From assembly GCF_900107535.1 (NCBI RefSeq), contig NZ_FNRA01000011.1, positions 1-64,000 of the forward strand: DNA of 64,000 nt. Reading direction: 5' to 3'. Made by a program: the position numbers and the translations under genes. The notes under the pieces were generated by a model. That model did not search any database, had not been told where the DNA came from, and saw only the letters and a list, made by a program, of their open reading frames with translations. Origin of the DNA: Pedobacter hartonius (GTDB taxonomy: Bacteria; Bacteroidota; Bacteroidia; Sphingobacteriales; Sphingobacteriaceae). Position 1 is the first letter of the stretch; every line of letters begins with the position of its first letter. Of this stretch, positions 1 through 64,000 are shown piece by piece.

Positions 1-97
1 CACTGGGATACTTGTCCCCAGAAGAATTTGGTAGAAACTTAAATAAACAAAATATTGCCGCTTAACTAAATGTCAACTTTAATGTTGCAATTCCACA
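1..97 (+). mobile_element. Right end of an IS3-family insertion sequence
   Basis: The window opens inside an IS3-family element. Bases 3-65 encode the transposase C-terminus, and the non-coding tail ends at about base 97 in ...TTCCACA. Read from the outside inwards this gives TGTGGAATTGCAACATTAA, a plausible IS3-type terminal repeat beginning with TG. From base 97 onward the reading frame becomes tyrosine-recombinase sequence, so the boundary is supported by a change in coding content. The left end and any target duplication lie outside the window, so the exact edge is inferred. Confidence 0.6.
3..65 (+). CDS. IS3-family transposase OrfB, C-terminal fragment (cut by window edge)
   Basis: Only the last 20 residues and the stop codon are present. 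The frame reads LGYLSPEEFGRNLNKQ and then NIAA. The LGYLSPEEF motif is the typical end of the rve (DDE integrase core) domain of IS3/IS150-group transposases, where it follows the catalytic Glu region. The rest of the gene lies upstream of the window, so intactness cannot be judged. Recognition depends on this one motif, but it fits the terminal-repeat-like sequence directly downstream. Confidence 0.6.
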   Translation: MGYLSPEEFGRNLNKQNIAA

Positions 98-570
98 CTG
101 CCCTGCAACCTCGTTTAGAGTATAACAGATCAAAGACTAAGCGCAGGAAAGATAAAGCCTTTATAAGCGTTCCTATTCATCCTGTTGCGTTGAAGCTATA
201 TAAAAAATATGCCGGTACATTGCAGGATAAATATTCTACACATAATTCTTTAGACAGAGCTTTAAGTATCGGCATGAATGCACTCAGCACAAAATTGAAT
301 ATACCAGAATTAGAATTTATAGATGCCCGCCGTATGTTTGGCTCCTGGGCGAGGAATATTTGCCGGTGTTCAAAGGATGATGTCGGATTGGCGATGAACC
401 ATAAGGATCAGTCTAACCAGATAACGGATATTTACATCACTAAGGATTGGTCTATTGTCGATGAGGTACAAGCCAAGGTCATTGAGTTGGTGCGAAGAAG
501 GAGCAAAAAGTTTTTCAGGTGGAAGCATAGGGTTCAGTTGGAACTGAAACCAGTGAATTCTATCAGATAA
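97..570 (+). pseudogene. Tyrosine recombinase/integrase, 3' remnant cut by the IS element
   Basis: The frame can be read from an ATG at 70, but its first nine codons are IS end sequence; recombinase-like sequence starts near base 97. Visible landmarks are the beta-hairpin with the catalytic Lys region (LEYNRSKTKRRKDKAFISVP), a DARRMFGSWARN segment at the HxxR position, NHKD at the second His position, and a terminal ITDIYIT with the candidate nucleophilic Tyr. The core-binding domain and first catalytic Arg are missing, so the product cannot be a working recombinase. It resembles Bacteroidota site-specific integrases with SAM-like domains and probably marks an old integrative element. The family is fairly clear; the original length is unknown. 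Confidence 0.65.
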
Positions 571-714
571 CTTGTTGCTGATTCGGCGTGCAATGCTCAT
601 TTTGGTACATGTTCAAATTGTTGGCGCATTAGATCATGAATTTATATATATTATCAAATAACTGTATATCAGTATATATTGAAGTTTTTTTGCATGAATT
701 TTACAAAAATATTC

Positions 715-745
715 TTGTGTTTACCCACGAGATATACTACCTTTA
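715..745 (+). promoter_or_regulatory. Candidate promoter for the AbiEi-like antitoxin gene
   Basis: TTG at 715-717 and TACCTTTA at 738-745 match the Bacteroidota -33/-7 pattern (TTTG, about 20 nt, TAnnTTTG) with one mismatch in the -7 box. The boxes lie inside the longer reading frame that could start at 679, so they support translation from the ATG at 769. Pattern match only. Confidence 0.3.
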
Positions 746-768
746 CAGCTTTGAAAGGAAAAGCCATC

Positions 769-1368
769 ATGACCAAGTTAAACGAACTGAAAAAACATTT
801 AAAACGTGGAAAGGTATATCGCCGAACCGAACTGACTAAATGGTCTAAGTCGGTTGATCGTCATCTTGAAATGCTTTTAGAGGATGGAACTTTACAGAAA
901 TTGTCCCAGGGATTATATTATTATCCAAAGGAAAGTGCCTTCGGCGCAATTCCACCTGAAGAGGAGGCATTAGTTCGTAGTTTTCTAAAAGATGATAGAT
1001 TTCTTCTGACGTCTTTAAATCTGTATAATAGCTTAGGCGTGGGTACCACTCAGCTTTACAATATAAGAACTGTATACAATCACAAACGTAATGGGGAATT
1101 TCAATTGGGTGGCCAAAAGTTTTCTTTTCATGTTAAACATCATTTTCCTAAGAAATTGACGCTAGAGTTTTTGCTGGTGGATCTGGTTAATAATCTACAA
1201 AAATTAGCGGAAGATCAGGAAGAAGTTCTTAAAAATGTATCATCTAAGGTTCAGACTATGGACACAAAGAAACTTGAGGATTCCGTTTTGGAATATGGTA
1301 ATGCTAAAGCCAAGAAGATTCTTTTGCCATTGATGAATAGAAAAGAACAGCTAAAACATGCCAGCTAA
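769..1368 (+). CDS. AbiEi-like / DUF6088 antitoxin of a type IV toxin-antitoxin pair
   Basis: This 199-residue protein has an N-terminal winged-helix-like segment (about residues 1-60, including VDRHLEMLLEDGTLQKLSQG and LYYYP) followed by the conserved body of DUF6088/AbiEi antitoxins (FLLTSLNLYNSLGVGTTQLY). In this family the wHTH binds the operon promoter and the C-terminal part counters the nucleotidyltransferase toxin without direct binding (type IV). I start it at 769, not 679, because the upstream codons give an unlikely hydrophobic extension and GAAAGGA precedes the 769 ATG. It overlaps the toxin reading frame by 11 nt, which suggests translational coupling. This gene is intact although its partner is broken. 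Confidence 0.7.
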   Translation: MTKLNELKKHLKRGKVYRRTELTKWSKSVDRHLEMLLEDGTLQKLSQGLYYYPKESAFGAIPPEEEALVRSFLKDDRFLLTSLNLYNSLGVGTTQLYNIRTVYNHKRNGEFQLGGQKFSFHVKHHFPKKLTLEFLLVDLVNNLQKLAEDQEEVLKNVSSKVQTMDTKKLEDSVLEYGNAKAKKILLPLMNRKEQLKHAS

Positions 1369-2310
1369 TTATCTTCATGAGCGCAAAGACTTTTTGGACT
1401 TATTGCAAATTGTAGCTGGTGAAACAAACATACAGGTTGGACTGGTTGAAAAGGATTACTGGATCATGCACGTCTTATATGGGCTAAAGAAACAGGGGCT
1501 AAATTTCGAATTAAAGGGAGGTACTTCTCTAAAGGATATAAGATAATACATCGTTTTTCTGAAGATATTGATATTCATATCACATCACCCCCAGAATTAA
1601 AAGTAAAGGAAAACCCCGGTAATAATAATACTGGTAGCGTAAAGTCGAGAAAAGACTTTTATGATTGGCTGGCTATGAATATTGAGATCGAGGGTATTGT
1701 TTCTGTGGAAAGAGATACCTTGTTCGATGATGAAAAAGCCTATCGTAGTGGTGGGATCAGATTGTTTTATGAGACGAAAACAGACCGCATAGAAGGAGTC
1801 AAAGAAGGGATTATTTTAGAAGCCGGATTTGATACGATTACCCCAAATACACAACTTACCATAAGCTCATGGGTTTATGATAAGATAGCTGGCAATAAAG
1901 TTCTTGAAATCATAGATAACAGGGCAGTAAGTATAGTTTGCTATCATCCTGGATACACTTTTGTTGAGAAACTTCAAACGATCGCAACGAAATTTAGGCA
2001 GGAACAGGAAACTGGAATTCCAAAGCCCAATCTGATGAGGCAATATTATGATATCTACTGCTTGTTAGATAATAGTGCTGTACAGGATTTTTTAAATACC
2101 GATGAATATCAAGCGCATAAAAGGGCTAGATTTCCAAAACAAGATTATGCTATTCCAATAGCGCAGAATCAAGCATTCCTTCTTGACACTCCTGAATTAA
2201 GAGCCCAGTTTCGCAAGCGTTACCAAGATACAGCCGCACTCTATTATCAGGCACAGCCTGATTTCGATGATCTGTTAGGCCGATTAAAAACTTATATACA
2301 TAAACTCTAA
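1358..2310 (+). pseudogene. AbiEii/AbiGii-family nucleotidyltransferase toxin, frameshifted
   Basis: The first 57 codons (1358-1530) give FELKGGTSL, the start of the nucleotidyltransferase active-site signature (GG-x-S-L). The frame then hits a stop at 1544-1546. From 1531 a different frame stays open to 2310 and begins KGYKIIHRFSEDIDIHI, which supplies the catalytic D-x-D of the same fold, then a family-typical body (PNLMRQYYDIYCLL). The frame change equals a loss of 1 nt modulo 3. Comparison with the usual GGTSLSKGY order suggests four bases are gone within a TCT-rich stretch at about 1525-1531. The active enzyme would transfer nucleotides to a cellular target and inhibit growth; as written, no complete toxin is made. 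A sequencing error remains possible. Confidence 0.7.
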
Positions 2311-2864
2311 TAATCTACTGGTCCTATTAAGGGAGAAACATGTAAGTCTATATAAAATTGCTGATAAACTATTAGAAAGGCATCGTGGCTATCAAAATAA
2401 ACAGCAATTATAATATTGTGATCTATCTTTCAAAATCATAGCAGATAGTTAACGTGGTAAAAGTTACTTTATGTGAGCGATCATCCTTTAATCCAGGAAA
2501 ACTTAAAGTCGCCATAAGTAACCTTCCGGTGTTCAATGATTCTGTTCAACCTTTGCGGGAATTTCACCAGATAGTCTCTGGCTTTTCCCCCTTGATAATG
2601 CATGCTGATTTTAATTTACGAAAGGAAGTAGTTTTTTCAATGTAAATATGTATATACATGCATGATTGCTTAATGTGCTTATTAGATCAGTTTTCAGTGT
2701 ATTTTGTGCCCTGAATATTTATTTTATATTTTTTTGTTTGGTCAATATAATTACTATGTTTGTACATAATACTACCACTGTATAACCAAATATTTGTGCT
2801 TTCGCTCAGGCATCCGGTCTGAGCTAGCCTGTCGCCAGTAATATGTACATGCCTTAACAGTAAA
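2311..2864. other. Non-coding spacer between the mobile segment and the mannose operon
   Basis: No gene is recognisable. A 63-codon GTG-initiated frame at 2454-2645 has no family features and is probably chance. The last 130 bases are AT-rich and carry the candidate operon promoter at 2733-2762. The spacer may hold unrecognisable remains of the integrated element. Confidence 0.5.
2733..2762 (+). promoter_or_regulatory. Candidate Bacteroidota promoter of the mannose-utilisation operon
   Basis: TTTG at 2733-2736 and TATGTTTG at 2755-2762 fit the -33 (TTTG) and -7 (TAnnTTTG) consensus exactly, with an 18-nt spacer. The first gene starts at 2865, about 100 nt downstream, leaving room for a leader. 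This is a sequence match without experimental support. Confidence 0.45.
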
Positions 2865-4670
2865 ATGGATTCAAACTTAAAAGATGATATGCTGGAAACC
2901 AGCACCAGGCTGCGTAAAACAGCCCAGTACCTTATGCCATCAAGATTGCCTGAGCAACCGGATGTAACAGACGGGTATAATATCTACCCTGTATTCAGTC
3001 TGGGGGCGGATAAAATATTTAGTGGTTACGCTTCCCTAACGCAGTGGATGATCGGAGAAAAGAATATAGTAATTGATGGATATGGTGGTGTTTTCTGGGA
3101 CCAGGTGCAGGAAACTATTAACCATTTTCTCGCTAAAGAAGGACTGAATGCCAACTGGTTCATTACCAGTGATTACTTGAAACCGGTGACGGAAATCGAT
3201 GAGCTGGTAGCACCATTTTTGGGTACTGAAAACGCTGTTTGGGGTACAAAATGTACCCTGACCCTCGCAGATATGTATCAGTTGGATCAACTTTCTGCTA
3301 TAAAACCTGATGAGCAGGCAGATCTCAATATCGTCCTGGGCACAGGCGCGGCACTGGCTAATTGGGATGCTCCTATCCTGTATATCGATCTTCCGAAAAA
3401 TGAATTGCAGTTCAGGATGAGAGCCGGTTCTATCAACAATTTGGGAGCAGGAGAGCTGAAAGAAAGCTTTAAAATGTACAAGCGCTCTTATTTTGTAGAC
3501 TGGGTACTGCTGAACAAGCACAAAAAAGCTATCCTGAACAAGATCGTCACAGTGGCCGACGGGCAATGGCCGGATCATATCAACTGGATGTTCAAAACCG
3601 ATCTGTCGGAAGGCCTTGGCAAAATGAGCCGATCCGTCATTCGGGTACGGCCCTGGTTTGAACCCGGCGCATGGGGCGGACAGTGGATAAAGGAGCGGAT
3701 CGGACAGCTCAATAACGATGTTGTCAATTATGCCTGGTCTTTTGAGCTGATTGTTCCGGAAAATGGACTGGTGTTTGAAAGCAATGGCAACCTGCTCGAA
3801 GTATCATTTGATATGCTGATGTTTGAAAACCAGAAGCAGGTACTCGGCAAACATGCCGATATCTTTGGGGATGAGTTTCCTGTACGGTTCGACTTTCTTG
3901 ATACTTACGGGGGCGGTAATCTTTCCATCCAATGCCATCCGCGTCTAAATTATATCAGGGAAAATTTTGGCGAAAATATCACACAGGATGAAACCTACTA
4001 TATCCTTGACTGCGAAACCAATGCAACAGTATATCTTGGCTTCCAGGAGGATATCGATCCTGAAACTTTCAAAGCCGTTCTTAAACACAGTGAGGAAAAA
4101 GCTGAAGAGATTGATATTACACAATATGTACAGTTACATGAAGCGAAAAAACACGATCTGTTCCTGATCCCGAATGGTACGGTTCATAGTGCCGGCAAAG
4201 GGAGTCTCGTGCTCGAGATCAGTGCTACACCTTATATTTTTACTTTCAAGATGTACGACTGGGTTCGCCTGGATCTGGAAGGTAAACCAAGGCCGATCAA
4301 TATCGATCATGCATTCCATAATCTTGATTTCAACCGTAAAGGTGAGCAGGTCAGTAAAGAGCTGATTTCCAAACCTGTGGTGATTGAAGAAGCAGAAAAC
4401 TGGCAGGTCGTTCATCTGCCTACGCATAAAGATCATTTCTATGATGTCTACCGCCTTGAATTTGACGGAGAGATCTTCAGAAATACAGATGATTGCTGTC
4501 ACATCATGATGCTGGTGGAAGGTTCTGCTGTCAGCATCGAAACCGCAGATGGCACCAAACATACCTATGCTTATGCGGAAACCTTTGTAGTCCCTGCGGC
4601 GGCTGGATCATATACTTTAACCAACCTGGGTGAAGGCCGCGCGAGGGTTATTCTTGCATTTTTAAAATAA
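2865..4670 (+). CDS. manA: Class I mannose-6-phosphate isomerase with N-terminal kinase-like domain
   Basis: The 601-residue protein is about 200 residues longer than classical ManA. Residues from about 270 onward are the cupin-type isomerase: GAWGGQW, the metal-binding Q356-x-H358 (IQCHPRLNY), and H441 in NGTVHSAGKGSLVLEIS. It interconverts mannose-6-P and fructose-6-P in the cytoplasm with a Zn ion. Residues about 60-200 resemble a P-loop nucleoside/uridine-kinase fold, but the loop (VIDGYGGVFWDQVQETI) lacks GKS/T, so it is probably inactive or structural; such long forms are known in Bacteroidota. It opens the operon and lies 5 nt from the sugar porter, fitting metabolism of mannose released by the GH92 enzymes. 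Confidence 0.85.
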   Translation: MDSNLKDDMLETSTRLRKTAQYLMPSRLPEQPDVTDGYNIYPVFSLGADKIFSGYASLTQWMIGEKNIVIDGYGGVFWDQVQETINHFLAKEGLNANWFITSDYLKPVTEIDELVAPFLGTENAVWGTKCTLTLADMYQLDQLSAIKPDEQADLNIVLGTGAALANWDAPILYIDLPKNELQFRMRAGSINNLGAGELKESFKMYKRSYFVDWVLLNKHKKAILNKIVTVADGQWPDHINWMFKTDLSEGLGKMSRSVIRVRPWFEPGAWGGQWIKERIGQLNNDVVNYAWSFELIVPENGLVFESNGNLLEVSFDMLMFENQKQVLGKHADIFGDEFPVRFDFLDTYGGGNLSIQCHPRLNYIRENFGENITQDETYYILDCETNATVYLGFQEDIDPETFKAVLKHSEEKAEEIDITQYVQLHEAKKHDLFLIPNGTVHSAGKGSLVLEISATPYIFTFKMYDWVRLDLEGKPRPINIDHAFHNLDFNRKGEQVSKELISKPVVIEEAENWQVVHLPTHKDHFYDVYRLEFDGEIFRNTDDCCHIMMLVEGSAVSIETADGTKHTYAYAETFVVPAAAGSYTLTNLGEGRARVILAFLK

Positions 4671-4675
4671 CAGAT

Positions 4676-6085
4676 ATGAATGATGCTCTGAACAATACTT
4701 CTCCAACGAAAAGCAGCATGTACCTGTATCTTGTTTGTCTGGTGGCTGCACTGGGTGGTTTTCTGTTTGGCTTTGATACTGCGGTAATTTCCGGGACGAT
4801 CAGCCTGGTAAAAAGCGATTTTAACCTTAGCCCGGTCAGTGAAGGCTGGTTTGTCAGCTGTGCGCTGCTCGGTTGTATTTTTGGGGTTAGCTTTTCCGGT
4901 AAACTGAGCGATCGGTATGGCCGCCGGATCGTACTCATTATCTCAGCCGTACTTTTCCTGACTTCCGCGATCGGTTGTATGCTTTCTGTATCATTTACTT
5001 TTCTTATTGTCTTCCGTCTGGTAGGAGGGTTGGGTATAGGTGTGGCTTCTATGGTATCACCGCTGTATATTTCTGAATTTGCCCCCTCGCGTTTACGTGG
5101 CATGATGGTTTCTTTATACCAGCTGGCCTTAACTATCGGTATTGTACTGGCTTATTTTTCCAATGCATACCTCGCGGATCATACGGGGGTGATACACAAT
5201 ACTGAAGTGATGACGCGTATCTTTTCTACTGAAGTATGGCGTGCTATGCTGGGCCTGGGTGCGCTGCCCGCGGGTGTATTCTTACTTTGTCTGTTCCTGG
5301 TCCCCGAATCGCCCAGATGGCTGTTGCTGCAGGGGCAGGAACGAAAAGCAGCGGATATACTCGTGAAAATTGACGGTGCCGAAGCTGCCGGGCGTGAAAT
5401 CCAGGCTTTTAAGGCGCAAGGGGATATTCGTAAGGGCTCGATCATAGAACTCTTTACCCCAGTGTACCGCAAGGCTTTATGGATCGGTTTATTGCTGCCG
5501 TTCCTCTCGCAGGTCTGCGGCATCAATGCCGTGATCTATTATGGTCCGCGAATTCTGGAACAGGCCGGCTTCACATTGAACAATGCGCTGGGTGGTCAGG
5601 TAACGATTGGGCTGGTGAACGTGGTATTTACCTTTGTCGCCATTTTTACGGTGGACAAATGGGGCAGAAGACCGCTATTAATGGTAGGCATTGGCGGTGC
5701 GGTGGTCTCACTACTGATCATCGGGGCGCTCTTTGCTTTCGGAATTACTTCAGGCCCATGGATACTGCTGTTTATTCTCGCATTTATCGCCTGTTTTGCT
5801 TTTTCTTTCGGCCCTGTCTGCTGGGTGGTGGTGGGGGAAATTTTTCCGAATGCAATCAGGGGTGAAGCGATGGCACTGGCCACTTTATCTTTATGGATAG
5901 GGAACTTCCTGGTCGGACAACTCACCCCTCTTATGTTAGCGGGTCTCGGTTCATCATGGACGTTCTGGATTTTCGCGTTATGCTGTTCTCCCGCACTTCT
6001 GCTCACCTGGAAACTCATCCCCGAAACCAAAGGCCGAACCCTCGAAGATATTGAGGCCCACTGGAAAAAAGATTATGAACATTAA
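4676..6085 (+). CDS. MFS sugar porter (XylE/GLUT-type sugar:H+ symporter)
   Basis: This 469-residue inner-membrane protein has about 12 hydrophobic segments and the sugar-porter signatures in order: GGFLFGFDTAVISG in TM1, SDRYGRR in loop 2-3, VPESPRWLLLQG after TM6, QVCGINAVIYYGPRI in TM7, DKWGRRPLL in loop 8-9, and IPETKGRTLEDIE at the C-terminus. Members import monosaccharides with protons. Its place between phosphomannose isomerase and the SusC gene suggests mannose as cargo, which is inference, since sugar-porter specificity cannot be read from motifs. It is 5 nt downstream of the isomerase and 38 nt upstream of susC, so co-transcription is likely. Confidence 0.85.
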   Translation: MNDALNNTSPTKSSMYLYLVCLVAALGGFLFGFDTAVISGTISLVKSDFNLSPVSEGWFVSCALLGCIFGVSFSGKLSDRYGRRIVLIISAVLFLTSAIGCMLSVSFTFLIVFRLVGGLGIGVASMVSPLYISEFAPSRLRGMMVSLYQLALTIGIVLAYFSNAYLADHTGVIHNTEVMTRIFSTEVWRAMLGLGALPAGVFLLCLFLVPESPRWLLLQGQERKAADILVKIDGAEAAGREIQAFKAQGDIRKGSIIELFTPVYRKALWIGLLLPFLSQVCGINAVIYYGPRILEQAGFTLNNALGGQVTIGLVNVVFTFVAIFTVDKWGRRPLLMVGIGGAVVSLLIIGALFAFGITSGPWILLFILAFIACFAFSFGPVCWVVVGEIFPNAIRGEAMALATLSLWIGNFLVGQLTPLMLAGLGSSWTFWIFALCCSPALLLTWKLIPETKGRTLEDIEAHWKKDYEH

Positions 6086-6123
6086 AAAAATATAACAATC
6101 AACCTTTAACCAAATATTACCGT

Positions 6124-9100
6124 ATGAAAAATAAACTACTCAACGGGCTGGTGCAGATACGCTGGCCTTATCGCAAACCAATGGCGGCCATCCTGGTATG
6201 TGCCACCTTATATACCGGGCCGGTGGTGTTTGCCGCCAGCCTGCCCAATCACCCATTAGCACAGCAGGCAGATATCGTAATGTCAGGCCGTGTGCTGGAT
6301 GAGAAAAAACAACCTGTACCGGGCGTGAGTGTCAATATCACCGGTACCAAAATCGGCACAGTTACCGATACGAACGGAAACTATAAACTTACCATACCTG
6401 ATGGTTCCGCAGGAAAAAGCCTCACCTTCACCTATGTGGGTTATACCACACAGGAAGTCCTGATGGCCGGTAAAACCGAGATCAGTGTTAGCCTGGTTCC
6501 GGTAAGCAACGACCTGTCTGAGGTGGTTGTAGTAGGATATGGTACCCAATCACGTGTGAGCGTGACGGGTGCTGTAAGCCAGGTCAGTTCAAAAAACATC
6601 GAAAACAAACCTGTTCTCAATACCTTGCAGGCTTTACAGGGCGAAGCGCCCAACCTGACCATCCAGCAGAGCCAGCTCAACCCCGGCAGTAATGTCAATA
6701 TTAATATCCGCGGGGTAGGTACGCTGGGTAATAATGATCCTCTGGTAGTTATCGACGGGATCATTGGAGGTAATATCAATACCCTCAATCCCAATGATAT
6801 TGCCAGTGTATCCGTATTGAAGGATGCAGGTTCGGCTGCGATCTACGGTTCCCGTGCAGCGAACGGCGTTTTACTGGTGACCACCAAAAGTGGCAAGATC
6901 AATCAGAAACCATCGCTCAGCTATAACTCAAGTTATGGCCTTCAAGACCCAAGGGTTCTTGTGCATAAGGTTGATGCAGCGGAGAATGCGGAATATAAAA
7001 ATCAGTCTTTAGTCAATGCCGGTTTACCTGTAGCCTATACGGCCGATCAGATCCAGGAGATCCGGAACATGGGTCCTGGAACATGGGACATCGAGCACCT
7101 GTTAAAGACCGCCCCTCAGCAATCACAAAACGTCAGTATCAATGGTGGCGGACCAACCAGTTCCTATTATTTATCAGCGGGTTACCAGGATCAGAAAAGT
7201 AACCTGATCGGGAACGGCGGTTCAGGTCCGGATTTCGGCTATACCAAATACAATGTGCGTTTAAACCAGACTTCGCAAATCGGAATCCTGAGGGTCAATA
7301 TGATCCTCAATTATACCAAAGCACGTAACAAATCAAACAGTGTTGGGGACAACAATATTTTTGCTGATGCAAACCGCGTTCCACAGAACTACAACTTTCA
7401 GGATGCTGACGGAAACTACCTCACCAACCCGGTTGCTTCACAGTACAGTGGATATGGCATCCTGGAAAAGGGAGGATACGAACAGACGGACAATGACGAG
7501 ATCTTCGGTAATTTCAACGGACAGATCAACCTCACAAAAGACCTGAAAATAACCGGGATCTTCGGAGGAACAATCGCCAACAATGGTTATTTTTTCAGAC
7601 GTTCCAAAGTGAATTACCTTCCTTCCGGGGTTTATGGTGATGATCTTACAGTAACCGACCGCAATAATAAATCTGTACTCCTGAATACTCAGTTATTGCT
7701 GGAATATGGTAAAACGATTCAGGACCATAGCTACAAGATCTTGTTCGGCGCTTCTAATGAAAACTTCAGTATCAGAGGATTTCAGTTACAGAAAACCCTT
7801 ACTGATCCTTACCTGGGCACCTCTACAACCGGAACGCTGATCGATGCGATCAATTCCACCAACAGTATCGGTGTGGAGCAGAGGAGCCTGAACTCCCTGT
7901 TCTCCAGAATTAACTATGCGTACAAAGGCCGCTATCTGTTCGAAGCCACAGTAAGGAATGATGTGTCCTCCAGATTTGCAAAAGGAAACCGTTCCAGTAT
8001 ATTCCCATCTGTCAACCTGGGATGGCTGATCATGGATGAATCCTTTATGCAACCGCTGAAAAATACCATCAGCAATCTTAAATTACGTACCACCTATGGT
8101 ATCCTGGGTAATCAGAATGTGGGTGCTTCCCTGGGAGATCCTAACTTAGGGAACTACCAGTTCCTGACCACCTATTTCAATTACGCAAGTGCCTATGGAT
8201 TTAATGGCCAGCCGGTTGGCGGTGCAGGATTCACCCTGGGCAATCCGGCGCTGACCTGGGAAAAAGCGGCTACCCTCAACATTGGGGTTGACCTGGGCTT
8301 TTTCGATAATAAGCTGACAGGATCATTTGATTACTTCAACAAGGTGACCAGAGATATCCTGCAACCGCGTTATGATGTTCCCGCGTTATTTGGTGCAGGG
8401 TTGCCGGATTATAATGTGGCGAAAGTTCGCAATCAGGGCTGGGAAGCTACCATCGCTTACCATATGACCACCGGTGCAGCGGAACATAGTTTCAGTTTCA
8501 ACATCGCGGACAGCAAAAATAAACTGCTGAAACTGACCGGCGGTACCAATGAGCAGATCCTCAACCAGGATGTGTTCCAACTGATCAGAAGAGTAGGTGA
8601 GCCGATCACGCAGTATTATGGTTACCAGACCAATGGCTATTTCCAGAACGCTTCGGATGTGGCCACTGCGCCTAAACCTGTGGGTGCAAATGTTGGCCCC
8701 GGGGATATTAAATTCGTAGACCGGAATGGTGATGGTGTGATCGATGATAAGGATAAAACTGTTTTAGGGAATCCCTTCCCGCGCTACACTTTCGGTTTCA
8801 CTTACAGGCTGAACTATAAAAACTTTGACTTCCAGGTGTTCATTCAGGGTGTAGGTAAAAGGGACGCTTTCCTGAGGGGCGAACTCGTGGAACCTTTCCA
8901 CTATAACTATGGTGCAACAGTGTATGAGCACATGACGGATTTCTGGACACCAGATAATCCGGATGCAAGATATCCGCGTCTGGCGGCAATAGGCTCCGGT
9001 TCCAATACCAATAACTGGCGTCAGGGTTCTGATGTATACAAATTCAATGCAGCCTATGCCCGTCTGAAAAACCTGAACATCGGTTATACTTTCCCGCAGC

Positions 9101-9300
9101 GCATCAGCAGGAAAGCAGGAATGGAACGTCTCCGTATCTCCCTGATCGGACAAAACCTGTTCACCGTTAGCAAGCTTAAATTTATCGATCCGGAAACAAC
9201 CGAGTTTGGGAACAGTGTAGCAGTAACCACCGGCTCCAACAGTGCACGCAGTTATCCGCTGCCGGTATTTTACGGTGCCGGTTTAGACATCACTTTTTAA
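6124..9300 (+). CDS. SusC-family TonB-dependent outer-membrane transporter (mannoside locus)
   Basis: The 1058-residue protein has a long signal region (cleavage probably near residue 38), a CarboxypepD_reg-like domain at about 53-128 (SGRVLDEKKQPVPGVSVNIT), a DLSEVVVVGYGTQ link, the plug domain (NINIRGVGTLGNNDPLVVID; AAIYGSRAANGVLLVTTKSG), and a beta-barrel ending in LDITF. SusC proteins take up oligosaccharides across the outer membrane, driven by TonB, with the SusD lipoprotein as lid. There is no N-terminal STN domain, so no direct anti-sigma signalling is indicated. It sits inside the mannose operon with SusD 23 nt downstream. The likely substrate is alpha-mannan or N-glycan fragments, inferred from the two GH92 genes. 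Confidence 0.9.
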   Translation: MKNKLLNGLVQIRWPYRKPMAAILVCATLYTGPVVFAASLPNHPLAQQADIVMSGRVLDEKKQPVPGVSVNITGTKIGTVTDTNGNYKLTIPDGSAGKSLTFTYVGYTTQEVLMAGKTEISVSLVPVSNDLSEVVVVGYGTQSRVSVTGAVSQVSSKNIENKPVLNTLQALQGEAPNLTIQQSQLNPGSNVNINIRGVGTLGNNDPLVVIDGIIGGNINTLNPNDIASVSVLKDAGSAAIYGSRAANGVLLVTTKSGKINQKPSLSYNSSYGLQDPRVLVHKVDAAENAEYKNQSLVNAGLPVAYTADQIQEIRNMGPGTWDIEHLLKTAPQQSQNVSINGGGPTSSYYLSAGYQDQKSNLIGNGGSGPDFGYTKYNVRLNQTSQIGILRVNMILNYTKARNKSNSVGDNNIFADANRVPQNYNFQDADGNYLTNPVASQYSGYGILEKGGYEQTDNDEIFGNFNGQINLTKDLKITGIFGGTIANNGYFFRRSKVNYLPSGVYGDDLTVTDRNNKSVLLNTQLLLEYGKTIQDHSYKILFGASNENFSIRGFQLQKTLTDPYLGTSTTGTLIDAINSTNSIGVEQRSLNSLFSRINYAYKGRYLFEATVRNDVSSRFAKGNRSSIFPSVNLGWLIMDESFMQPLKNTISNLKLRTTYGILGNQNVGASLGDPNLGNYQFLTTYFNYASAYGFNGQPVGGAGFTLGNPALTWEKAATLNIGVDLGFFDNKLTGSFDYFNKVTRDILQPRYDVPALFGAGLPDYNVAKVRNQGWEATIAYHMTTGAAEHSFSFNIADSKNKLLKLTGGTNEQILNQDVFQLIRRVGEPITQYYGYQTNGYFQNASDVATAPKPVGANVGPGDIKFVDRNGDGVIDDKDKTVLGNPFPRYTFGFTYRLNYKNFDFQVFIQGVGKRDAFLRGELVEPFHYNYGATVYEHMTDFWTPDNPDARYPRLAAIGSGSNTNNWRQGSDVYKFNAAYARLKNLNIGYTFPQRISRKAGMERLRISLIGQNLFTVSKLKFIDPETTEFGNSVAVTTGSNSARSYPLPVFYGAGLDITF

Positions 9301-9323
9301 GGACATATTTAATTTATAAGACG

Positions 9324-10943
9324 ATGAAATTTTTAACTCATATATTGATTGCCGGATTGATAGCCATTACGGTAACAGGATGTAAAAAACTGGATCTGGA
9401 GCCTACCGACCGCTTCTCTGAAAGTAATTTCTGGACGGTAGATGCTAACGTATATAGTGCCCTGAATAATAACTACGGCCTGATGTATACCAGCATGATG
9501 TTCTTCTACAATGAATCAACCTCTGATAATGCATACAGTACAACAGGCGACTATGCCCTGATCGCCAGTGGCAATGCGAATGCGTCCCAGGCACAGTTCC
9601 TCAATGACTGGAAATATTATTACAGCACGATCAAGTCCTGTAATGTCTTTCTCGCCAACGTTGACCAGAACAAAACACTGCCGGCAGCAACGATCAGCCG
9701 TCTGAAAGCCGAAAATCGATTTATCCGTGCCTTCGCGCATTTTAACCTGACGAAATGGTATGGCGACGTACCTTTGATCGATAAGGACATCACGGCTGAG
9801 GAGGCCAAAACGATTGCACGCAGCCCTAAAGCTACAGTGATCAAATTCGTAACCGATGAACTGGAAGCTGCTGCTGCGGCACTGCCTGCTAAAGAAGCTA
9901 TTCCGGCCAGTGAGAACGGAAGGATCAGCAAAGGAGCTGCGATCGCGCTTGAAGCCCGTGTATTATTATACGAAGGCAACCGCATGGCCGATGTAATCAC
10001 CCTGTGCGAAAGGCTGATCAGGGAAGGCGGTACCAACGGGCAGTACAGCCTGGTGAACAACTATTCTGATCTTTTCAGTAACCCCACTGTGAATAGAACT
10101 AATAATGAGGTGATCCTTTCCCTGCAATATGTGCCTTCGGTACGTACCTGGAGCGAATTTTTTGATTTTGCACCACGCTCTGTGGGCGGTCGTGTAAGTG
10201 GTATGGCCCCAACTCAGGAATTAGTAGACGACTATATCACACTCAATGGCAGAGGAATCAGCGAAACCGGTTCGGGCTATATTGAAACCAACCCTTATAT
10301 CAACCGCGATCCGCGCCTGACAGCTACGGTGGTTTACGATAAATTTAACTGGGTAAGACCAGATGGAACGGTCAAAGTGATCTATATCAAACCAGGTACC
10401 GATCCTGATGCTTCACGCCTGGATGAATACAGTGCAGCCTCACAGGCTTCTTCGCCAACCGGTTATTACTGGCGTAAATATTTTGACCCGATTGCCCTGA
10501 CATCCTTTGCTTCAGGCACTAACCTCCACCTGCTTCGGTATGCAGAAGTGTTGCTGACCTATGCTGAAGCCAAACAATCCCTCGGCCAGCTGGATGAGAC
10601 CGTATGGAACAATACCATCCGCTTATTGCGTCAGCGTGCAGGTTTTACTGATGCTGCCGCCTTAAGTTTTCCGGGAACAGCGAATCTAACCACCATTATC
10701 CACCGTGAACGCAGGTCTGAATTGGCGATGGAAGGTCTGAGGACAGATGATCTCCGCCGCTGGAAAATCGCAGAAACTGTGCTGAACGGCTATGCACATG
10801 GTGCAAAATTTGGTGATCCTGCGATAGATAACGGCTATATCCGTGCACAAAGAAGAACATTTACGGAGAAGGATTACCTTTGGCCAATACCATCTTCAGA
10901 GATAGGGCTCAATGGCAATCTGACACAGAACCGGGGTTACTAA
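9324..10943 (+). CDS. SusD/RagB-family substrate-binding lipoprotein (mannoside locus)
   Basis: The 539-residue protein starts with a lipoprotein signal (LIAITVTGCKKLDLEPTDR), so Cys20 is the expected lipidated residue and the protein sits on the outer-membrane surface. The family pattern is present: LDLEPTDRFSESNFW after the lipobox, TPR-like helices including FIRAFAHFNLTKWYGDVPL, a C-terminal half with LLRYAEVLLTYAEAKQSLGQ, and a terminal RGY. SusD binds glycans and closes over the SusC barrel. Ligand residues cannot be assigned from sequence alone. Its stop is 14 nt from the GH92 start, and the GH92 frame has a spurious in-frame extension into this gene. Confidence 0.9.
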   Translation: MKFLTHILIAGLIAITVTGCKKLDLEPTDRFSESNFWTVDANVYSALNNNYGLMYTSMMFFYNESTSDNAYSTTGDYALIASGNANASQAQFLNDWKYYYSTIKSCNVFLANVDQNKTLPAATISRLKAENRFIRAFAHFNLTKWYGDVPLIDKDITAEEAKTIARSPKATVIKFVTDELEAAAAALPAKEAIPASENGRISKGAAIALEARVLLYEGNRMADVITLCERLIREGGTNGQYSLVNNYSDLFSNPTVNRTNNEVILSLQYVPSVRTWSEFFDFAPRSVGGRVSGMAPTQELVDDYITLNGRGISETGSGYIETNPYINRDPRLTATVVYDKFNWVRPDGTVKVIYIKPGTDPDASRLDEYSAASQASSPTGYYWRKYFDPIALTSFASGTNLHLLRYAEVLLTYAEAKQSLGQLDETVWNNTIRLLRQRAGFTDAAALSFPGTANLTTIIHRERRSELAMEGLRTDDLRRWKIAETVLNGYAHGAKFGDPAIDNGYIRAQRRTFTEKDYLWPIPSSEIGLNGNLTQNRGY

Positions 10944-10957
10944 CTGATATTCCTTTT

Positions 10958-13324
10958 ATGAAAAAGAAACTAAGCATCGGATGTATACTATTGGCAGCAG
11001 CATTGGCTTCCTGCAAGGTAAAACAGGACAGCGTGCTGCATTATGTAGACCCTAATATCGGGACTGCACACAGCAGGTGGTTCTTTTATACCCCTGCTGC
11101 TGTGCCTTATGGTATGGCAAAACTTGCTCCTTCCACCAACGGACATTATGGAAATGCCTCTGGCTGGGAAGCGGTAGGTTATGATACCCGCCAAAACTCG
11201 ATAGAGGGTTTTGTCCATTTCCATGAATGGCAGGTTGGCGGACTCAGTTATATGCCCACTACAGGCAAACTGAAAGTGAGACCGGGAGATCTGGACGGTA
11301 AAACAGCGGGCTACCGTTCCAATTTCGACCGTAAAAACGAAGTGGCCGAACCCGGTTACTACAAAGTACTGCTATCTGATTATGGGATCACTGCCGAACT
11401 GACAGCTACCAAAAGGGTAGGCTTCCAGCGGTATCGTTTTCCAAAAAATGAGCAGAGTCATATCATCCTGGATATTGGCAATAAGCAGGGGGAAAGTGGT
11501 GAAGTGACCGATGCCAGCATTAAAATGATCGACGACACGCATTTTGAAGGCTATGTATTTACCTATCCAAAATATGTAAAGATCTACGACCCTGCAGGAA
11601 AGGTGGCGATGTTCTTTTATGGTGCGCTTAGCAAAAAGCCTGCTGATGTGACGGCTTTTACAGCTAACGCGATCCAGGCTAAAACCACGGCAGCCAAAGG
11701 GCTGGGTGCGGGTTTAGTCCTGAACTATCAGACTGCTGCTGATGAAACTATAGAAGTGAAAACCGGCTTGTCCTATACTTCGATCAATAATGCAAAATTA
11801 AATTTCGCCACAGAAGCCAGAGATTTAACGTTTGAACAGGCCCGTAAAGATGCACAGGAAACCTGGCAGCAGGAACTGGGAAAGATCAGCGTTGAAGGCA
11901 AAAACGAGCAGGACAAAACCAAATTTTACACCGGGCTTTTTCATGCGCTTTTGGGCAGGGGTATTGCCAGTGATGTGAATGGTGCTTATCCGAAACATGG
12001 CGGTATGGCTGGTCAGCTCCCTGAGCAGAAAGATAATGGGATGAAAGCTGAATTTATCAATACTGACGCGATCTGGGGCGGCTACTGGAACATTACGCAA
12101 CTCTGGGCGCTTAGCTACCCGGAATGGTATGGTAGTTTTGTGAACACCCAGCTGCAATTGTATAAAGACCGCGGCTGGTTTGGGGATGGGATTGCCAACA
12201 GTGAATACATTTCCGGTGTAGGTACCAACTTTGTGGGCTTAGCAATTGCTGCAGCCTATAATTCAGGCATCCGCAATTACGATACGGAACTGGCCTATCA
12301 GGCAGTGAAGGCGAACGACCTGAATTACAAAAACCGTATCCTCGGGGCAGGAAAACTGGATACCAAAGCTTTCTTACAATATGGCTATGTGCCACACCTG
12401 GAGCAGACAGGTCGTGATTTTGTGACCGATTCTACCGGATCGAATTTCTCAGGATCACATACGCTGGAATATAGTTTCAGTGCCTATGCTACCGCTCAGA
12501 TGGCGAAAGCGATGGGTAAGACAGCCGATTATCAGGAGCTGACCAAATATGCAAACGGCTGGAAGGCTTTGCTGAACCCGAAGAACAAACTGATGCAGCC
12601 TAAGCGTGCAGACGGAACTTTTATAGGCAAATTTGATCCTTACCAACCCTGGCGCGGATTCCAGGAGGGCAATGCGATACAGTATACTTTTTATGTACCA
12701 CAGAATCCGGGAGGTTTGGTAGAAGCGATTGGCCGCGACAACTTCAATAAAAGACTGGACAGTATTTTCACTGTCTCTGAAAAACTTGGTTTTGGCGGCG
12801 GCAAGTCCATTGACGCTTTTGCCGGAATTAATGCAATCTATAATCATGGAAATCAACCGAATCTGCATATCAGCTGGCTGTTCAATTTCTCGGGGCAGCC
12901 CTGGTTAACGCAAAAATGGACGCGGCTGATCGGCCGGGACTTTTACGGTACGGAACCGATACATGGCTATGGGTACGGACAGGACGAAGATCAGGGACAA
13001 TTAGGCTCCTGGTATGTGATGAATGCGCTGGCGCTGTTTGACGTAAAAGGTTTAACGGATGCCAGGCCGGTCATCCAGCTGGGAAGTCCGCTGTTCGATC
13101 AGGCAAAGATCACCCTGGGAAATCAGAAAACCTTAACAATCGTAACGAAGAACAATGGTAAAGACAACTTTTATGTACAGTCGGCTACCTTTAACGGAAA
13201 ACCATTGGATAACTGCTGGCTGTACCGTGATGAGTTAATGCGGGGAGGTGAGCTCGTCTTTACAATGGGCAACCAGCCAAACAAGAACTGGGGCACTAAA
13301 GTTCCGCCTCCATCTGCCCAATAA
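10958..13324 (+). CDS. GH92 alpha-mannosidase, lipoprotein (first copy)
   Basis: The 788-residue protein has a lipoprotein signal (LAAALASCKVKQDS), suggesting attachment to the outer membrane. The GH92 fold is evident from VDPNIGTAHSRWFFYTP near the N-terminus, WGGYWNITQLWALSYPEWY in the middle, and the catalytic region: E570 in GFQEGNAIQYTF and the acid pair D676-E-D678 in GQDEDQGQLGSWYVM. GH92 enzymes are Ca-dependent inverting exo-alpha-mannosidases acting on N-glycans or yeast mannan. The frame could start at a TTG at 10880 inside susD, but the ATG at 10958 gives a clean signal peptide. Linkage preference is not determinable here. Confidence 0.88.
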   Translation: MKKKLSIGCILLAAALASCKVKQDSVLHYVDPNIGTAHSRWFFYTPAAVPYGMAKLAPSTNGHYGNASGWEAVGYDTRQNSIEGFVHFHEWQVGGLSYMPTTGKLKVRPGDLDGKTAGYRSNFDRKNEVAEPGYYKVLLSDYGITAELTATKRVGFQRYRFPKNEQSHIILDIGNKQGESGEVTDASIKMIDDTHFEGYVFTYPKYVKIYDPAGKVAMFFYGALSKKPADVTAFTANAIQAKTTAAKGLGAGLVLNYQTAADETIEVKTGLSYTSINNAKLNFATEARDLTFEQARKDAQETWQQELGKISVEGKNEQDKTKFYTGLFHALLGRGIASDVNGAYPKHGGMAGQLPEQKDNGMKAEFINTDAIWGGYWNITQLWALSYPEWYGSFVNTQLQLYKDRGWFGDGIANSEYISGVGTNFVGLAIAAAYNSGIRNYDTELAYQAVKANDLNYKNRILGAGKLDTKAFLQYGYVPHLEQTGRDFVTDSTGSNFSGSHTLEYSFSAYATAQMAKAMGKTADYQELTKYANGWKALLNPKNKLMQPKRADGTFIGKFDPYQPWRGFQEGNAIQYTFYVPQNPGGLVEAIGRDNFNKRLDSIFTVSEKLGFGGGKSIDAFAGINAIYNHGNQPNLHISWLFNFSGQPWLTQKWTRLIGRDFYGTEPIHGYGYGQDEDQGQLGSWYVMNALALFDVKGLTDARPVIQLGSPLFDQAKITLGNQKTLTIVTKNNGKDNFYVQSATFNGKPLDNCWLYRDELMRGGELVFTMGNQPNKNWGTKVPPPSAQ

Positions 13325-13372
13325 AACAACACACTTTCTTTATATTTACTGACCATATATAAGATCTGATCC

Positions 13373-15592
13373 ATGAAATTCTTACTCAAAACCTCATTTC
13401 TGGCACTTGCCTTAACTTTCTCTGCTTCGTCTGTTATGCGGGCACAGAATAACCTGGGTAAATACGTCAATACTTTTATCGGCAGTTACCCGCTTACTGA
13501 TCCTAAAATACTGGGATATGAATTGCCTGAAGACTGGCGTTCCTGGGCGGGGCTGACCTTTCCTGGCAGTTCAATGCCCAATGCTATGGTGCAGCTGAGC
13601 CCGATGACGGAATATGGCTCCGGTGCAGGATATGAATATGAAGACAATATTATTTACGGTTTCACTCATACCAACAAGGGACACTGGAACCTCTGCAATA
13701 TTCCGCTTATGCCTGTATGGGAAGGCGGGATAGCCGGTGCCAAAGCGGCGATTGCCGCCTCTCACAATACAATAGAAGGAAAGGGGAAGAATCCTGCAGA
13801 TTTCGGATCTTTATTTTCCCATGATAAGGAAAATTCTGCGCCAGGCTTTTACCAGGTCTATTTGGAAAATTATAAGGTGAAGGTAAGCCTGACGTCAACC
13901 TTGCGCTGCGGATTTCACCGATATGAATTTACCGGTACCAGTGGCAGGCAGATCATCTTTGATCTGGGCAGGGCCAATAATACTATTTCAAACTGGGAGA
14001 TCACTCAGGCTGGCAAGAATGTATTACAGGGTTTTCAGCAGACGGGAGAGCGCATTTATTTCTATGCTGTGCTCAACACTGAGATCAGCTCGGTGGAGAA
14101 AATCAATGATGCGAAGGCCCGGGGTTATGCACGTGTGAAATTATCCAATGGGCACAAGGGGCCGGTGGAAGTGAAGATCGGTCTGTCATTTGTCAGCACC
14201 GCCAATGCGAAAGAAAATCTGGAGAAAGAGATTGGCTCCAAAAACTTTGAGCAGATCCATCAGCAGGCTGCACAGACCTGGGAACAGGTACTCTCAAAGA
14301 TTCAGGTTAAAGGGGGAACAGGGAAGCAAAAGCAACTCCTGTATTCCTGCCTTTACCGTTCGTTACTATGGCCTGCGCTGCGCAGTGATATGAACGGGGA
14401 TTATACTGATGTCAAAGGGCAGCATGTGCAGTCCTCAGATTTTAATTACTATACCGAACCTTCTCTTTGGGACACTTACCGGAATAAAGATGTGCTGTTA
14501 GGGCTGATCTCTCCGAAGGTAGCCCTGGATGTGATCAAATCAATGAAAGATGTGGGTGACAAAACCGGTTTTATCCCTACCTTTTTTCATGGAGATCATG
14601 GCGCTTCCTCCATTGCCGGCGCTTATCTGCGCGGGATAGATAATTTTGATGTAAAAGGTACTTATGCCATTTTACTCCGGAACGCCAATATTTCCCCGGG
14701 GGCGCGGCCACATTTGGCAGAGTACATTGAAAAGGGATATATTTCTGACCCTGAAATCGCTCATCCGGAAGTTGAAACTAAAGCCAATGCGGGTGTTTCC
14801 AAAACGCTGGAATATGCTTATGATGATTATTCACTGGCTCAGATAGCGAAGAAATTAGGAGATACTGCCAATTACCGGATACTGATGGCCAGATCCAAGA
14901 ATTACAAAAATATGTTTGATCCTTCCACCAGGTTTATGCGGGGCAGGTTAAAAAACGGGGAATGGATCAAGCCTTTCGACCCTACTTATCCCTATTATGA
15001 ATATATGTACCGGGAAGCCAATGCCTGGCAGGTTTCTTTCTTTGCACCACATGATATGAAAGGCTTGATCGAACTGTATGGCGGCCCGGCAGGTTTTGAA
15101 TCCAAACTGGATTCGCTGTTCACGCTGCCCTGGAACCCGAAACATATTGCCAGAAATGTGGAAACCTTTATTGGTCAGTATTGTCATGGCAATCAGCCCG
15201 ATCATGAGGCTCCGTTTGGCTATACTTTTATCGGCAAGCCGGAAAAAACCCAAAAGGTGCTTGACAATATCCTGAACAACCTTTATGGGATTGGAGATAA
15301 GGGACTGGCACTGGCGGGGATGGATGATGCAGGAGAAATGTCTGCATGGTATGTTTTAAGTTCAACCGGCCTGTATACGTTCTCTGCTACAGATCCCGAA
15401 TATCTTGTTACTGCGCCATTATTTGATGAGGTGAAATGGACAACCAATACCGGCCGGACTTTAACGGTTAGCAAGCCTGGAAAGGGCAGGGGCATTACTT
15501 CTATAAAGGTGAATGATAAATTGAATGAGGGATATTTTGTATCGCATGATCTCTTTAAGAATGGCGGAAAGGTGGAGGTAGTTACAAAGTAG
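13373..15592 (+). CDS. GH92 alpha-mannosidase-like enzyme, secreted (second copy)
   Basis: The 739-residue protein has a Sec signal ending near MRAQNN, so it is probably periplasmic, unlike the lipoprotein copy upstream. Family features include YVNTFIGSYPL, GLTFPGSSMPNAMVQLSP, SLWDTYRNKDVLLGLISP, and the candidate catalytic acid in YREANAWQVSFFAPHD. The C-terminal acidic motif reads GMDDAGEMSAWYVLSS (D651, D652). The two other GH92 genes here have D-E-D at this position, so the first Asp is replaced by Met. This may mean different specificity; other GH92 enzymes also vary here, so loss of activity should not be assumed. It ends the mannose operon, 48 nt after the first GH92. Confidence 0.82.
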   Translation: MKFLLKTSFLALALTFSASSVMRAQNNLGKYVNTFIGSYPLTDPKILGYELPEDWRSWAGLTFPGSSMPNAMVQLSPMTEYGSGAGYEYEDNIIYGFTHTNKGHWNLCNIPLMPVWEGGIAGAKAAIAASHNTIEGKGKNPADFGSLFSHDKENSAPGFYQVYLENYKVKVSLTSTLRCGFHRYEFTGTSGRQIIFDLGRANNTISNWEITQAGKNVLQGFQQTGERIYFYAVLNTEISSVEKINDAKARGYARVKLSNGHKGPVEVKIGLSFVSTANAKENLEKEIGSKNFEQIHQQAAQTWEQVLSKIQVKGGTGKQKQLLYSCLYRSLLWPALRSDMNGDYTDVKGQHVQSSDFNYYTEPSLWDTYRNKDVLLGLISPKVALDVIKSMKDVGDKTGFIPTFFHGDHGASSIAGAYLRGIDNFDVKGTYAILLRNANISPGARPHLAEYIEKGYISDPEIAHPEVETKANAGVSKTLEYAYDDYSLAQIAKKLGDTANYRILMARSKNYKNMFDPSTRFMRGRLKNGEWIKPFDPTYPYYEYMYREANAWQVSFFAPHDMKGLIELYGGPAGFESKLDSLFTLPWNPKHIARNVETFIGQYCHGNQPDHEAPFGYTFIGKPEKTQKVLDNILNNLYGIGDKGLALAGMDDAGEMSAWYVLSSTGLYTFSATDPEYLVTAPLFDEVKWTTNTGRTLTVSKPGKGRGITSIKVNDKLNEGYFVSHDLFKNGGKVEVVTK

Positions 15593-15606
15593 AGGCTTTT
15601 ACTATA

Positions 15607-15626
15607 TTGTATTTCTTGTAATACAA
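15607..15626. repeat. Short perfect inverted repeat between the GH92 gene and the fibre operon
   Basis: TTGTATT (15607-15613) and AATACAA (15620-15626) are perfect complements around a 6-nt loop. The repeat lies 15 nt after the GH92 stop and just before the conserved 42-nt element. It could be a weak terminator or an operator; there is no T tract to favour the former. Confidence 0.35.
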
Positions 15627-15628
15627 AC

Positions 15629-15687
15629 CACTACATGACTTTCATAATTGCGTCTATATTCTATGATCGGCTTAATTAATAATTTTG
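15629..15687 (+). promoter_or_regulatory. Copy A of a 42-nt conserved element plus -7 box, upstream of the fibre operon
   Basis: Bases 15629-15670 match 26087-26128 at 37 of 42 positions; the invariant core includes CTTTCATAATTGCGTCTATA. Nine nt downstream lies TAATTTTG (15680-15687), an exact Bacteroidota -7 box. The second copy has CAATTTTG at the same distance. No normal -33 box is seen at the right spacing, and the element covers that place. This is what an activator-dependent or alternative-sigma promoter would look like. The DUF4402 gene starts 40 nt further on. Confidence 0.6.
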
Positions 15688-15727
15688 ATATGTGAAATCA
15701 AACAAATATCAATTTAATTAAAAGATC

Positions 15728-16246
15728 ATGAAAAAAGTATTCATTTCTATGTTAGTTGCATCAACACTATTTGCTGCTAAATCATTTGCACAAGTTTCTG
15801 CTACCGCTAATGCAGGTGCTGACATTGTGGCACCCATTGCTATTCTCAAAACAGGCGATATGAATTTCGGGATTGTAGCCCGGAGTAATGTCAACGGCTG
15901 GGTTCAATTATCAGCTGCCGGCGTCCGTACCACAACAGGTGGTGCTTTATTACTATCACAAACAGGAACCGTGACCCCAGCGACGTTTGCGGTAACAGGG
16001 GAAGCGGGTTACACCTACGCCATCACCCTCCCGACTTCTGTTACCCTGACTAATACCACTGGTGCTGGTGGTGAAACTATGGTTGTAGAGAATTTTGTAA
16101 GTACTCCTACTGTTGCAGCTGGTGGCGTATTAGTTGCTGGTACCCAAACATTATCGGTAGGTGGCGAACTGGTGATCGCAGGCAACCAGGTATCCGGTAA
16201 CTATTTGGCCGGTACACCATTTACTGTCACTGTAAATTACAATTAA
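15728..16246 (+). CDS. DUF4402 surface subunit, probable major fibre subunit
   Basis: The 172-residue protein has a Sec signal (MKKVFISMLVASTLFAAKSF then AQ) and a beta-rich, Ala/Gly/Thr-rich body typical of DUF4402: DMNFGIVARS near the start, a central GEAGYTYAITLPTSVTLTN segment, and a terminal GTPFTVTVNYN. DUF4402 proteins resemble spore-coat-U/fimbrial subunit domains. Two features suggest a major subunit: it is first in the operon, and a perfect hairpin with a T-rich tail separates it from the chaperone gene, which would raise its output over downstream genes. The other DUF4402 protein, two genes on, has a similar layout. Assignment to the domain is firm; the fibre role is inferred from neighbours. 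Confidence 0.75.
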   Translation: MKKVFISMLVASTLFAAKSFAQVSATANAGADIVAPIAILKTGDMNFGIVARSNVNGWVQLSAAGVRTTTGGALLLSQTGTVTPATFAVTGEAGYTYAITLPTSVTLTNTTGAGGETMVVENFVSTPTVAAGGVLVAGTQTLSVGGELVIAGNQVSGNYLAGTPFTVTVNYN

Positions 16247-16260
16247 TTGAAATTCATCTG

Positions 16261-16295
16261 ATAAGAGACATGGCATCGCTATGTCTCTTATTTTT
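16261..16295 (+). terminator. Hairpin attenuator/terminator after the first DUF4402 gene
   Basis: ATAAGAGACAT (16261-16271) pairs perfectly with ATGTCTCTTAT (16281-16291) around a 9-nt loop, followed by TTTTAATT. It lies 14 nt after the stop codon and 27 nt before the chaperone start. It should reduce read-through and/or protect the upstream message. Confidence 0.7.
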
Positions 16296-16318
16296 AATTC
16301 AAACACAAATTTGATATT

Positions 16319-17197
16319 ATGACTATTTCAGCCGCTTCTGTAACAGGCTTACTGCCAAATGTTATTCACGCTATACTTATTTTTTTTTGGTTAGTTACCT
16401 TATCATTATGTATGCCCGAAAATGCAAAAGCCCAGGGAAATTTATTGATTCTTCCCAAGCGGATTGTCTTTGACGGTAGCCGGAGGACCCAGGACCTGAA
16501 CCTGGCCAACACCGGAAAAGATACAGCAACGTACATTATTTCTATGATTCAGATCAGGATGAAAGAAGACGGCACTTTTGAAAATATTACCCAGCCAGAT
16601 TCGGGGCAATATTTTGCAGATAAAAGTTTACGTATTTTCCCCCGTTCTGTAACCCTTGCGCCCAGAGAATCCCAAACCGTAAAAATACAGGTGATACAGG
16701 CAGCGAACCTTGGTCCTGGCGAATACCGTTCCCATATCTACTTCAGGGCCGTTCCACGCACAACCGCTGCTGGAGAAAAGCCGGTTGTAACAGACTCCGC
16801 CAATCTATCAGTAAAACTGGTGCCTGTTTTTGGCATCAGTATACCGGCGATCATCCGGGTTGGAGAAAACTCATCAGGAACAGCTATCTCAGATGTGTCG
16901 GTTGACCTGGTGAATGTCCAGAAACCGCAGCTGAACATGTGCCTGAACCGCATCGGTAATATGTCTGTTTACGGAGACTTGTATGTCAATTATATATCAC
17001 TAACGGGGAAAAAGATCCGGGTTGGCGCTGTTAATGGAATAGCTGTTTATACACCATTACCGCGCAGAAAAGTAACCATGAAATTAGATATCCTGCCAGG
17101 GGTTGATTATCATAGCGGAAAACTGGAAATACAATACGCATTGCCGACAGCAGCTAAAATAGTCATGCTATCTGAAAAGGAATTACCACTGCAATAA
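16319..17197 (+). CDS. PapD-like periplasmic pilus chaperone
   Basis: The 292-residue protein has a long signal region (cleavage probably after NAKAQ, near residue 39) and then the first Ig-like domain of PapD-type chaperones: LLILPKRIVFDGSRRTQDLN, the Q-D-L-N-L-A-N-T-G strand, RIFPRSVTLAPRESQTVKIQ, and a GEYRSHIYFRAVP strand that would be the subunit-binding G1 edge. The second domain is more divergent. Such chaperones hold subunits in the periplasm by donor-strand complementation and deliver them to the outer-membrane usher. It is flanked by two DUF4402 genes and followed by an usher-like gene, which fits. The fold is clear; the partners are inferred from adjacency. Confidence 0.75.
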   Translation: MTISAASVTGLLPNVIHAILIFFWLVTLSLCMPENAKAQGNLLILPKRIVFDGSRRTQDLNLANTGKDTATYIISMIQIRMKEDGTFENITQPDSGQYFADKSLRIFPRSVTLAPRESQTVKIQVIQAANLGPGEYRSHIYFRAVPRTTAAGEKPVVTDSANLSVKLVPVFGISIPAIIRVGENSSGTAISDVSVDLVNVQKPQLNMCLNRIGNMSVYGDLYVNYISLTGKKIRVGAVNGIAVYTPLPRRKVTMKLDILPGVDYHSGKLEIQYALPTAAKIVMLSEKELPLQ

Positions 17198-17242
17198 CCA
17201 ATGGCAAATCCGGTTACCTGCATTACAATAAATAAAATCGTC

Positions 17243-17728
17243 ATGACAGCTACTCAAATAATAACCCGGATTATACCACTGTTATCGGCAGGTTTTTTTT
17301 TGATGCTAACCGTTTCACCGGCGAAGGCCCAATTCACTACTACTGTTATTCAACAGTTAAATTTTGGTACCTTTTGTCCGGTTGGCGCAAGCGGTTCCAT
17401 TACCATTTCACCAGCGGGCGTACGTACCGTAGCCGGCGACATCATTACTATTAATCAAAATAGTGCACTATATATGCAGGCTATTGTCGAAGTAGAAGCT
17501 CCTATAGGCAGCAGATTAACCATTGTAAATTCCAATACGCAATTAAGGGGAAGTAACGGTGGAGCGATGACACTTCATATCAATAGCACCGACCCTGTTT
17601 CTTCTGTAATTACAACAACATCGAAAACCAATATTAGCATTGGCGGCACGCTGATGATCTCAAATATGACGGCGAACCCTTCTGGAAAATACAGTGGTTC
17701 ATTTGATGTCACCTTTATAATAGAATAG
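17243..17728 (+). CDS. DUF4402 protein, probable minor or tip subunit
   Basis: From the ATG at 17243 the protein has 161 residues with a clean Sec signal (IIPLLSAGFFLMLTVSPAKA then Q). An earlier ATG at 17201, 3 nt after the chaperone stop, would add 14 residues and make the signal unusually long; it remains possible. The mature part has the DUF4402 pattern: LNFGTFCPVGASGSITISPA, GVRTVAGDIITINQ, and a terminal KYSGSFDVTFIIE. It differs from the first DUF4402 protein in sequence and lies after the chaperone, as minor or tip subunits often do in chaperone-usher operons. That role is inference. Confidence 0.7.
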   Translation: MTATQIITRIIPLLSAGFFLMLTVSPAKAQFTTTVIQQLNFGTFCPVGASGSITISPAGVRTVAGDIITINQNSALYMQAIVEVEAPIGSRLTIVNSNTQLRGSNGGAMTLHINSTDPVSSVITTTSKTNISIGGTLMISNMTANPSGKYSGSFDVTFIIE

Positions 17729-17746
17729 GCTTAGCCGGTTGTTCCC

Positions 17747-20368
17747 ATGAAAAATCAAACGGTATACCGGATATGGAAATACAGTCTGTATAGACACAGT
17801 CCTAAAATATGCCGGATAGCTATTGTTGTGATGTTATTAACTTTTCATCCCTTATCATCTGTAGGTCAGGTAAAACCGGATGATGAAGATATTTCTGTTT
17901 CGCTGGATATGCCAGGTTTAGGAACTGCAGATATTCCGGCCATTATCAGGGGTAAGGACAGCTACCTATCGGTAACAGATTTTTTCACCTTTTTAAAAAT
18001 CAATGTTATCCCATCGGCCAGTCAAGACTCCGTATCAGGGTTTCTGCTCGATCCCCGCGACATCTATCTGATAGACAGGCTCCATCACCTGATTTGGTAT
18101 CAGGGAAAACGAAATAATATTGCTATAGATGATTTGATCAGCACGGCTACTACGCTTTATCTGAAATCAGATTATTTCGGTAAAATCTTTGGCTTAAACA
18201 GTCTGTTCAATTTCCGCAGTCTCTCCGTTAGTATTGATACTAAGCTCGATCTGCCGGTTTTTCGGGAGATAAGGCAAAAACTGACGCGCGATCATATTAA
18301 CCATACCAGCGGGATTGTAAAAGTGGACTCTACCGTTGGCCGCAGCTATTCGGGTTTTAAAATGGGGATGGCAGATTGGTCGGTGGTCTCTACCCAACAA
18401 CGGGGTGCTAAATATACCGGGCTTAATCTGTCTCTTGGCGCCGCGCTGGCCGGCGGAGAAGCAGATGTTTTCTTAAATTACAATAATACCCAGCCATTTA
18501 CTGTCCGTAACCAGTTTTACATGTGGCGTTTTGTTGACAATAACAATCCACTCTTCCGGCAGTTTATAGCCGGTAAAATAGCACCACAGACTATAGCATC
18601 CATCTACGGGCCGGTAACAGGTATACAACTTACCAACAGATCGTCTATTAACAGGAATGCTTTCGGCACTTATAAGTTAAGCGATATAACAGAACCCGGG
18701 TGGAAAGTTGAACTTTATGTTAATAATGAATTAGTTGATTATCAACAGGCAGATGCCTCTGGCTTTTTCTCTTTTGATGTACCTATTGTTTACGGTAACA
18801 CGTTAATAGACCTCAGGTTTTATGGGCCCTGGGGGGAGGAACGCTCACAAAGACGAAATATAAATATCCCGTTTAATTTCCTTCCTGAAAAAGAATTTGA
18901 ATATACGTTGTATGCGGGGATAGTGGATAATGGCTCTAACCATAGTTATGCAAGGGGTAATTTAAACTACGGTCTTACCAGGAAAATAACCATTGGCGGC
19001 GGGATGGAATATTTCTCCGCTATCCCATCCCGCAAAGAAACACCCTTTTTGAATACTTCATTTAGGCTGACATCCAATTTATTGTTATATAGTGAATATG
19101 CTTATGGTGTAAGAACCAAGGGGATTCTTAATTATCGGCTTTCCTCAGACCTGGAATTGGAACTGAATTATATCCGTTATCATCAAGGTCAGCAAGCTGT
19201 ATTGTTTAATTATAACGAGGAAAGGAAAGCTATAATCAACTTTCCCATAAGAGGCAGAAACTTTACCTTGTTTTCAAGGCTTACCTTAGATCAGGTATTT
19301 TTGCCATCTGCACAATTTACTAATGCTGAACTACTGTTTTCTGGTGTGATTGCCGGTATAAACACGAACCTGACCACATTCAGTAGGTTAAGCGGAGAGA
19401 ATGCAGCCCTCACCTACAGCATTTTATCACAGACATACCGTTTGCCGCAACGGCTGCTCTTTACTCCGAAAGTACAATATGAATATGAAACGAAAAAAGT
19501 TATCACTACCAAATTTGAAATAGAAAGACCGATACTGAACTGTGGTTTTATCAAATTATCCTTTGAAAGAAACTTTCGCTCCAATAGTTACACTACCGGC
19601 ATAGGTTTGCGTTATGATTTTTCATTCGCAAGAACGGCCTTTGCGGCATCCCATAACAACCAAAGCGGATTCACCCTAACCCAATCCGCGACAGGAAGTT
19701 TATTATATGATCAGGCCAGCCACTATCTTACCGCCAATAATAACAGTAATGTAGGAAAGGCAGGTTTTACGGTTATTGCCTATCTTGATCTCAATGGAAA
19801 TGGTGTAAAGGATCCGGCTGAACCAAAAGCGGCCGGGCTTTCCCTGCGGATGAATGGGGGGATGATAAAATATAATGAAAAGGACACACTCATCCGGATT
19901 ACCAACCTGGAAGCCTTCAGGACATATACCTTATCGCTTAATGCAAATGGCTTTGATAATCTTACCTGGCAGTTGAAAAAGCCTGTAATCAGTATAACAG
20001 CAGAACCCAACCAATTCAGGAAGATAGAGATACCGGTTACCGTGGCCGCTGAAGTTTCAGGTATGGTATATGTGAAAAATAATAATGAGCGGCAGGGCCT
20101 GGGGAAAATCAGAGTGAACTTTTATGATCAGCAGGCGCAGCTGATTAAACAGGTACTGAGCGAAAGTGATGGTTATTTCAGTTATTTGGGCTTAGTTGCC
20201 GGCTCTTATACAGTTAGCATTGACACGACTCAATTACAGCACCTGAAACTGACCGCATCACCTGCAAATTTACCGGTAACTATTCGGCGGAGCATCGATG
20301 GTGATGTAGTCGATGGATTGGAATTCATACTTAGCACCATACCAAATGACTTTCAAAAGTCTCCGTAA
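17747..20368 (+). CDS. Outer-membrane usher-like protein with C-terminal SdrD-B-like and Cna-B-like domains
   Basis: The 873-residue protein has a signal region (cleavage near SSVGQ, residue about 42). Its N-terminal domain has DSYLSVTDFFTFLKIN and TTLYLKSDYFGKIFG, like the periplasmic N-domains of ushers. A long beta-barrel-like region contains the usher motif TEPGWKVELYVNNELVDYQQ followed by ASGFFSFDVPIVYG, the fold that precedes the plug in FimD/PapC. The C-terminal part has AYLDLNGNGVKDPAEPK (SdrD-B-like) and a second regulatory-like domain with SDGYFSYLGLVAGSYTVSID. It would secrete and assemble DUF4402 subunits across the outer membrane. It is about the same length as classical ushers but diverges strongly from them. 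It ends the operon 15728-20368. Confidence 0.65.
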   Translation: MKNQTVYRIWKYSLYRHSPKICRIAIVVMLLTFHPLSSVGQVKPDDEDISVSLDMPGLGTADIPAIIRGKDSYLSVTDFFTFLKINVIPSASQDSVSGFLLDPRDIYLIDRLHHLIWYQGKRNNIAIDDLISTATTLYLKSDYFGKIFGLNSLFNFRSLSVSIDTKLDLPVFREIRQKLTRDHINHTSGIVKVDSTVGRSYSGFKMGMADWSVVSTQQRGAKYTGLNLSLGAALAGGEADVFLNYNNTQPFTVRNQFYMWRFVDNNNPLFRQFIAGKIAPQTIASIYGPVTGIQLTNRSSINRNAFGTYKLSDITEPGWKVELYVNNELVDYQQADASGFFSFDVPIVYGNTLIDLRFYGPWGEERSQRRNINIPFNFLPEKEFEYTLYAGIVDNGSNHSYARGNLNYGLTRKITIGGGMEYFSAIPSRKETPFLNTSFRLTSNLLLYSEYAYGVRTKGILNYRLSSDLELELNYIRYHQGQQAVLFNYNEERKAIINFPIRGRNFTLFSRLTLDQVFLPSAQFTNAELLFSGVIAGINTNLTTFSRLSGENAALTYSILSQTYRLPQRLLFTPKVQYEYETKKVITTKFEIERPILNCGFIKLSFERNFRSNSYTTGIGLRYDFSFARTAFAASHNNQSGFTLTQSATGSLLYDQASHYLTANNNSNVGKAGFTVIAYLDLNGNGVKDPAEPKAAGLSLRMNGGMIKYNEKDTLIRITNLEAFRTYTLSLNANGFDNLTWQLKKPVISITAEPNQFRKIEIPVTVAAEVSGMVYVKNNNERQGLGKIRVNFYDQQAQLIKQVLSESDGYFSYLGLVAGSYTVSIDTTQLQHLKLTASPANLPVTIRRSIDGDVVDGLEFILSTIPNDFQKSP

Positions 20369-20457
20369 TGCTGATAATAGAGCAAATAGGAATAATATTC
20401 ACTAAAATAATTGCGGCTACCACTAATAATACTTAGTTTTAATACGACCTAACCAAA

Positions 20458-20481
20458 TGAACGTTAAAAGCATAACGTTCA
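20458..20481. repeat. Perfect 9-bp inverted repeat upstream of the PAS kinase gene
   Basis: TGAACGTTA (20458-20466) and TAACGTTCA (20473-20481) are perfect complements around a 6-nt loop, ending 22 nt before the kinase ATG. There is no T tract, so an operator or leader hairpin is more likely than a terminator. AACGTT is itself palindromic, so two half-sites for a dimeric regulator are possible. Confidence 0.5.
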
Positions 20482-20503
20482 TAAAGCAGCATCACCGGTA
20501 TAT

Positions 20504-23500
20504 ATGGCACAAATCATTGACCCCGGCGATTCCGGCAGCGACACTACCGCTAACCAAATTATCAGTAATGATGTTACTTTCAGAAAGCTGATCGAGAATA
20601 GTTTTTCCGGTATTACTTTATTAGATATAGATCTTCAGACAATTTACCGCAGCCCGTCAGCTGAGCGGATTGTTGGCTGGAGTACAGCAGACCGGATGAA
20701 AAAAACAACCGAGGAACTAACACATCCTTCCGACAGGGAAATGGTTAAACAGTTGCTAAAGGATGTCCTTATTAGTCCCGGTATTCCTAAAATATGCACT
20801 TTTCAGTCAAAACACTTTAAAGGGCATTTTATCTGGCTGCAGTGCTCATTTACTAATATGCTTCATGAGCCGGATGTTAATGCCATCGTCTGCAATTTTC
20901 TGGATGTTACGGAATATAAGCTGGGCCAGGAAAAAGTTGTGGAAGGTGAACGTTTTACGAAAAACATTACAGATAATGTGCCGGCGATGATTGCTTACTG
21001 GACGGCAGACTTGCATTGTTTGTTTGCCAATAAAGCATTATTGGAGTGGTTTGAAAAAACTCCTCAGGAGATGCAGGGTATTCATAAGCAGGATTTGATA
21101 AAAGATGAGTATTTAAAATATGAGTATCACATTCAAAATGTACTGGAAGGCAGGCCCCAAAGCTTTGAACGTCCTTTTTTTAAAGCTAACGGTAAAATGA
21201 TCTATACGCATACTGAGTATGTGCCGGATATCAGGGACGGTAAAGTGAAGGGCTTTTACTCGCTGATTTATGATTACAGCGAAGTCAGGTCAGCCGGCCT
21301 GGAGGTTTTGAAAAAGACAGCCCAGATTGAAGATCTGTTGGAAAATATTACCGATGGCTTTATTGCGCTGGATGAAAACAGATGCTTTACCTATGCCAAC
21401 GGTCATATTGGCAAAATGTTTGGAAAGGAACCCGGATCTTTGATTGGCCATCCTATTTGGACATTATTCCCTGAGGCCGTAGGGTCAGCTACCTACCAGG
21501 CCATTGAAACCGCCTATTCTGAAAAGAAATACATTTGTAATGAAGATTATTATCTGCCACTAAACTTGTGGCAGGAAAACAGGGTATATCCTTCCGGGGA
21601 TGGACTTTCTATATTCATCCGGGACATCTCGGAAAGAAAAAATGAAGAAATGCAAAAGGCGCTGCTATCTGCCATGAGCCTGATTTTTAAGGGGGATGCC
21701 GGATTAAATGATAGCCTCAGCAAGGTACTGGAACAATTGGTGAATATGGGTAATTTCAATATAGCCGAGGCCTGGCTGACTGGAGTAGATAAAGGCAGGA
21801 TCAGTAAGGTGGCCCAATATTCAAGAGAAGATGAAACGGCTGTTTTCTTTAATGAAAGCGCTGATATTAAAACCTTTGCGAAGGGCGCCGGTTTACCCGG
21901 TATGACCTGGCAAACCCAAACCATACAGTTTTGGCCTGACATTCAAGAAAAAAGAAGCCTTGTACGCATAACTTCCGCAAAAAAAGCCGGTTTGAAGTCC
22001 GCCTACGGCCTGCCGCTACTTTCTAACGGAGAATTAATTGGTGTCCTGGTGCTTGGCTTAACAACGGGTGAAAAACAACGAGGCATGTCGGACATGGTAA
22101 TGGCGCATATTGGTTCCCATCTGGGTGCTGAAATTAAGCGCAAACAACTGGAGCAGGAACTGAACCAGGTATTCCGGTTTACACCCGATATTCTTTGTAT
22201 AGCCAATACCGATGGGTATTTTAAAAAGGTGAACCCTGCCATGAGTATTTTACTTGGATACAGCGAGGAAGAATTGTTGTCTAAACCTTATATGGATATG
22301 GTACATCTGTTGGATAAAGAGAATACCATAACCGAACTACAAAATATTATTAATGGCAGCCCCACTTACTATATCGAGAACCGTTACCTCACCAAATCAG
22401 GAAAGGTCAGATGGCTGGCCTGGACCACTACCGGTGCTTCGGAACAGGGAACTTTATATTGCTCTGCCAAAGATATTACAGATAAAAAAGAGATGGAAGC
22501 GTTGCTGCATAAAGCAACTACTCTGGCACGTATCGGCGGATGGGAAATTGACCTGATTAAAGAAACTGTTTACTGGTCTGCGATGACTAAAGAGATCCAT
22601 GAGGTGCCGGAAGATTTTGAGCCGGATCTTGAAACAGGCGTCAATTTTTATAAGGAAGGAGAAAGTAGAATTTTGATCAGTCGGCATGCTTCAGAAGCGA
22701 TCACTAAAGGTATATCATGGGATCTGGAACTGCAATTAGTGACAGCCCGGGGGAAAACCAAATGGGTACGGGTCATTGGCGAGCCTGAATTTGCGGCAGA
22801 CAAGTGTATACGGATAGTTGGTAGCTTCCAGGATATTGATGCGCTGAAGAAAGCTGAGATTGCCGCTAAAGAAACGCTTGAAGAAAGAAATACGATCCTC
22901 GAAAGTATAGGAGACGCTTTTTTTGCAGTGGATAAAAACTGGACTTTCACTTATTGGAACAGCAGCGCTGAGCAGGTTTTAGGAAAATCAAAAGAGCAAA
23001 TGATGGATTATTGTTTATGGGATGTATTTAACGATTCAATTGAATCAATATCGTATAAAAAATATCACGAAGCACTTGAAATTAATCAACCGGTACATTT
23101 TGAAGATCATTATGCGCCTTTAAATAAATGGTACGAAATCAGCGCTTATCCTACCGGCAATGGTCTGTCGGTCTATTTCAAAGACACTACGGATCGTAAA
23201 ATGTCTGAAAATAGTTTAAAGGAACTGAATGAGAGCCTTCAAAAACACACTAAAGAACTAGCCATTTCCAATGCGGAGCTGGAACAATTTGCTTATGTTG
23301 CCTCTCACGACCTACAAGAGCCTTTACGCATGGTAACCAGTTTTCTGACTCAACTGGAACAAAAATATGGTGATATTGTAGATGCTAAAGGCAAACAGTA
23401 CATCCACTTTGCTGTCGATGGGGCCAAGCGGATGCGGCAGATCATCCTGGATCTGCTGGAGTTTTCAAGAGTAGGGAGATCTGAAGACACGATGGAAGAA

Positions 23501-23944
23501 GTAAATATCAATAAAGTGGTTACGGATATTCTAGCCTTATACCGCAAGCAGATACAAGAGCAGGGCGCCCGGATCGTGTTTGAGAGTTTACCTGCTTTAA
23601 GATCCTTTAGAGTGCCTATCCGCCAGGTATTTCAAAACCTCATCAGTAACGCGCTTAAATATCAGCAAAAAGACATTACACCATTGATCAGTATCTCCTG
23701 TGAGGATAGCGGTAATAACTGGAAGTTTGCGGTTAAGGATAATGGTATTGGTATCGATGCTGAATATTTTGATAAAATATTTATCATATTTCAGCGACTG
23801 CACAACAAGGACGAATACTCCGGCACAGGGATGGGTTTGGCAGTCACCAAAAAAATAATAGAGAACCTTGGCGGAAGAATATGGGTGGAGTCTGAAGAAG
23901 GTAAGGGCAGCACATTCTATTTTACCATTTTAAAACATAACTAA
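20504..23944 (+). CDS. Multi-PAS/GAF sensor histidine kinase
   Basis: The 1146-residue protein has no obvious signal peptide or membrane segment and is probably cytoplasmic. In order I read six PAS-like units (about 25-145, 150-265, 270-385, 555-665, 670-790, 795-905) with one GAF domain (about 395-545) between the third and fourth. Then follow a HisKA domain with phospho-acceptor His935 in YVASHDLQEPLRMV and a HATPase_c domain (NLISNALKYQ, DNGIGID, GTGMGLAVTKKI). The DLQEPLR type is common in phytochrome-like kinases that signal to Rcp1-like response regulators. Its stop overlaps the start of just such a regulator (TAATG), which makes that the obvious partner. The signal is unknown. Confidence 0.85.
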   Translation: MAQIIDPGDSGSDTTANQIISNDVTFRKLIENSFSGITLLDIDLQTIYRSPSAERIVGWSTADRMKKTTEELTHPSDREMVKQLLKDVLISPGIPKICTFQSKHFKGHFIWLQCSFTNMLHEPDVNAIVCNFLDVTEYKLGQEKVVEGERFTKNITDNVPAMIAYWTADLHCLFANKALLEWFEKTPQEMQGIHKQDLIKDEYLKYEYHIQNVLEGRPQSFERPFFKANGKMIYTHTEYVPDIRDGKVKGFYSLIYDYSEVRSAGLEVLKKTAQIEDLLENITDGFIALDENRCFTYANGHIGKMFGKEPGSLIGHPIWTLFPEAVGSATYQAIETAYSEKKYICNEDYYLPLNLWQENRVYPSGDGLSIFIRDISERKNEEMQKALLSAMSLIFKGDAGLNDSLSKVLEQLVNMGNFNIAEAWLTGVDKGRISKVAQYSREDETAVFFNESADIKTFAKGAGLPGMTWQTQTIQFWPDIQEKRSLVRITSAKKAGLKSAYGLPLLSNGELIGVLVLGLTTGEKQRGMSDMVMAHIGSHLGAEIKRKQLEQELNQVFRFTPDILCIANTDGYFKKVNPAMSILLGYSEEELLSKPYMDMVHLLDKENTITELQNIINGSPTYYIENRYLTKSGKVRWLAWTTTGASEQGTLYCSAKDITDKKEMEALLHKATTLARIGGWEIDLIKETVYWSAMTKEIHEVPEDFEPDLETGVNFYKEGESRILISRHASEAITKGISWDLELQLVTARGKTKWVRVIGEPEFAADKCIRIVGSFQDIDALKKAEIAAKETLEERNTILESIGDAFFAVDKNWTFTYWNSSAEQVLGKSKEQMMDYCLWDVFNDSIESISYKKYHEALEINQPVHFEDHYAPLNKWYEISAYPTGNGLSVYFKDTTDRKMSENSLKELNESLQKHTKELAISNAELEQFAYVASHDLQEPLRMVTSFLTQLEQKYGDIVDAKGKQYIHFAVDGAKRMRQIILDLLEFSRVGRSEDTMEEVNINKVVTDILALYRKQIQEQGARIVFESLPALRSFRVPIRQVFQNLISNALKYQQKDITPLISISCEDSGNNWKFAVKDNGIGIDAEYFDKIFIIFQRLHNKDEYSGTGMGLAVTKKIIENLGGRIWVESEEGKGSTFYFTILKHN

Positions 23945-24366
23945 TGAATTCAATCCATATTTTACTGGTAGAAGATAATGAAGGCGATATTTTACTGACA
24001 ACTGATGCCCTGGAAGAAAGTAAGATCATTAATAGGGTGACTGTTCTGCGGGACGGTAAAGCCGCAATTGACTTTTTTGTTACGCTGAATAACCGTGATG
24101 ACAGACCTGATCTGATATTACTGGACATTAATCTGCCAAAAAAAAGCGGGCATGAAGTATTGCAATTCATCAAAAAGAACGAGCAATACAACCAGATTCC
24201 GGTGATCATGCTCACTACCTCCTCGTCCGAACGGGATATATTGTCGGCTTATAAACATTATGCCAATTGTTATATTACCAAACCCATCGATGTTTCGGAG
24301 TTTATGACAGCAATAGCCAAAATACAGGACTTCTGGATCAATATTGTTTCCATTCCTCAAAATTAA
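23944..24366 (+). CDS. Single-domain response regulator (Rcp1-like REC)
   Basis: The 140-residue protein is a bare REC domain: acidic pocket in LLVEDNEGDILLTTDAL, phospho-acceptor Asp61 in DLILLDINLPKKSGHEVL, the Thr/Ser of IPVIMLTTSSSERD, and Lys in YITKPIDVSEF. There is no output domain, so it acts as a phosphate shuttle or sink, or by protein contact. The ATG overlaps the kinase stop by one base (TAATG), which implies translational coupling. The next gene starts 3 nt downstream. Together this suggests the order kinase, shuttle, second kinase, DNA-binding regulator, a possible phosphorelay. Confidence 0.88.
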   Translation: MNSIHILLVEDNEGDILLTTDALEESKIINRVTVLRDGKAAIDFFVTLNNRDDRPDLILLDINLPKKSGHEVLQFIKKNEQYNQIPVIMLTTSSSERDILSAYKHYANCYITKPIDVSEFMTAIAKIQDFWINIVSIPQN

Positions 24367-24369
24367 ATC

Positions 24370-25461
24370 ATGAACACAGATAGAAGCGATTATCGGATCT
24401 TAGTTGTGGAAGATAATCCTGGGGATTTTGCCCTGGTGGAGGATTTTATATTTGAACAAATTGAAGCACCGGTGATTGTTCAGGCAAAAACGTTTAAGAC
24501 GGCCAAAGAAATTCTGACAAAAAAGCGAAACGATTATACTACTGTTCTGCTGGATCTTTCCCTGTCCGACCATGCCGGTGAACCGCTGATCCATGAAATT
24601 GTGGAATTATGCGGGGACATCCCTGTCATTGTGCTGACGGGGTATACTGATTTTGCGTTCGGGGTAAAGTCGCTTTCCCTGGGCGTGTCAGATTATTTAT
24701 TAAAGGAAGATCTCACCGCCACGTCTTTGTATAAAAGCATGGTTTACAGTTCAGAGCGCAAAAAGATTATTTCGGCACTTGAAACATCCGAACAGGATGT
24801 CAGAAATTTTGCCAACCAGTTGAATAATGCGCTGGAAGCAGAACGCTCACGTATTGCGCGTGAAATTCACGATGAATTCGGACAACAATTATCGGGGCTT
24901 AAAATGTCCTTGTCGTCCTTAAAAAAATCAAAAGGTGTTGGTCATGACATAGAAAAACTGATCGATGTGCTGATTGTTGACGTCAATACCAGTATTGCGT
25001 CCGTCCGGCAAATTGCTAATGAATTAAGGCCTGTGTTAATAGACAAGCTTGGCTTATTTGCGGCGATAGAATGGCTGGTGAATGAATTTGAAAACAAAAA
25101 CAGGGTGAAATCCCAGCTTTATAAGGATACTGACTGGTATGGTATTGATGAAAAACTTGAAATAAATATTTATAGAATTTGCCAGGAGGCACTGACCAAT
25201 ATTGCTAAACATGCGAAAGCAACACTGGTGAAAATCAGATTAGAGAATCGGGTTGACCAATTATCGGTAACCATCTCAGATGATGGCCGGGGCATCAAAT
25301 CGAGCACATTACATAACCCGCTTTCAATGGGCCTGCTAAATATGAAAGAGCGCGCCAACTTGATTGGTGCAGCATTAAATATCAGCAGTTCATCAGATAG
25401 CGGAACGCTAATTGAACTTATTGTAAATAAAAATGGCCAGAAAAATATTAATAGCAGATGA
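24370..25461 (+). CDS. REC - HisKA_3 hybrid kinase (NarX/DesK-type catalytic core with N-terminal receiver)
   Basis: The 363-residue cytoplasmic protein has a REC domain at about 9-125 (Asp62 in VLLDLSLSDHAG), then a dimerisation/phosphotransfer domain with His167 in IAREIHDEFGQQLSGLKMSL, and a HATPase_c domain with CQEALTNIAKHAKAT, SDDGRGI and GLLNMKERANLIGA. HisKA_3 kinases phosphorylate NarL/LuxR-type regulators, and such a gene overlaps its 3' end by 29 nt. The receiver in front would let another kinase control this one. Its REC domain closely resembles that of the gene at 26248, sharing patterns such as VKSLSxGxSDYLLK and YKSxxYSxERKK, which points to duplication. Confidence 0.85.
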   Translation: MNTDRSDYRILVVEDNPGDFALVEDFIFEQIEAPVIVQAKTFKTAKEILTKKRNDYTTVLLDLSLSDHAGEPLIHEIVELCGDIPVIVLTGYTDFAFGVKSLSLGVSDYLLKEDLTATSLYKSMVYSSERKKIISALETSEQDVRNFANQLNNALEAERSRIAREIHDEFGQQLSGLKMSLSSLKKSKGVGHDIEKLIDVLIVDVNTSIASVRQIANELRPVLIDKLGLFAAIEWLVNEFENKNRVKSQLYKDTDWYGIDEKLEINIYRICQEALTNIAKHAKATLVKIRLENRVDQLSVTISDDGRGIKSSTLHNPLSMGLLNMKERANLIGAALNISSSSDSGTLIELIVNKNGQKNINSR

Positions 25462-26065
25462 TCACTCCGCCATCAGGATCGGGGTTAAGCAAATCTGTAC
25501 CGGCGAATTTCCGGCTGTTTTATTTGGAGAAGCCATTAACTATGCAGATGTCTTTCAAAAATTAAAACAGAACGAATGGGATATTCTGATACTGGACATT
25601 GATCTGCCAGGCAGAAATGGACTGGAGATACTCAAGCAGATAAAGGCAGAAAAATTGAAAATACCAGTATTGATGTTCAGCTTTCATAGTGAAGAACAAA
25701 TTGCCCTGAGAGCAATGAAGCTGGGCGCTGCCGGCTACCTTTCAAAAGATGTGGCTGACATGGAACTGGTCAAAGCCATCAATCAAATTATGGCCGGTAA
25801 AAAGTATGTATCTCAATCGTTGTCCGAAAAACTTCTGTCCCTGCTGGATGACAATTCTGCTAAGGAGCCACATGAATATTTATCCGAGCGGGAATATCAA
25901 ACACTGCTGCTGATCGCATCAGGCAAGACGGTTTCTGAAATCGCTGGCATACTTTGCCTGAGTACACCTACTATTAGTACTTACAGAGCCCGCATTCTCG
26001 AAAAAATGAAACTCAAAAACAATGCTGAGCTAACCACTTATGCCATTACGCAGAAGCTGGTATAA
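25433..26065 (+). CDS. NarL/LuxR-family response regulator
   Basis: The 210-residue protein has a REC domain (ILIADDHSAIRIGVKQIC; Asp55 in ILDIDLPGRNGLEIL; Lys in AAGYLSKDVADMELV) and a C-terminal LuxR helix-turn-helix (LSEREYQTLLLIASGKTVSE, then LCLSTPTISTYRARILEKMK). It overlaps the preceding HisKA_3 kinase gene by 29 nt, the usual pairing for this regulator class. It is the only DNA-binding protein in the 20504-27147 cluster, and therefore the best candidate for binding the conserved 42-nt element found 22 nt after its stop and upstream of the fibre operon; that link is inference. Confidence 0.88.
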   Translation: MARKILIADDHSAIRIGVKQICTGEFPAVLFGEAINYADVFQKLKQNEWDILILDIDLPGRNGLEILKQIKAEKLKIPVLMFSFHSEEQIALRAMKLGAAGYLSKDVADMELVKAINQIMAGKKYVSQSLSEKLLSLLDDNSAKEPHEYLSEREYQTLLLIASGKTVSEIAGILCLSTPTISTYRARILEKMKLKNNAELTTYAITQKLV

Positions 26066-26086
26066 TCTTTTTTCTGTCAATCAAAA

Positions 26087-26145
26087 CACTACAGAACTTT
26101 CATAATTGCGTCTATATTTTAGGAACGGATGATTTAGCAATTTTG
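26087..26145 (+). promoter_or_regulatory. Copy B of the 42-nt conserved element plus -7-like box
   Basis: Bases 26087-26128 match the element at 15629-15670 at 37 of 42 positions. CAATTTTG (26138-26145) lies exactly 9 nt after the element, as TAATTTTG does in copy A; the similarity weakens but continues to a shared GATCATGAAAA at the first ATG (26165). The element lies just after the LuxR-type regulator gene and upstream of the REC-PAS gene. Confidence 0.6.
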
Positions 26146-26164
26146 ACTTGTTAAACCGCAGATC

Positions 26165-26281
26165 ATGAAAACTCCATTAACACTGATTCTGAATAATAAT
26201 GGCAGTTTATTAAATCCGGCGTCATCAAAACGTATAAGTTTAGATATATGGAAACCGATAGCAAAGCATTTGAAATTTTAA
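26165..26281 (+). CDS. Possible 38-residue leader ORF ahead of the REC-PAS gene
   Basis: The ATG at 26165 sits in the same GATCATGAAAA context as the DUF4402 start downstream of copy A of the conserved element. The frame gives MKTPLTLILNNNGSLLNPAS and ends out of frame inside the start of the REC-PAS gene, overlapping it by 34 nt. There is no recognisable family. It may be a leader peptide, the remnant of a gene whose body has been lost, or chance. Confidence 0.25.
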   Translation: MKTPLTLILNNNGSLLNPASSKRISLDIWKPIAKHLKF

Positions 26282-27147
26282 TTATCGAAGATAATCCTGG
26301 AGATTTAATTCTGGCAGAGGAGTTTTTAACAGAGCAAAAGGTGGCATTTAAACTCACCCAGGCAAGGACCTTCAGGGAAGCGCGACAAATACTTTTAGCC
26401 GGAATAGCCGGATTTGATGTGATCCTGTTGGATCTTTCACTGCCCGACAAAATGGGTTTACCGTTGATACAGGAAATGATAGCAATAAGTTTCTCTATAC
26501 CCATCATTGTTTTGACGGGCTTTGCGGATATCTCCTTTAGTGTAAAATCACTTTCCATGGGTATTTCCGATTATCTTTTAAAAGACGATCTAAGTTCATC
26601 TATGCTTTACAAAAGCATTATATATAGCATCGAACGTAAAAAATCCATACTGGCCCTGGAGGCATCTGAAAAAAAATATAGTGAATTATTCAATTTAATT
26701 CCATTACCTACGTATGTTCTTGAGTTGGATTCCTCGCAGTTTCTGGATGTCAATGAAGCGTTCCTGATAAGTTATGGCTATAGCAGGGCAGAAATTTTGT
26801 CAATGAATTTAGATGCAATCTTGCCACCGGAAGAAAAAAATAACCATTCAGGCAAACTTAGGCATATTAAAAAAAGCCGGGAAATCATCTACGTTGATAT
26901 TCAGAGTAATCTTATAAAATATAAAGAAAAAAATGCTGAGATGGCCTTTGCAAATGATATTACGGATCGCTTAAATTACATCAGTTCAATGGAGTATCAA
27001 AACGAAAAACTCCGGGCAAAATCCTGGACTCAATCACATGTTTTCAGGGCTCCTTTATCCAGAATTATAGGGCTTATTCCGATTTTCAGACTTAAGGACT
27101 ATTGCCACAATAAGTTCATGTTTCTAAAGGCCAATGGTCAGAAATAG
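26248..27147 (+). pseudogene. REC-PAS protein with truncated histidine-kinase end
   Basis: The 299-residue product has a REC domain (about 9-125; Asp62 in ILLDLSLPDKMG), a PAS domain (about 138-240), and the start of a HisKA domain with His264 in SWTQSHVFRAPLSRIIGLI. It then runs into unrelated residues and stops 35 codons after the His; no HATPase domain exists in any frame before the next gene at 27191. The SHxxRAPLxRIxGL H-box is typical of full-length Sphingobacteriaceae PAS kinases, so the catalytic half appears deleted. It could still be phosphorylated on Asp62 or serve as a His substrate. The REC domain is a near relative of that at 24370. The frame itself is intact, so a working short form is possible. 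Confidence 0.55.
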
Positions 27148-27190
27148 GCATTATCCCCTGAAATCATTATTTTTGTAAAAAGATAACACA

Positions 27191-27994
27191 ATGAATTTAT
27201 TTAGATCTGATGAGGAAGTGGCGATCCAACGTGAAAGCTGCCTGCTGGTTAGCGCTACCATTACCGAGGTGGCTAAAATAATGAAACCCGGTATAACTAC
27301 ACTCTCGCTGGATGAAATGGCCGAGACCTTTATCCGCGACAACGGGGCCAGTCCATCCTGTAAAGGATACCACGGATATCCATATTCGCTATGTATCTCC
27401 GTGAATGAACAGATCGTTCACGGATTTCCGGGAAAATATGTGTTGAAGGAAGGAGATATAGTATCCATTGATACGGTTGTATATAAGAACGGGTTCCATG
27501 GCGACCACGCCTATACCTTTATCCTGGGCGAAACCACAAAAGAGGTGCTGGATTTAGTGAGGATCACGAAGGAGTCTCTTTATGAAGGTATTAAACAAGC
27601 TGTTGCGGGGAATCGCACAGGTGACATCGGGAATGCTATTGAAAGCTATACCTATGGTAAACACGGTTACGGTGTGATCCGGGATTTCGTGGGACATGGA
27701 GTAGGAAGGGAAATGCATGAAGATCCGCAATTGCCAAACTACGGTGTAAAAGGTAAAGGTAAAAAGCTAACAGAAAACATGGTTTTAGCGATTGAACCGA
27801 TGATTACCATGGGTTCAAATAAAATACATATACTTGATGATGGCTGGACAGTCATATCTGCGGATAACTCGGTAGCAGTTCACTTTGAGCACAATGTCTG
27901 TGTGAAGAAAGGTGCTCCGCTGATTCTCTCTGATTTTTCTATCATTGAAGCGGCAGAAAAGCAAAACTCCAATTTAAACAGTAGCTATTACTAA
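27191..27994 (+). CDS. map: Type I methionine aminopeptidase
   Basis: The 267-residue cytoplasmic enzyme removes initiator Met from new proteins using a two-metal site. The ligands are visible in order: Asp in SIDTVVYKNGFHGDHAYTF (two Asp), His in VGHGVGREMHEDP, Glu in LAIEPMITMG, and Glu in VHFEHNVCV. The substrate-side His is in SVNEQIVHGFPG. Length fits the family. It is followed by a strong hairpin terminator and shows no functional link with the neighbouring signalling or GH92 genes. A second map copy elsewhere in the genome, in the ribosomal gene cluster, would be usual for Bacteroidota but cannot be checked here. Confidence 0.9.
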   Translation: MNLFRSDEEVAIQRESCLLVSATITEVAKIMKPGITTLSLDEMAETFIRDNGASPSCKGYHGYPYSLCISVNEQIVHGFPGKYVLKEGDIVSIDTVVYKNGFHGDHAYTFILGETTKEVLDLVRITKESLYEGIKQAVAGNRTGDIGNAIESYTYGKHGYGVIRDFVGHGVGREMHEDPQLPNYGVKGKGKKLTENMVLAIEPMITMGSNKIHILDDGWTVISADNSVAVHFEHNVCVKKGAPLILSDFSIIEAAEKQNSNLNSSYY

Positions 27995-27997
27995 TCA

Positions 27998-28037
27998 TAA
28001 AAGCCGCAGCTGATAGCGATATTGGTTGCGGCTTTTA
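27998..28037 (+). terminator. Hairpin terminator after methionine aminopeptidase
   Basis: TAAAAGCCGCA (27998-28008) pairs perfectly with TGCGGCTTTTA (28027-28037) around an 18-nt loop that can form further pairs. The A-rich and T-rich flanks suit termination in both directions. Confidence 0.75.
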
Positions 28038-28231
28038 AATTGATAAGGTCGTTTCGGTTCTTTACAGCCAGGTAAATCCATGCCGCAGATATTGGATTTA
28101 TGCAGGAAGAAACAAAGTATTTACAATCTCAGGGTCAGCTTGGTACAAAAAACCTGTATATTCAAAAACTAAATAATATTAGTTTGTATGAAGCGTATTT
28201 GTAATTCCGGCGAAAGAGTAAACACTTAAAA

Positions 28232-30495
28232 ATGACCAGACACTTCTTTGAGAGCACTTTAAATTGGAAGCCAATTTTTATCTTGGTATTGATATTAAAT
28301 ATCAGCAGCACTGCTTCTGCACAGGAAACACAAAATGACAACGGCGGCAGTGGTAACCTAAAATATGTAGATCCACGGATTGGTAACGTGGGACAGCTGT
28401 TAGAGCCAACGCGGCCAACTATTCAGCTTCCCAATCAGATGATCAGGATGTTTCCGCAAAGGAAAGATTATATGGATGACCAGATCTCCAGCTTTCCGCT
28501 GAACATTGTTTCCCATCGCCTGGGTGAGGTCTTTTCCCTTAAACCTGTCAATACTGTACCAGATATCAACAGCTGGAAAGGCAAAATGGCCTATGATTAC
28601 GATTTGGAGGTCACCCGCCCCTGGTATTATTCAACCTATTTGGTTGACAATGATATTAAAGTAGAATTTGTGCCGGGTAAAAAAGTGGGCTATTATCAAT
28701 TCAGTTTTAAAGCAAACAGCCCCAGATCTTTATTGCTGGGTGTATATAATGAAGGTGAAAGTGAATTTAAGTTTATTTCGGACAGCGAGATAACGGGAGT
28801 AGAAACCTATCATGAGAATATCAAAGTATATTTATATGGTGTTTTTAATACGGGTGCAACTGTAGGTACGGTGAAAGGTAACCAGCTGTTAGAAGAACGT
28901 TCTGCAAATGGCAAAGATATCAGGGCCTGGATTACGTTTCCCCAAAACGGAGCAAATGAAATCACCTTTAAATATGCAATATCGTACATTAGCGCAGCAC
29001 AGGCCCGCAAAAACTTTGATAAGGAATTTCAATCTGAGAGCTTCGGGTCGCTAAAGAAAAAAGGCGAAAAGGCCTGGTCTGATGTAATCAACCAGATCAA
29101 AACCGATGGCGGTACAGAAGCCCAAAAAAGATCTTTTTATACTGCGCTGTACCGGAGTTCTGAACGCATGGTAGATATCACTGAGGATGGCCGGTATTTT
29201 AGCGGCTTTGATAACAAGATCCACCAATCTGACAGGCCGTTTTATGTTGACGACTGGGTGTGGGACACCTATCTGGCGCTACATCCGCTCAGAACGATAC
29301 TTAACCCTTCACAGGAAGAAGATATGCTCAACTCATATGTACATATGTATGAACAGAGCGGCTGGATGCCTACCTTTCCCGTATTGTTTGGCGATCATGC
29401 CTGTATGAACGGATTCCACTCTACGGTCAGTTTTCTGGATGCTTACCGCAAAGGATTAAGAAATTATGATGTAGCTAAAGCTTATGAAGGCGTGTTTAAG
29501 AATGCTACTGCCGCTACGATGTTGCCCTGGAAGAACGGGCCTAAAACCGATCTGGACGATTTTTATTATAAAAATGGATTTTTCCCTGCACTGCATATTG
29601 GTGAAAAGGAAACTAACCCGGCGGTACATGATTTTGAAAAGCGCCAGGCTGTTGCCATTACGCTGGGGCACAGTTATGACGACTGGGCACTGGGTCAGCT
29701 GGCAAAAGATCTGGGGAAAACAGCGGATTTTAAAAGATTTAGTGCCCGGGGCCAGAACTATAAAAATTTATGGGATGCCAAAAAGCAAATGTTCATGCCA
29801 AAAGACGCCAAAGGAAACTGGATTAATATTGATCCGAAGTTTGATGGCGGTATGGGCGGCAGAGATTATTATGATGAGAACAACGGCTGGACCTATTTAT
29901 GGCAGGTTCAGGAGGACGTCAATGGATTGATCGGCTTGTTTGGCGGCAAGACCGCATTCGAAGATAAGCTGGATCAGCTTTACCGCGAGCCGCTGGGCCG
30001 TAGTAAATATGCATCCAGGCTAAGTTCCCGGATGTTACAGGTATTGTAGGGCAGTATTCAATGGGTAATGAACCCAGCTTTCACATCCCTTACCTGTACA
30101 ACTATACCTCACCCTGGAAAACCCAGCGCAGGATACGTTTCCTGCTCGATACCTGGTTTAAAGATAATGTATTCGGTATTCCAGGAGATGAGGACGGCGG
30201 TGGAATGAGTGCTTTTGTCGTATTCTCTTCCATGGGTTTCTATCCGCTTACACCAGGTAATCCGGTATATACAATTGGCAGTCCTGTTTTTGAAAAAGTG
30301 AATATCGACCTGCCCGGTGGCAAAACCTTTCGCATCATCGCCAATCACAGCTCTGTTGTTAATAAATATATTCAAAGTGCAAAATTTGATGGTAAGGCAT
30401 TGACTACACCATGGTTTACTCACGCTCAGCTAACGGCTGGCGGTACGCTCGAACTTGAAATGGGCCCGTTGCCAAATAAGAGCTGGGGGGGTTAA
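28232..30495 (+). pseudogene. GH92 alpha-mannosidase (third copy), broken by a 1-nt frameshift
   Basis: The first frame (28232-30049) has a Sec signal ending at TASAQ and most of a GH92 enzyme: KYVDPRIGNVGQL, VDDWVWDTYLALHPLRT, PVLFGDHACMNGFHS, and the candidate acid in DENNGWTYLWQVQED. After Ala at 30011-30013 it goes out of frame and stops. One added T there restores FQAKFPDVTGIVGQYS and runs into the frame that continues to 30495 with MGNEPSFHIPYLYN and the catalytic GDEDGGGMSAFVVFSSMGFY. The split therefore separates the two halves of the active site. Everything else looks intact, so the mutation is recent or a base-calling error. It lies alone, away from a SusCD pair. Confidence 0.75.
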
Positions 30496-30619
30496 TGAGT
30501 AATTCCGCTGTAAGGGCTCTTCGGGCAGGCTAAAATAATTGTTATCTTTCAATTATACTATATGTTAAAATCTAACCAATATGCGGTAATTTTCAAGTAA
30601 TAATCAAGTTTCATAACTC

Positions 30620-30627
30620 TAATTTTG
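30620..30627 (+). promoter_or_regulatory. Candidate -7 box upstream of the hydroxyproline genes
   Basis: TAATTTTG matches TAnnTTTG exactly, 16 nt before the ATG at 30644. There is no convincing -33 box upstream, so an activator such as the AraC-type protein encoded at 35532 may be needed; that would leave a very short leader. Weak evidence. Confidence 0.3.
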
Positions 30628-30643
30628 AAATAAAAACGCAGTT

Positions 30644-31561
30644 ATGAATATAGATTTTTGGGCAGGAGTCTTTCCTGCAATCACTACTAAATTTACCTCA
30701 GAAGAAGAACTTGATCTTGATGCATGCAACAGAGGAATAGAAGCCCAGCTTGAGGCGGGTGTAAATGGTATTGTTATTGGAGGCTCTCTTGGAGAAGCCA
30801 GTACCTTATCTGAGGAAGAAAAATTTATTCTGCTTGCTGAAACTGTTAAAACTGTGGCCGGACGGGTACCGGTAATCTTTAGTATCGCTGAGCAGGCAAC
30901 AAGAGTTGCTGTTTATCATGCAAAAAAAGGAGAAGAGCTGGGTGCTTCCGGATTAATGTTGCTTCCTCCGCTCCGCTATTATGCCTCTTCAGAGGAAACA
31001 CTTACCTATTTTGGCACAGTTGCAGAAAGCACTACTTTGCCGATCATGATCTATAACAATCCTATTGATTATAAGATACATGTTACACTTGACATGTTTG
31101 CTGAACTCGAAAAATATAGTAATATTACTGCTGTAAAGGAATCCACCCGTGATGTGAGTAACATTACGCGGATGATCAATCGTTTTGGAGAGCGCTACAA
31201 GATTTTTACAGGTGTCGATCCATTAGCATTAGAGAGTTTATTAGTAGGGGCCCATGGTTGGGTAGCCGGTCTGGTGGATGCATTTCCAAAGGAAACAGTG
31301 GCCGTTTTCCGTCTGGCAAAATCAGGCAGGAATGAGGAGGCTGTAGCAATTTACCGTTGGTTTATGCCACTGCTTGACCTTGACATTCAACCCAAACTGG
31401 TACAGTATATTAAACTTGCTGAGGCAGCAACAGGAACGGGAACAGAATACGTGCGCGCACCACGTCTGGTAATTACCGGAGAGGAACGTGAACAGGTACT
31501 GAAAGTGATCAACGATGCGCTGGCAGTAAGACCTGTATTGCCTGAAGGAAGCTGGGGATAA
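30644..31561 (+). CDS. DHDPS-family lyase, probable 1-pyrroline-4-hydroxy-2-carboxylate deaminase
   Basis: The 305-residue TIM-barrel protein belongs to the dihydrodipicolinate synthase/N-acetylneuraminate lyase family: GGSLGEASTLSEEEK (substrate carboxylate loop), Tyr in IMIYNNPIDY, and Schiff-base Lys165 in ITAVKESTRDVSN. In hydroxyproline catabolism a family member deaminates and dehydrates 1-pyrroline-4-hydroxy-2-carboxylate to 2-oxoglutarate semialdehyde. The assignment comes from its neighbours: the next three genes encode the semialdehyde dehydrogenase, the hydroxyproline epimerase and a D-amino-acid dehydrogenase. Motifs alone do not separate it from other family members. It is the first gene of the cluster. 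Confidence 0.78.
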   Translation: MNIDFWAGVFPAITTKFTSEEELDLDACNRGIEAQLEAGVNGIVIGGSLGEASTLSEEEKFILLAETVKTVAGRVPVIFSIAEQATRVAVYHAKKGEELGASGLMLLPPLRYYASSEETLTYFGTVAESTTLPIMIYNNPIDYKIHVTLDMFAELEKYSNITAVKESTRDVSNITRMINRFGERYKIFTGVDPLALESLLVGAHGWVAGLVDAFPKETVAVFRLAKSGRNEEAVAIYRWFMPLLDLDIQPKLVQYIKLAEAATGTGTEYVRAPRLVITGEEREQVLKVINDALAVRPVLPEGSWG

Positions 31562-31590
31562 CCACAGCACAACATATTTAATTCATAAAA

Positions 31591-33183
31591 ATGAACGGAC
31601 AGAATTTAGTGGGAAATGAATATGCTGAGGCAGCAACTTCAGCATTCAGAGCGGTAAATCCTTTAACAGGAGAGGTTCTTGACGGGGAATTTTTCCCTGC
31701 TCAGAAGAAACATGTGGATGATGCACTACTGTTTGCCGCAAATGCCTTTATCACTTATAAAAATATAGATAAGGATCTTAAAGCAGATTTTCTGCGCACA
31801 ATTGCAAAAGAAATCCTGGCTTTGGACACTATCCTTCTTGAAAGGGCCTGTGCGGAAAGTGGTTTGCCATTGGGCAGAATTCAGGGAGAAAGAGGAAGAA
31901 CCGTTGCACAGCTGAATATGTTTGCAGACCTGGTTGCGGAAGGTTCATGGGTAGAAGCTATTATTGACCATGAGTTGCCTGAAAGGCAGCCTGCGCCAAG
32001 GCCAGACCTGAGAAGAATGCTGGTGCCGCTTGGCCCGGTTGTTGTTTTTGGCGCCAGTAATTTCCCGCTGGCATTTTCAGTTGCCGGTGGTGATACAGCT
32101 TCAGCCCTGGCATCGGGTTGCCCTGTGATTGTCAAAGCGCATGCTGCCCATCCGGGGACGAGTGCCCTTGTGGCCTCGGCAATTCAAAAGGCTGTAATTT
32201 CTACCGGTATGCCACCGGGAGTGTTTTCTATGTTGTTCGATAACGGATTTGAAATTGGTGCATCACTGGTTCAGCATCCAAAAACAAAGGCTGTTACTTT
32301 TACCGGCTCCTTTAAAGGTGGTATGGCGCTGACGAGACTGGCTGCTGAAAGAGCAGTACCTATTCCGGTTTTCGCAGAGATGGGAAGTATCAATCCTATT
32401 TTATTATTGCCTGATGCACTGCATTCCGGGGCTGAGAAAATTGCAGAACAATATGCTGCTTCTATTACGATGGGTGCAGGTCAGTTTTGTACTAACCCGG
32501 GTTTGCTGATTGGTACCGCTTCTGACGGACTGACACGTTTTAAGGATACGCTTGCTGAAAAGATTGCTGAAATACCTTCTGCAGCTATGCTTACTCCGGC
32601 AATTTGCAGTAATTACCACAAGCTTTCAGCAGAGATGCTCAGAGAAGCGGGTGTTACGCTGGTGATGAGGTCTCAGGTTTCTGCTGAAGGCGCACAAAAC
32701 CAGGCAGGAGGAATGATTGCCCAGGTTTCAGCAAAAGATTTTATAGCGAACCCCAAACTTAAAGAAGAGATTTTTGGCCCCTGGTCACTGCTCGTTATTG
32801 CTGAAAACAACATGGAAATGGAGCAGGTGCTGGATAGTATTGGTGGTCAGCTGACCGTTTCAGTCATGGCTGAGGATGCAGAGCTCGACAGCTACCAGGC
32901 TTTACTGGATAAAGCAGCAGATATTTGCGGACGGATATTGCTGAATGGTGTGCCTACCGGCGTTGAGGTTTGTGCAGCAATGCAGCATGGCGGCCCTTTT
33001 CCTGCTACGAATGACAGCCGCTTTACTTCAGTGGGCACTACGGCTGTGCGCCGTTTTGTGCGCCCCTTCAGCTGGCAGAACTGGGACGGTAAATTATTGC
33101 CCGCTGCTTTGCAGGAGGAAAACCCGCTGGGGATCTGGCGAATGGTTAATCAATCCATGACAAACTCATCCATGATCAACTAA
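31591..33183 (+). CDS. 2-oxoglutarate semialdehyde dehydrogenase (NADP-type aldehyde dehydrogenase)
   Basis: The 530-residue cytoplasmic protein is an aldehyde dehydrogenase with catalytic Cys300 in GAGQFCTNPGLLIG, general-base Glu263 in VFAEMGSINPILLLP, the NAD(P) loop FTGSFKGGMALTRLA, and the substrate-pocket Asn in VFGASNFPLAFSVAGGDTAS. The last two features are typical of the ketoglutaric semialdehyde dehydrogenase subfamily. It would oxidise 2-oxoglutarate semialdehyde to 2-oxoglutarate, the last step of hydroxyproline breakdown. The gene is 29 nt after the deaminase gene and 3 nt before the epimerase gene. The subfamily also serves sugar-acid pathways, but the neighbours fit hydroxyproline. 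Confidence 0.85.
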   Translation: MNGQNLVGNEYAEAATSAFRAVNPLTGEVLDGEFFPAQKKHVDDALLFAANAFITYKNIDKDLKADFLRTIAKEILALDTILLERACAESGLPLGRIQGERGRTVAQLNMFADLVAEGSWVEAIIDHELPERQPAPRPDLRRMLVPLGPVVVFGASNFPLAFSVAGGDTASALASGCPVIVKAHAAHPGTSALVASAIQKAVISTGMPPGVFSMLFDNGFEIGASLVQHPKTKAVTFTGSFKGGMALTRLAAERAVPIPVFAEMGSINPILLLPDALHSGAEKIAEQYAASITMGAGQFCTNPGLLIGTASDGLTRFKDTLAEKIAEIPSAAMLTPAICSNYHKLSAEMLREAGVTLVMRSQVSAEGAQNQAGGMIAQVSAKDFIANPKLKEEIFGPWSLLVIAENNMEMEQVLDSIGGQLTVSVMAEDAELDSYQALLDKAADICGRILLNGVPTGVEVCAAMQHGGPFPATNDSRFTSVGTTAVRRFVRPFSWQNWDGKLLPAALQEENPLGIWRMVNQSMTNSSMIN

Positions 33184-33186
33184 GAT

Positions 33187-34188
33187 ATGTCAAGTAAAAC
33201 CTTTTTTTGTATAGATGCACACACATGCGGCAACCCGGTCAGACTGGTGGCCGGCGGCGGCCCCAATCTGAAAGGGGCAACCATGAGCGAAAAAAGACAG
33301 CATTTCCTGAAAGAATTTGACTGGATCAGGCAGGGGTTAATGTTTGAGCCGCGTGGTCATGATATGATGTCGGGCAGCATACTTTATCCTCCCCATGATC
33401 CCGAAAATGATATTGCTGTCCTCTTTATTGAGACAAGCGGATGTTTACCGATGTGCGGGCATGGTACGATCGGAACGATCACTATCGCTATTGAGGAAGG
33501 GCTGATTATTCCGAAAATTCCGGGGATAGTTAAAATGGAAGCTCCCGCAGGTCTGGTACATATTGAATACCAGCAGGAGAACAATAAAGTGTCTTCGGTA
33601 AAACTTACCAATGTACCCTCCTATCTGGATTCGGAAGGTTTGGAGGTAGCATGCCCTGATCTGGGCATGCTGACTTTTGATGTGGCATACGGTGGTAATT
33701 TTTATGCCATCATTGATCCTCAGCCAAATTTTAAGGGAATTGATCATTATGCAGCTGATCAGCTGATCTCCTGGAGCAGGGAGATCCGTAAGCAGATCAA
33801 TTCATTATACAGTTTTGTACATCCTGATAATCCTACAATAAAGGGTTGTACGCATGTGCTCTGGGCGGGTGAAACCAAATCATCACTGGCTACTGCGCGT
33901 AATGCCGTTTTTTATGGCGATAAAGCTATTGACAGATCGCCCTGCGGAACGGGCACCTCGGCCCGTATGGCACAATGGTTCGCCAAAGGCAAATTAAAGA
34001 AGGGAGATGTCTTTATCCATGAAAGTATCATAGGAAGTACATTCACGGGCAGGGTGGAAGAGTTGGTTGACCTCCATGGCCGCACTGCGATTATCCCCAG
34101 TATTGAGGGATGGGCAAAGGTATATGGTTACAATACGATTAAAATTGATGATGATGATCCGTATGCCAGGGGTTTTCAGGTACTGTAA
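33187..34188 (+). CDS. 4-hydroxyproline 2-epimerase (proline racemase family)
   Basis: The 333-residue protein has the two catalytic Cys of proline racemase-fold epimerases: Cys90 in LPMCGHGTIG and Cys253 in DRSPCGTGTSARMA. Having both Cys marks racemases/epimerases; trans-3-hydroxyproline dehydratases have Thr at the second position. It would convert trans-4-hydroxy-L-proline into cis-4-hydroxy-D-proline, the first intracellular step. Proline racemase is the main alternative, but the full pathway around it favours hydroxyproline. The start lies 3 nt after the aldehyde dehydrogenase stop, so these genes are surely co-transcribed. Confidence 0.88.
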   Translation: MSSKTFFCIDAHTCGNPVRLVAGGGPNLKGATMSEKRQHFLKEFDWIRQGLMFEPRGHDMMSGSILYPPHDPENDIAVLFIETSGCLPMCGHGTIGTITIAIEEGLIIPKIPGIVKMEAPAGLVHIEYQQENNKVSSVKLTNVPSYLDSEGLEVACPDLGMLTFDVAYGGNFYAIIDPQPNFKGIDHYAADQLISWSREIRKQINSLYSFVHPDNPTIKGCTHVLWAGETKSSLATARNAVFYGDKAIDRSPCGTGTSARMAQWFAKGKLKKGDVFIHESIIGSTFTGRVEELVDLHGRTAIIPSIEGWAKVYGYNTIKIDDDDPYARGFQVL

Positions 34189-34220
34189 AATTATTCATGA
34201 GATCATAAATTATATCAATA

Positions 34221-35465
34221 ATGGCTAAAGCAATTGTTATAGGTGCTGGAATTATCGGATTAAGTTCTGCTTATTATCTCCGTCAGGCCGGTTGGGAGGT
34301 GACTGTACTGGAAAAAGGCAATCTCAGTGATAATTGTTCGTTTGGTAATGCCGGGATGATCGTTCCAAGTCATTTTGTTCCCCTGGCAGCTCCGGGCATG
34401 CTGGAAAAGGGAATAAAGTGGATGTTCAATAGCCGGAGCCCTTTTTATGTAAGGCCTTCGCTTAATCCGGCCCTGCTGAGCTGGGGACTAAAGTTTATGA
34501 AGAGCGCAAACCAGCAGCAGGCCGCAAAGGCTGCAGTACCATTACGTGATATCTCTTTGCTGAGCAAGGAGCTTTATGCTGATCTTACAGCTAAAATTGG
34601 CGACTTCGGCTTGTCCAATAACGGAATCCTGATGTTGTATAAAACAGAAAAGGTTGAGGAAGAAGAACTGCATACCGCTGAGCAGGCAAGGGCACTGGGC
34701 CTGGATGCAGTTTCGTTATCCGCTGCTGAAGCCAGGCAACTGCAGCCCGGTTTGGAGCTCAATGTAAAAGGCGCAGTTCATTACCGTTGTGATGCCCATC
34801 TTAATCCAAACCTGCTCCTGGCACTTTTGCAAAGGAACCTGCTGGAGAGCGGTGTGGAAATTCTTAAGAACGCGGAAGTGACAAAGATGGTACATGAGAA
34901 AGGTAAAATTACCTTGCTTGTTGCTGCGGGGCAGGAATATGCGGCAGATCATTACGTACTGGCCACTGGCTCCTGGTCGCCCGAAATTGCAAAACGGGCA
35001 GGGTTTAAAATCCCGCTGATGCCTGGTAAAGGATATTCTTTTATGGTTGAGAACACACAAAAGAATATGCATATCGCTGCGCTGCTTTGTGAAGCGAAGG
35101 TATCAGTGACGCCTATGGGCGGAAAGATACGCTTTGGGGGTACGATGGAGATCGATGCAATCAATGACCGTATTCATATAAATAGAGTGAAAGGAATTGT
35201 AGAATCTATCCCTGCCTACCTTCCCGGTTTTCAGCCGGATCTGCCTGAGAAAAAAGATATCTGGTTTGGCTTCAGGCCCTGCTCTCCGGACGGGTTGCCT
35301 TATCTGGGCAACAGTAAGGCCCTGCATAATTTGACTGTCGCCACCGGGCACGGCATGATGGGAATAAGTCTCGGTCCTGCTACAGGAATGCTGCTGAGCG
35401 AACTGGTGAATGGAACACCACCTTCCATGGATATTCAACCGTTTTCGCCAGACAGATATAGCTAA
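34221..35465 (+). CDS. FAD-dependent D-amino-acid dehydrogenase, probable cis-4-hydroxy-D-proline dehydrogenase
   Basis: The 414-residue protein is a DadA/DAO-type flavoenzyme with an N-terminal dinucleotide-binding motif (VIGAGIIGLSSAYYLRQAGW), the FAD contact VLEKGNLSDNCSFGNAGMIV, a substrate-domain centre (VHYRCDAHLNPNLLLALLQ), and a C-terminal FAD loop (GFRPCSPDGLPYLG, then GHGMMGISLGPATG). It would oxidise cis-4-hydroxy-D-proline to 1-pyrroline-4-hydroxy-2-carboxylate. There is no signal peptide; like DadA it may be peripheral on the inner membrane and pass electrons to quinone. The gene is 32 nt after the epimerase gene. Substrate identity is by context. Confidence 0.83.
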   Translation: MAKAIVIGAGIIGLSSAYYLRQAGWEVTVLEKGNLSDNCSFGNAGMIVPSHFVPLAAPGMLEKGIKWMFNSRSPFYVRPSLNPALLSWGLKFMKSANQQQAAKAAVPLRDISLLSKELYADLTAKIGDFGLSNNGILMLYKTEKVEEEELHTAEQARALGLDAVSLSAAEARQLQPGLELNVKGAVHYRCDAHLNPNLLLALLQRNLLESGVEILKNAEVTKMVHEKGKITLLVAAGQEYAADHYVLATGSWSPEIAKRAGFKIPLMPGKGYSFMVENTQKNMHIAALLCEAKVSVTPMGGKIRFGGTMEIDAINDRIHINRVKGIVESIPAYLPGFQPDLPEKKDIWFGFRPCSPDGLPYLGNSKALHNLTVATGHGMMGISLGPATGMLLSELVNGTPPSMDIQPFSPDRYS

Positions 35466-35531
35466 TATATTATATATCAGTGTTTTTTAGATTTTTTGTT
35501 TTGACGACCCTTAAGTTTTTTGTATATTTTG

Positions 35532-36398
35532 ATGATGAAAGTACTCCCCTTTACTATACCGGCTTCTCATGACAAGACAATCATGGTTCAGACTGAGGAT
35601 ATGCCTCATTTCTATACGCATTTGCACCGTCATAAAGAAATACAGCTAACCTGGATACAGGAAGGGGAGGGTACACTGGTTGCAGGAATGAATATGCATT
35701 TGTTTCATGCCAGGGAAATCTACCTTTTTGGAGCTAATATGCCTCATGTATTTAAAAGTGATCCTGAATATTTTTCTGGCGACAGCACGAAGAAGATACG
35801 CACAGTTACTGTGTTTTTTAATCCGACGGATAAGCTGGCCGCTTTATTCGATTTACCTGAGATGAGAAACGTACAGCATTTTCTGGATGCATATAACTGT
35901 GGCTTTAAGGTTCCCCCTCAACTGTTTTCGGATGTGTCAGGCAGGTTAACAGGCCTGCTGAATTCTGATGGCATAGATCAGTTGATGCAGTTTTTACAGT
36001 TGCTAAAAGCATTGAGCGACGTAAAAGGTCTCGAACCATTAACAGTAGATACCTTTCCTAAATCCATCAATGATAACGAAGGGATGCGTGTGGCCTCCAT
36101 TTATAATTATATCATTCAGAATTACAATAAGGATCTTACTTTAGAGGAAGTGGCAGAACAGGCATTTATGACACCGCATGCTTTCTGTCGTTATTTTAAA
36201 AAACATACCCGTTATACCCTGGTCAGTTTTCTGAATAAAGTGCGCATCAATGAAGCCTGCAAACAGCTGATGAGCGGCTCTCATAATGGAATTGCCTCGA
36301 TAGCTTATGGCTGCGGGTTTAACAGTATTGCCAACTTCAACAGGGTATTTAAATCGATAACCGGCAAAAGCCCACGAAATTACAAAGAACAATATTAA
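35532..36398 (+). CDS. AraC-family transcription regulator of the hydroxyproline cluster
   Basis: From the ATG at 35532 the protein has 288 residues; a TTG at 35520 could add four. The N-terminal half is a cupin-type sensing domain (HFYTHLHRHKEIQLTWIQEG), and the C-terminal 100 residues hold two helix-turn-helix motifs (LTLEEVAEQAFMTPHAFCRY; IASIAYGCGFNSIANFNRVF, then KSITGKSPRNYK). It lies between the catabolic genes and the permease on the same strand, so it probably controls the cluster in response to hydroxyproline or a breakdown product. No clear direct repeat that could be its site was found in the short upstream spacers. Confidence 0.85.
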   Translation: MMKVLPFTIPASHDKTIMVQTEDMPHFYTHLHRHKEIQLTWIQEGEGTLVAGMNMHLFHAREIYLFGANMPHVFKSDPEYFSGDSTKKIRTVTVFFNPTDKLAALFDLPEMRNVQHFLDAYNCGFKVPPQLFSDVSGRLTGLLNSDGIDQLMQFLQLLKALSDVKGLEPLTVDTFPKSINDNEGMRVASIYNYIIQNYNKDLTLEEVAEQAFMTPHAFCRYFKKHTRYTLVSFLNKVRINEACKQLMSGSHNGIASIAYGCGFNSIANFNRVFKSITGKSPRNYKEQY

Positions 36399-36494
36399 TG
36401 ACATTGGTTAATATCGGTCAATGATTGATTAAATATGGAATACTTTTCGGATCGTATTCGGGTATTTTTGAGTTCAGCAAACCAATTTAATCTA

Positions 36495-37910
36495 ATGGAA
36501 GAACAAAAAACTTCATTTAAGCCATCTCTAGGGCTAATCGATGCAACAATGCTTGTTGCGGGGAGTATGATCGGCTCCGGAATCTTCATCGTAAGTGCAG
36601 ATATTGTACGGAACGTAGGGAGTTCAGGATGGATGATCCTGGTTTGGGTGATCACCGGTTTCATGACACTTGCAGCAGCCCTAAGTTACGGAGAGCTGAG
36701 TGCCATGTTCCCTAAAGCAGGAGGACAGTATGTTTATCTCAAAGAAGCATATAATCCTTTAGTCAGTTTCCTTTACGGATGGAGCTTTTTTACAGTAATC
36801 CAGACGGCAACTATTGCCGCTGTGGGAGTGGCGTTTGCAAAATTTACCGCTTATATCTTTCCAATTTTCAGTGAAGATCTCGTATTAGTGGATCTCGGTG
36901 CCGTCACTATTTCTCCTGCCCAGCTGCTCTCCGTTTGTGTAATTGTTTTTCTTACGTATCTCAATACCCGGGGGGTGAAAAGCGGGAAGATGATCCAGAC
37001 CACCTTTACCATCGTAAAAATATTAAGTCTTGGCGGCCTGATCATTTTTGGGTTCTGGGCATTGAAAACAGAGGTCTGGAAGGCCAATTGGACTAATACG
37101 CTGGATATACATAAATTATTGCCTTCCGGGGTTAAAGGAAGTGAATATACATTTATTCCTGCATTGGGTGCGGTTGCTGCGGCAATGGTAGGTTCTATTT
37201 TCAGCAGTGATTCCTGGAATAATATAACCTTTATAGCGGGTGAGGTAAAGAATCCGAAACGTAATATTGGTCTTAGCTTAGCGCTGGGCACTTTCGTTGT
37301 GACTATCATTTATGTGACTACGAATGTAATGTATACCGGCGTACTCACTTTACCTGAGATTGCCGGAGCAGATAAAGATCGTGTAGCGGTAGCAGCCAGT
37401 CATGTGATCTTTGGGGCAAGTGGTACTGTGATCATTGCTGTCATGATCATGATCTCTACTTTCGGTTGTAACAATGGACTGATCATGTCGGGCGCCAGGG
37501 TGTACTACTCCATGGCAACTGACGGGCTGTTCTTTAAGAAAGCGGCGAGCCTCAATACGAATGCTGTTCCGGGTTTTGCGCTTTGGGTACAGTGCCTTAT
37601 TGCCTGTTTATGGTGTTTTAGTGGTCGCTATGGCGATTTACTGGATATGATCTCCTTTGTTGTGGTAGGCTTTTATATACTGACGATCTGCGGAATATTT
37701 ATCCTGCGCAGGAAACGTCCGGATGCAGACAGACCTTACAAAGCTATTGGTTATCCTATTCTGCCAATTATCTATATCCTGATGGGACTTGCTTTTTGTT
37801 TACTGCTGATTGTCTATAAACCGAAGTTTACATGGCCGGGCCTGATTATTACCGTTATCGGTATTCCGGTCTATTATCTGATTAAAGGAAAGTCTGCTAA
37901 AAATGAATAA
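36495..37910 (+). CDS. APC-family amino acid permease, probable hydroxyproline transporter
   Basis: From the ATG at 36495 the protein has 471 residues and about 12 membrane segments. The APC signature is near the N-terminus (ATMLVAGSMIGSGIFIVSAD), with YGELSAMFPKAGGQYVYLKE in the next helices and a terminal KGKSAKNE. An ATG at 36435 in the same frame would add 20 polar residues and is less likely. It resembles LAT/Ser-Thr exchanger-type APC proteins. It lies 96 nt after the AraC gene. Import of hydroxyproline, or of the amino acids and dipeptides produced by the neighbouring peptidases, is inferred. A terminator hairpin follows at 37996. Confidence 0.82.
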   Translation: MEEQKTSFKPSLGLIDATMLVAGSMIGSGIFIVSADIVRNVGSSGWMILVWVITGFMTLAAALSYGELSAMFPKAGGQYVYLKEAYNPLVSFLYGWSFFTVIQTATIAAVGVAFAKFTAYIFPIFSEDLVLVDLGAVTISPAQLLSVCVIVFLTYLNTRGVKSGKMIQTTFTIVKILSLGGLIIFGFWALKTEVWKANWTNTLDIHKLLPSGVKGSEYTFIPALGAVAAAMVGSIFSSDSWNNITFIAGEVKNPKRNIGLSLALGTFVVTIIYVTTNVMYTGVLTLPEIAGADKDRVAVAASHVIFGASGTVIIAVMIMISTFGCNNGLIMSGARVYYSMATDGLFFKKAASLNTNAVPGFALWVQCLIACLWCFSGRYGDLLDMISFVVVGFYILTICGIFILRRKRPDADRPYKAIGYPILPIIYILMGLAFCLLLIVYKPKFTWPGLIITVIGIPVYYLIKGKSAKNE

Positions 37911-38382
37911 CTGCTAGCTTACACTTATTATTGTTTCCACCCTCAGTGTTGCAGGTCTGCAGCAATATGTGATAAAAAATATTCTCTTTTGTTGTATTGC
38001 CTGGTTTTTTTTGATTAACACATCGTTAATTGTCGATAAAAGCCAGGCAATTTCTTTTTTTAGCTGAAAATCTGTGCTAATTTATGATGTTTACCTTTAT
38101 TATGGTTATATATTATCAATTAATGTGATTATCGTATTTTATAATCTATATATATTATAATTTTTAAATCTTATTTGTTATATGTGAATATTTATTATCT
38201 GATTTTTAGGTATTAAATATTATAATAGGCTAAAATATGATATATAGTTGGTAAAAAATGTAAAATTCAGCCTCGAATTCTAGGTAAATTAGATTGTTTT
38301 CCTTCTGATAATCTATCCGATCACAATTTAATGCGCTTATCCTAAACCTTTATTATAGTACTTTAATTCAAACCGCTGAAAT
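37911..38382. other. Intergenic region with terminator and AT-rich leader before the second SusC
   Basis: The 472-nt spacer first holds a hairpin terminator (37996-38061). It is then very AT-rich (about 38060-38260) and ends in the susC upstream region with TGCGCTTA at 38332-38339. No coding potential is seen. The AT-rich block probably contains promoter and regulator sites; no exact TAnnTTTG box stands out. Confidence 0.5.
37996..38061 (+). terminator. Hairpin terminator after the APC permease
   Basis: ATTGCCTGG (37996-38004) pairs with CCAGGCAAT (38043-38051). The loop contains an inner TTAAC/GTTAA hairpin and flanking T/A runs that can extend the stem. A T-rich tail (TTCTTTTTTT) follows. 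It closes the hydroxyproline cluster. Confidence 0.7.
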
Positions 38383-41300
38383 ATGAAAAAAATACTACTC
38401 TTTTTACTGTTTTTTGCCTTTGCCAAGGCAGAAGCGCAAACTAAACTGATCACCGGAACCGTCAAAGACACAGGAGGAGCAATCCCCGGTGTTTCCATCG
38501 TGCTGGAAGGAACGGGGACTGCAACACAGACTGACAAGGACGGAAAGTTCAGGATTCAGGCTGCGCCCGGGACTACCCTGATTGTAACCTCTATAGGTTA
38601 CTCAACTGTAAGGATGCCAGTTACCACAGGTTCCGTTTACAACATCAATTTGGTAAATGAAGAAAATAAGCTGAATGAAGTTGTTGTTACCGCACTGGGA
38701 ATTTCAAGACAGAAAAAATCACTGGGTTATGCCAGCCAGGAACTCTCCGGCGAAAGCCTGAACCAGGTGCCTACTTCCAATATTACCAATAGCTTATCCG
38801 GAAAAGCAGCCGGTGTACAGGTACAAAGGAACAACAACTTTGGTGGATCAACGAACATTGTGATCCGGGGTAATACCTCTTTGACCGGAAATAACCAGGC
38901 TCTGTTTGTGGTGGATGGTGTACCTGTCAGCAACTCTACCTTTAATTCTGCTGACCAGCAGGGTGCCGGCGGAGGATATGATTTCGGAAACCTTGCCTCG
39001 GATATTAACCCCGACGATGTGGAATCTATGAACGTACTGAAAGGCGCAGCTGCTACTGCCCTTTACGGATCGCGCGCAGCCAATGGAGCTATCATTATTA
39101 CCATGAAAAAAGGAGCTGGAAAAGGAAAGCCTGTGATAGAACTGAGCTCAGGAGTTACTATTGGTGTAATAGATAAATCTACCTGGCCTAAGTTTCAGCA
39201 GGAATATGGCAGTGGTTATGAAAAAATATATGGGCCAAACAGGGATCAGTTCTTTAATTCGCAGGATGTGAACGGAGATGGTGTACTTGACCTTGTACCT
39301 GCCTTTAATGCTTATGGTTCATTCGGAGCGGCCTATGATCCTTCACTTTTGGTATATCAGTGGAATGCCTTTGATCCTGCCCTGGCTACCTACCATGTGG
39401 CAACCCCCTGGGTAGCGCCTAAGAATGGCCCTGATGCATTTTTTGAAACACCTGTGACCAATACAAACAGCATTTCCATGGCCGGCAGTACAGATAACGG
39501 TGGAAACTATCGCTTTTCTTATACCAATGTGAACCAAAAAGGGCTATTGCCTAACAGTGATATCAAGAGAAATAACTTTTCTATGAGCAACACCTTTAAG
39601 ATCAATGACCGTCTGACGGTAAACGGCAGTGGTAATTTCTCTAAAGCAGACGTAGTCGGAAGAAACCTTACAGGTAATGAATCGGGTTCTGGTGGTGGAA
39701 ATTATTCCGCCATTGTACGCCAGTGGTGGCAAAACAATGTGGATCTCGGACAGCTGAAGGATGCTTATTTTTCAACAGGAAGAAATATTACCAATTTCAT
39801 CGGTGGAACGATAGATAACCCTTACTGGACCCGGTATGAAAATTATGAATCTGATACCCGTACACGTTTTTATGGTAACCTGGGTTTGAAATATAAACTT
39901 ACAGACTGGTTAACTGCGGATGGCCGCGTTTCTGTTGATACATACTCGTATTTACAGGAAGACCGTACGAATACCGGCACGACTGGCCAGGTTGGCCGTT
40001 ACACCAGGCAGGATATTGATTTTATGGAATCAAACTATGACCTGATGTTAAACTTCAACAAAAACATTACAAAAAAACTGAACATCAGTGGCGTAGTAGG
40101 AACAAATATCCGTAGAAATGACCTGAGAACAGTATTTATGGAAACTAACGGCGGCTTGATCGTTCCCGGTCTGTTCTCCGTTTCCAATTCTGTCAGCGCA
40201 CCGGCGGCCCCTATTGAGGTTGCTGAAAAACTGGGCGTGGATGGAATATACGGATTGGTTTCCCTGGGTTATAATGATACTTACTTCCTGGATGTAACAG
40301 GAAGAAGTGACCATGCTTCTACTTTACCGGAAAATAACAGCACGTTTTTCTACCCGTCTGTAGCAGCGAGTTTCATCTTTTCTAATTTGCTGAAAAGTGA
40401 TTTCATCAATTTTGGTAAGTTAAGACTGAACTATGCTGAAGTAGGAAGTAGTGCCCCGGCAAACAGGTTGACCGATATCCTGCAAAAACCAACCCCTTTC
40501 GGATCGGTCCCGTTATATGCGGTAAATACAACGAAGAACAACGCCAGTCTTTTGCCTGAATCTACCCAGAGTTATGAGGCAGGGCTGGAAATGTCATTCC
40601 TGAAAAGAAGACTGGGACTTGATGTCTCGGTTTATAAAACGAATACCAAAGATCAGATCATCCCGGTTGAGGTATCTTCAACAACGGGTTATACCTCCAA
40701 GTATGTAAATGCTGGAGAAGTACAAAATAAAGGTGTGGAGGTTGTCCTCTCCGGAACACCGGTTACCAGTAAAGACTTTAGCTGGGATGTGAAGGTGAAC
40801 TGGGCAAAAAATAAGAATACTGTAGTATCACTGTTTGAGGGGGTGGACAACCTTCAGCTGGGTTCATTCAGGGGTACGGTTACGCTGAATGCCACGGTAG
40901 GTGAGGCTTACGGAACCTTAAAAGGGGCTGATTTTATTTATCTGAATGGAAAACGCGTGATTAACCAGACCACCGGAGAGTACGCAAAAACCTCGACGTT
41001 TAACAATGTGATTGGGGATGTAAATCCGGATTGGAAAGGCGGCGTCAGCAACAGTTTCAGGTATAAGAACTTAAGCCTGAGCTTCCTGATTGATATGCAG
41101 AAGGGCGGAGATATTTTCTCCAGTGATATGGCCCAGGGTTACCGTTCCGGATTGTACGAAAATACTGTCGGACTGAATGACCTTGGTAACCCGGTAAGAA
41201 ACTCTCTCGCTGATGGAGGAGGTATCATCCTTGGAGGTGTTGCTCCCGACGGATCTCCAAATGCGGTGAGAACAAGGATGGACACCTATAACAATGCTCT

Positions 41301-41583
41301 TGGTATTGTGAAAGGCCCGCAGGCACTTTACATTTATGATGCAACTTATGTGAAGCTGAGAGAGGTGGCCATTACTTATAAAGTAAATGCAAGCTTCCTG
41401 AAAAAAATAAGGGTGCGCGGGCTCAGCATTTCTGCTGTGGGATCCAACTTATGGATCATACATAAAAACCTGCCCTATGCCGATCCTGAATCGGGTTTAA
41501 GTGCCGGTAATATCCAGGGATACCAGTTAGGCCCACTGCCTACAACAAGGGATTTTGGGTTAAATGTTAAACTTCAATTTTAA
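38383..41583 (+). CDS. SusC-family TonB-dependent transporter (peptide locus)
   Basis: The 1066-residue protein has a Sec signal (LLFFAFAKAEAQ), a CarboxypepD_reg-like domain (about 22-95: ITGTVKDTGGAIPGVSIVLE), the plug (LNEVVVTALGISRQKKSLGY; IVIRGNTSLTGNNQALFVVD; ATALYGSRAANGAIIITMKK), and a beta-barrel ending in LNVKLQF. The LGISRQKKSLGYA plug start is found in a SusC group often paired with peptidases. With SusD it would import oligomers across the outer membrane. Following genes encode two peptidases and an amidohydrolase, so oligopeptides are the likely cargo, and the hydroxyproline genes upstream hint at Hyp-rich peptides. SusD starts 5 nt downstream. Confidence 0.88.
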   Translation: MKKILLFLLFFAFAKAEAQTKLITGTVKDTGGAIPGVSIVLEGTGTATQTDKDGKFRIQAAPGTTLIVTSIGYSTVRMPVTTGSVYNINLVNEENKLNEVVVTALGISRQKKSLGYASQELSGESLNQVPTSNITNSLSGKAAGVQVQRNNNFGGSTNIVIRGNTSLTGNNQALFVVDGVPVSNSTFNSADQQGAGGGYDFGNLASDINPDDVESMNVLKGAAATALYGSRAANGAIIITMKKGAGKGKPVIELSSGVTIGVIDKSTWPKFQQEYGSGYEKIYGPNRDQFFNSQDVNGDGVLDLVPAFNAYGSFGAAYDPSLLVYQWNAFDPALATYHVATPWVAPKNGPDAFFETPVTNTNSISMAGSTDNGGNYRFSYTNVNQKGLLPNSDIKRNNFSMSNTFKINDRLTVNGSGNFSKADVVGRNLTGNESGSGGGNYSAIVRQWWQNNVDLGQLKDAYFSTGRNITNFIGGTIDNPYWTRYENYESDTRTRFYGNLGLKYKLTDWLTADGRVSVDTYSYLQEDRTNTGTTGQVGRYTRQDIDFMESNYDLMLNFNKNITKKLNISGVVGTNIRRNDLRTVFMETNGGLIVPGLFSVSNSVSAPAAPIEVAEKLGVDGIYGLVSLGYNDTYFLDVTGRSDHASTLPENNSTFFYPSVAASFIFSNLLKSDFINFGKLRLNYAEVGSSAPANRLTDILQKPTPFGSVPLYAVNTTKNNASLLPESTQSYEAGLEMSFLKRRLGLDVSVYKTNTKDQIIPVEVSSTTGYTSKYVNAGEVQNKGVEVVLSGTPVTSKDFSWDVKVNWAKNKNTVVSLFEGVDNLQLGSFRGTVTLNATVGEAYGTLKGADFIYLNGKRVINQTTGEYAKTSTFNNVIGDVNPDWKGGVSNSFRYKNLSLSFLIDMQKGGDIFSSDMAQGYRSGLYENTVGLNDLGNPVRNSLADGGGIILGGVAPDGSPNAVRTRMDTYNNALGIVKGPQALYIYDATYVKLREVAITYKVNASFLKKIRVRGLSISAVGSNLWIIHKNLPYADPESGLSAGNIQGYQLGPLPTTRDFGLNVKLQF

Positions 41584-41588
41584 ATAGC

Positions 41589-43016
41589 ATGAAAAGAATT
41601 ATCATCATATTGTCTTTAATCGCAGTTCTTACTTCCTGCTCTAAAGACCTGGAAAAACTAAATGTGAATGTTAAAGATGCTACGGCAGCAGGAGGCGAAA
41701 CCTTCTTTGCCTATGCAGAAAAGGAAATGGCAGGTGCAATGTCGGACCTTACTTATGGTAGCTCAGGAACGCCCTGGACGATATGCAGGTTCTTTGCACA
41801 ACAGATCTCCGCTAATACCTATAATGAGGGCTCAAACTATTTTGCCCAGTTCAACTGGACCAGCGTTTATATGAATGTGCTGAAAAACCTGGATGAAAGC
41901 AAAAGAAACATTGAAGCAGTTAGCCCGCTCACCGATGCTGCAACCAAACAGAAGCAAAATCAGCTCGCTATTATTGAGATCATGAATGTGTATACCTATA
42001 CAAGACTGGTGGAGTCATTTGGGAACATTCCTTATACACAGGCCCTTGTTATTGATAATGTGCTGCCTAAATATGAGGATCAGAAAGAGGTATATACTGA
42101 CTTGATCAGCCGCCTGAACGCGGCGATCGCTAAACTGGATATCTCAGGAACCAGCTTTGGTACTTCGGATCTGATCTATAGCGGGTCGGTAACCAACTGG
42201 AGAAGTTTCGCCAATTCCATGAAACTTCAGATGGGGATGCGGATCATTGATGCCCTGCCGGAGCTGGGTACGACAACCATTCAGGCTGCTATCCCCGGTG
42301 TGTTTACTGCTAATACGCAAAATGCTAAACTTACTTATCTCACCGCGCAGCCAAACACCAACCCACTATGGGTAGATTTAGCGGTAGGTAACCGTCAGGA
42401 TTTTGTTGCTGCTGCACCACTGGTAGACCAGATGAACGCAGTTGCTGATCCAAGAAGGGCAGTTTATTTCACCACAGTGGCAGGTGCCTTTGTAGGCGCA
42501 CCTTACGGACTGCCTGTTGAATATAGCCGTTATTCGCATTTTGGTGATTTGTTTTATACGCCAACAGTACCTTCTATCCTGCTGGATTATGCTACTGTTG
42601 AATTTTTGCTGGCCGAAGCCGTAGAACGCGGAATACCGGGTGCAACAGGCACTGCAGAACAACATTACAATGCAGCGGTCACAGCTTCCTTCAATTACTA
42701 TGGTGTAAGCGGAATAGATACTTACCTCAGATTGCCCCAAGTGGCTTACCAAACCGCAGCGGGGCCATGGAAAAGGAAAATCGGTATACAAAAATGGATT
42801 GCACTCTATAACCAGGGATATGAAGCATGGACAGAATACCGCAGGCTGGATTATCCGGAGTTAAAGGCTCCGGTGGCGGCATTTATCAATGTGGTTCCAA
42901 AGAGATTGCTTTATCCTACTTCGGAACAAACGTTAAATACTGCAAACTGGGCTGCGGCTTCCTCTGCGATTGGAGGAGACCTGATGACCACAAAACTTTT
43001 TTGGGATATCAATTAA
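41589..43016 (+). CDS. SusD/RagB-like lipoprotein (peptide locus)
   Basis: The 475-residue protein has a lipoprotein signal (LSLIAVLTSCSKDLEKLNVN), placing it on the outer-membrane surface. It belongs to the shorter SusD-like/SusD-RagB subgroup with VYTYTRLVESFGNIPYTQAL, TDLISRLNAAIAKLD, WRSFANSMKLQMGMRI, VEFLLAEAVERGI, and a C-terminal IQKWIALYNQGYEAWTEYRR. This subgroup is frequent in loci for peptides. The gene is 5 nt after susC and 12 nt before the S9 peptidase gene, so the three are one transcription unit. Confidence 0.87.
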   Translation: MKRIIIILSLIAVLTSCSKDLEKLNVNVKDATAAGGETFFAYAEKEMAGAMSDLTYGSSGTPWTICRFFAQQISANTYNEGSNYFAQFNWTSVYMNVLKNLDESKRNIEAVSPLTDAATKQKQNQLAIIEIMNVYTYTRLVESFGNIPYTQALVIDNVLPKYEDQKEVYTDLISRLNAAIAKLDISGTSFGTSDLIYSGSVTNWRSFANSMKLQMGMRIIDALPELGTTTIQAAIPGVFTANTQNAKLTYLTAQPNTNPLWVDLAVGNRQDFVAAAPLVDQMNAVADPRRAVYFTTVAGAFVGAPYGLPVEYSRYSHFGDLFYTPTVPSILLDYATVEFLLAEAVERGIPGATGTAEQHYNAAVTASFNYYGVSGIDTYLRLPQVAYQTAAGPWKRKIGIQKWIALYNQGYEAWTEYRRLDYPELKAPVAAFINVVPKRLLYPTSEQTLNTANWAAASSAIGGDLMTTKLFWDIN

Positions 43017-43028
43017 CCAGGCTGTATC

Positions 43029-45368
43029 ATGAGGTACCTCTGTATATTCTTCTTTATCGGCATGCTCACGGGAAAACTTAGTGCACAGGTTGCAGGCGGA
43101 TTAACCGTGGATAAAATTATGCAGAACGAAAAATGGATGGGAGTTGTCCCCGGGCAGGTTCAGTGGAACCCGGACAGTAAGGCAGTTAGTTTTAGCTGGA
43201 ACCCGGATGGCCAGGATCATCCATTGGTTTACCGGGTTCCAGCCGGAGGCCATCAGCCTGTAAGGACTTCGGAACCAGCTGCTGTGCTGCAGAAAAAACA
43301 AATAAGTTATTCCCGGGACCGTTCAAAAGTAATTTATGAATGCGCAGGTGATATTGTATTGGCAGACCTGAAAAAAGGAAACGAAACGAAGGTTACGCAA
43401 ACAACAGAGCAGGAGAGCAACCCTGTGTTCAGTAAAGATGAAAGTGAAATCATTTTTCGCAGAAATAATAACCTGTACAGTTTTTCTGTTTCTGGTGGGG
43501 CAGTAAGGCAACTGACGAATTTCAGGCAGGCGAAAGATGCTGCTGAATCGCTTACCGGTCAGGCCAGATGGCTCAGGGAAAAGCAGCAGCAAACTTTTGC
43601 TATAGTACGTTCCCGTGCAGCCGAGCGTGCCTGGCAGCAAAAACAGGAAGGCAAAGGTTATCCCAAAACATTCAATATTGATAACCAGGGTACTGTTGCG
43701 GACATGAGCATTGGCCCGGATATGCGTTTTGTAGCGTTTACCACTGAACAGGCTGTTCCCCAAAACAGGAATATCATTGTGCCTGATTATGTGACAGGCT
43801 CCGGATATACAGAAGATATCGCCGGCAGAACGAAAGTTGGCAGTACAGCGGGCATGGCTAAAAGTTATATCTATGACAGGCAAAGGGATACTATCTGGCA
43901 GATCTCAATGGCAACACTTCCGGGTATAAAGGATTTGCCGGGATACCTGAAAGAATATCCTGTCCGTTATCAGGAACTTCAGACAAAAAATGAAGACCGG
44001 AAGGTGAGGGTTACAGGATTTTACTGGAACACCGGAGGTACAATGGCAATAGTTAATATCATGTCTGATGACCATAAGGACCGCTGGATCATGAAGCTGG
44101 ATCCTTTAAACGGGTCTGTCACCCTGCTTGACAGGCAGCATGATGATGCCTGGGTTGCCGGTCCGGGTATAGGTCGCGGAGTGCTCATGGGTTGGGTAAA
44201 TGCTGAAACTTTCTACTACCAGAGTGAGCGGAGCGGATATTCACACGTGTATACGGTGAATGTAAACGATACCACTGCAAAAAAACAGATCACCTCCGGG
44301 AAGTATGAGGTGCAAACATTGCAGCTGTCGAATGACCACCGGAATTTTTATTTCAGCGCGAATATCAAACATCCCGGTATCGTTCATTTTTACCGGGTTG
44401 CGGTGAGCGGCGGGAATCCTGTGCAGCTGACTTCAACAGACGGTGGAAATGAGACCTTCCTTTCGCCGGATGAAAAGTGGCTCGCTGTGCGTCATTCCTA
44501 TATCAACAAACCCTGGGAACTTTACCTGCAAAAGAATGAGCCGAATGCTACGCCTGTACAGGTCACAAAGTCTACCACTGCGGAATTTGATGCCTACCCA
44601 TGGAAGATACCTGAAACGATTACCTATAAAAACAGGAACGGGACCGATGTGTATGCCCAGGTGTTTAAGTCTGCCAATGCAAAAGGCAAAGGGCCTGCTG
44701 TCGTATTTGTGCATTCCAATGGTTACCTGCAAAATGTCCATTACGGATGGAGCTATCATTATAAGGAATATATGTTCAACAACTTATTGGCAGACCGCGG
44801 TTATACCGTGATCAATATTGATTATACCGCCAGCTCAGGTTATGGAAGGGATTTCAGGACGGGAATCTACCGTCATATGGGCGGTCTGGATATGACAGAT
44901 CTTTCTGATGGCGCAAAACTGCTGGTAGACAAATACAATGTTGATCCGGCACGTATCGGACTTTACGGAGGTTCATACGGTGGCTTCCTCACCTTAATGG
45001 CCATGTTTACGCAGTCGGATATTTTCAAATCCGGCGCTGCACTCCGTTCGGTTACTGACTGGTCTAATTACAACCAGGGTTATACTTCCGGCATCCTGAA
45101 TGAACCGGTAAATGACGAAAAAGCTTACCGTCAAAGCTCAGCCCTGTTTTTTGCTGCAGGGCTAAAAGGCAACCTGTTAATGACTCACGGGATAGTAGAT
45201 ATCAATGTCAACTTTCAGGACATTGTACTCCTGACCCAAAAGCTGATTGAGCTGAAAAAGGACAATTGGGAACTGGCTGTTTATCCATTGGAAAGCCATG
45301 ATTTTGTGGATGAAGTAAGCTGGACTGATCAATACAAACGTATTTTAAAACTATTTAATGGCCTTTAA
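43029..45368 (+). CDS. S9-family serine peptidase (prolyl oligopeptidase/DPP IV-like), exported
   Basis: The 779-residue protein has a Sec signal (IFFFIGMLTGKLSAQ). The N-terminal two thirds form a WD40-like beta-propeller (VQWNPDSKAVSFSWNPDG; ESNPVFSKDESEIIFRR). The C-terminal alpha/beta-hydrolase domain holds the triad Ser649 in LYGGSYGGFLTLM, Asp724 in GIVDINVNFQD, and His757 in LESHDFVDE. S9 enzymes cut after Pro or release X-Pro dipeptides from small peptides that enter through the propeller. It is probably periplasmic. In a locus next to hydroxyproline catabolism, a Pro/Hyp-cleaving peptidase fits. The exact subfamily (B or C) is not settled from motifs. Confidence 0.85.
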   Translation: MRYLCIFFFIGMLTGKLSAQVAGGLTVDKIMQNEKWMGVVPGQVQWNPDSKAVSFSWNPDGQDHPLVYRVPAGGHQPVRTSEPAAVLQKKQISYSRDRSKVIYECAGDIVLADLKKGNETKVTQTTEQESNPVFSKDESEIIFRRNNNLYSFSVSGGAVRQLTNFRQAKDAAESLTGQARWLREKQQQTFAIVRSRAAERAWQQKQEGKGYPKTFNIDNQGTVADMSIGPDMRFVAFTTEQAVPQNRNIIVPDYVTGSGYTEDIAGRTKVGSTAGMAKSYIYDRQRDTIWQISMATLPGIKDLPGYLKEYPVRYQELQTKNEDRKVRVTGFYWNTGGTMAIVNIMSDDHKDRWIMKLDPLNGSVTLLDRQHDDAWVAGPGIGRGVLMGWVNAETFYYQSERSGYSHVYTVNVNDTTAKKQITSGKYEVQTLQLSNDHRNFYFSANIKHPGIVHFYRVAVSGGNPVQLTSTDGGNETFLSPDEKWLAVRHSYINKPWELYLQKNEPNATPVQVTKSTTAEFDAYPWKIPETITYKNRNGTDVYAQVFKSANAKGKGPAVVFVHSNGYLQNVHYGWSYHYKEYMFNNLLADRGYTVINIDYTASSGYGRDFRTGIYRHMGGLDMTDLSDGAKLLVDKYNVDPARIGLYGGSYGGFLTLMAMFTQSDIFKSGAALRSVTDWSNYNQGYTSGILNEPVNDEKAYRQSSALFFAAGLKGNLLMTHGIVDINVNFQDIVLLTQKLIELKKDNWELAVYPLESHDFVDEVSWTDQYKRILKLFNGL

Positions 45369-45430
45369 TTGAGGCCCGGACTACCAATTTTCAAATAAAT
45401 TATGATTACAAATCATTTAAATCTTTTAAC

Positions 45431-46930
45431 ATGAAACGACAAATTACTTTCTATTTATTGATGTTTACAGTGTTCACACTGCAGGCAAAGGCTAATGGGA
45501 TCAAGATCAATCCCGATTCTTCTGTCACAACCAGGCATGTGGTAACGATCAAAGGGAAACCAGTGGCGTTTAAAGCGACTACCGGAACGCAGCCTGTATG
45601 GGATAAGAACAATAAAATAATAGCCAGTGTATTTTACACCTACTATAGACGTACTGATGTGGCAGACAGCGCCACCAGGCCCCTGGTGATCTCTTTTAAC
45701 GGAGGTCCGGGTGCCGGTGCGCTTTGGATGCGCCTGGGATATACAGGCCCGCACCGTATTAAAGTAGATAAAGAAGGTTTTCCTATCCAGCCATACGGGA
45801 TCGAAGACAATCCCTATTCGCTGCTTGATGTTGCAGATATTGTATATGTAGAACCTGTGAATACCGGTTTTTCCAGAGCTTATGGAGGAACACCGGATTC
45901 AACGTTCTTTGGCGTAAACAAAGACCTGAGATATCTTGCGCGCTGGATCAGTACCTTCGTAACCCGGAAGAACAGATGGGTATCCCCGAAATTCCTTGTC
46001 GGAGAAAGTTATGGTACTACCCGTGTTGCCGGTCTCGCCTATGAGCTGCAACAGGAACACTGGATGTATATCAACGGAGTTGTACTCGTCTCGCCCACAA
46101 ACCTCGGCATCAGAAGAGATGGCCCTGTAGAATATGCAAATCACGTTCCATATTACGCAGCAGCAGCCTGGTTCCATAAAGTGCTCCCTCCGGAATATCA
46201 GCAAAAGGAATTGGAAGCCTTTCTGCCCGAAGTGGAAGAGTTTACTATCAATGAACTGATCCCGGCATTAACCAGGGGAGGATTTCTTGATGAAGCTACC
46301 AAGAAAAGAGTTGCTGCCAAGATGGCTAAGTATACCGGGCTCTCTGAGAAAGCCGTCCTTCAAAATAACCTCGCGGTGCCGGCTAATTACTTCTGGAAAG
46401 AACTGTTGAGGGATAAAGGTTATACGATCGGCCGTCTGGATTCCCGTTACCTTGGTGTAGACAGGGACGATGCGGGAGGAAGGCCCGATTATTCCCCTGA
46501 GAATACTACATGGCAGCACCTTTTCACTCCAGCCAATAACTATTATTATACCAATTATCTCAAATACCATACAGATCTGGAGTACTTCGTAGCTGGTCAT
46601 ACCAGAGGGTGGACACGTGAAGGGTCAGATATTGAACAAACAGGAGAAAACCTGAGACAGGCAATGGCGATGAACCCTTTTATGCACCTGCTGGTACAGT
46701 CAGGATACTATGATGGTGCCTGTGATTATTTTAATGCAAAGTACAATATGTGGCAGCTGGATCCAAGCGGCAAACTGAAAGGCCGTATGGACTGGAAAGG
46801 ATACCGCAGCGGGCACATGATGTACCTCAGGTATGAAGACCTCATCAAAGCGAATGAAGACCTTCGTGAATTTATCCAGAAAGCTATACCTGAAAAAGGA
46901 CAGGCTGCAAAATACCAGGTAGGTAAATAA
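45431..46930 (+). CDS. S10-family serine carboxypeptidase, exported
   Basis: The 499-residue protein has a Sec signal (LLMFTVFTLQAKANG) and the S10 features: oxyanion motif SFNGGPGAGALWMRLGYTGP, nucleophile Ser193 in FLVGESYGTTRVAGLAY, Asp428 in VQSGYYDGACDYF, and His462 in YRSGHMMYLR. S10 enzymes remove C-terminal residues from peptides, some with preference next to Pro. The GESYG and GGPG motifs are complete, so an active enzyme is expected, in the periplasm or outside. It lies 62 nt after the S9 gene, the largest gap within this operon. With the S9 peptidase it could degrade imported peptides from both ends. Confidence 0.87.
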   Translation: MKRQITFYLLMFTVFTLQAKANGIKINPDSSVTTRHVVTIKGKPVAFKATTGTQPVWDKNNKIIASVFYTYYRRTDVADSATRPLVISFNGGPGAGALWMRLGYTGPHRIKVDKEGFPIQPYGIEDNPYSLLDVADIVYVEPVNTGFSRAYGGTPDSTFFGVNKDLRYLARWISTFVTRKNRWVSPKFLVGESYGTTRVAGLAYELQQEHWMYINGVVLVSPTNLGIRRDGPVEYANHVPYYAAAAWFHKVLPPEYQQKELEAFLPEVEEFTINELIPALTRGGFLDEATKKRVAAKMAKYTGLSEKAVLQNNLAVPANYFWKELLRDKGYTIGRLDSRYLGVDRDDAGGRPDYSPENTTWQHLFTPANNYYYTNYLKYHTDLEYFVAGHTRGWTREGSDIEQTGENLRQAMAMNPFMHLLVQSGYYDGACDYFNAKYNMWQLDPSGKLKGRMDWKGYRSGHMMYLRYEDLIKANEDLREFIQKAIPEKGQAAKYQVGK

Positions 46931-46954
46931 ATAATCACCATTAACTATTATTAG

Positions 46955-48565
46955 ATGAAAGCCACATTAAGATTCCTGTTTATCATTAGCTGTAGCCTAT
47001 GGCAGCTCAGTGCAGCACATGCACAACCTAAGAAAGCGCCCGACCGTAAAGATGGTGATGGCCCCTGGGAGCAACTCATCATAAGGGGTGTTATCGTTAT
47101 TGACGGTACCTTGTCCCCGCCATACGGGCCTGTAGATATTGTAGTAGAGAAGAACAGGATTGCCGGTATTTATAAGTTCGGTAATCCGGGTTCGCCTCCT
47201 GATCCAAAACTCAGGCCTGTTTTAAAGGCTGGCGGAAAAGAGTTAAATGCGGAAGGTATGTATCTGATGCCGGGCTTTGTTGATAACCATGTCCATATCG
47301 GCGGTGGTGATAAAGTGTCTGATGCAGAATATGTTTATAAGTTATATATGGCCCATGGCGTGACCACAATTGTGGAAGCGGGAAGTATGAATGGGGTAGA
47401 CTGGGTGCTGGATCAGAAACGCAAAAGTGCCCGGAACCTGATCACCGCACCAAGGATCAAACAGTATACCCGTTTTGGGATGGGGAGCAAAACACCGATC
47501 TCTACCGTTGAACAGGCACGTGAGTGGGTGCGTAATAACGCGAAAATGGGTTCCGATGGGATCAAATTCTTTGGAGAAACACCTGCAATCATGACAGCTG
47601 CGCTGGATGAGAATAAGAAAATGGGATTACGCTCTAAAATGCACCACTCCCAGACCTATGTAGGAAGCTGGAATGTGCTGAACAGTGCAAGAGCGGGGCT
47701 GACCGCCATGGAACACTGGTACGGACTCCCTGAAGCATTGTTTACAGATCGTACTGTCCAGAATTACTCTCTCGATTATAACTATATGAATGAGCAAGAC
47801 CGTTTTGGCGAGGCCGGCCTGCTCTGGAAACAGGCTGCTGCGCCATTTTCAAAGAAATGGAATGATGTAATGGATGAATTGCTGAAACTTGATTTTACTC
47901 TTTCTCCAACGATGATCGCTTATTTGTCTAACCGGAACCTGATGGCCCAGAGACGCGCGGAGTGGCATGAAGAATATACCCTGCCATCACTCTGGAATTA
48001 CTACCAGCCCAACAGAAATGCACATGGCTCGTACTGGTTTAGCTGGGGCACAGAGCAGGAAGTACAATGGAAAGAGAATTTCCGCCTGTGGATGACCTTT
48101 ATCAATGAATATAAAAACAGAGGTGGCCGGGTTACTGTTGGAACCGATGCCGGATTTATCTTCAACCTGTATGGTTTTGCCTATACTCAGGAAATGGAAC
48201 TGCTTCGTGAGGCGGGCTTCCATCCGCTGGAGATCATAAAGGCAGCGACAATGAACGGTGCAGAAGCAATTGGGGAAGAAAAAAATATCGGGAGCATAGA
48301 GATAGGTAAACTTGCGGATTTTGTCATTGCCAAAGAAAATCCGCTGGTGAATCTCCAGTCTTTACTGGGAACCGGTGTGATTAAAGTAATGCCGAATAAT
48401 GATGTTGAACGTGTTGGGGGTGTTTCGTATACCATTAAAGACGGGATCGTCTATGATGCTAAAAAACTGCTGGAAGATGTAAGGAAAATGGTGGCTGATC
48501 AGAAAAAAGCCAATCCAACCTTTAAATTACTACAGCCGGGGCTATACCTGCATGAAGAACATTAA
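46955..48565 (+). CDS. Exported amidohydrolase-superfamily enzyme (prolidase/imidazolonepropionase-like)
   Basis: The 536-residue protein has a Sec signal (SCSLWQLSAAHAQ) and a binuclear metal-type amidohydrolase domain: H112-x-H114 in MPGFVDNHVHIGGGDK, a candidate bridging Lys in GSDGIKFFGET, His in RSKMHHSQTYVG, His in LTAMEHWYG, and Asp in VTVGTDAGFIFN. The end has ENPLVNLQSLLGTG, typical of such enzymes. Relatives include Xaa-Pro/Xaa-Arg dipeptidases and imidazolonepropionase-like enzymes, so it may split dipeptides released by the S9 peptidase. The substrate is not readable from sequence. It lies 24 nt after the S10 gene, ends the operon, and is followed by a bidirectional terminator. 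Confidence 0.8.
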   Translation: MKATLRFLFIISCSLWQLSAAHAQPKKAPDRKDGDGPWEQLIIRGVIVIDGTLSPPYGPVDIVVEKNRIAGIYKFGNPGSPPDPKLRPVLKAGGKELNAEGMYLMPGFVDNHVHIGGGDKVSDAEYVYKLYMAHGVTTIVEAGSMNGVDWVLDQKRKSARNLITAPRIKQYTRFGMGSKTPISTVEQAREWVRNNAKMGSDGIKFFGETPAIMTAALDENKKMGLRSKMHHSQTYVGSWNVLNSARAGLTAMEHWYGLPEALFTDRTVQNYSLDYNYMNEQDRFGEAGLLWKQAAAPFSKKWNDVMDELLKLDFTLSPTMIAYLSNRNLMAQRRAEWHEEYTLPSLWNYYQPNRNAHGSYWFSWGTEQEVQWKENFRLWMTFINEYKNRGGRVTVGTDAGFIFNLYGFAYTQEMELLREAGFHPLEIIKAATMNGAEAIGEEKNIGSIEIGKLADFVIAKENPLVNLQSLLGTGVIKVMPNNDVERVGGVSYTIKDGIVYDAKKLLEDVRKMVADQKKANPTFKLLQPGLYLHEEH

Positions 48566-48575
48566 TACAGGTTTT

Positions 48576-48618
48576 AATAAACAACAAAGGCTGATCATCG
48601 CAGCCTTTGTTGTTTATT
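48576..48618. terminator. Bidirectional hairpin terminator between converging genes
   Basis: An 18-bp perfect stem, AATAAACAACAAAGGCTG (48576-48593) with its complement (48601-48618), surrounds a 7-nt loop. A-rich and T-rich arms give U tracts on both strands, suited to ending the plus-strand peptide operon and the minus-strand amidohydrolase gene. Confidence 0.85.
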
Positions 48619-48649
48619 AAATTTGAGTCAAATTCACCATAAATTTCCA

Positions 48650-49945
48650 TTAATGTGGACTTGGATTTTGTCCAACGAGGATATTCGGATCTGCGATAGC
48701 GTTCAGGTTATATACAATATTCCCTTTTCTGATGGTCATTTCTGTTTCCAGCCTGTTTTTGCCTTCAATCTTGCCATCCCTGGCGTAAAATCCGAACTTG
48801 CCTTCTCTCAGGTTAAATATAGCGATATCCGCAACCGAACCAACGGATAGGTTTCCCAGCTCCTCGCGTTTGATTTCTTTCGCAGGATTCCAGGTGCTCG
48901 CTGCAATTACGTCTTTAAAAGGCATACCCATTGCCATAAATAAAGACATGATATTTGGCATACTCTTCATCGGGCCGTTCATACTGCCGGTGTGTAAATC
49001 TGTACTGATAGAATTAGGGAAAAATCCGCTCTTGAATGCAGGTGTTGCCTGTGAGAAGAGGAAACTTGCGCCGCCAAAACCGACGTCAAAGATAATTCCT
49101 CTTTTTCGTGCTTTAAGTACGAAGGCTTTTAAGTTGTTTGTTTTCGGATCTACTATAGGTTCTCTTCCGTTATCAGAGGTTACGCCTACTTCAGGATTCC
49201 CGCCGAAGGCATGTGTATAGATATCTCCCGGCCTGAGTTTTACATTAAATAATGAATCGAGGGGTAAAAAAGGTTTGGCCCCGCCAAAATCAACCATTAC
49301 ACGGATATTTGCCAGTCGCGCTGCTTCAACTGCCCGGTCTGTCGGCGTCCATGTATGCCCGCTGAAATGGGCAAGTTTTACGCCTACAACGATTTCCGGG
49401 TATTTTTTTGCCATTTCCGCGGTCTTCTGCGCATCCATTTCTTCGATATTGTTCTCAAAACGGCCACCTGCCATACCTTCACCTACTATATTCAGCATGG
49501 CGAGCACCCTGGTCTGCGACCTGTCAATCGTCTGTTTTTTAAAAGTCTCAAAAGTTTTCCATCCTGAAGATCCTGCATCAACTACGGTGGTTACACCTGC
49601 CGGGAAAGTAAAGCCGTCAGCCGGTAAAGCATTCGGACCGTTTCTGTAGGTGCCTTCTAAGTCTGTGCCCCAGAAAAAGTGTACATGCAGGTCAATCAGT
49701 CCGGGAGTGACATATAATCCCTTTGCGTTTACCACCTGTCTGCCTTGTTTCGGATCAATGTTTTTGGCCAGCATGACAATCTTGCCATCGTTGATCGCCA
49801 CATCCATTAATTCATCGATTTTGTTCTTCGGATCGATCACATGACCTCCCTTTATTACCACACTATATGTATAGGTAGTTTGTGCGCTAACTGTATTCAT
49901 CAGCAGCAATACCAGGGAAAAGAGGGTGAATTTAATTTTATACAT
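48650..49945 (-). CDS. Exported amidohydrolase/deacetylase-family enzyme (EF_0837/D-aminoacylase-like)
   Basis: The 431-residue protein has a Sec signal (LLLMNTVSAQTTYTY) and an amidohydrolase domain: H87-x-H89 in TPGLIDLHVHFFWGT, candidate carboxylated Lys in IVVGVKLAHFSGH, His in GDIYTHAFGG, and Asp in NSISTDLHTGSMNGPM. The C-terminal metal-free beta domain has LSVGSVADIAIFNLREGKFG. This layout is that of the EF_0837-type deacetylase family, which is often encoded beside SelA/DgaE-like PLP lyases. Such a lyase gene lies 5.6 kb away at 55521. It is transcribed away from the third SusC gene, sharing the upstream region. Its likely action is removal of an acyl or amide group from an amino compound; the substrate is unknown. 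Confidence 0.78.
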   Translation of the reverse strand: MYKIKFTLFSLVLLLMNTVSAQTTYTYSVVIKGGHVIDPKNKIDELMDVAINDGKIVMLAKNIDPKQGRQVVNAKGLYVTPGLIDLHVHFFWGTDLEGTYRNGPNALPADGFTFPAGVTTVVDAGSSGWKTFETFKKQTIDRSQTRVLAMLNIVGEGMAGGRFENNIEEMDAQKTAEMAKKYPEIVVGVKLAHFSGHTWTPTDRAVEAARLANIRVMVDFGGAKPFLPLDSLFNVKLRPGDIYTHAFGGNPEVGVTSDNGREPIVDPKTNNLKAFVLKARKRGIIFDVGFGGASFLFSQATPAFKSGFFPNSISTDLHTGSMNGPMKSMPNIMSLFMAMGMPFKDVIAASTWNPAKEIKREELGNLSVGSVADIAIFNLREGKFGFYARDGKIEGKNRLETEMTIRKGNIVYNLNAIADPNILVGQNPSPH

Positions 49946-50532
49946 GGTCTTAAGTTTTAGTTTTTCTCTATTTAAGATGAAATAATAGAAATTATTTGGG
50001 ATTATTGCATTTATAACAGGAATGATATTAAATGGATCGCCAGAAAACGGGTTCTTTATAAATTAGTACTTCCAAAAGATGTATCATTATTATTTATTTC
50101 ATAATTCTAATACCTGTAAGAATAAATAATTATCATATTCGTTATTTGCTGGCAATATGATTGATGATCACATAATAAAAGCGAGTAATCGTTGGCTATT
50201 TGATGAATATAAAAACTAAATATTTTAATTTTTATATTTTTTATTGAAAAAAAGTAATACTTTTATAATATCAGCTCTCATTGTAATAGACCTTGCTGTA
50301 TTTTATAGATAAAATGGCATTGAATATTTCATCTTAGTGTTAAAATGACACTTTGAATTTGAGGAATTGAATTATCAACTTAAACTAAATATATAAATAT
50401 GGAAACCAATAGCAGTTAGATCCCCCTGGATCGGACGGTTATGTGCGCTTAATCCCAATACAGCGTAACCATCAACCTTCTCCGAATTCTTAAATCACAA
50501 AACTTAATAGCCACTCACCAAAAACCCAGAGT
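49946..50532. other. Divergent regulatory region between amidohydrolase and third SusC
   Basis: The 587-nt spacer separates the minus-strand amidohydrolase gene from the plus-strand susC gene and must hold both promoters. It is strongly AT-rich (about 49980-50400) and shows no coding potential. TGCGCTTA at 50444-50451 repeats the octamer seen upstream of the second susC. No exact TAnnTTTG box was settled on. Confidence 0.5.
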
Positions 50533-53500
50533 ATGAAAAATTTTTTACATGAAAAATGTAATGATGCCTGCGTATACCTCTATGAAAATTATTCTAAAGA
50601 GAAAATCAGGACAATAATATCTTCAAAACCATCACGAGTGATCAAATTTACTGGTCTAATGGTTTTAGCCACTACGTTACAGGTAGCTGCGGCACCTGCT
50701 AATAAATTATCCTCATTTAATATCACTAAACCATTTAATGAAAGCGCGCTTGCATTAAATAGCTTTACTAATCCTCCGGTAGTAATTACTGGTAAGGTAA
50801 CGGATGCAAAACGCGCCCCGCTGCCGGGTGTAAGTGTAAAATTGAAGGGTTCAACTGTTGGAACTACTACAGATGCCAATGGTAACTACTCTATCAGTGC
50901 ACCAGACATCTCTACCCTGATCTTTTCCTCCATAGGATTTGCAACCCAGGAAGTTGATGTAAACAGAAGAACATCTATCAATGTTACTTTAGCTGAAGAC
51001 TCAAAAGGTTTAAGTGAAGTTGTAGTAACAGCCTTCGGTGTGAAAAGAGCAAGAAGAGGATTGGTATATTCCAGTTCTGAAGTTGCAGGTTCATCACTAA
51101 CTGAAGCCCGTGAGAACAACGTAGCAAGCTCACTTACCGGTAAAATTGCCGGTGTGGATGCCAGCCAGATCTCATCCGGACCAGGTGGTTCAAGCCGCGT
51201 GGTCATCAGGGGAGCAGGAGCGATTAACCCGAATGCAAACAATCAGCCTTTATATGTAGTTAACGGATTACCGATCAACTCTGGAAACAGCGGTGCAGGT
51301 ACAAACACTACTGGTCTGAACGTTGACCGTGGTGACGGTATTTCCAGCATTAACCCTGATGATATCGAGACGATCACTGTACTGAAAAGTGGTGCAGCAG
51401 CAGCACTTTATGGTAGCCAGGCAGCAAATGGTGTGATTTTGATCACTACCAAATCCGGTAAAGCCCAAAAAGGTATCGGTGTTGAATACAGTTCAAACAT
51501 TGTGTATGGTAGTCCTTCAGCTTATCCGAATTTCCAGGAAGAATATGGATCGGGTATAGACGGTGTGAAACCAGCAACTCAGGCAGCAGCATTAAGCGCA
51601 GGCCGTTTATCATTCGGAGCTAAAGTAGACGGATCTAACGTGATTCAGTTTGACGGCGTATCACGTCCGTACAGCGCAACAGGTGTAAAAAACAACATCA
51701 ATAACTTTTATAACCTGAGCCGCGACTGGACAAACACTGTAGCTTTTTCAGGTGGTAGCGAAGCGTTGAATTTCAGGTTATCAGTTTCAGACCTGAGTTC
51801 AAAAGCACAAACACCAAATTCAACTTACAACAGAAAAACAGTAAATTTAAGCACCAGGGCTAATATGGGTAAAAACAACCTGATTAACCTGGAGTCTACA
51901 ATTCAATACAATATAGAAGACGCAAAAAACAGACCGGGTGTTGGTTATGCAGAGCGTAACTCAAGCTGGGGTACTTACCTGCTCGGAAATACAGTTGACG
52001 TTAGAAATTTAGCCGGTCCTAACGGAAACGGTACTGACGCACTTGGAAACGAAATCCAATGGAACCCGGTTCCGGCGGCATCAAATCCTTACTTCGTAGC
52101 TTACAGCACTGGTAACAGTGATAAAACACAACGTTTGATTGCTAACGGTAGTATCCGCATTAACCTGCTGGAGAATTTGTTCATTAAAGGTACTGTTGCA
52201 AGGGACTTTGCTTATACTGACCTGCAGGATTATGTTCCGATTGGTACGGCTTATACGCCACTTGGGTACCTAAACACAGGACAGCGCCAGAATGACCGTA
52301 CCAATTTTAACGCAATGATGAACTACAATACCACGTTCCTCAAAGACTTTAAAGTGAATGCAATGGTTGGTGCCAACCGTGAAAGACTGTCAGACTTAAA
52401 TACAAACCTTGGAGGTGTAAATTTCCAGGTGCCTAACTTTATCCACATCAGTAACCTTGCTACCATCAATCCCAATACTGATCTTGCTCCTTACAGAAAC
52501 AGGGGTACTTCTGGTACAAATTCCGTGTTCGGATCAGCAGATTTTGACTACAAAGGCATTGTATATTTGTCATTCACAGGAAGGGAAGATACTTTCTCTA
52601 CCTTACAGGCCGGAAACAACTCCATCTTCTACCCATCAGTAGGATCGAGTGTAATTATGTCTGACATTGTTAAATTACCTGAAGTGATCAGTTTCTTAAA
52701 ACTGCGCGGTTCATGGGCTAAAGTGGGTAGCAATACTGTAACCCCGGGCCAGATCAACAGAACTTATAGCTTCGGAACATCGTTTAACGGTGTGCCGGTA
52801 CAAAACAATACCAATACACTGATTGACTTCGGTATCCGCCCATTGAGTATCTATACTACAGAGGGTGGTTTTGAAGTACGTTTCCTTAAAAACAGACTGA
52901 GCTTTGACGCAACTTATTACAGCCGCGTCACAAAAGATGATCAGCTGGCACCAACAATCTCACCAACTTCAGGTTTTATTGCAGGTTTTACCAACGTAGG
53001 TAAAGTAACCAACAGAGGTATTGAGATCTTACTGAGCGGTACTGTTGTTCAGTCGAAAGATTTCAGCTGGAATGTTAGCCTTCCTTTCGCTTACAACCAA
53101 AGTAAAATCGTAGAACTTGCTCCGGGTTTAACAACTATCGAAGTAGGAACAGGTATTTCAAACCAGGTAAGGGTACTGAATGCAGTAGGTCTTCCATATG
53201 GTACTGTCCGCGGATGGGGCTTACTTAAAGATGCCAACGGCAATCAGGTTTATAACAAAACAAGTGGTTATGAAGTACGTGTAGAGAAAGATCTTGGCGT
53301 TGCAAATCCACCATGGACAATAGGTCTGGGTAACGATTTCAAATACAAAAAGTTCTCCCTGAATGTACTGTTTGACGCTAAATTTGGCGCTGTGGCTTAT
53401 AACAACATGTGGTTATACGCTTCAAGGTTCGGTTTGACAAAAGAAACTTTACCAGGCAGGGACACTGGTGTTCAGTTAACTGGTGTTGACCAGACTGGTG

Positions 53501-53844
53501 CACCATTCAGCAAACTGTGGGGTGTTGCAGATGTGGATAACTACTACAACAACTTAGGTAATACCATCTCAGAAATCTCGACTTTCAGTACTGATTTCGT
53601 GAAACTTCGCCAGGTGATTCTGAACTATACTATCCCTTCCCTGAAGCTGAATAAAATCGGGATACAATCAGCAACGATTGGTATTGTAGGACGTAACCTC
53701 GCTATCCTTTACAGAGATAAAAGAACCAAAGCAGCAGGACTTGATCCTGAAATGCAGCAATCCGTTGGAAATGCTACAGGTACTGCCGGTGCTGGTGAAC
53801 CCAGAACACGTACCATTGGTTTGAACCTAAATGTTAAATTCTAA
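50533..53844 (+). CDS. SusC-family TonB-dependent transporter (third pair)
   Basis: The 1103-residue protein has an unusually long N-terminus: about 30 polar residues precede the hydrophobic signal region (VIKFTGLMVLATTLQVAAAP). Then come a CarboxypepD_reg-like domain (about 84-155: VITGKVTDAKRAPLPGVSVK), the plug (SEVVVTAFGVKRARRGLVYS; RVVIRGAGAINPNANNQPLY; AALYGSQAANGVILITTKSG), and a barrel ending in LNLNVKF. The plug start AFGVKRARRGL and the SusD partner place it near the peptide-type SusC group, as the second pair. With an amidohydrolase, a PLP enzyme and RidA around it, the cargo may be an N-acyl or amino-containing oligomer. Confidence 0.87.
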   Translation: MKNFLHEKCNDACVYLYENYSKEKIRTIISSKPSRVIKFTGLMVLATTLQVAAAPANKLSSFNITKPFNESALALNSFTNPPVVITGKVTDAKRAPLPGVSVKLKGSTVGTTTDANGNYSISAPDISTLIFSSIGFATQEVDVNRRTSINVTLAEDSKGLSEVVVTAFGVKRARRGLVYSSSEVAGSSLTEARENNVASSLTGKIAGVDASQISSGPGGSSRVVIRGAGAINPNANNQPLYVVNGLPINSGNSGAGTNTTGLNVDRGDGISSINPDDIETITVLKSGAAAALYGSQAANGVILITTKSGKAQKGIGVEYSSNIVYGSPSAYPNFQEEYGSGIDGVKPATQAAALSAGRLSFGAKVDGSNVIQFDGVSRPYSATGVKNNINNFYNLSRDWTNTVAFSGGSEALNFRLSVSDLSSKAQTPNSTYNRKTVNLSTRANMGKNNLINLESTIQYNIEDAKNRPGVGYAERNSSWGTYLLGNTVDVRNLAGPNGNGTDALGNEIQWNPVPAASNPYFVAYSTGNSDKTQRLIANGSIRINLLENLFIKGTVARDFAYTDLQDYVPIGTAYTPLGYLNTGQRQNDRTNFNAMMNYNTTFLKDFKVNAMVGANRERLSDLNTNLGGVNFQVPNFIHISNLATINPNTDLAPYRNRGTSGTNSVFGSADFDYKGIVYLSFTGREDTFSTLQAGNNSIFYPSVGSSVIMSDIVKLPEVISFLKLRGSWAKVGSNTVTPGQINRTYSFGTSFNGVPVQNNTNTLIDFGIRPLSIYTTEGGFEVRFLKNRLSFDATYYSRVTKDDQLAPTISPTSGFIAGFTNVGKVTNRGIEILLSGTVVQSKDFSWNVSLPFAYNQSKIVELAPGLTTIEVGTGISNQVRVLNAVGLPYGTVRGWGLLKDANGNQVYNKTSGYEVRVEKDLGVANPPWTIGLGNDFKYKKFSLNVLFDAKFGAVAYNNMWLYASRFGLTKETLPGRDTGVQLTGVDQTGAPFSKLWGVADVDNYYNNLGNTISEISTFSTDFVKLRQVILNYTIPSLKLNKIGIQSATIGIVGRNLAILYRDKRTKAAGLDPEMQQSVGNATGTAGAGEPRTRTIGLNLNVKF

Positions 53845-53862
53845 CTATTAGATCGATAGAAG

Positions 53863-55443
53863 ATGAAAAAGAAATTTATAAAAAGTATTTGTCTCTTAGC
53901 CGCTGCAGTGATCGCATTAATGCCATCATGCAGTAAAGACAAACTTGCCGAATTAAATGCACCTCAAAATGCAGTTGGATTTATTATCCCTGAAAATATT
54001 TTTACCAATGTGATCTTAAACATGCCAAGAAGTAATTACGCTGTAATTGGCGGTGGTATGCAATATTTTTCTACTTATAAAGAAGTACCTGCTGTAGGGG
54101 ATAAATATTACAGCTTCAATGGTGCAACTGTTGATTTTGGTACTGCTACTACCGGTTTTTACACCAATAACCTCAACAGGCTGTATGTGCTTGACAACGC
54201 ACTGACTGCTGCTGATGTGAATAAAAAAGCTATTGTACGTATCCTGAAAGTATACACCTACCACCAGCTGACAGATGTTGCAGGTGATGTACCTTACTTT
54301 GATGCCCTGAAAGGGGAGTCTGGTTTACTGAGCCCGAAATATGATACCCAACAGGCTATTTACATGGACATGCTGAAAGAACTTAAAGAATCAGCAGAGT
54401 TATTAAATGCGGCCAACCCTACTTTCACTACAGGAGACCTTTTCTACAAAGGGGATATCAGCAAATGGAAGAAATTTGCTTATACGCTGATGCTGAGACT
54501 GGGAATGCGTTTATCGGAAGTAAGTCCGGCAGATGCACAAACCTGGGTTCAAACCGCAATTGCAGGTGGTGTAATGACATCTGATGCAGATATTGCGAAG
54601 ATTATTTATGCCAATACAACGGGTAATATCAATGCAAAAACACAAGGCCTGGTGAATGGTGATTACGCCAGTCCGGGTGGTGATAACGTAGAGGGCGGTA
54701 AATATGCTGCTACCTTTATTGACAGGATGAAGACTACTAATGATCCGCGTTTACCTGTGGTTTCAGTAGTTTGGCAGCCTTCAGGTGCAACTTATAGCGC
54801 AAACAATACCCCGGCTGTACAAAGAGGTATGGTGAGTGCAAGCCTGAATACACGTCCGACAGATTTTGACACCTATTCTGAGCCGTCTCAGCTGGTACTG
54901 AACCTTGCTGCCCCAATCATTATTATGGGCCCTGCTGAAGCCAATTTATTGCTGGCAGAAGCTGCCCTGAGGGGATGGTCTACAGGTACAAGTGCTGCAA
55001 CAGCATATAACAACGGTGTACGTTCAGGTATGACTCAATGGGCTTTATGGCCAACTGTAGGGGTAAGCTCAGGTGTGATTACCACTGCACAGATCGATGC
55101 TTACCTTTTGGCTAATCCATATGTTGCAACTGCAAGCACTGAAGCACAAATGGAGCAGATCAATACCCAAAAATGGTTATCTATGTTTGGTGATGACTAC
55201 GAAGTATATGCCAACTGGAGACGTACAGGTTACCCGCGTTTGAAAAAGGTAAACTATACAGGAAACGTAACAGGTGGATTTATGTTCCGTCGCTTCGCAC
55301 TTCCGATCTCAGAAAAACTGGTGAATGCTGACAATTACCTTGCAGCACTGAGCAGACAGGGATTCTCAGAGTCGACCGATGACAACTTACTCACCAAAGT
55401 ATGGTGGGATAAAAAACCAGGATTACCTTTTAACTTTAACTAA
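53863..55443 (+). CDS. SusD/RagB-like lipoprotein (third pair)
   Basis: The 526-residue protein has a lipoprotein signal (CLLAAAVIALMPSCSKDKL) and the same subgroup layout as the lipoprotein at 41589: ILKVYTYHQLTDVAGDVPYF, YMDMLKELKESAELLNA, WKKFAYTLMLRLGMRLSEV, EANLLLAEAALRGW, and a C-terminal INTQKWLSMFGDDYEVYANW with WRRTGYPRL. It sits on the outer-membrane surface as the substrate-capturing partner of the preceding SusC. The gene starts 18 nt after susC and is followed by a GC-rich hairpin before the next gene. Confidence 0.87.
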   Translation: MKKKFIKSICLLAAAVIALMPSCSKDKLAELNAPQNAVGFIIPENIFTNVILNMPRSNYAVIGGGMQYFSTYKEVPAVGDKYYSFNGATVDFGTATTGFYTNNLNRLYVLDNALTAADVNKKAIVRILKVYTYHQLTDVAGDVPYFDALKGESGLLSPKYDTQQAIYMDMLKELKESAELLNAANPTFTTGDLFYKGDISKWKKFAYTLMLRLGMRLSEVSPADAQTWVQTAIAGGVMTSDADIAKIIYANTTGNINAKTQGLVNGDYASPGGDNVEGGKYAATFIDRMKTTNDPRLPVVSVVWQPSGATYSANNTPAVQRGMVSASLNTRPTDFDTYSEPSQLVLNLAAPIIIMGPAEANLLLAEAALRGWSTGTSAATAYNNGVRSGMTQWALWPTVGVSSGVITTAQIDAYLLANPYVATASTEAQMEQINTQKWLSMFGDDYEVYANWRRTGYPRLKKVNYTGNVTGGFMFRRFALPISEKLVNADNYLAALSRQGFSESTDDNLLTKVWWDKKPGLPFNFN

Positions 55444-55458
55444 TTCATAGCTTCTAAC

Positions 55459-55488
55459 ATGGGGACAGGGATCATTTCCTGTCCCCAT
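55459..55488 (+). terminator. Hairpin between susD and the PLP-enzyme gene
   Basis: ATGGGGACAGG (55459-55469) pairs perfectly with CCTGTCCCCAT (55478-55488) around an 8-nt loop, followed by TTTTGGTTT. It is 15 nt after the susD stop and 32 nt before the next start. It may be an attenuator that keeps the PLP enzyme at lower level than SusCD, or a full terminator. Confidence 0.7.
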
Positions 55489-55520
55489 TTTGGTTTAACC
55501 ATCTTTTTAATTCTTTACAT

Positions 55521-56738
55521 ATGAAACGCAGAGATCTTATAAAATACCTGTCAGTTGCACCGCTTGTAGGTGGTGTTGTCGGAGCAGGTATTCCATTTTT
55601 ATCAGCAAATGCAGCTGTTAGTACTGCCGCAAAACGTGATCTGATCAAAGAGTTAGGTTTACGTACCTTTATCAATGCAGCTGGTACCTATACTACACAT
55701 ACGGCTTCATTAATGCATGAAGACGTTCTCGAAGCAATTAACGGTTCATCCACCCATTTTATCATGATTGGTGACATTCAGGATAAAGTGGGAGAGAAGA
55801 TCGCCGCGCTGTGTCATGCAGAATCTGCAATGGTTACCGCAGGATGCTGGTCGGCCTTAGTACTGGGAACAGCCGGTGTACTTACCGGAACTGACCTTAA
55901 GAAAATTGCACAGCTGCCCAACCTTGACGGTTTCCAGAAAACACAGATGATTGTGCAGAAAGCTCATAATATCGCTTATGTCCATGCACCAACAAATACG
56001 GGCATCGAGGTTGTAGAAGTTGAAACGGCCGAAGACCTTGAAAAAGCGATCAATGAAAAAACGGCCATGATGTGGTTCCTGAACCTGGCTTCAAACGAGG
56101 GCAAGATCAAACATGAGGAATGGATTGCCATTGCGAAAAAACATAAGATCCCTACAATGATCGATATCGCAGCAGATATCCCTCCTGTACAAAACCTCTG
56201 GAAATTCAATGACCTTGGTTTCGACCTCGTATGTGTATCAGGCGGTAAAGCTATCCGTGGCCCTCAGAGTGCAGGTATCCTGATGGGAAAAGCTGACCTG
56301 ATTAAAGCCGCCCGTTTAAATGCCCCTCCTTTCGGTAACAACATCGGCCGCGGGATGAAGGTGAATAAAGAAGAGATCCTGGGGATGTATGCCGCTCTGG
56401 ACCATTATATGAAACTGGATCATGACAAAGAATGGAAAGACTGGGAAGCAAGGGTAGCCGTAATTGAAACGGCAGTAAAAAGCGTTGCAGGCGTTACTAC
56501 AACCGTTACTGTTCCCCCTATCGCAAACCATAACCCGCTTTTGAATATCGCATGGGATACCACTAAGGTGAAGATGACCAGTGATGACCTGGCTCTTGAA
56601 TTGCGGAACGGCAGTCCGTCCATTGAGATCATGAAATTTAGCCCCAACAGTATCAATATCACTGTGTTTATGTTAAAACCTGGGGAAGATAAAATTGTTG
56701 CCAAACGTGTTCAGGAGGAACTGAGTAAGGCAAGTTAG
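55521..56738 (+). CDS. Tat-exported SelA/DgaE-like PLP-dependent enzyme
   Basis: The 405-residue protein begins MKRRDLIKYLSVAPLVGGVV, a twin-arginine signal (RRDLIK) followed by a hydrophobic stretch and a probable cleavage near LSANA. The rest is a fold-type I PLP enzyme of the SelA/D-glucosaminate-6-P ammonia-lyase group: LRTFINAAGTYTTHTASLMH, the cofactor segment MVTAGCWSALVLGTAGVLTG, Asp in MIDIAADIPPVQN, and Schiff-base Lys243 in VCVSGGKAIRGPQSAGIL. Export of a PLP enzyme in folded, cofactor-bound form is the usual reason for Tat use and is unusual for this family. It may act on a beta-hydroxy or amino-sugar-like amino compound in the periplasm. The reaction (lyase, racemase or aldolase) is not determined. 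Confidence 0.78.
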   Translation: MKRRDLIKYLSVAPLVGGVVGAGIPFLSANAAVSTAAKRDLIKELGLRTFINAAGTYTTHTASLMHEDVLEAINGSSTHFIMIGDIQDKVGEKIAALCHAESAMVTAGCWSALVLGTAGVLTGTDLKKIAQLPNLDGFQKTQMIVQKAHNIAYVHAPTNTGIEVVEVETAEDLEKAINEKTAMMWFLNLASNEGKIKHEEWIAIAKKHKIPTMIDIAADIPPVQNLWKFNDLGFDLVCVSGGKAIRGPQSAGILMGKADLIKAARLNAPPFGNNIGRGMKVNKEEILGMYAALDHYMKLDHDKEWKDWEARVAVIETAVKSVAGVTTTVTVPPIANHNPLLNIAWDTTKVKMTSDDLALELRNGSPSIEIMKFSPNSINITVFMLKPGEDKIVAKRVQEELSKAS

Positions 56739-56772
56739 TCTGAAAGGAATGCACAGGGAATAAAATAAACAG

Positions 56773-56800
56773 GACGACAGGCATTGCCTGCCGTCTTTAT
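56773..56800. terminator. Hairpin between the converging PLP-enzyme and RidA-family genes
   Basis: GACGACAGGC (56773-56782) pairs with GCCTGCCGTC (56786-56795) with one A/C mismatch and a 3-nt loop, followed by TTTATT. It lies between two converging genes and probably stops transcription from both sides. Confidence 0.6.
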
Positions 56801-56803
56801 TAA

Positions 56804-57298
56804 TTATTCCAAAGGATTTTTTGGCCAGTGCCCCAATTCAAAAAGGGCTTCAATTTCTACCGGAATGTTATCTGGTAAAGAGCCGAACCCAACTGCACTC
56901 CTTACGCCGATCCCGTTTTCTTTTCCCCATACCTTGGCGAAAAGCTCACTGCAGCCATTGATGATATACGGGTGTTTCTCAAATTCCGGCACGCAGTTGA
57001 CCATTCCGAGTACTTTTATCACACGCTTCACTTTATCAAGGCTCCCAAGGTGAGTTTTGATGGTGGAAAGAATGGTTAAGCCTACCTGCTGGGCCGCAAG
57101 TTTACCCTGTTCCATATCTATGTCTTTGCCTATCCTTCCTTTAATCAGCTGTTTATCGTTCTGTACCGGTCCGTGACCGGAAATGTACAGGTATTTACCA
57201 TCGATCAGGTATGGAGTGTAAACACCTATAGGCGTAGGAGCAGGAGGTAATTGTAAACCGGTTTTAGCAAAGTTTTCTTCGGGAGTTGAATTTTCCAT
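56804..57298 (-). CDS. RidA-family (YjgF/UK114) protein
   Basis: The 164-residue protein is longer than classical RidA (about 130) and belongs to one of the sister groups. Features are TPIGVYTPYLIDGKYLYISGHGP at the start of the barrel (seen as two motifs, PIGVYTPYL and LYISGHGP), EQGKLAAQQVGLTILSTIKT, and the conserved Arg with IPVEIEA (VRSAVGFGSLPDNIPVEIEA). RidA hydrolyses reactive enamine/imine intermediates made by PLP enzymes such as serine/threonine dehydratases. It has no signal peptide. Its place next to an ammonia-lyase-like PLP enzyme fits this chemistry, although that enzyme is exported while this one is cytoplasmic, so the substrates may reach it after import. Confidence 0.82.
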   Translation of the reverse strand: MENSTPEENFAKTGLQLPPAPTPIGVYTPYLIDGKYLYISGHGPVQNDKQLIKGRIGKDIDMEQGKLAAQQVGLTILSTIKTHLGSLDKVKRVIKVLGMVNCVPEFEKHPYIINGCSELFAKVWGKENGIGVRSAVGFGSLPDNIPVEIEALFELGHWPKNPLE

Positions 57299-57469
57299 TT
57301 ATCGGGGATTAGTGTTTTTATCTAAAATACTAAGTTTTTAGATAAAAAATGCCATTTTAAGGGTGTGAAGAGTAAATAAGATGATTGCGTTGCTGCAGGT
57401 CAATCAGACGTTAGAGATACCAGGACCCGCAGCAGAACGTTATTGAAATACAAAGACATCTGAATCCTA

Positions 57470-58204
57470 TTGAACCGGCAATTATTTATAAGCATTCTTC
57501 TCTTTATCTCCTTTGAATCGTCAGGACAGATCGTTCTGACGGATCAGCCCATTCCCCTGAAACCGGAAGGATTTTACATCTCCGGGGTGACTGATGTAAG
57601 AAGTGATAAAAATGGGATAGGGCAGATCCTGGTGGCAATCAATCACTATATTCGTCATAACCTGCATAAGGATCAGTCACTGAGCCCGGTGCTGATCAGT
57701 ATTAAAGAACTTAATATCCTGGAAACCGGAAAAACAGACCAGACTATTGATGGTCGGCTTAAATTGGGCTTATCGTTTAGTCTCCAAAAGGATTATGGCG
57801 CTGAGCACCTCGTTGACTATCAGGCTGGTTTACATTATACAAGAGCTGATCATCTGCAGGCCGCATTGGACGAATATCTGAGGACTATCTTTAATAACGG
57901 GCTTGTATATTTTAATAACTGGATGAAAGACAATGCCGGTACCAACCGGAAGCTGGCGAAAGGTGTGGACATCAGTTTTACAGACTATACAGAAAAAACT
58001 GAGGGTGACACGATATACTATTCGGCTAAAAGGCCCTTAACCTGGGCTGATTTCCAATCCACTTCGCAGCCGCCCGGCAGATTTGGCGCACAGGTAATAC
58101 CCGGGATCGGTTATACCCAGCAGGTAATACTGAAACCAGGCATGGTCTCGATAAATCTGCACAGGCAGAATGGAACAACCATATTGACAAAGAGCTGGAA
58201 GTAA
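57470..58204 (+). CDS. Secreted protein of unknown function with TTG start
   Basis: The 244-residue product has a Sec-like signal (LFISILLFISFESSGQIVLT). An in-frame TGA at 57461 leaves TTG at 57470 as the only reasonable start upstream of the signal. The middle has AxxNHYIRHNLHKDQSLSPVL and a long amphipathic helix region; the C-terminal part has RPLTWADFQSTSQPPGRFGA, resembling the LTWxDF motif of Bacteroidota DUF922-like secreted proteins, but the usual downstream part seems short. I do not recognise a function. It lies alone, convergent with the response regulator gene, with 24 nt between the stops and no clear terminator. Confidence 0.55.
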   Translation: MNRQLFISILLFISFESSGQIVLTDQPIPLKPEGFYISGVTDVRSDKNGIGQILVAINHYIRHNLHKDQSLSPVLISIKELNILETGKTDQTIDGRLKLGLSFSLQKDYGAEHLVDYQAGLHYTRADHLQAALDEYLRTIFNNGLVYFNNWMKDNAGTNRKLAKGVDISFTDYTEKTEGDTIYYSAKRPLTWADFQSTSQPPGRFGAQVIPGIGYTQQVILKPGMVSINLHRQNGTTILTKSWK

Positions 58205-58228
58205 TCAGTGCACAATAACTATTGCGGA

Positions 58229-59005
58229 TCACTGCATTTCTGACCGCTTTAGGAGGGTAGCCTGGTACTCCATGGGCGACATTTTAAAATGCCGTTGAAA
58301 ATTCTTTCCGAATACGGTCTGGGAACTGAATCCTGTAAGCTTCGTGATTTCGAACATCGAGTATTCGTTTTGCGAGATCAGTTCCGTAGCTTTTTTAATC
58401 CTTGTTATGTCAATGAGTTCTTTTGGAGACAATGACGATAGCGATTTGATCTTCCTGTAGAATGTGGGCCTGCTCATATTCATGTGTTTGGCAAGCTTGT
58501 CAATATCCAGGCTGATATCTTTGATATTCTTACGGACATAGTCGTCCAGTTTCTTTAGAAAAAGTTCATCTGTTTTTGACTGTGCCATTACCCGCACATC
58601 TTCAAAGGGCGAATTTGCAAAGTGGTCCTTTATCTTAAGCCTGTTTTTAAGCAGGTTTGACACCTGCAGCTGTAAGAACTCTGGTGAGAAAGGCTTCTGA
58701 ATATAGGCATCTGCGCCATTTTCGAGCCCTGATATTTTGGCCTTATAGGTGTTTTTTGCGGTGAGCAGGATGATCGGGATATGGCAGTACTCAACTTTAG
58801 CTTTAACGATGCGGCAAAGCTCGAACCCGTCGATGCCAGGCATCATGACATCACTGATGATCAGACTGATCATGTGGTCGTCAAGAATCTTTAATGCGCT
58901 TTCGCCATCAGTGGCAAGGTGCAGCCGGTAGTTTTCACCAAGTACATCAGAAAGAAATTCCAGAATATCTTCGTTGTCATCTATTAATAAAAGTGTTGCA
59001 TCCAT
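58229..59005 (-). CDS. Response regulator with REC and AraC-type DNA-binding domains
   Basis: From the ATG at 59005 the protein has 258 residues. The REC domain (about 3-120) shows LLLIDDNEDILEFL, phospho-acceptor Asp52 in LIISDVMMPGIDGFELC, and Lys in AYIQKPFSPEFL. The C-terminal AraC domain has IDKLAKHMNMSRPTFYRKIK and ITKLTGFSSQTVFGKNFQRH. This is the output half that in Bacteroidota hybrid two-component systems is usually fused to the sensor; here it is a separate protein. Its ATG shares one base with the stop of the kinase gene (TAATG), so the two are translationally coupled. A TTG six codons upstream is a less likely start. Likely targets are the adjacent glutaminase-like gene or a nearby SusCD locus. 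Confidence 0.88.
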   Translation of the reverse strand: MDATLLLIDDNEDILEFLSDVLGENYRLHLATDGESALKILDDHMISLIISDVMMPGIDGFELCRIVKAKVEYCHIPIILLTAKNTYKAKISGLENGADAYIQKPFSPEFLQLQVSNLLKNRLKIKDHFANSPFEDVRVMAQSKTDELFLKKLDDYVRKNIKDISLDIDKLAKHMNMSRPTFYRKIKSLSSLSPKELIDITRIKKATELISQNEYSMFEITKLTGFSSQTVFGKNFQRHFKMSPMEYQATLLKRSEMQ

Positions 59006-62000
59006 TATTTCATGTTTTTCCAATTGCCGAGTTTGAACCCGAACTTTTGATGAATAGGTAAAGTTAATTGAAAAGTAATCAAATTTGTTTCATCGTATAC
59101 CAATTTTAAGGAGCCATTATGAAGCTCCGTCAGCGATTTGGCCAGTGAAAGCCCGATCCCGGTACCCTGTTGTTCGCTTCCATGAATCCTGAAAAAGGGT
59201 TCAAATATCTTCTCCCTGAGTTCTTTTGGAATTGGCTTACCATCATTGCTGATTCTGATGCTGAAATCTCTCTCTTCTTTTTCTCCGCAGAGGATGCTGA
59301 CCGACACTTTAGATTCTCCATATTTAATGGCGTTGGAAATCAGGTTGCCCATGATCTTTACGAAGGCCTCCGTATCTACAAATGCAACCAGTTGTTTTTT
59401 TGGAAAATTAAGCGAGAGTCCGATCTTTCGCTTTTCTGCTGCTGCGCGGAAGATATCTGCCTGATCGGCCAGCAGCGCCGTGACGTTTGTACTAACGAAA
59501 CTCAGTCCGAATTCATTCATCTCCGTTTTTCTGAAATCGAGCAGCTGGGTAGTGAGACTGAGCAAGCGGTTGGTGTTCTTTTCAATCATCAAAAGGCTTT
59601 TCTTAATGGCAGGCGAGTCGTCTGCTTTTTTAAGGATCCGTTCTACGGGACCGGCGATCAATGTCAAAGGCGTTTGTATTTCGTGGGCAATATTAGTGAA
59701 AAACTCGATCTTTGCCTGGTATATTTCCTTTTCCTTTTCAAGCTCGTACAACTGTAATTTGCTGCTGTTCTTTCTGTCCTGGTAGCGCATGTAAAGGTGC
59801 AGTGCCAGGCAGATCAGGCCGGCCATGATCACGAAATAGAGGCCATATGCCAGGGTGCTTTTCCATACCGGGGGAAGGATTTTTATGAATAATGTCCTTT
59901 CCTTACCTGTCCAGTTTCCTACATTACTTTCTGCAGCAACGATGAAGGTGTAATTCCCGGCGGCGAGATTGGTGAAATAGGCTTTGCGGTTGACGTTCAG
60001 ATAGGTCCAGTTCTTGTCCAGGCCTTTCATAAGGTACTTGTAGCGGGTAACGCTGGGAGAGGAATAACCCAGGGTAGAGAATTCAATGTTAAAGCTCGAC
60101 TGATCATGTTCCAGTACCAGGCTGTCTGTATAAATGATGGAATTCTTTAAAGGGCTGTTCCGGATAGCAGGAACAGTCTCCGTATTGCTGATCTGGAACC
60201 CGGTAATATAAGTTGGCGGCACCTGCCGGGGTTTTCCAAGCGCTGATGGAGTAAAAGCAACCATCCCTTTTACAGAGCCGAAATACATCATCCCCTGGCG
60301 GTCTTTGAATGCCGAGTTGTAGTTGAACTGATCTGTAATCAGACCATTGGCCTGGGTATAGGTCTTGATTTTTCCGGATTTCATGTTCATACAGATCAGC
60401 CCTTTGAGGGAGCTGATCCAAAGGTTCTTTTCATCATCCTCCAGGATCCTGAACAGGCTGTTGCTGGGCAGCCCGTTTTCTGTGCTGAACCGTTTAAAGG
60501 ATTTGCGGTCCCTGTTTAAACGGATAAGTCCGCCACCTTCTGTGGCCATCCACAGGAAATGATTACTATCCTCAAAAATTCCCTGTATCGCGTATTCGGG
60601 TATATTTGGGCTTTCTTTTTGTCGGCCAAACCTGATGTTCCCGCTGCTGCCCGTTCTGGCATTATAGTAGAAAACACCACTTTGCATACTCCCTGTCCAG
60701 ATTGTACTTTCATGGTCTTCAACTATTGAATAAACCTGAGAATCCTTAGGAATCTGCTGCACCCTTTTGAAGTGGTAGTTTTTTTCATTGAGCATAAACA
60801 GACCAGCCCCGGTTGTGCCAATGAGGAGGTTACTGTCACGTGTTAAATAGATACACATTACAAAATCGCTGCTCCTGCTGTCTTCCTTGCCAACCGGATT
60901 AATCCTTTTAATGATTCTGCCTGTCGGGATATCCATGACTTCAAGTCCGTGCTGGAAGGGCCCGATGTACACCCGGTTGCCAACAGTGAGCATCCCATGA
61001 ATATTGGGATAGGATAAGCTTGACGGAATATCCCTGGAAGTATAGTGGCTGAATTTGCCGGTGCTGGTATTCAGTTTATTCAAACCGGCATCTTCAGTTC
61101 CGATCCAGATGTTGCCCTCCCGGTCGGAGGAGATTTCCCGGACGGCATTTCCTGATATAGAGTTGATACCGTTCACCGGATAGTATTTTTTGAACTGATT
61201 CGTTTCTGCAGAAAGATAGTTGAGCCCCCCAAAAAATGTACCTGCCCAGAGTCCCCCGCAGTTGTCTTTGTACAAGCAATATACTGCATTGTCAGACAGG
61301 GAATAATTATCTCCTACCTGCTTTCTGATATTTTCTATCTGAGATTTATCCTGGTTACAGACATATATTCCTGATTCCGTGGCGATCCAGAAAGTTTTGG
61401 AACTGTCGGCCATGATGTCCCTCACATAAATTTCTGTCCTGTCCTTATTCCGCAATAACAGGGATTTAAGCTGGCCTGTCTTCAAATGATAGGATAGCAA
61501 TCCCTGTTTGGTCGTACCGATCAAAAGCTGATCCTGGTCTGTCCATAACAGTTTACTGATCTGCTTTGAGCTGAAAGGGAGGTCATGAAGAATAGGGATA
61601 ACCGAAGATGTGTTGGTTTTGGGATCGTATTTCCCGATAGTGCCTCCGAAGGTGCCCAGCCATAAATTCATGGAGGGATCAAAGGCAATACAGGATGCGG
61701 AAAGATGATGATTGGTCACCTTGTTCCGGCGCTGGTCGTATTGAACGAGTTCGTTGTTGGAAAGGAACCACAGCTGATTTTTTTTGTCTACCAGGATATT
61801 ACTGATAGAGGAGGGGGGGACAGGCAGAGCCGTAAAAGTTTCCGTGTAAGGATTAAATCTGAAGATCCCATGATTGGTGCCCACCCAGATCATCCCCCTA
61901 CGGTCCTCGCAAAGCGATATGATACTATTATTCCCTATCCTTCCAAACCCGGTCTGGTTATTTTTAAAGGATTTGAAGGTATAACCGTCGAAACGGTTAA

Positions 62001-62181
62001 GCCCTTCTTTCGTACCAACCCACATAAATCCTTTTTGATCCTGAAGAATAGCGATGACAGTATTATGTGCCAGTCCGTCTTCCGCCTGGTAACGCTTAAA
62101 ATAATAGGATTGCCCGCTGGCGAAAAATGGCAGTAGGCATAAGATGGTATAGAGCAGGTTTTTTTTATCAGATCGAAACAT
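59005..62181 (-). CDS. Reg_prop/Y_Y_Y periplasmic-sensor histidine kinase
   Basis: From the ATG at 62181 the protein has 1058 residues. After a Sec signal (LLYTILCLLPFFASGQ) come about 14 propeller repeats with the typical GLNRFDGYTF, GMIWVGTNHGIFRFN, NIWIGTEDAGLNKLN pattern (residues about 25-680), a Y_Y_Y domain (YLMKGLDKNWTYLN; NLAAGNYTFIVAA), one membrane helix (YFVIMAGLICLALHLYMRY), HisKA with His833 in FFTNIAHEIQTPLTLIAGPV, and HATPase_c (NLISNAIKYGE; GTGIGLSLAKSL). It senses a breakdown product in the periplasm. It stops after the kinase core, without fused REC-HTH parts, which are encoded by the overlapping next gene. It is transcribed divergently from the glutaminase-like gene. Confidence 0.9.
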   Translation of the reverse strand: MFRSDKKNLLYTILCLLPFFASGQSYYFKRYQAEDGLAHNTVIAILQDQKGFMWVGTKEGLNRFDGYTFKSFKNNQTGFGRIGNNSIISLCEDRRGMIWVGTNHGIFRFNPYTETFTALPVPPSSISNILVDKKNQLWFLSNNELVQYDQRRNKVTNHHLSASCIAFDPSMNLWLGTFGGTIGKYDPKTNTSSVIPILHDLPFSSKQISKLLWTDQDQLLIGTTKQGLLSYHLKTGQLKSLLLRNKDRTEIYVRDIMADSSKTFWIATESGIYVCNQDKSQIENIRKQVGDNYSLSDNAVYCLYKDNCGGLWAGTFFGGLNYLSAETNQFKKYYPVNGINSISGNAVREISSDREGNIWIGTEDAGLNKLNTSTGKFSHYTSRDIPSSLSYPNIHGMLTVGNRVYIGPFQHGLEVMDIPTGRIIKRINPVGKEDSRSSDFVMCIYLTRDSNLLIGTTGAGLFMLNEKNYHFKRVQQIPKDSQVYSIVEDHESTIWTGSMQSGVFYYNARTGSSGNIRFGRQKESPNIPEYAIQGIFEDSNHFLWMATEGGGLIRLNRDRKSFKRFSTENGLPSNSLFRILEDDEKNLWISSLKGLICMNMKSGKIKTYTQANGLITDQFNYNSAFKDRQGMMYFGSVKGMVAFTPSALGKPRQVPPTYITGFQISNTETVPAIRNSPLKNSIIYTDSLVLEHDQSSFNIEFSTLGYSSPSVTRYKYLMKGLDKNWTYLNVNRKAYFTNLAAGNYTFIVAAESNVGNWTGKERTLFIKILPPVWKSTLAYGLYFVIMAGLICLALHLYMRYQDRKNSSKLQLYELEKEKEIYQAKIEFFTNIAHEIQTPLTLIAGPVERILKKADDSPAIKKSLLMIEKNTNRLLSLTTQLLDFRKTEMNEFGLSFVSTNVTALLADQADIFRAAAEKRKIGLSLNFPKKQLVAFVDTEAFVKIMGNLISNAIKYGESKVSVSILCGEKEERDFSIRISNDGKPIPKELREKIFEPFFRIHGSEQQGTGIGLSLAKSLTELHNGSLKLVYDETNLITFQLTLPIHQKFGFKLGNWKNMK

Positions 62182-62412
62182 ATTTGGTGGAATCAAATAT
62201 AAGTATTGAGCATAAGCCAGCCGGAAATATGAGACAAACTAACTAAATATTGATCAATTTAGTAGGCTGAGAATAATTTAATTTGCTTTTAAATTTTAAT
62301 TTATTGTTCAGCGGGCATTAAGCGTCTTTTAAAAGCGCAAACCCTGCGGGGAGTAATGACTGTTCTAACCAAATCATGGAAAAAATTTAATCTTCCATAT
62401 TATTAAAAAACT

Positions 62413-64000
62413 ATGAAGTGTTTCAAAAGACTTAATGCGCTCTGCCTGCTGATCTTTATCATCAGCGGGCAAACAGCCCTGGCGCAGGACGACCGCATAC
62501 CGGCCTATCCCTTAATTACCCACAACCCCTATTTCAGTGTCTGGTCCAATACCGACCAGCTGAATGGCTCTGTCACCAAACACTGGACAGGGAAAGATCA
62601 ATCCATGATCGGGCTGATTAAAGTAGATAAGCAATATTACAGGTTCATGGGAACAGTATCCCCAAGGTTCAAAAACCTGGTTGCTACAGGAGAGGAACTG
62701 CCTGGAAAATGGCAGTACACAGAACAGAATCCCGGAAATGGCTGGGAAGGGGCGGGCTATGCAGACCAGTCCTGGAAAAGCGGCCTTGCTCCTTTCGGGG
62801 ATCAGCGGGCGCAGGCCGGAACAAGCTGGACGGGGAAAGACCTCTGGATCCGCAGGAAGTTTAAGCTGACCGCAATACCCAAAGGGCCGCTATTCCTGAA
62901 GCTCTACCAGGATGACGATGCCGAGGTTTTCCTGAACGGTAAGCAGATTGCCGGCACTAAGGGTGCAACAGGAAGTGCTGTAATGATTCCCCTGGATGCG
63001 GCAATGAAGTCGCTCCTGAAGCCGGGAGAAAATACACTCGCTGTTCATTGTTTAAATACCGGAGGCGGATCATGGCTGGACGTAGGTTTGTCTGAAAAAT
63101 TGGCAGACCTTCCGGGCGATGTCTTTCTGACAGCAAAACAAACCAGTGTGAAACTCACCGCAACCCAAACGATCTATCAGTTTCAATGCGGAACTGTTGA
63201 CCTGAAAGTGACCTTTACATCCCCGCTGATTTTGCAGGACCTCAGCTTACTGACCAACCCCGCTTCTTATCTGAGCTACGAAGTCAATGCAAACGATAAG
63301 CAAACACATCACGTTTCCATTTTCACCAGCGTTTCATCAGGCCTGGCCACCAACCAGTCTTCACAGGAAGTGCAGGCCTCTGCTTATACCAGTAACGGGC
63401 TTGCAATTTTAAAGGTAGGTACGACCGCGCAGCCTGTCCTCAAAAAGAAGGGGGATGATGTTCGGATCGACTGGGGTTATCTCTATGTATCAGCCCCTTC
63501 TGCTGCAAGTGCTAAACAATATATTACAGGCAGCGAAAATGCCTTGTCTTCTTTTAAAACGGAAGGAAAGCGGTCCACCAATCTGACAGGGAAGTCGCTG
63601 ATGTTAAATACAGTAATCCCTTTTGGTAGTGTAGGCATCCAAAAGCAAAACAAGTTCATGGTCATCGGTTATGACGATCTGTATTCCGTACAGTATTTTC
63701 ACACAGACCTGAAACCCATGTGGCGTGATGTTCCGGGGGCAACCATGGAAGGGGTATTGAGTACCGCTACTAGTAACTATGAAAAAGTGCTGGAAAAATG
63801 CCGCAATACTGATACTGAAGTTTATAATGATGCCCTGAAGTCCGGTGGAGAACAGTATGCCAAACTCTGTGTGATGGCTTACCGCCAGAGTATAGCCGCA
63901 CACCAGCTGGTTAAAGGTCCCGATGGTGAACTGCTGTTCCTCTCAAAGGAAAACTTCAGCAACGGATCAATCAACACGGTAGATGTAACCTATCCATCGG
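62413..64000 (+). CDS. Glutaminase A-family secreted enzyme (DUF4964/DUF5127/DUF4965), 5' part
   Basis: The ATG at 62413 opens a frame that runs past the window end; 529 codons are visible. It has a Sec signal (LCLLIFIISGQTALAQ) and the DUF4964 start DRIPAYPLITHNPYFSVWSN. Residues about 95-225 form an inserted jelly-roll-like domain (GKDLWIRRKFKLTAIPKGPL; VFLNGKQIAG; GENTLAVHCLNTGGGSWLDV), like the sugar-binding domain of GH2 enzymes, followed by the DUF5127 region (QCGTVDLKVTFTSPL; YDDLYSVQYF). Family members are called glutaminase A by similarity to a fungal enzyme; many Bacteroidota members lie in glycan or peptide loci and their activity is uncertain. The catalytic DUF4965 part lies mostly beyond the window. 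Confidence 0.8.
   Translation, partial: MKCFKRLNALCLLIFIISGQTALAQDDRIPAYPLITHNPYFSVWSNTDQLNGSVTKHWTGKDQSMIGLIKVDKQYYRFMGTVSPRFKNLVATGEELPGKWQYTEQNPGNGWEGAGYADQSWKSGLAPFGDQRAQAGTSWTGKDLWIRRKFKLTAIPKGPLFLKLYQDDDAEVFLNGKQIAGTKGATGSAVMIPLDAAMKSLLKPGENTLAVHCLNTGGGSWLDVGLSEKLADLPGDVFLTAKQTSVKLTATQTIYQFQCGTVDLKVTFTSPLILQDLSLLTNPASYLSYEVNANDKQTHHVSIFTSVSSGLATNQSSQEVQASAYTSNGLAILKVGTTAQPVLKKKGDDVRIDWGYLYVSAPSAASAKQYITGSENALSSFKTEGKRSTNLTGKSLMLNTVIPFGSVGIQKQNKFMVIGYDDLYSVQYFHTDLKPMWRDVPGATMEGVLSTATSNYEKVLEKCRNTDTEVYNDALKSGGEQYAKLCVMAYRQSIAAHQLVKGPDGELLFLSKENFSNGSINTVDVTYPS

Follow-up and report, generated by a model that had tools for sequence, protein, structure and literature searches.

A conserved promoter-like unit before fibre and signalling genes of Pedobacter hartonius that co-occurs with a LuxR/NarL-type response regulator gene

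Genes of the locus and the two copies of the unit

The window (the whole stretch of 64,000 nt from Pedobacter hartonius analysed here) contains a fibre operon followed by a cluster of PAS-kinase and response regulator genes, and one copy of a conserved unit was found before the operon and one after the last regulator gene of the cluster (Table 1). With regard to a chaperone-usher type of operon, the DUF4402 subunits were clearly recognised, the PapD_N match was below the cut-off, and the 873-aa usher-like protein did not match any usher family in Pfam or NCBIfam, with only weak matches below cut-off in Pfam. Homologues of the usher-like protein were found in 16 of the 145 genomes of the genus, P. 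hartonius included. Among the nine proteins of the locus scanned with Pfam, HTH matches were found in the NarL/LuxR-type response regulator only. The best NCBIfam match of this regulator was UvrY/SirA/GacA, at 151.8 bits compared to an equivalog cut-off of 280 bits, and the receiver + HisKA_3 kinase is its probable partner. The 38-aa ORF is possibly a remnant of the cysteine-rich small protein present at this place in several relatives; the two small cysteine-rich proteins scanned showed no Pfam match. A homologue of the receiver-PAS protein was present downstream of the regulator in all seven Mucilaginibacter loci.

Table 1. Features of the fibre and signalling locus (positions refer to the window)
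Feature	Position	Strand	Evidence or remark
Promoter unit copy 1, before fibre operon	15616..15689	+	R1 E 1.9e-13, own genome
Imperfect dyad TGTAA-N9-CTACA, copy 1, proposed primary regulator site	15617..15635	+	Columns 2-20
CTTTCATAATTGCGTCTATA, extending to the -33 position; proposed as the second part of the regulator site	15639..15658	+	Columns 24-43
-7 box TAATTTTG	15680..15687	+	TTTG at column 69 in 32/50
DUF4402 protein, probably the major subunit of the fibre	15728..16246	+	Pfam PF14352 E 4e-25
PapD-like periplasmic chaperone	16319..17197	+	Pfam PapD_N 0.0024, below curated cut-off; NCBIfam TcfA-like 0.0011, far below cut-off
Second DUF4402 protein	17201..17728	+	Pfam E 3.7e-15
Large usher-like protein, 873 aa	17747..20368	+	Putative usher, judged by its size and place in the operon
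PAS/GAF sensor histidine kinase	20504..23944	+	Pfam PAS_4, HisKA, HATPase_c, GAF_2
Single-domain response regulator	23944..24366	+	Pfam Response_reg
Receiver + HisKA_3 kinase	24370..25461	+	Pfam HisKA_3 3.2e-13, Response_reg
NarL/LuxR-type response regulator, proposed binder of both sites	25433..26065	+	Pfam GerE 1.4e-15, Response_reg
Promoter unit copy 2, 8 nt past regulator stop codon	26074..26147	+	R1 E 2.1e-14; similar place in orthologous clusters
-7 box CAATTTTG	26138..26145	+	As copy 1, column-69 TTTG
38-aa ORF directly after copy 2	26165..26281	+	71-79-aa cysteine-rich small protein here in several relatives
Receiver-PAS protein, next gene after copy 2	26248..27147	+	Pfam Response_reg 1.4e-14; PAS_9 8.4e-5, below cut-off

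The initial annotation of this DNA described a near-identical 42-nt element, and alignment of 15629-15670 with 26087-26128 showed 37 of 42 identical positions, with 23 consecutive identical nucleotides common to both copies. Exact 20-mers repeated on one strand of the window were found only within these two copies, and the core 20-mer occurred twice in the window compared to 0.01 times expected by chance. Allowing up to three mismatches in the 5.19-Mb genome, two exact matches and two with three mismatches were detected (one match in the reversed control). A BLAST search with 15600-15740 against the same genome returned the second copy (E 5.9e-14, 77% over 95 nt), and the next-best matches had an E-value of 0.00216. 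The -7-like box placed exactly 9 nt after each element was likewise recovered. The repeat is thus real, but its limits had been drawn too narrowly, since the left half of the dyad (TGT) falls outside them, and the unit begins upstream at 15616 and 26074. A shared GATCATGAAAA, formerly taken as a continuation of the element, turned out to lie outside the conserved unit; it is only the sequence around the start codons of two distinct ORFs, the pilin at 15728 and the 38-aa ORF at 26165, and its distances from the box differ. Genome-wide motif searches showed these two copies to be the only strong ones in the genome.

Architecture of the conserved unit

The unit consists of 43 conserved and 21 unconserved columns, beyond which a -7 box of sigma-A type follows at constant distance. 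The 43-column block contains the imperfect dyad TGTNR-N9-YNACA, followed by TTTCATAATT and GTCTATA, and its second half showed no clear dyad. A sequence-only model (R1) was built from 10 sites of Mucilaginibacter, a genus other than that of the host; the training alignment was gap-free with 29 of 74 columns invariant. In the P. hartonius genome the window copies ranked first with R1, and the next match had an E-value of 0.18.

The training set of the matrix behind the 42, 47 and 50 matches counted below includes 20 of the sites recovered with it, and many of the loci were fetched with R1, which takes in the -7 box; among 42 distinct matches, picked by the matrix spanning all 74 columns, mean pairwise identity was 0.68 in columns 1-43 and 0.72 in the -7 box, compared to 0.31 in the spacer (columns 44-64) and 0.28-0.32 in the flanks. 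The dyad TGT was kept in 38 and ACA in 40 of these 42 matches, and TTCAT and CTA of the second block in 34 and 37. When matches were picked on columns 1-43 only, 32 of 50 had TTTG at column 69 and 18 did not, and no other single column had it in more than three; the reversed-sequence control gave one match. The spacer is free in sequence and fixed in length, and with TTTG at column 69 the unit is organized as a conserved operator separated from a core promoter box by a constant distance. Five of 47 matches in the fetched loci were located inside long ORFs, compared to 83% of 1000 random positions, and 38 of the 47 had an ORF of 50 aa or more starting within 160 nt, compared to 44% of random positions. 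The unit is promoter-like in placement.

Compared to the sigma-A consensus TAnnTTTG given for Flavobacterium psychrophilum in the cited part of a published study (PMC9723704), the -7 box of copy 1 is exact, and copy 2 and all 10 aligned Mucilaginibacter sites read CAnnTTTG. The unit resembles the Bacteroidota sigma-A promoters described there in that a -7 box of this general pattern lies close to where a transcription unit begins, except that the first base of the box is mostly C and that a long conserved block is present instead of a recognisable -33 TTG (PMC9723704).

The site and the regulator gene in related genomes

The site is present where the regulator is present: with R1 at E ≤ 1e-3 it was found in 17 of 17 genomes containing the regulator gene and in 6 of 277 without it (4/4 and 13/13 versus 3/141 and 3/136 in two sets of genomes). 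The Fisher p-value was 6e-23, and 9e-15 without the seven training genomes (10/10 versus 6/277), in both cases for genomes that are not independent within a genus and for a co-occurrence that fits any factor inherited with the cluster equally well. In relatives a copy was found downstream of the orthologous LuxR/NarL-type gene; in the three regulator-containing relatives of the same genus it was located 73, 149 and about 560 nt past that gene, compared to 8 nt here. In genome G099, a site precedes a homologous pair of DUF4402 pilin and PapD-like chaperone genes on one contig (C11), with the regulator on another (C8). The regulator was absent from 14 other usher-positive genomes of the 16, where the best site match was at most 18.6 bits, and in 15 relatives the surroundings of the usher-like gene showed no site. 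A genome of a third genus (G418, regulator 51% identical) showed a partial match 7 nt past the last matched codon (E 0.0088), and in G231 (regulator 44% identical) no site was found at E ≤ 0.05.

Used as a DNA query against three regulator-containing relatives, 26050-26200 gave one weak match (E 0.0038), in G099 and away from the regulator. The core 20-mer with up to three mismatches matched 28 of 59 genomes, much like the reversed control, since the site differs from species to species. Had the comparison not been anchored on the regulator, the site would have seemed unique to its own genome.

Co-occurrence by itself cannot name the binder, and a different DNA-binding protein encoded elsewhere might bind the element while the LuxR-type gene only travels with the targets. 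We regard this as unlikely, since the sites follow the regulator in two genera, and in a third to a weak degree, and since the regulator alone showed HTH matches among the nine scanned proteins. The six genomes with a site but no detected regulator speak for another binder; however, one of them (G130) contains a regulator relic adjoining the pilin start, and another (G127) is 87% complete. The remaining four are G477 (92% complete), G380 (96%, in about 600 contigs), G169 (100% complete, one partial match) and G005 (E 7.3e-4, possibly chance).

Proposed regulation and comparison with known systems

The computations showed that the site exists, keeps a fixed phase, is placed like a promoter, is conserved across genera and co-occurs with the regulator gene. 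From the sequences, both copies are likely to be activator-dependent promoters of the LuxR/NarL-type regulator 25433-26065, which would connect the fibre operon with the PAS-kinase cluster; that this regulator binds them, and activates rather than represses, is what we infer. One shared transcription factor linking operon and cluster, as proposed in the initial annotation, is well supported by the cross-genus site, the fixed-phase -7 box, the co-occurrence of the LuxR-type gene and the pilin-chaperone site on a separate contig in G099. In the proposed mechanism, a phosphorelay from the adjacent kinases would reach the regulator, which in its phosphorylated form would bind the dyad at about -66 and also the adjoining TTTCATAATT/GTCTATA at about -52 to -34. 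The bound regulator would then recruit sigma-A RNA polymerase to the -7 box without a -33 partner, with predicted transcription starts near 15692 and 26150. Transcription from copy 1 would cover the fibre operon and might read through into the kinase genes behind it, and copy 2 would drive the receiver-PAS gene.

An alternative sigma factor, the other option of that annotation, is not favoured. The fixed distance to the -7 box and the lack of a visible -33 box could suggest that an ECF-type sigma factor reads the element directly as its -33/-7 promoter, but this is very improbable: the box, mostly in the form CAnnTTTG, is close to the sigma-A pattern, whereas the ECF-type motif of F. psychrophilum has a CGT box in the cited part of the study (PMC9723704), 43 columns are too many for a -33 element, those between this block and the box are unconserved, and no sigma factor was found among the nine scanned proteins of the cluster. 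Even less credit can be given to a plain dispersed repeat or a functionless recent duplication, e.g., flanking repeats from insertion of the 10.4-kb block. The copies are indeed direct repeats around the fibre and kinase genes with a long identical run in common, and duplication may be the origin of one copy; however, the many scattered or coding copies that the initial annotation expected of a plain repeat were not seen in the genome or the fetched loci, ORFs start near the matches more often than near random positions, and in Mucilaginibacter the unit occurs in other settings with its spacer diverged but kept in length. A structured RNA leader or cis-acting RNA element, suggested by conserved non-coding sequence close to start codons, is scarcely credible, as the element is upstream of the -7 box and therefore should not be transcribed from that promoter, and no Rfam match was found in the window at gathering thresholds.

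Control by the LuxR/NarL-type regulator, the preferred reading, shows similarity to the BarA-UvrY/GacS-GacA/SirA systems, given the NarL-family regulator and its best NCBIfam match. For UvrY, the cited part of a published study reports the site TGTAAGN6CTTACA, with an inverted repeat plus promoter-proximal crosslinking (PMC4682653). The dyad here contains similar outer half-sites (TGT...ACA) but spans 19 bp instead of the 18 bp of that inverted repeat, is directly adjoined by a second conserved block, and is located near -66 compared to around -180 (PMC4682653). The targets, surface and signalling genes, also differ from those of UvrY/GacA/SirA. Fimbriae are controlled by NarL-family response regulators in other bacteria, by FimZ in Salmonella and BvgA in Bordetella. 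The present locus likewise combines a NarL-family regulator with fibre genes, except that the operon is from Bacteroidota and contains DUF4402 subunits, and that site and regulator are others. The site and its putative regulator would form a new regulon of a kind already known.

By title, and with subscription papers outside the scope, nothing was found in the literature on this regulon in Pedobacter or Mucilaginibacter nor on DUF4402, and only T9SS work was found for Pedobacter fimbriae or chaperone-usher systems; searches for Bacteroidetes LuxR response-regulator regulons with fimbriae and, among the matches listed, for the motif strings returned no title on this system. To our knowledge, gut species aside, few regulator-site pairs have been defined in Bacteroidota. 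In this locus an exactly delimited site, its candidate regulator and likely targets can be read from sequence, and surface-fibre control in these bacteria is therefore directly testable.

More tentatively, a GacA-like phosphorelay of Sphingobacteriaceae might own a small dedicated regulon, with regulator and promoter architecture kept and the output exchanged between lineages; if true, retention of the switch while its outputs change would make a clear example of regulon rewiring. The outputs would be DUF4402 fibres here and in G099, and lipoprotein-like secreted or small cysteine-rich proteins in Mucilaginibacter. A YceI-like label for three secreted proteins was dropped; the one scanned (L078) showed no Pfam match.

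Among 73 distant regulator loci, none from Bacteroidota by record title, 39 were searched for GacA-like dyads up to 500 bp from the regulator gene, with seven matches over all spacings 4-13, not clearly above chance, three of which were downstream at spacing 8 or 9 (two in L110, one in L117). R1 gave one weak match over all 73 loci (E 0.02), in L117, a Verrucomicrobiota record. The site may reach beyond Sphingobacteriaceae, because a similar motif follows the 48%-identical regulator gene in this record.

Two copies of a putative promoter unit

The initial annotation had described two near-identical 42-nt elements, each with an equally spaced -7 box, one preceding the fibre operon and one preceding a signalling gene (Table), and this observation was confirmed: the two are identical at 37 of 42 positions, 23 of them consecutive. 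A BLAST search of the P. hartonius genome with the promoter region returned copy 2 with E 5.9e-14; no further match was better than E 0.00216. R1, a sequence-only model made from ten aligned Mucilaginibacter sites (74 columns without gaps, 29 of them invariant), ranked both copies first in the same genome, with 55.8 bits (E 2.1e-14) for copy 2 and 52.7 bits (E 1.9e-13) for copy 1; the third-ranked match had E 0.18.

Table. Features of the locus on contig NZ_FNRA01000011.1
Feature	Position	Strand
Unit, copy 1	15616-15689	+
-7 box, copy 1	15680-15687	+
DUF4402 protein, PapD-like chaperone, second DUF4402 protein, 873-aa usher-like protein, in this order	15728-20368	+
PAS/GAF kinase, single receiver, receiver-HisKA_3 kinase, NarL/LuxR-type response regulator, in this order	20504-26065	+
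Unit, copy 2	26074-26147	+
-7 box, copy 2	26138-26145	+
38-aa ORF	26165-26281	
Receiver-PAS gene	26248-27147	

Copy 2 starts 8 nt past the stop codon of the regulator gene, and the LuxR-type regulator was the only one of nine scanned locus proteins with an HTH match. A terminator scan, which carries little weight (11 sites vs 11.0 in shuffled sequences), listed no plus-strand site separating the usher-like gene from the kinase gene, so read-through from copy 1 into the kinase genes is possible. Downstream of the first pilin gene and ahead of the chaperone gene lies a 15-pair hairpin with a T-rich tail (16260-16292), which could raise pilin expression over that of the assembly genes.

Within the unit, mean pairwise identity among 42 distinct matches was 0.68 in columns 1-43 (the dyad TGTNR-N9-YNACA and a second part), 0.31 in the spacer (44-64) and 0.72 in the -7 box (65-72), compared to 0.28-0.32 outside. 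Columns 1-43 alone retrieved 50 distinct matches, one of them an opposite-strand overlap of a dyad (L227), vs one match in the reversed control. TTTG started at column 69 in 32 of these 50, and no other single column carried its start in more than 3; the figure of 32 is somewhat inflated because 20 matrix-training sites are included and because R1, which itself covers the box, had been used to fetch many of the loci, but these biases do not explain the absence of shifted boxes. The many scattered or coding copies that the initial annotation associated with a plain repeat were not found: the exact core 20-mer occurs twice in 5.19 Mb (besides two matches with three mismatches; reversed control, 1), and 5 of 47 higher-scoring matches lay within long ORFs, compared to 83% of random positions (n = 1000). 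For 38 of the 47, an ORF of 50 aa or more began within 160 nt, vs 44% of random positions.

For F. psychrophilum, a sigma-A box spanning -12 to -5 has been reported (PMC9723704). On this placement, transcription would start near 15692 and 26150, and the dyad would be centred near -66. TTTCATAATT would then span -52 to -43, and GTCTATA would cover -40 to -34, the place at which a -33 box would start.

The candidate regulator and the sites in related genomes

The best NCBIfam model for the regulator was UvrY/SirA/GacA (151.8 bits, below the cut-off of 280), and its best solved-structure match by sequence was NarL (1a04, E 4e-29). The UvrY site reported in PMC4682653, TGTAAGN6CTTACA, has outer half-sites like those of the dyad but is 1 bp shorter; the dyad is not classed as a GacA-type site, although by analogy it may work in a GacA-type manner.

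Regulator orthologues (78-80% identity, E<=1e-40) were present in only three others of the 145 genomes of the genus (G016, G099 and G151), and orthologues with 73-86% identity in seven named Mucilaginibacter records (L082-L088). In all seven, the unit starts within about 10 nt of the regulator stop codon; the distance is 73 nt in G099, 149 nt in G151 and about 560 nt in G016, where a series of short repeats (like GGGAAAAGGGCTTTGCGTAAC) lies between gene and site (L078, about 10290-10541). Homologues of the usher-like gene were found in 16 of the 145 genomes, own genome included, and the unit was not found near this gene in the 15 relatives; the regulator is the better anchor for finding it.

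The 145 genomes contain none of the R1 training sites. Their genus is distinct from Mucilaginibacter, as shown by the genus labels (g1 vs g26) and by the fact that sites of the named records recur in g26 genomes. Matches above 22 bits occurred only in the own genome, G016, G099 and G151 (two each) and in G130 and G127 (one each), followed by G005 with 21.6 bits; in 14 of the 16 usher-positive genomes, which lack the regulator, all matches were at or below 18.6 bits. Counting sites at E<=1e-3, the site was present in 4/4 genomes of the genus with the regulator vs 3/141 without (G130, G127, G005), and in 13/13 vs 3/136 (G169, G477, G380) for Mucilaginibacter (regulator cut-off E<=1e-45). Pooled, this gives 17/17 vs 6/277 (Fisher p 6e-23), and 10/10 vs 6/277 (p 9e-15) after removal of the seven regulator-bearing Mucilaginibacter genomes recognised by identical sites as training genomes, both p values being too small because genomes within genera are related.

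No regulator match was found in G130 or the 87% complete G127 at E<=1e-25 with all candidates scored. In G130 (L192, 9326-9700), the site is followed by a match to pilin residues 1-31 and, 1 nt further, by matches to regulator residues 161-210 in two frames; the part between was therefore probably lost, and the stretch is probably a relic, left by a large deletion, of a gene order like that of the window.

Genes following the sites

In G099, R1 gave a 24-bit match (columns 1-46, E 1.6e-4) ahead of genes for a DUF4402 pilin (E 1.3e-28) and a PapD-like chaperone. These lie on another contig (C11) than the regulator (C8), and no other finding points as strongly to the site acting in trans on fibre genes. 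Together with the R1 matches and the co-occurrence, this supports the main interpretation of the initial annotation, one transcription factor shared by the fibre operon and the signalling gene. By computation, site and regulator appear to form a genuine small regulon, which belongs to a known kind; no published description of it was found in the literature searched.

Up to seven sites were found in one genome (G413). The genes following Mucilaginibacter sites include lipoprotein-like proteins and cysteine-rich proteins of 71-79 aa, the latter with a YCxNxxC...CxxC-like pattern right after sites in L083, L084, L086-L088, L218, L219, L233, L235, L237 and L239, shortened in L082 and absent in L085; two scanned gave no Pfam match. 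Secreted proteins following sites in L216, L229, L232 and L225 share an IWLKDxYLKDSLDLR-like stretch. The L225 protein also carries a T9SS sorting tail (Por_Secre_tail, 9.7e-8); it belongs to G380, a genome in which no regulator was detected.

Among 400 genomes sampled across the order, the regulator (E<=1e-45) was present in 16, spread over 4 of 22 genera. In G418, of a third genus (51% identity), a partial R1 match (columns 1-29, E 0.0088) starts 7 nt past the last matched regulator codon; in G231, of a fourth (44%), no site was found at E<=0.05. Among 73 more distant loci, R1 matched only L117 (Verrucomicrobiota), and weakly so, with 15.4 bits and E 0.02. A similar motif lies there at 10743-10784, ahead of a receiver-like gene and about 130 nt past a regulator gene of 48% identity. 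In L110, the 500 bp following the regulator gene, a Geobacter homologue, contain two TGTAR-N8-YTACA dyads.
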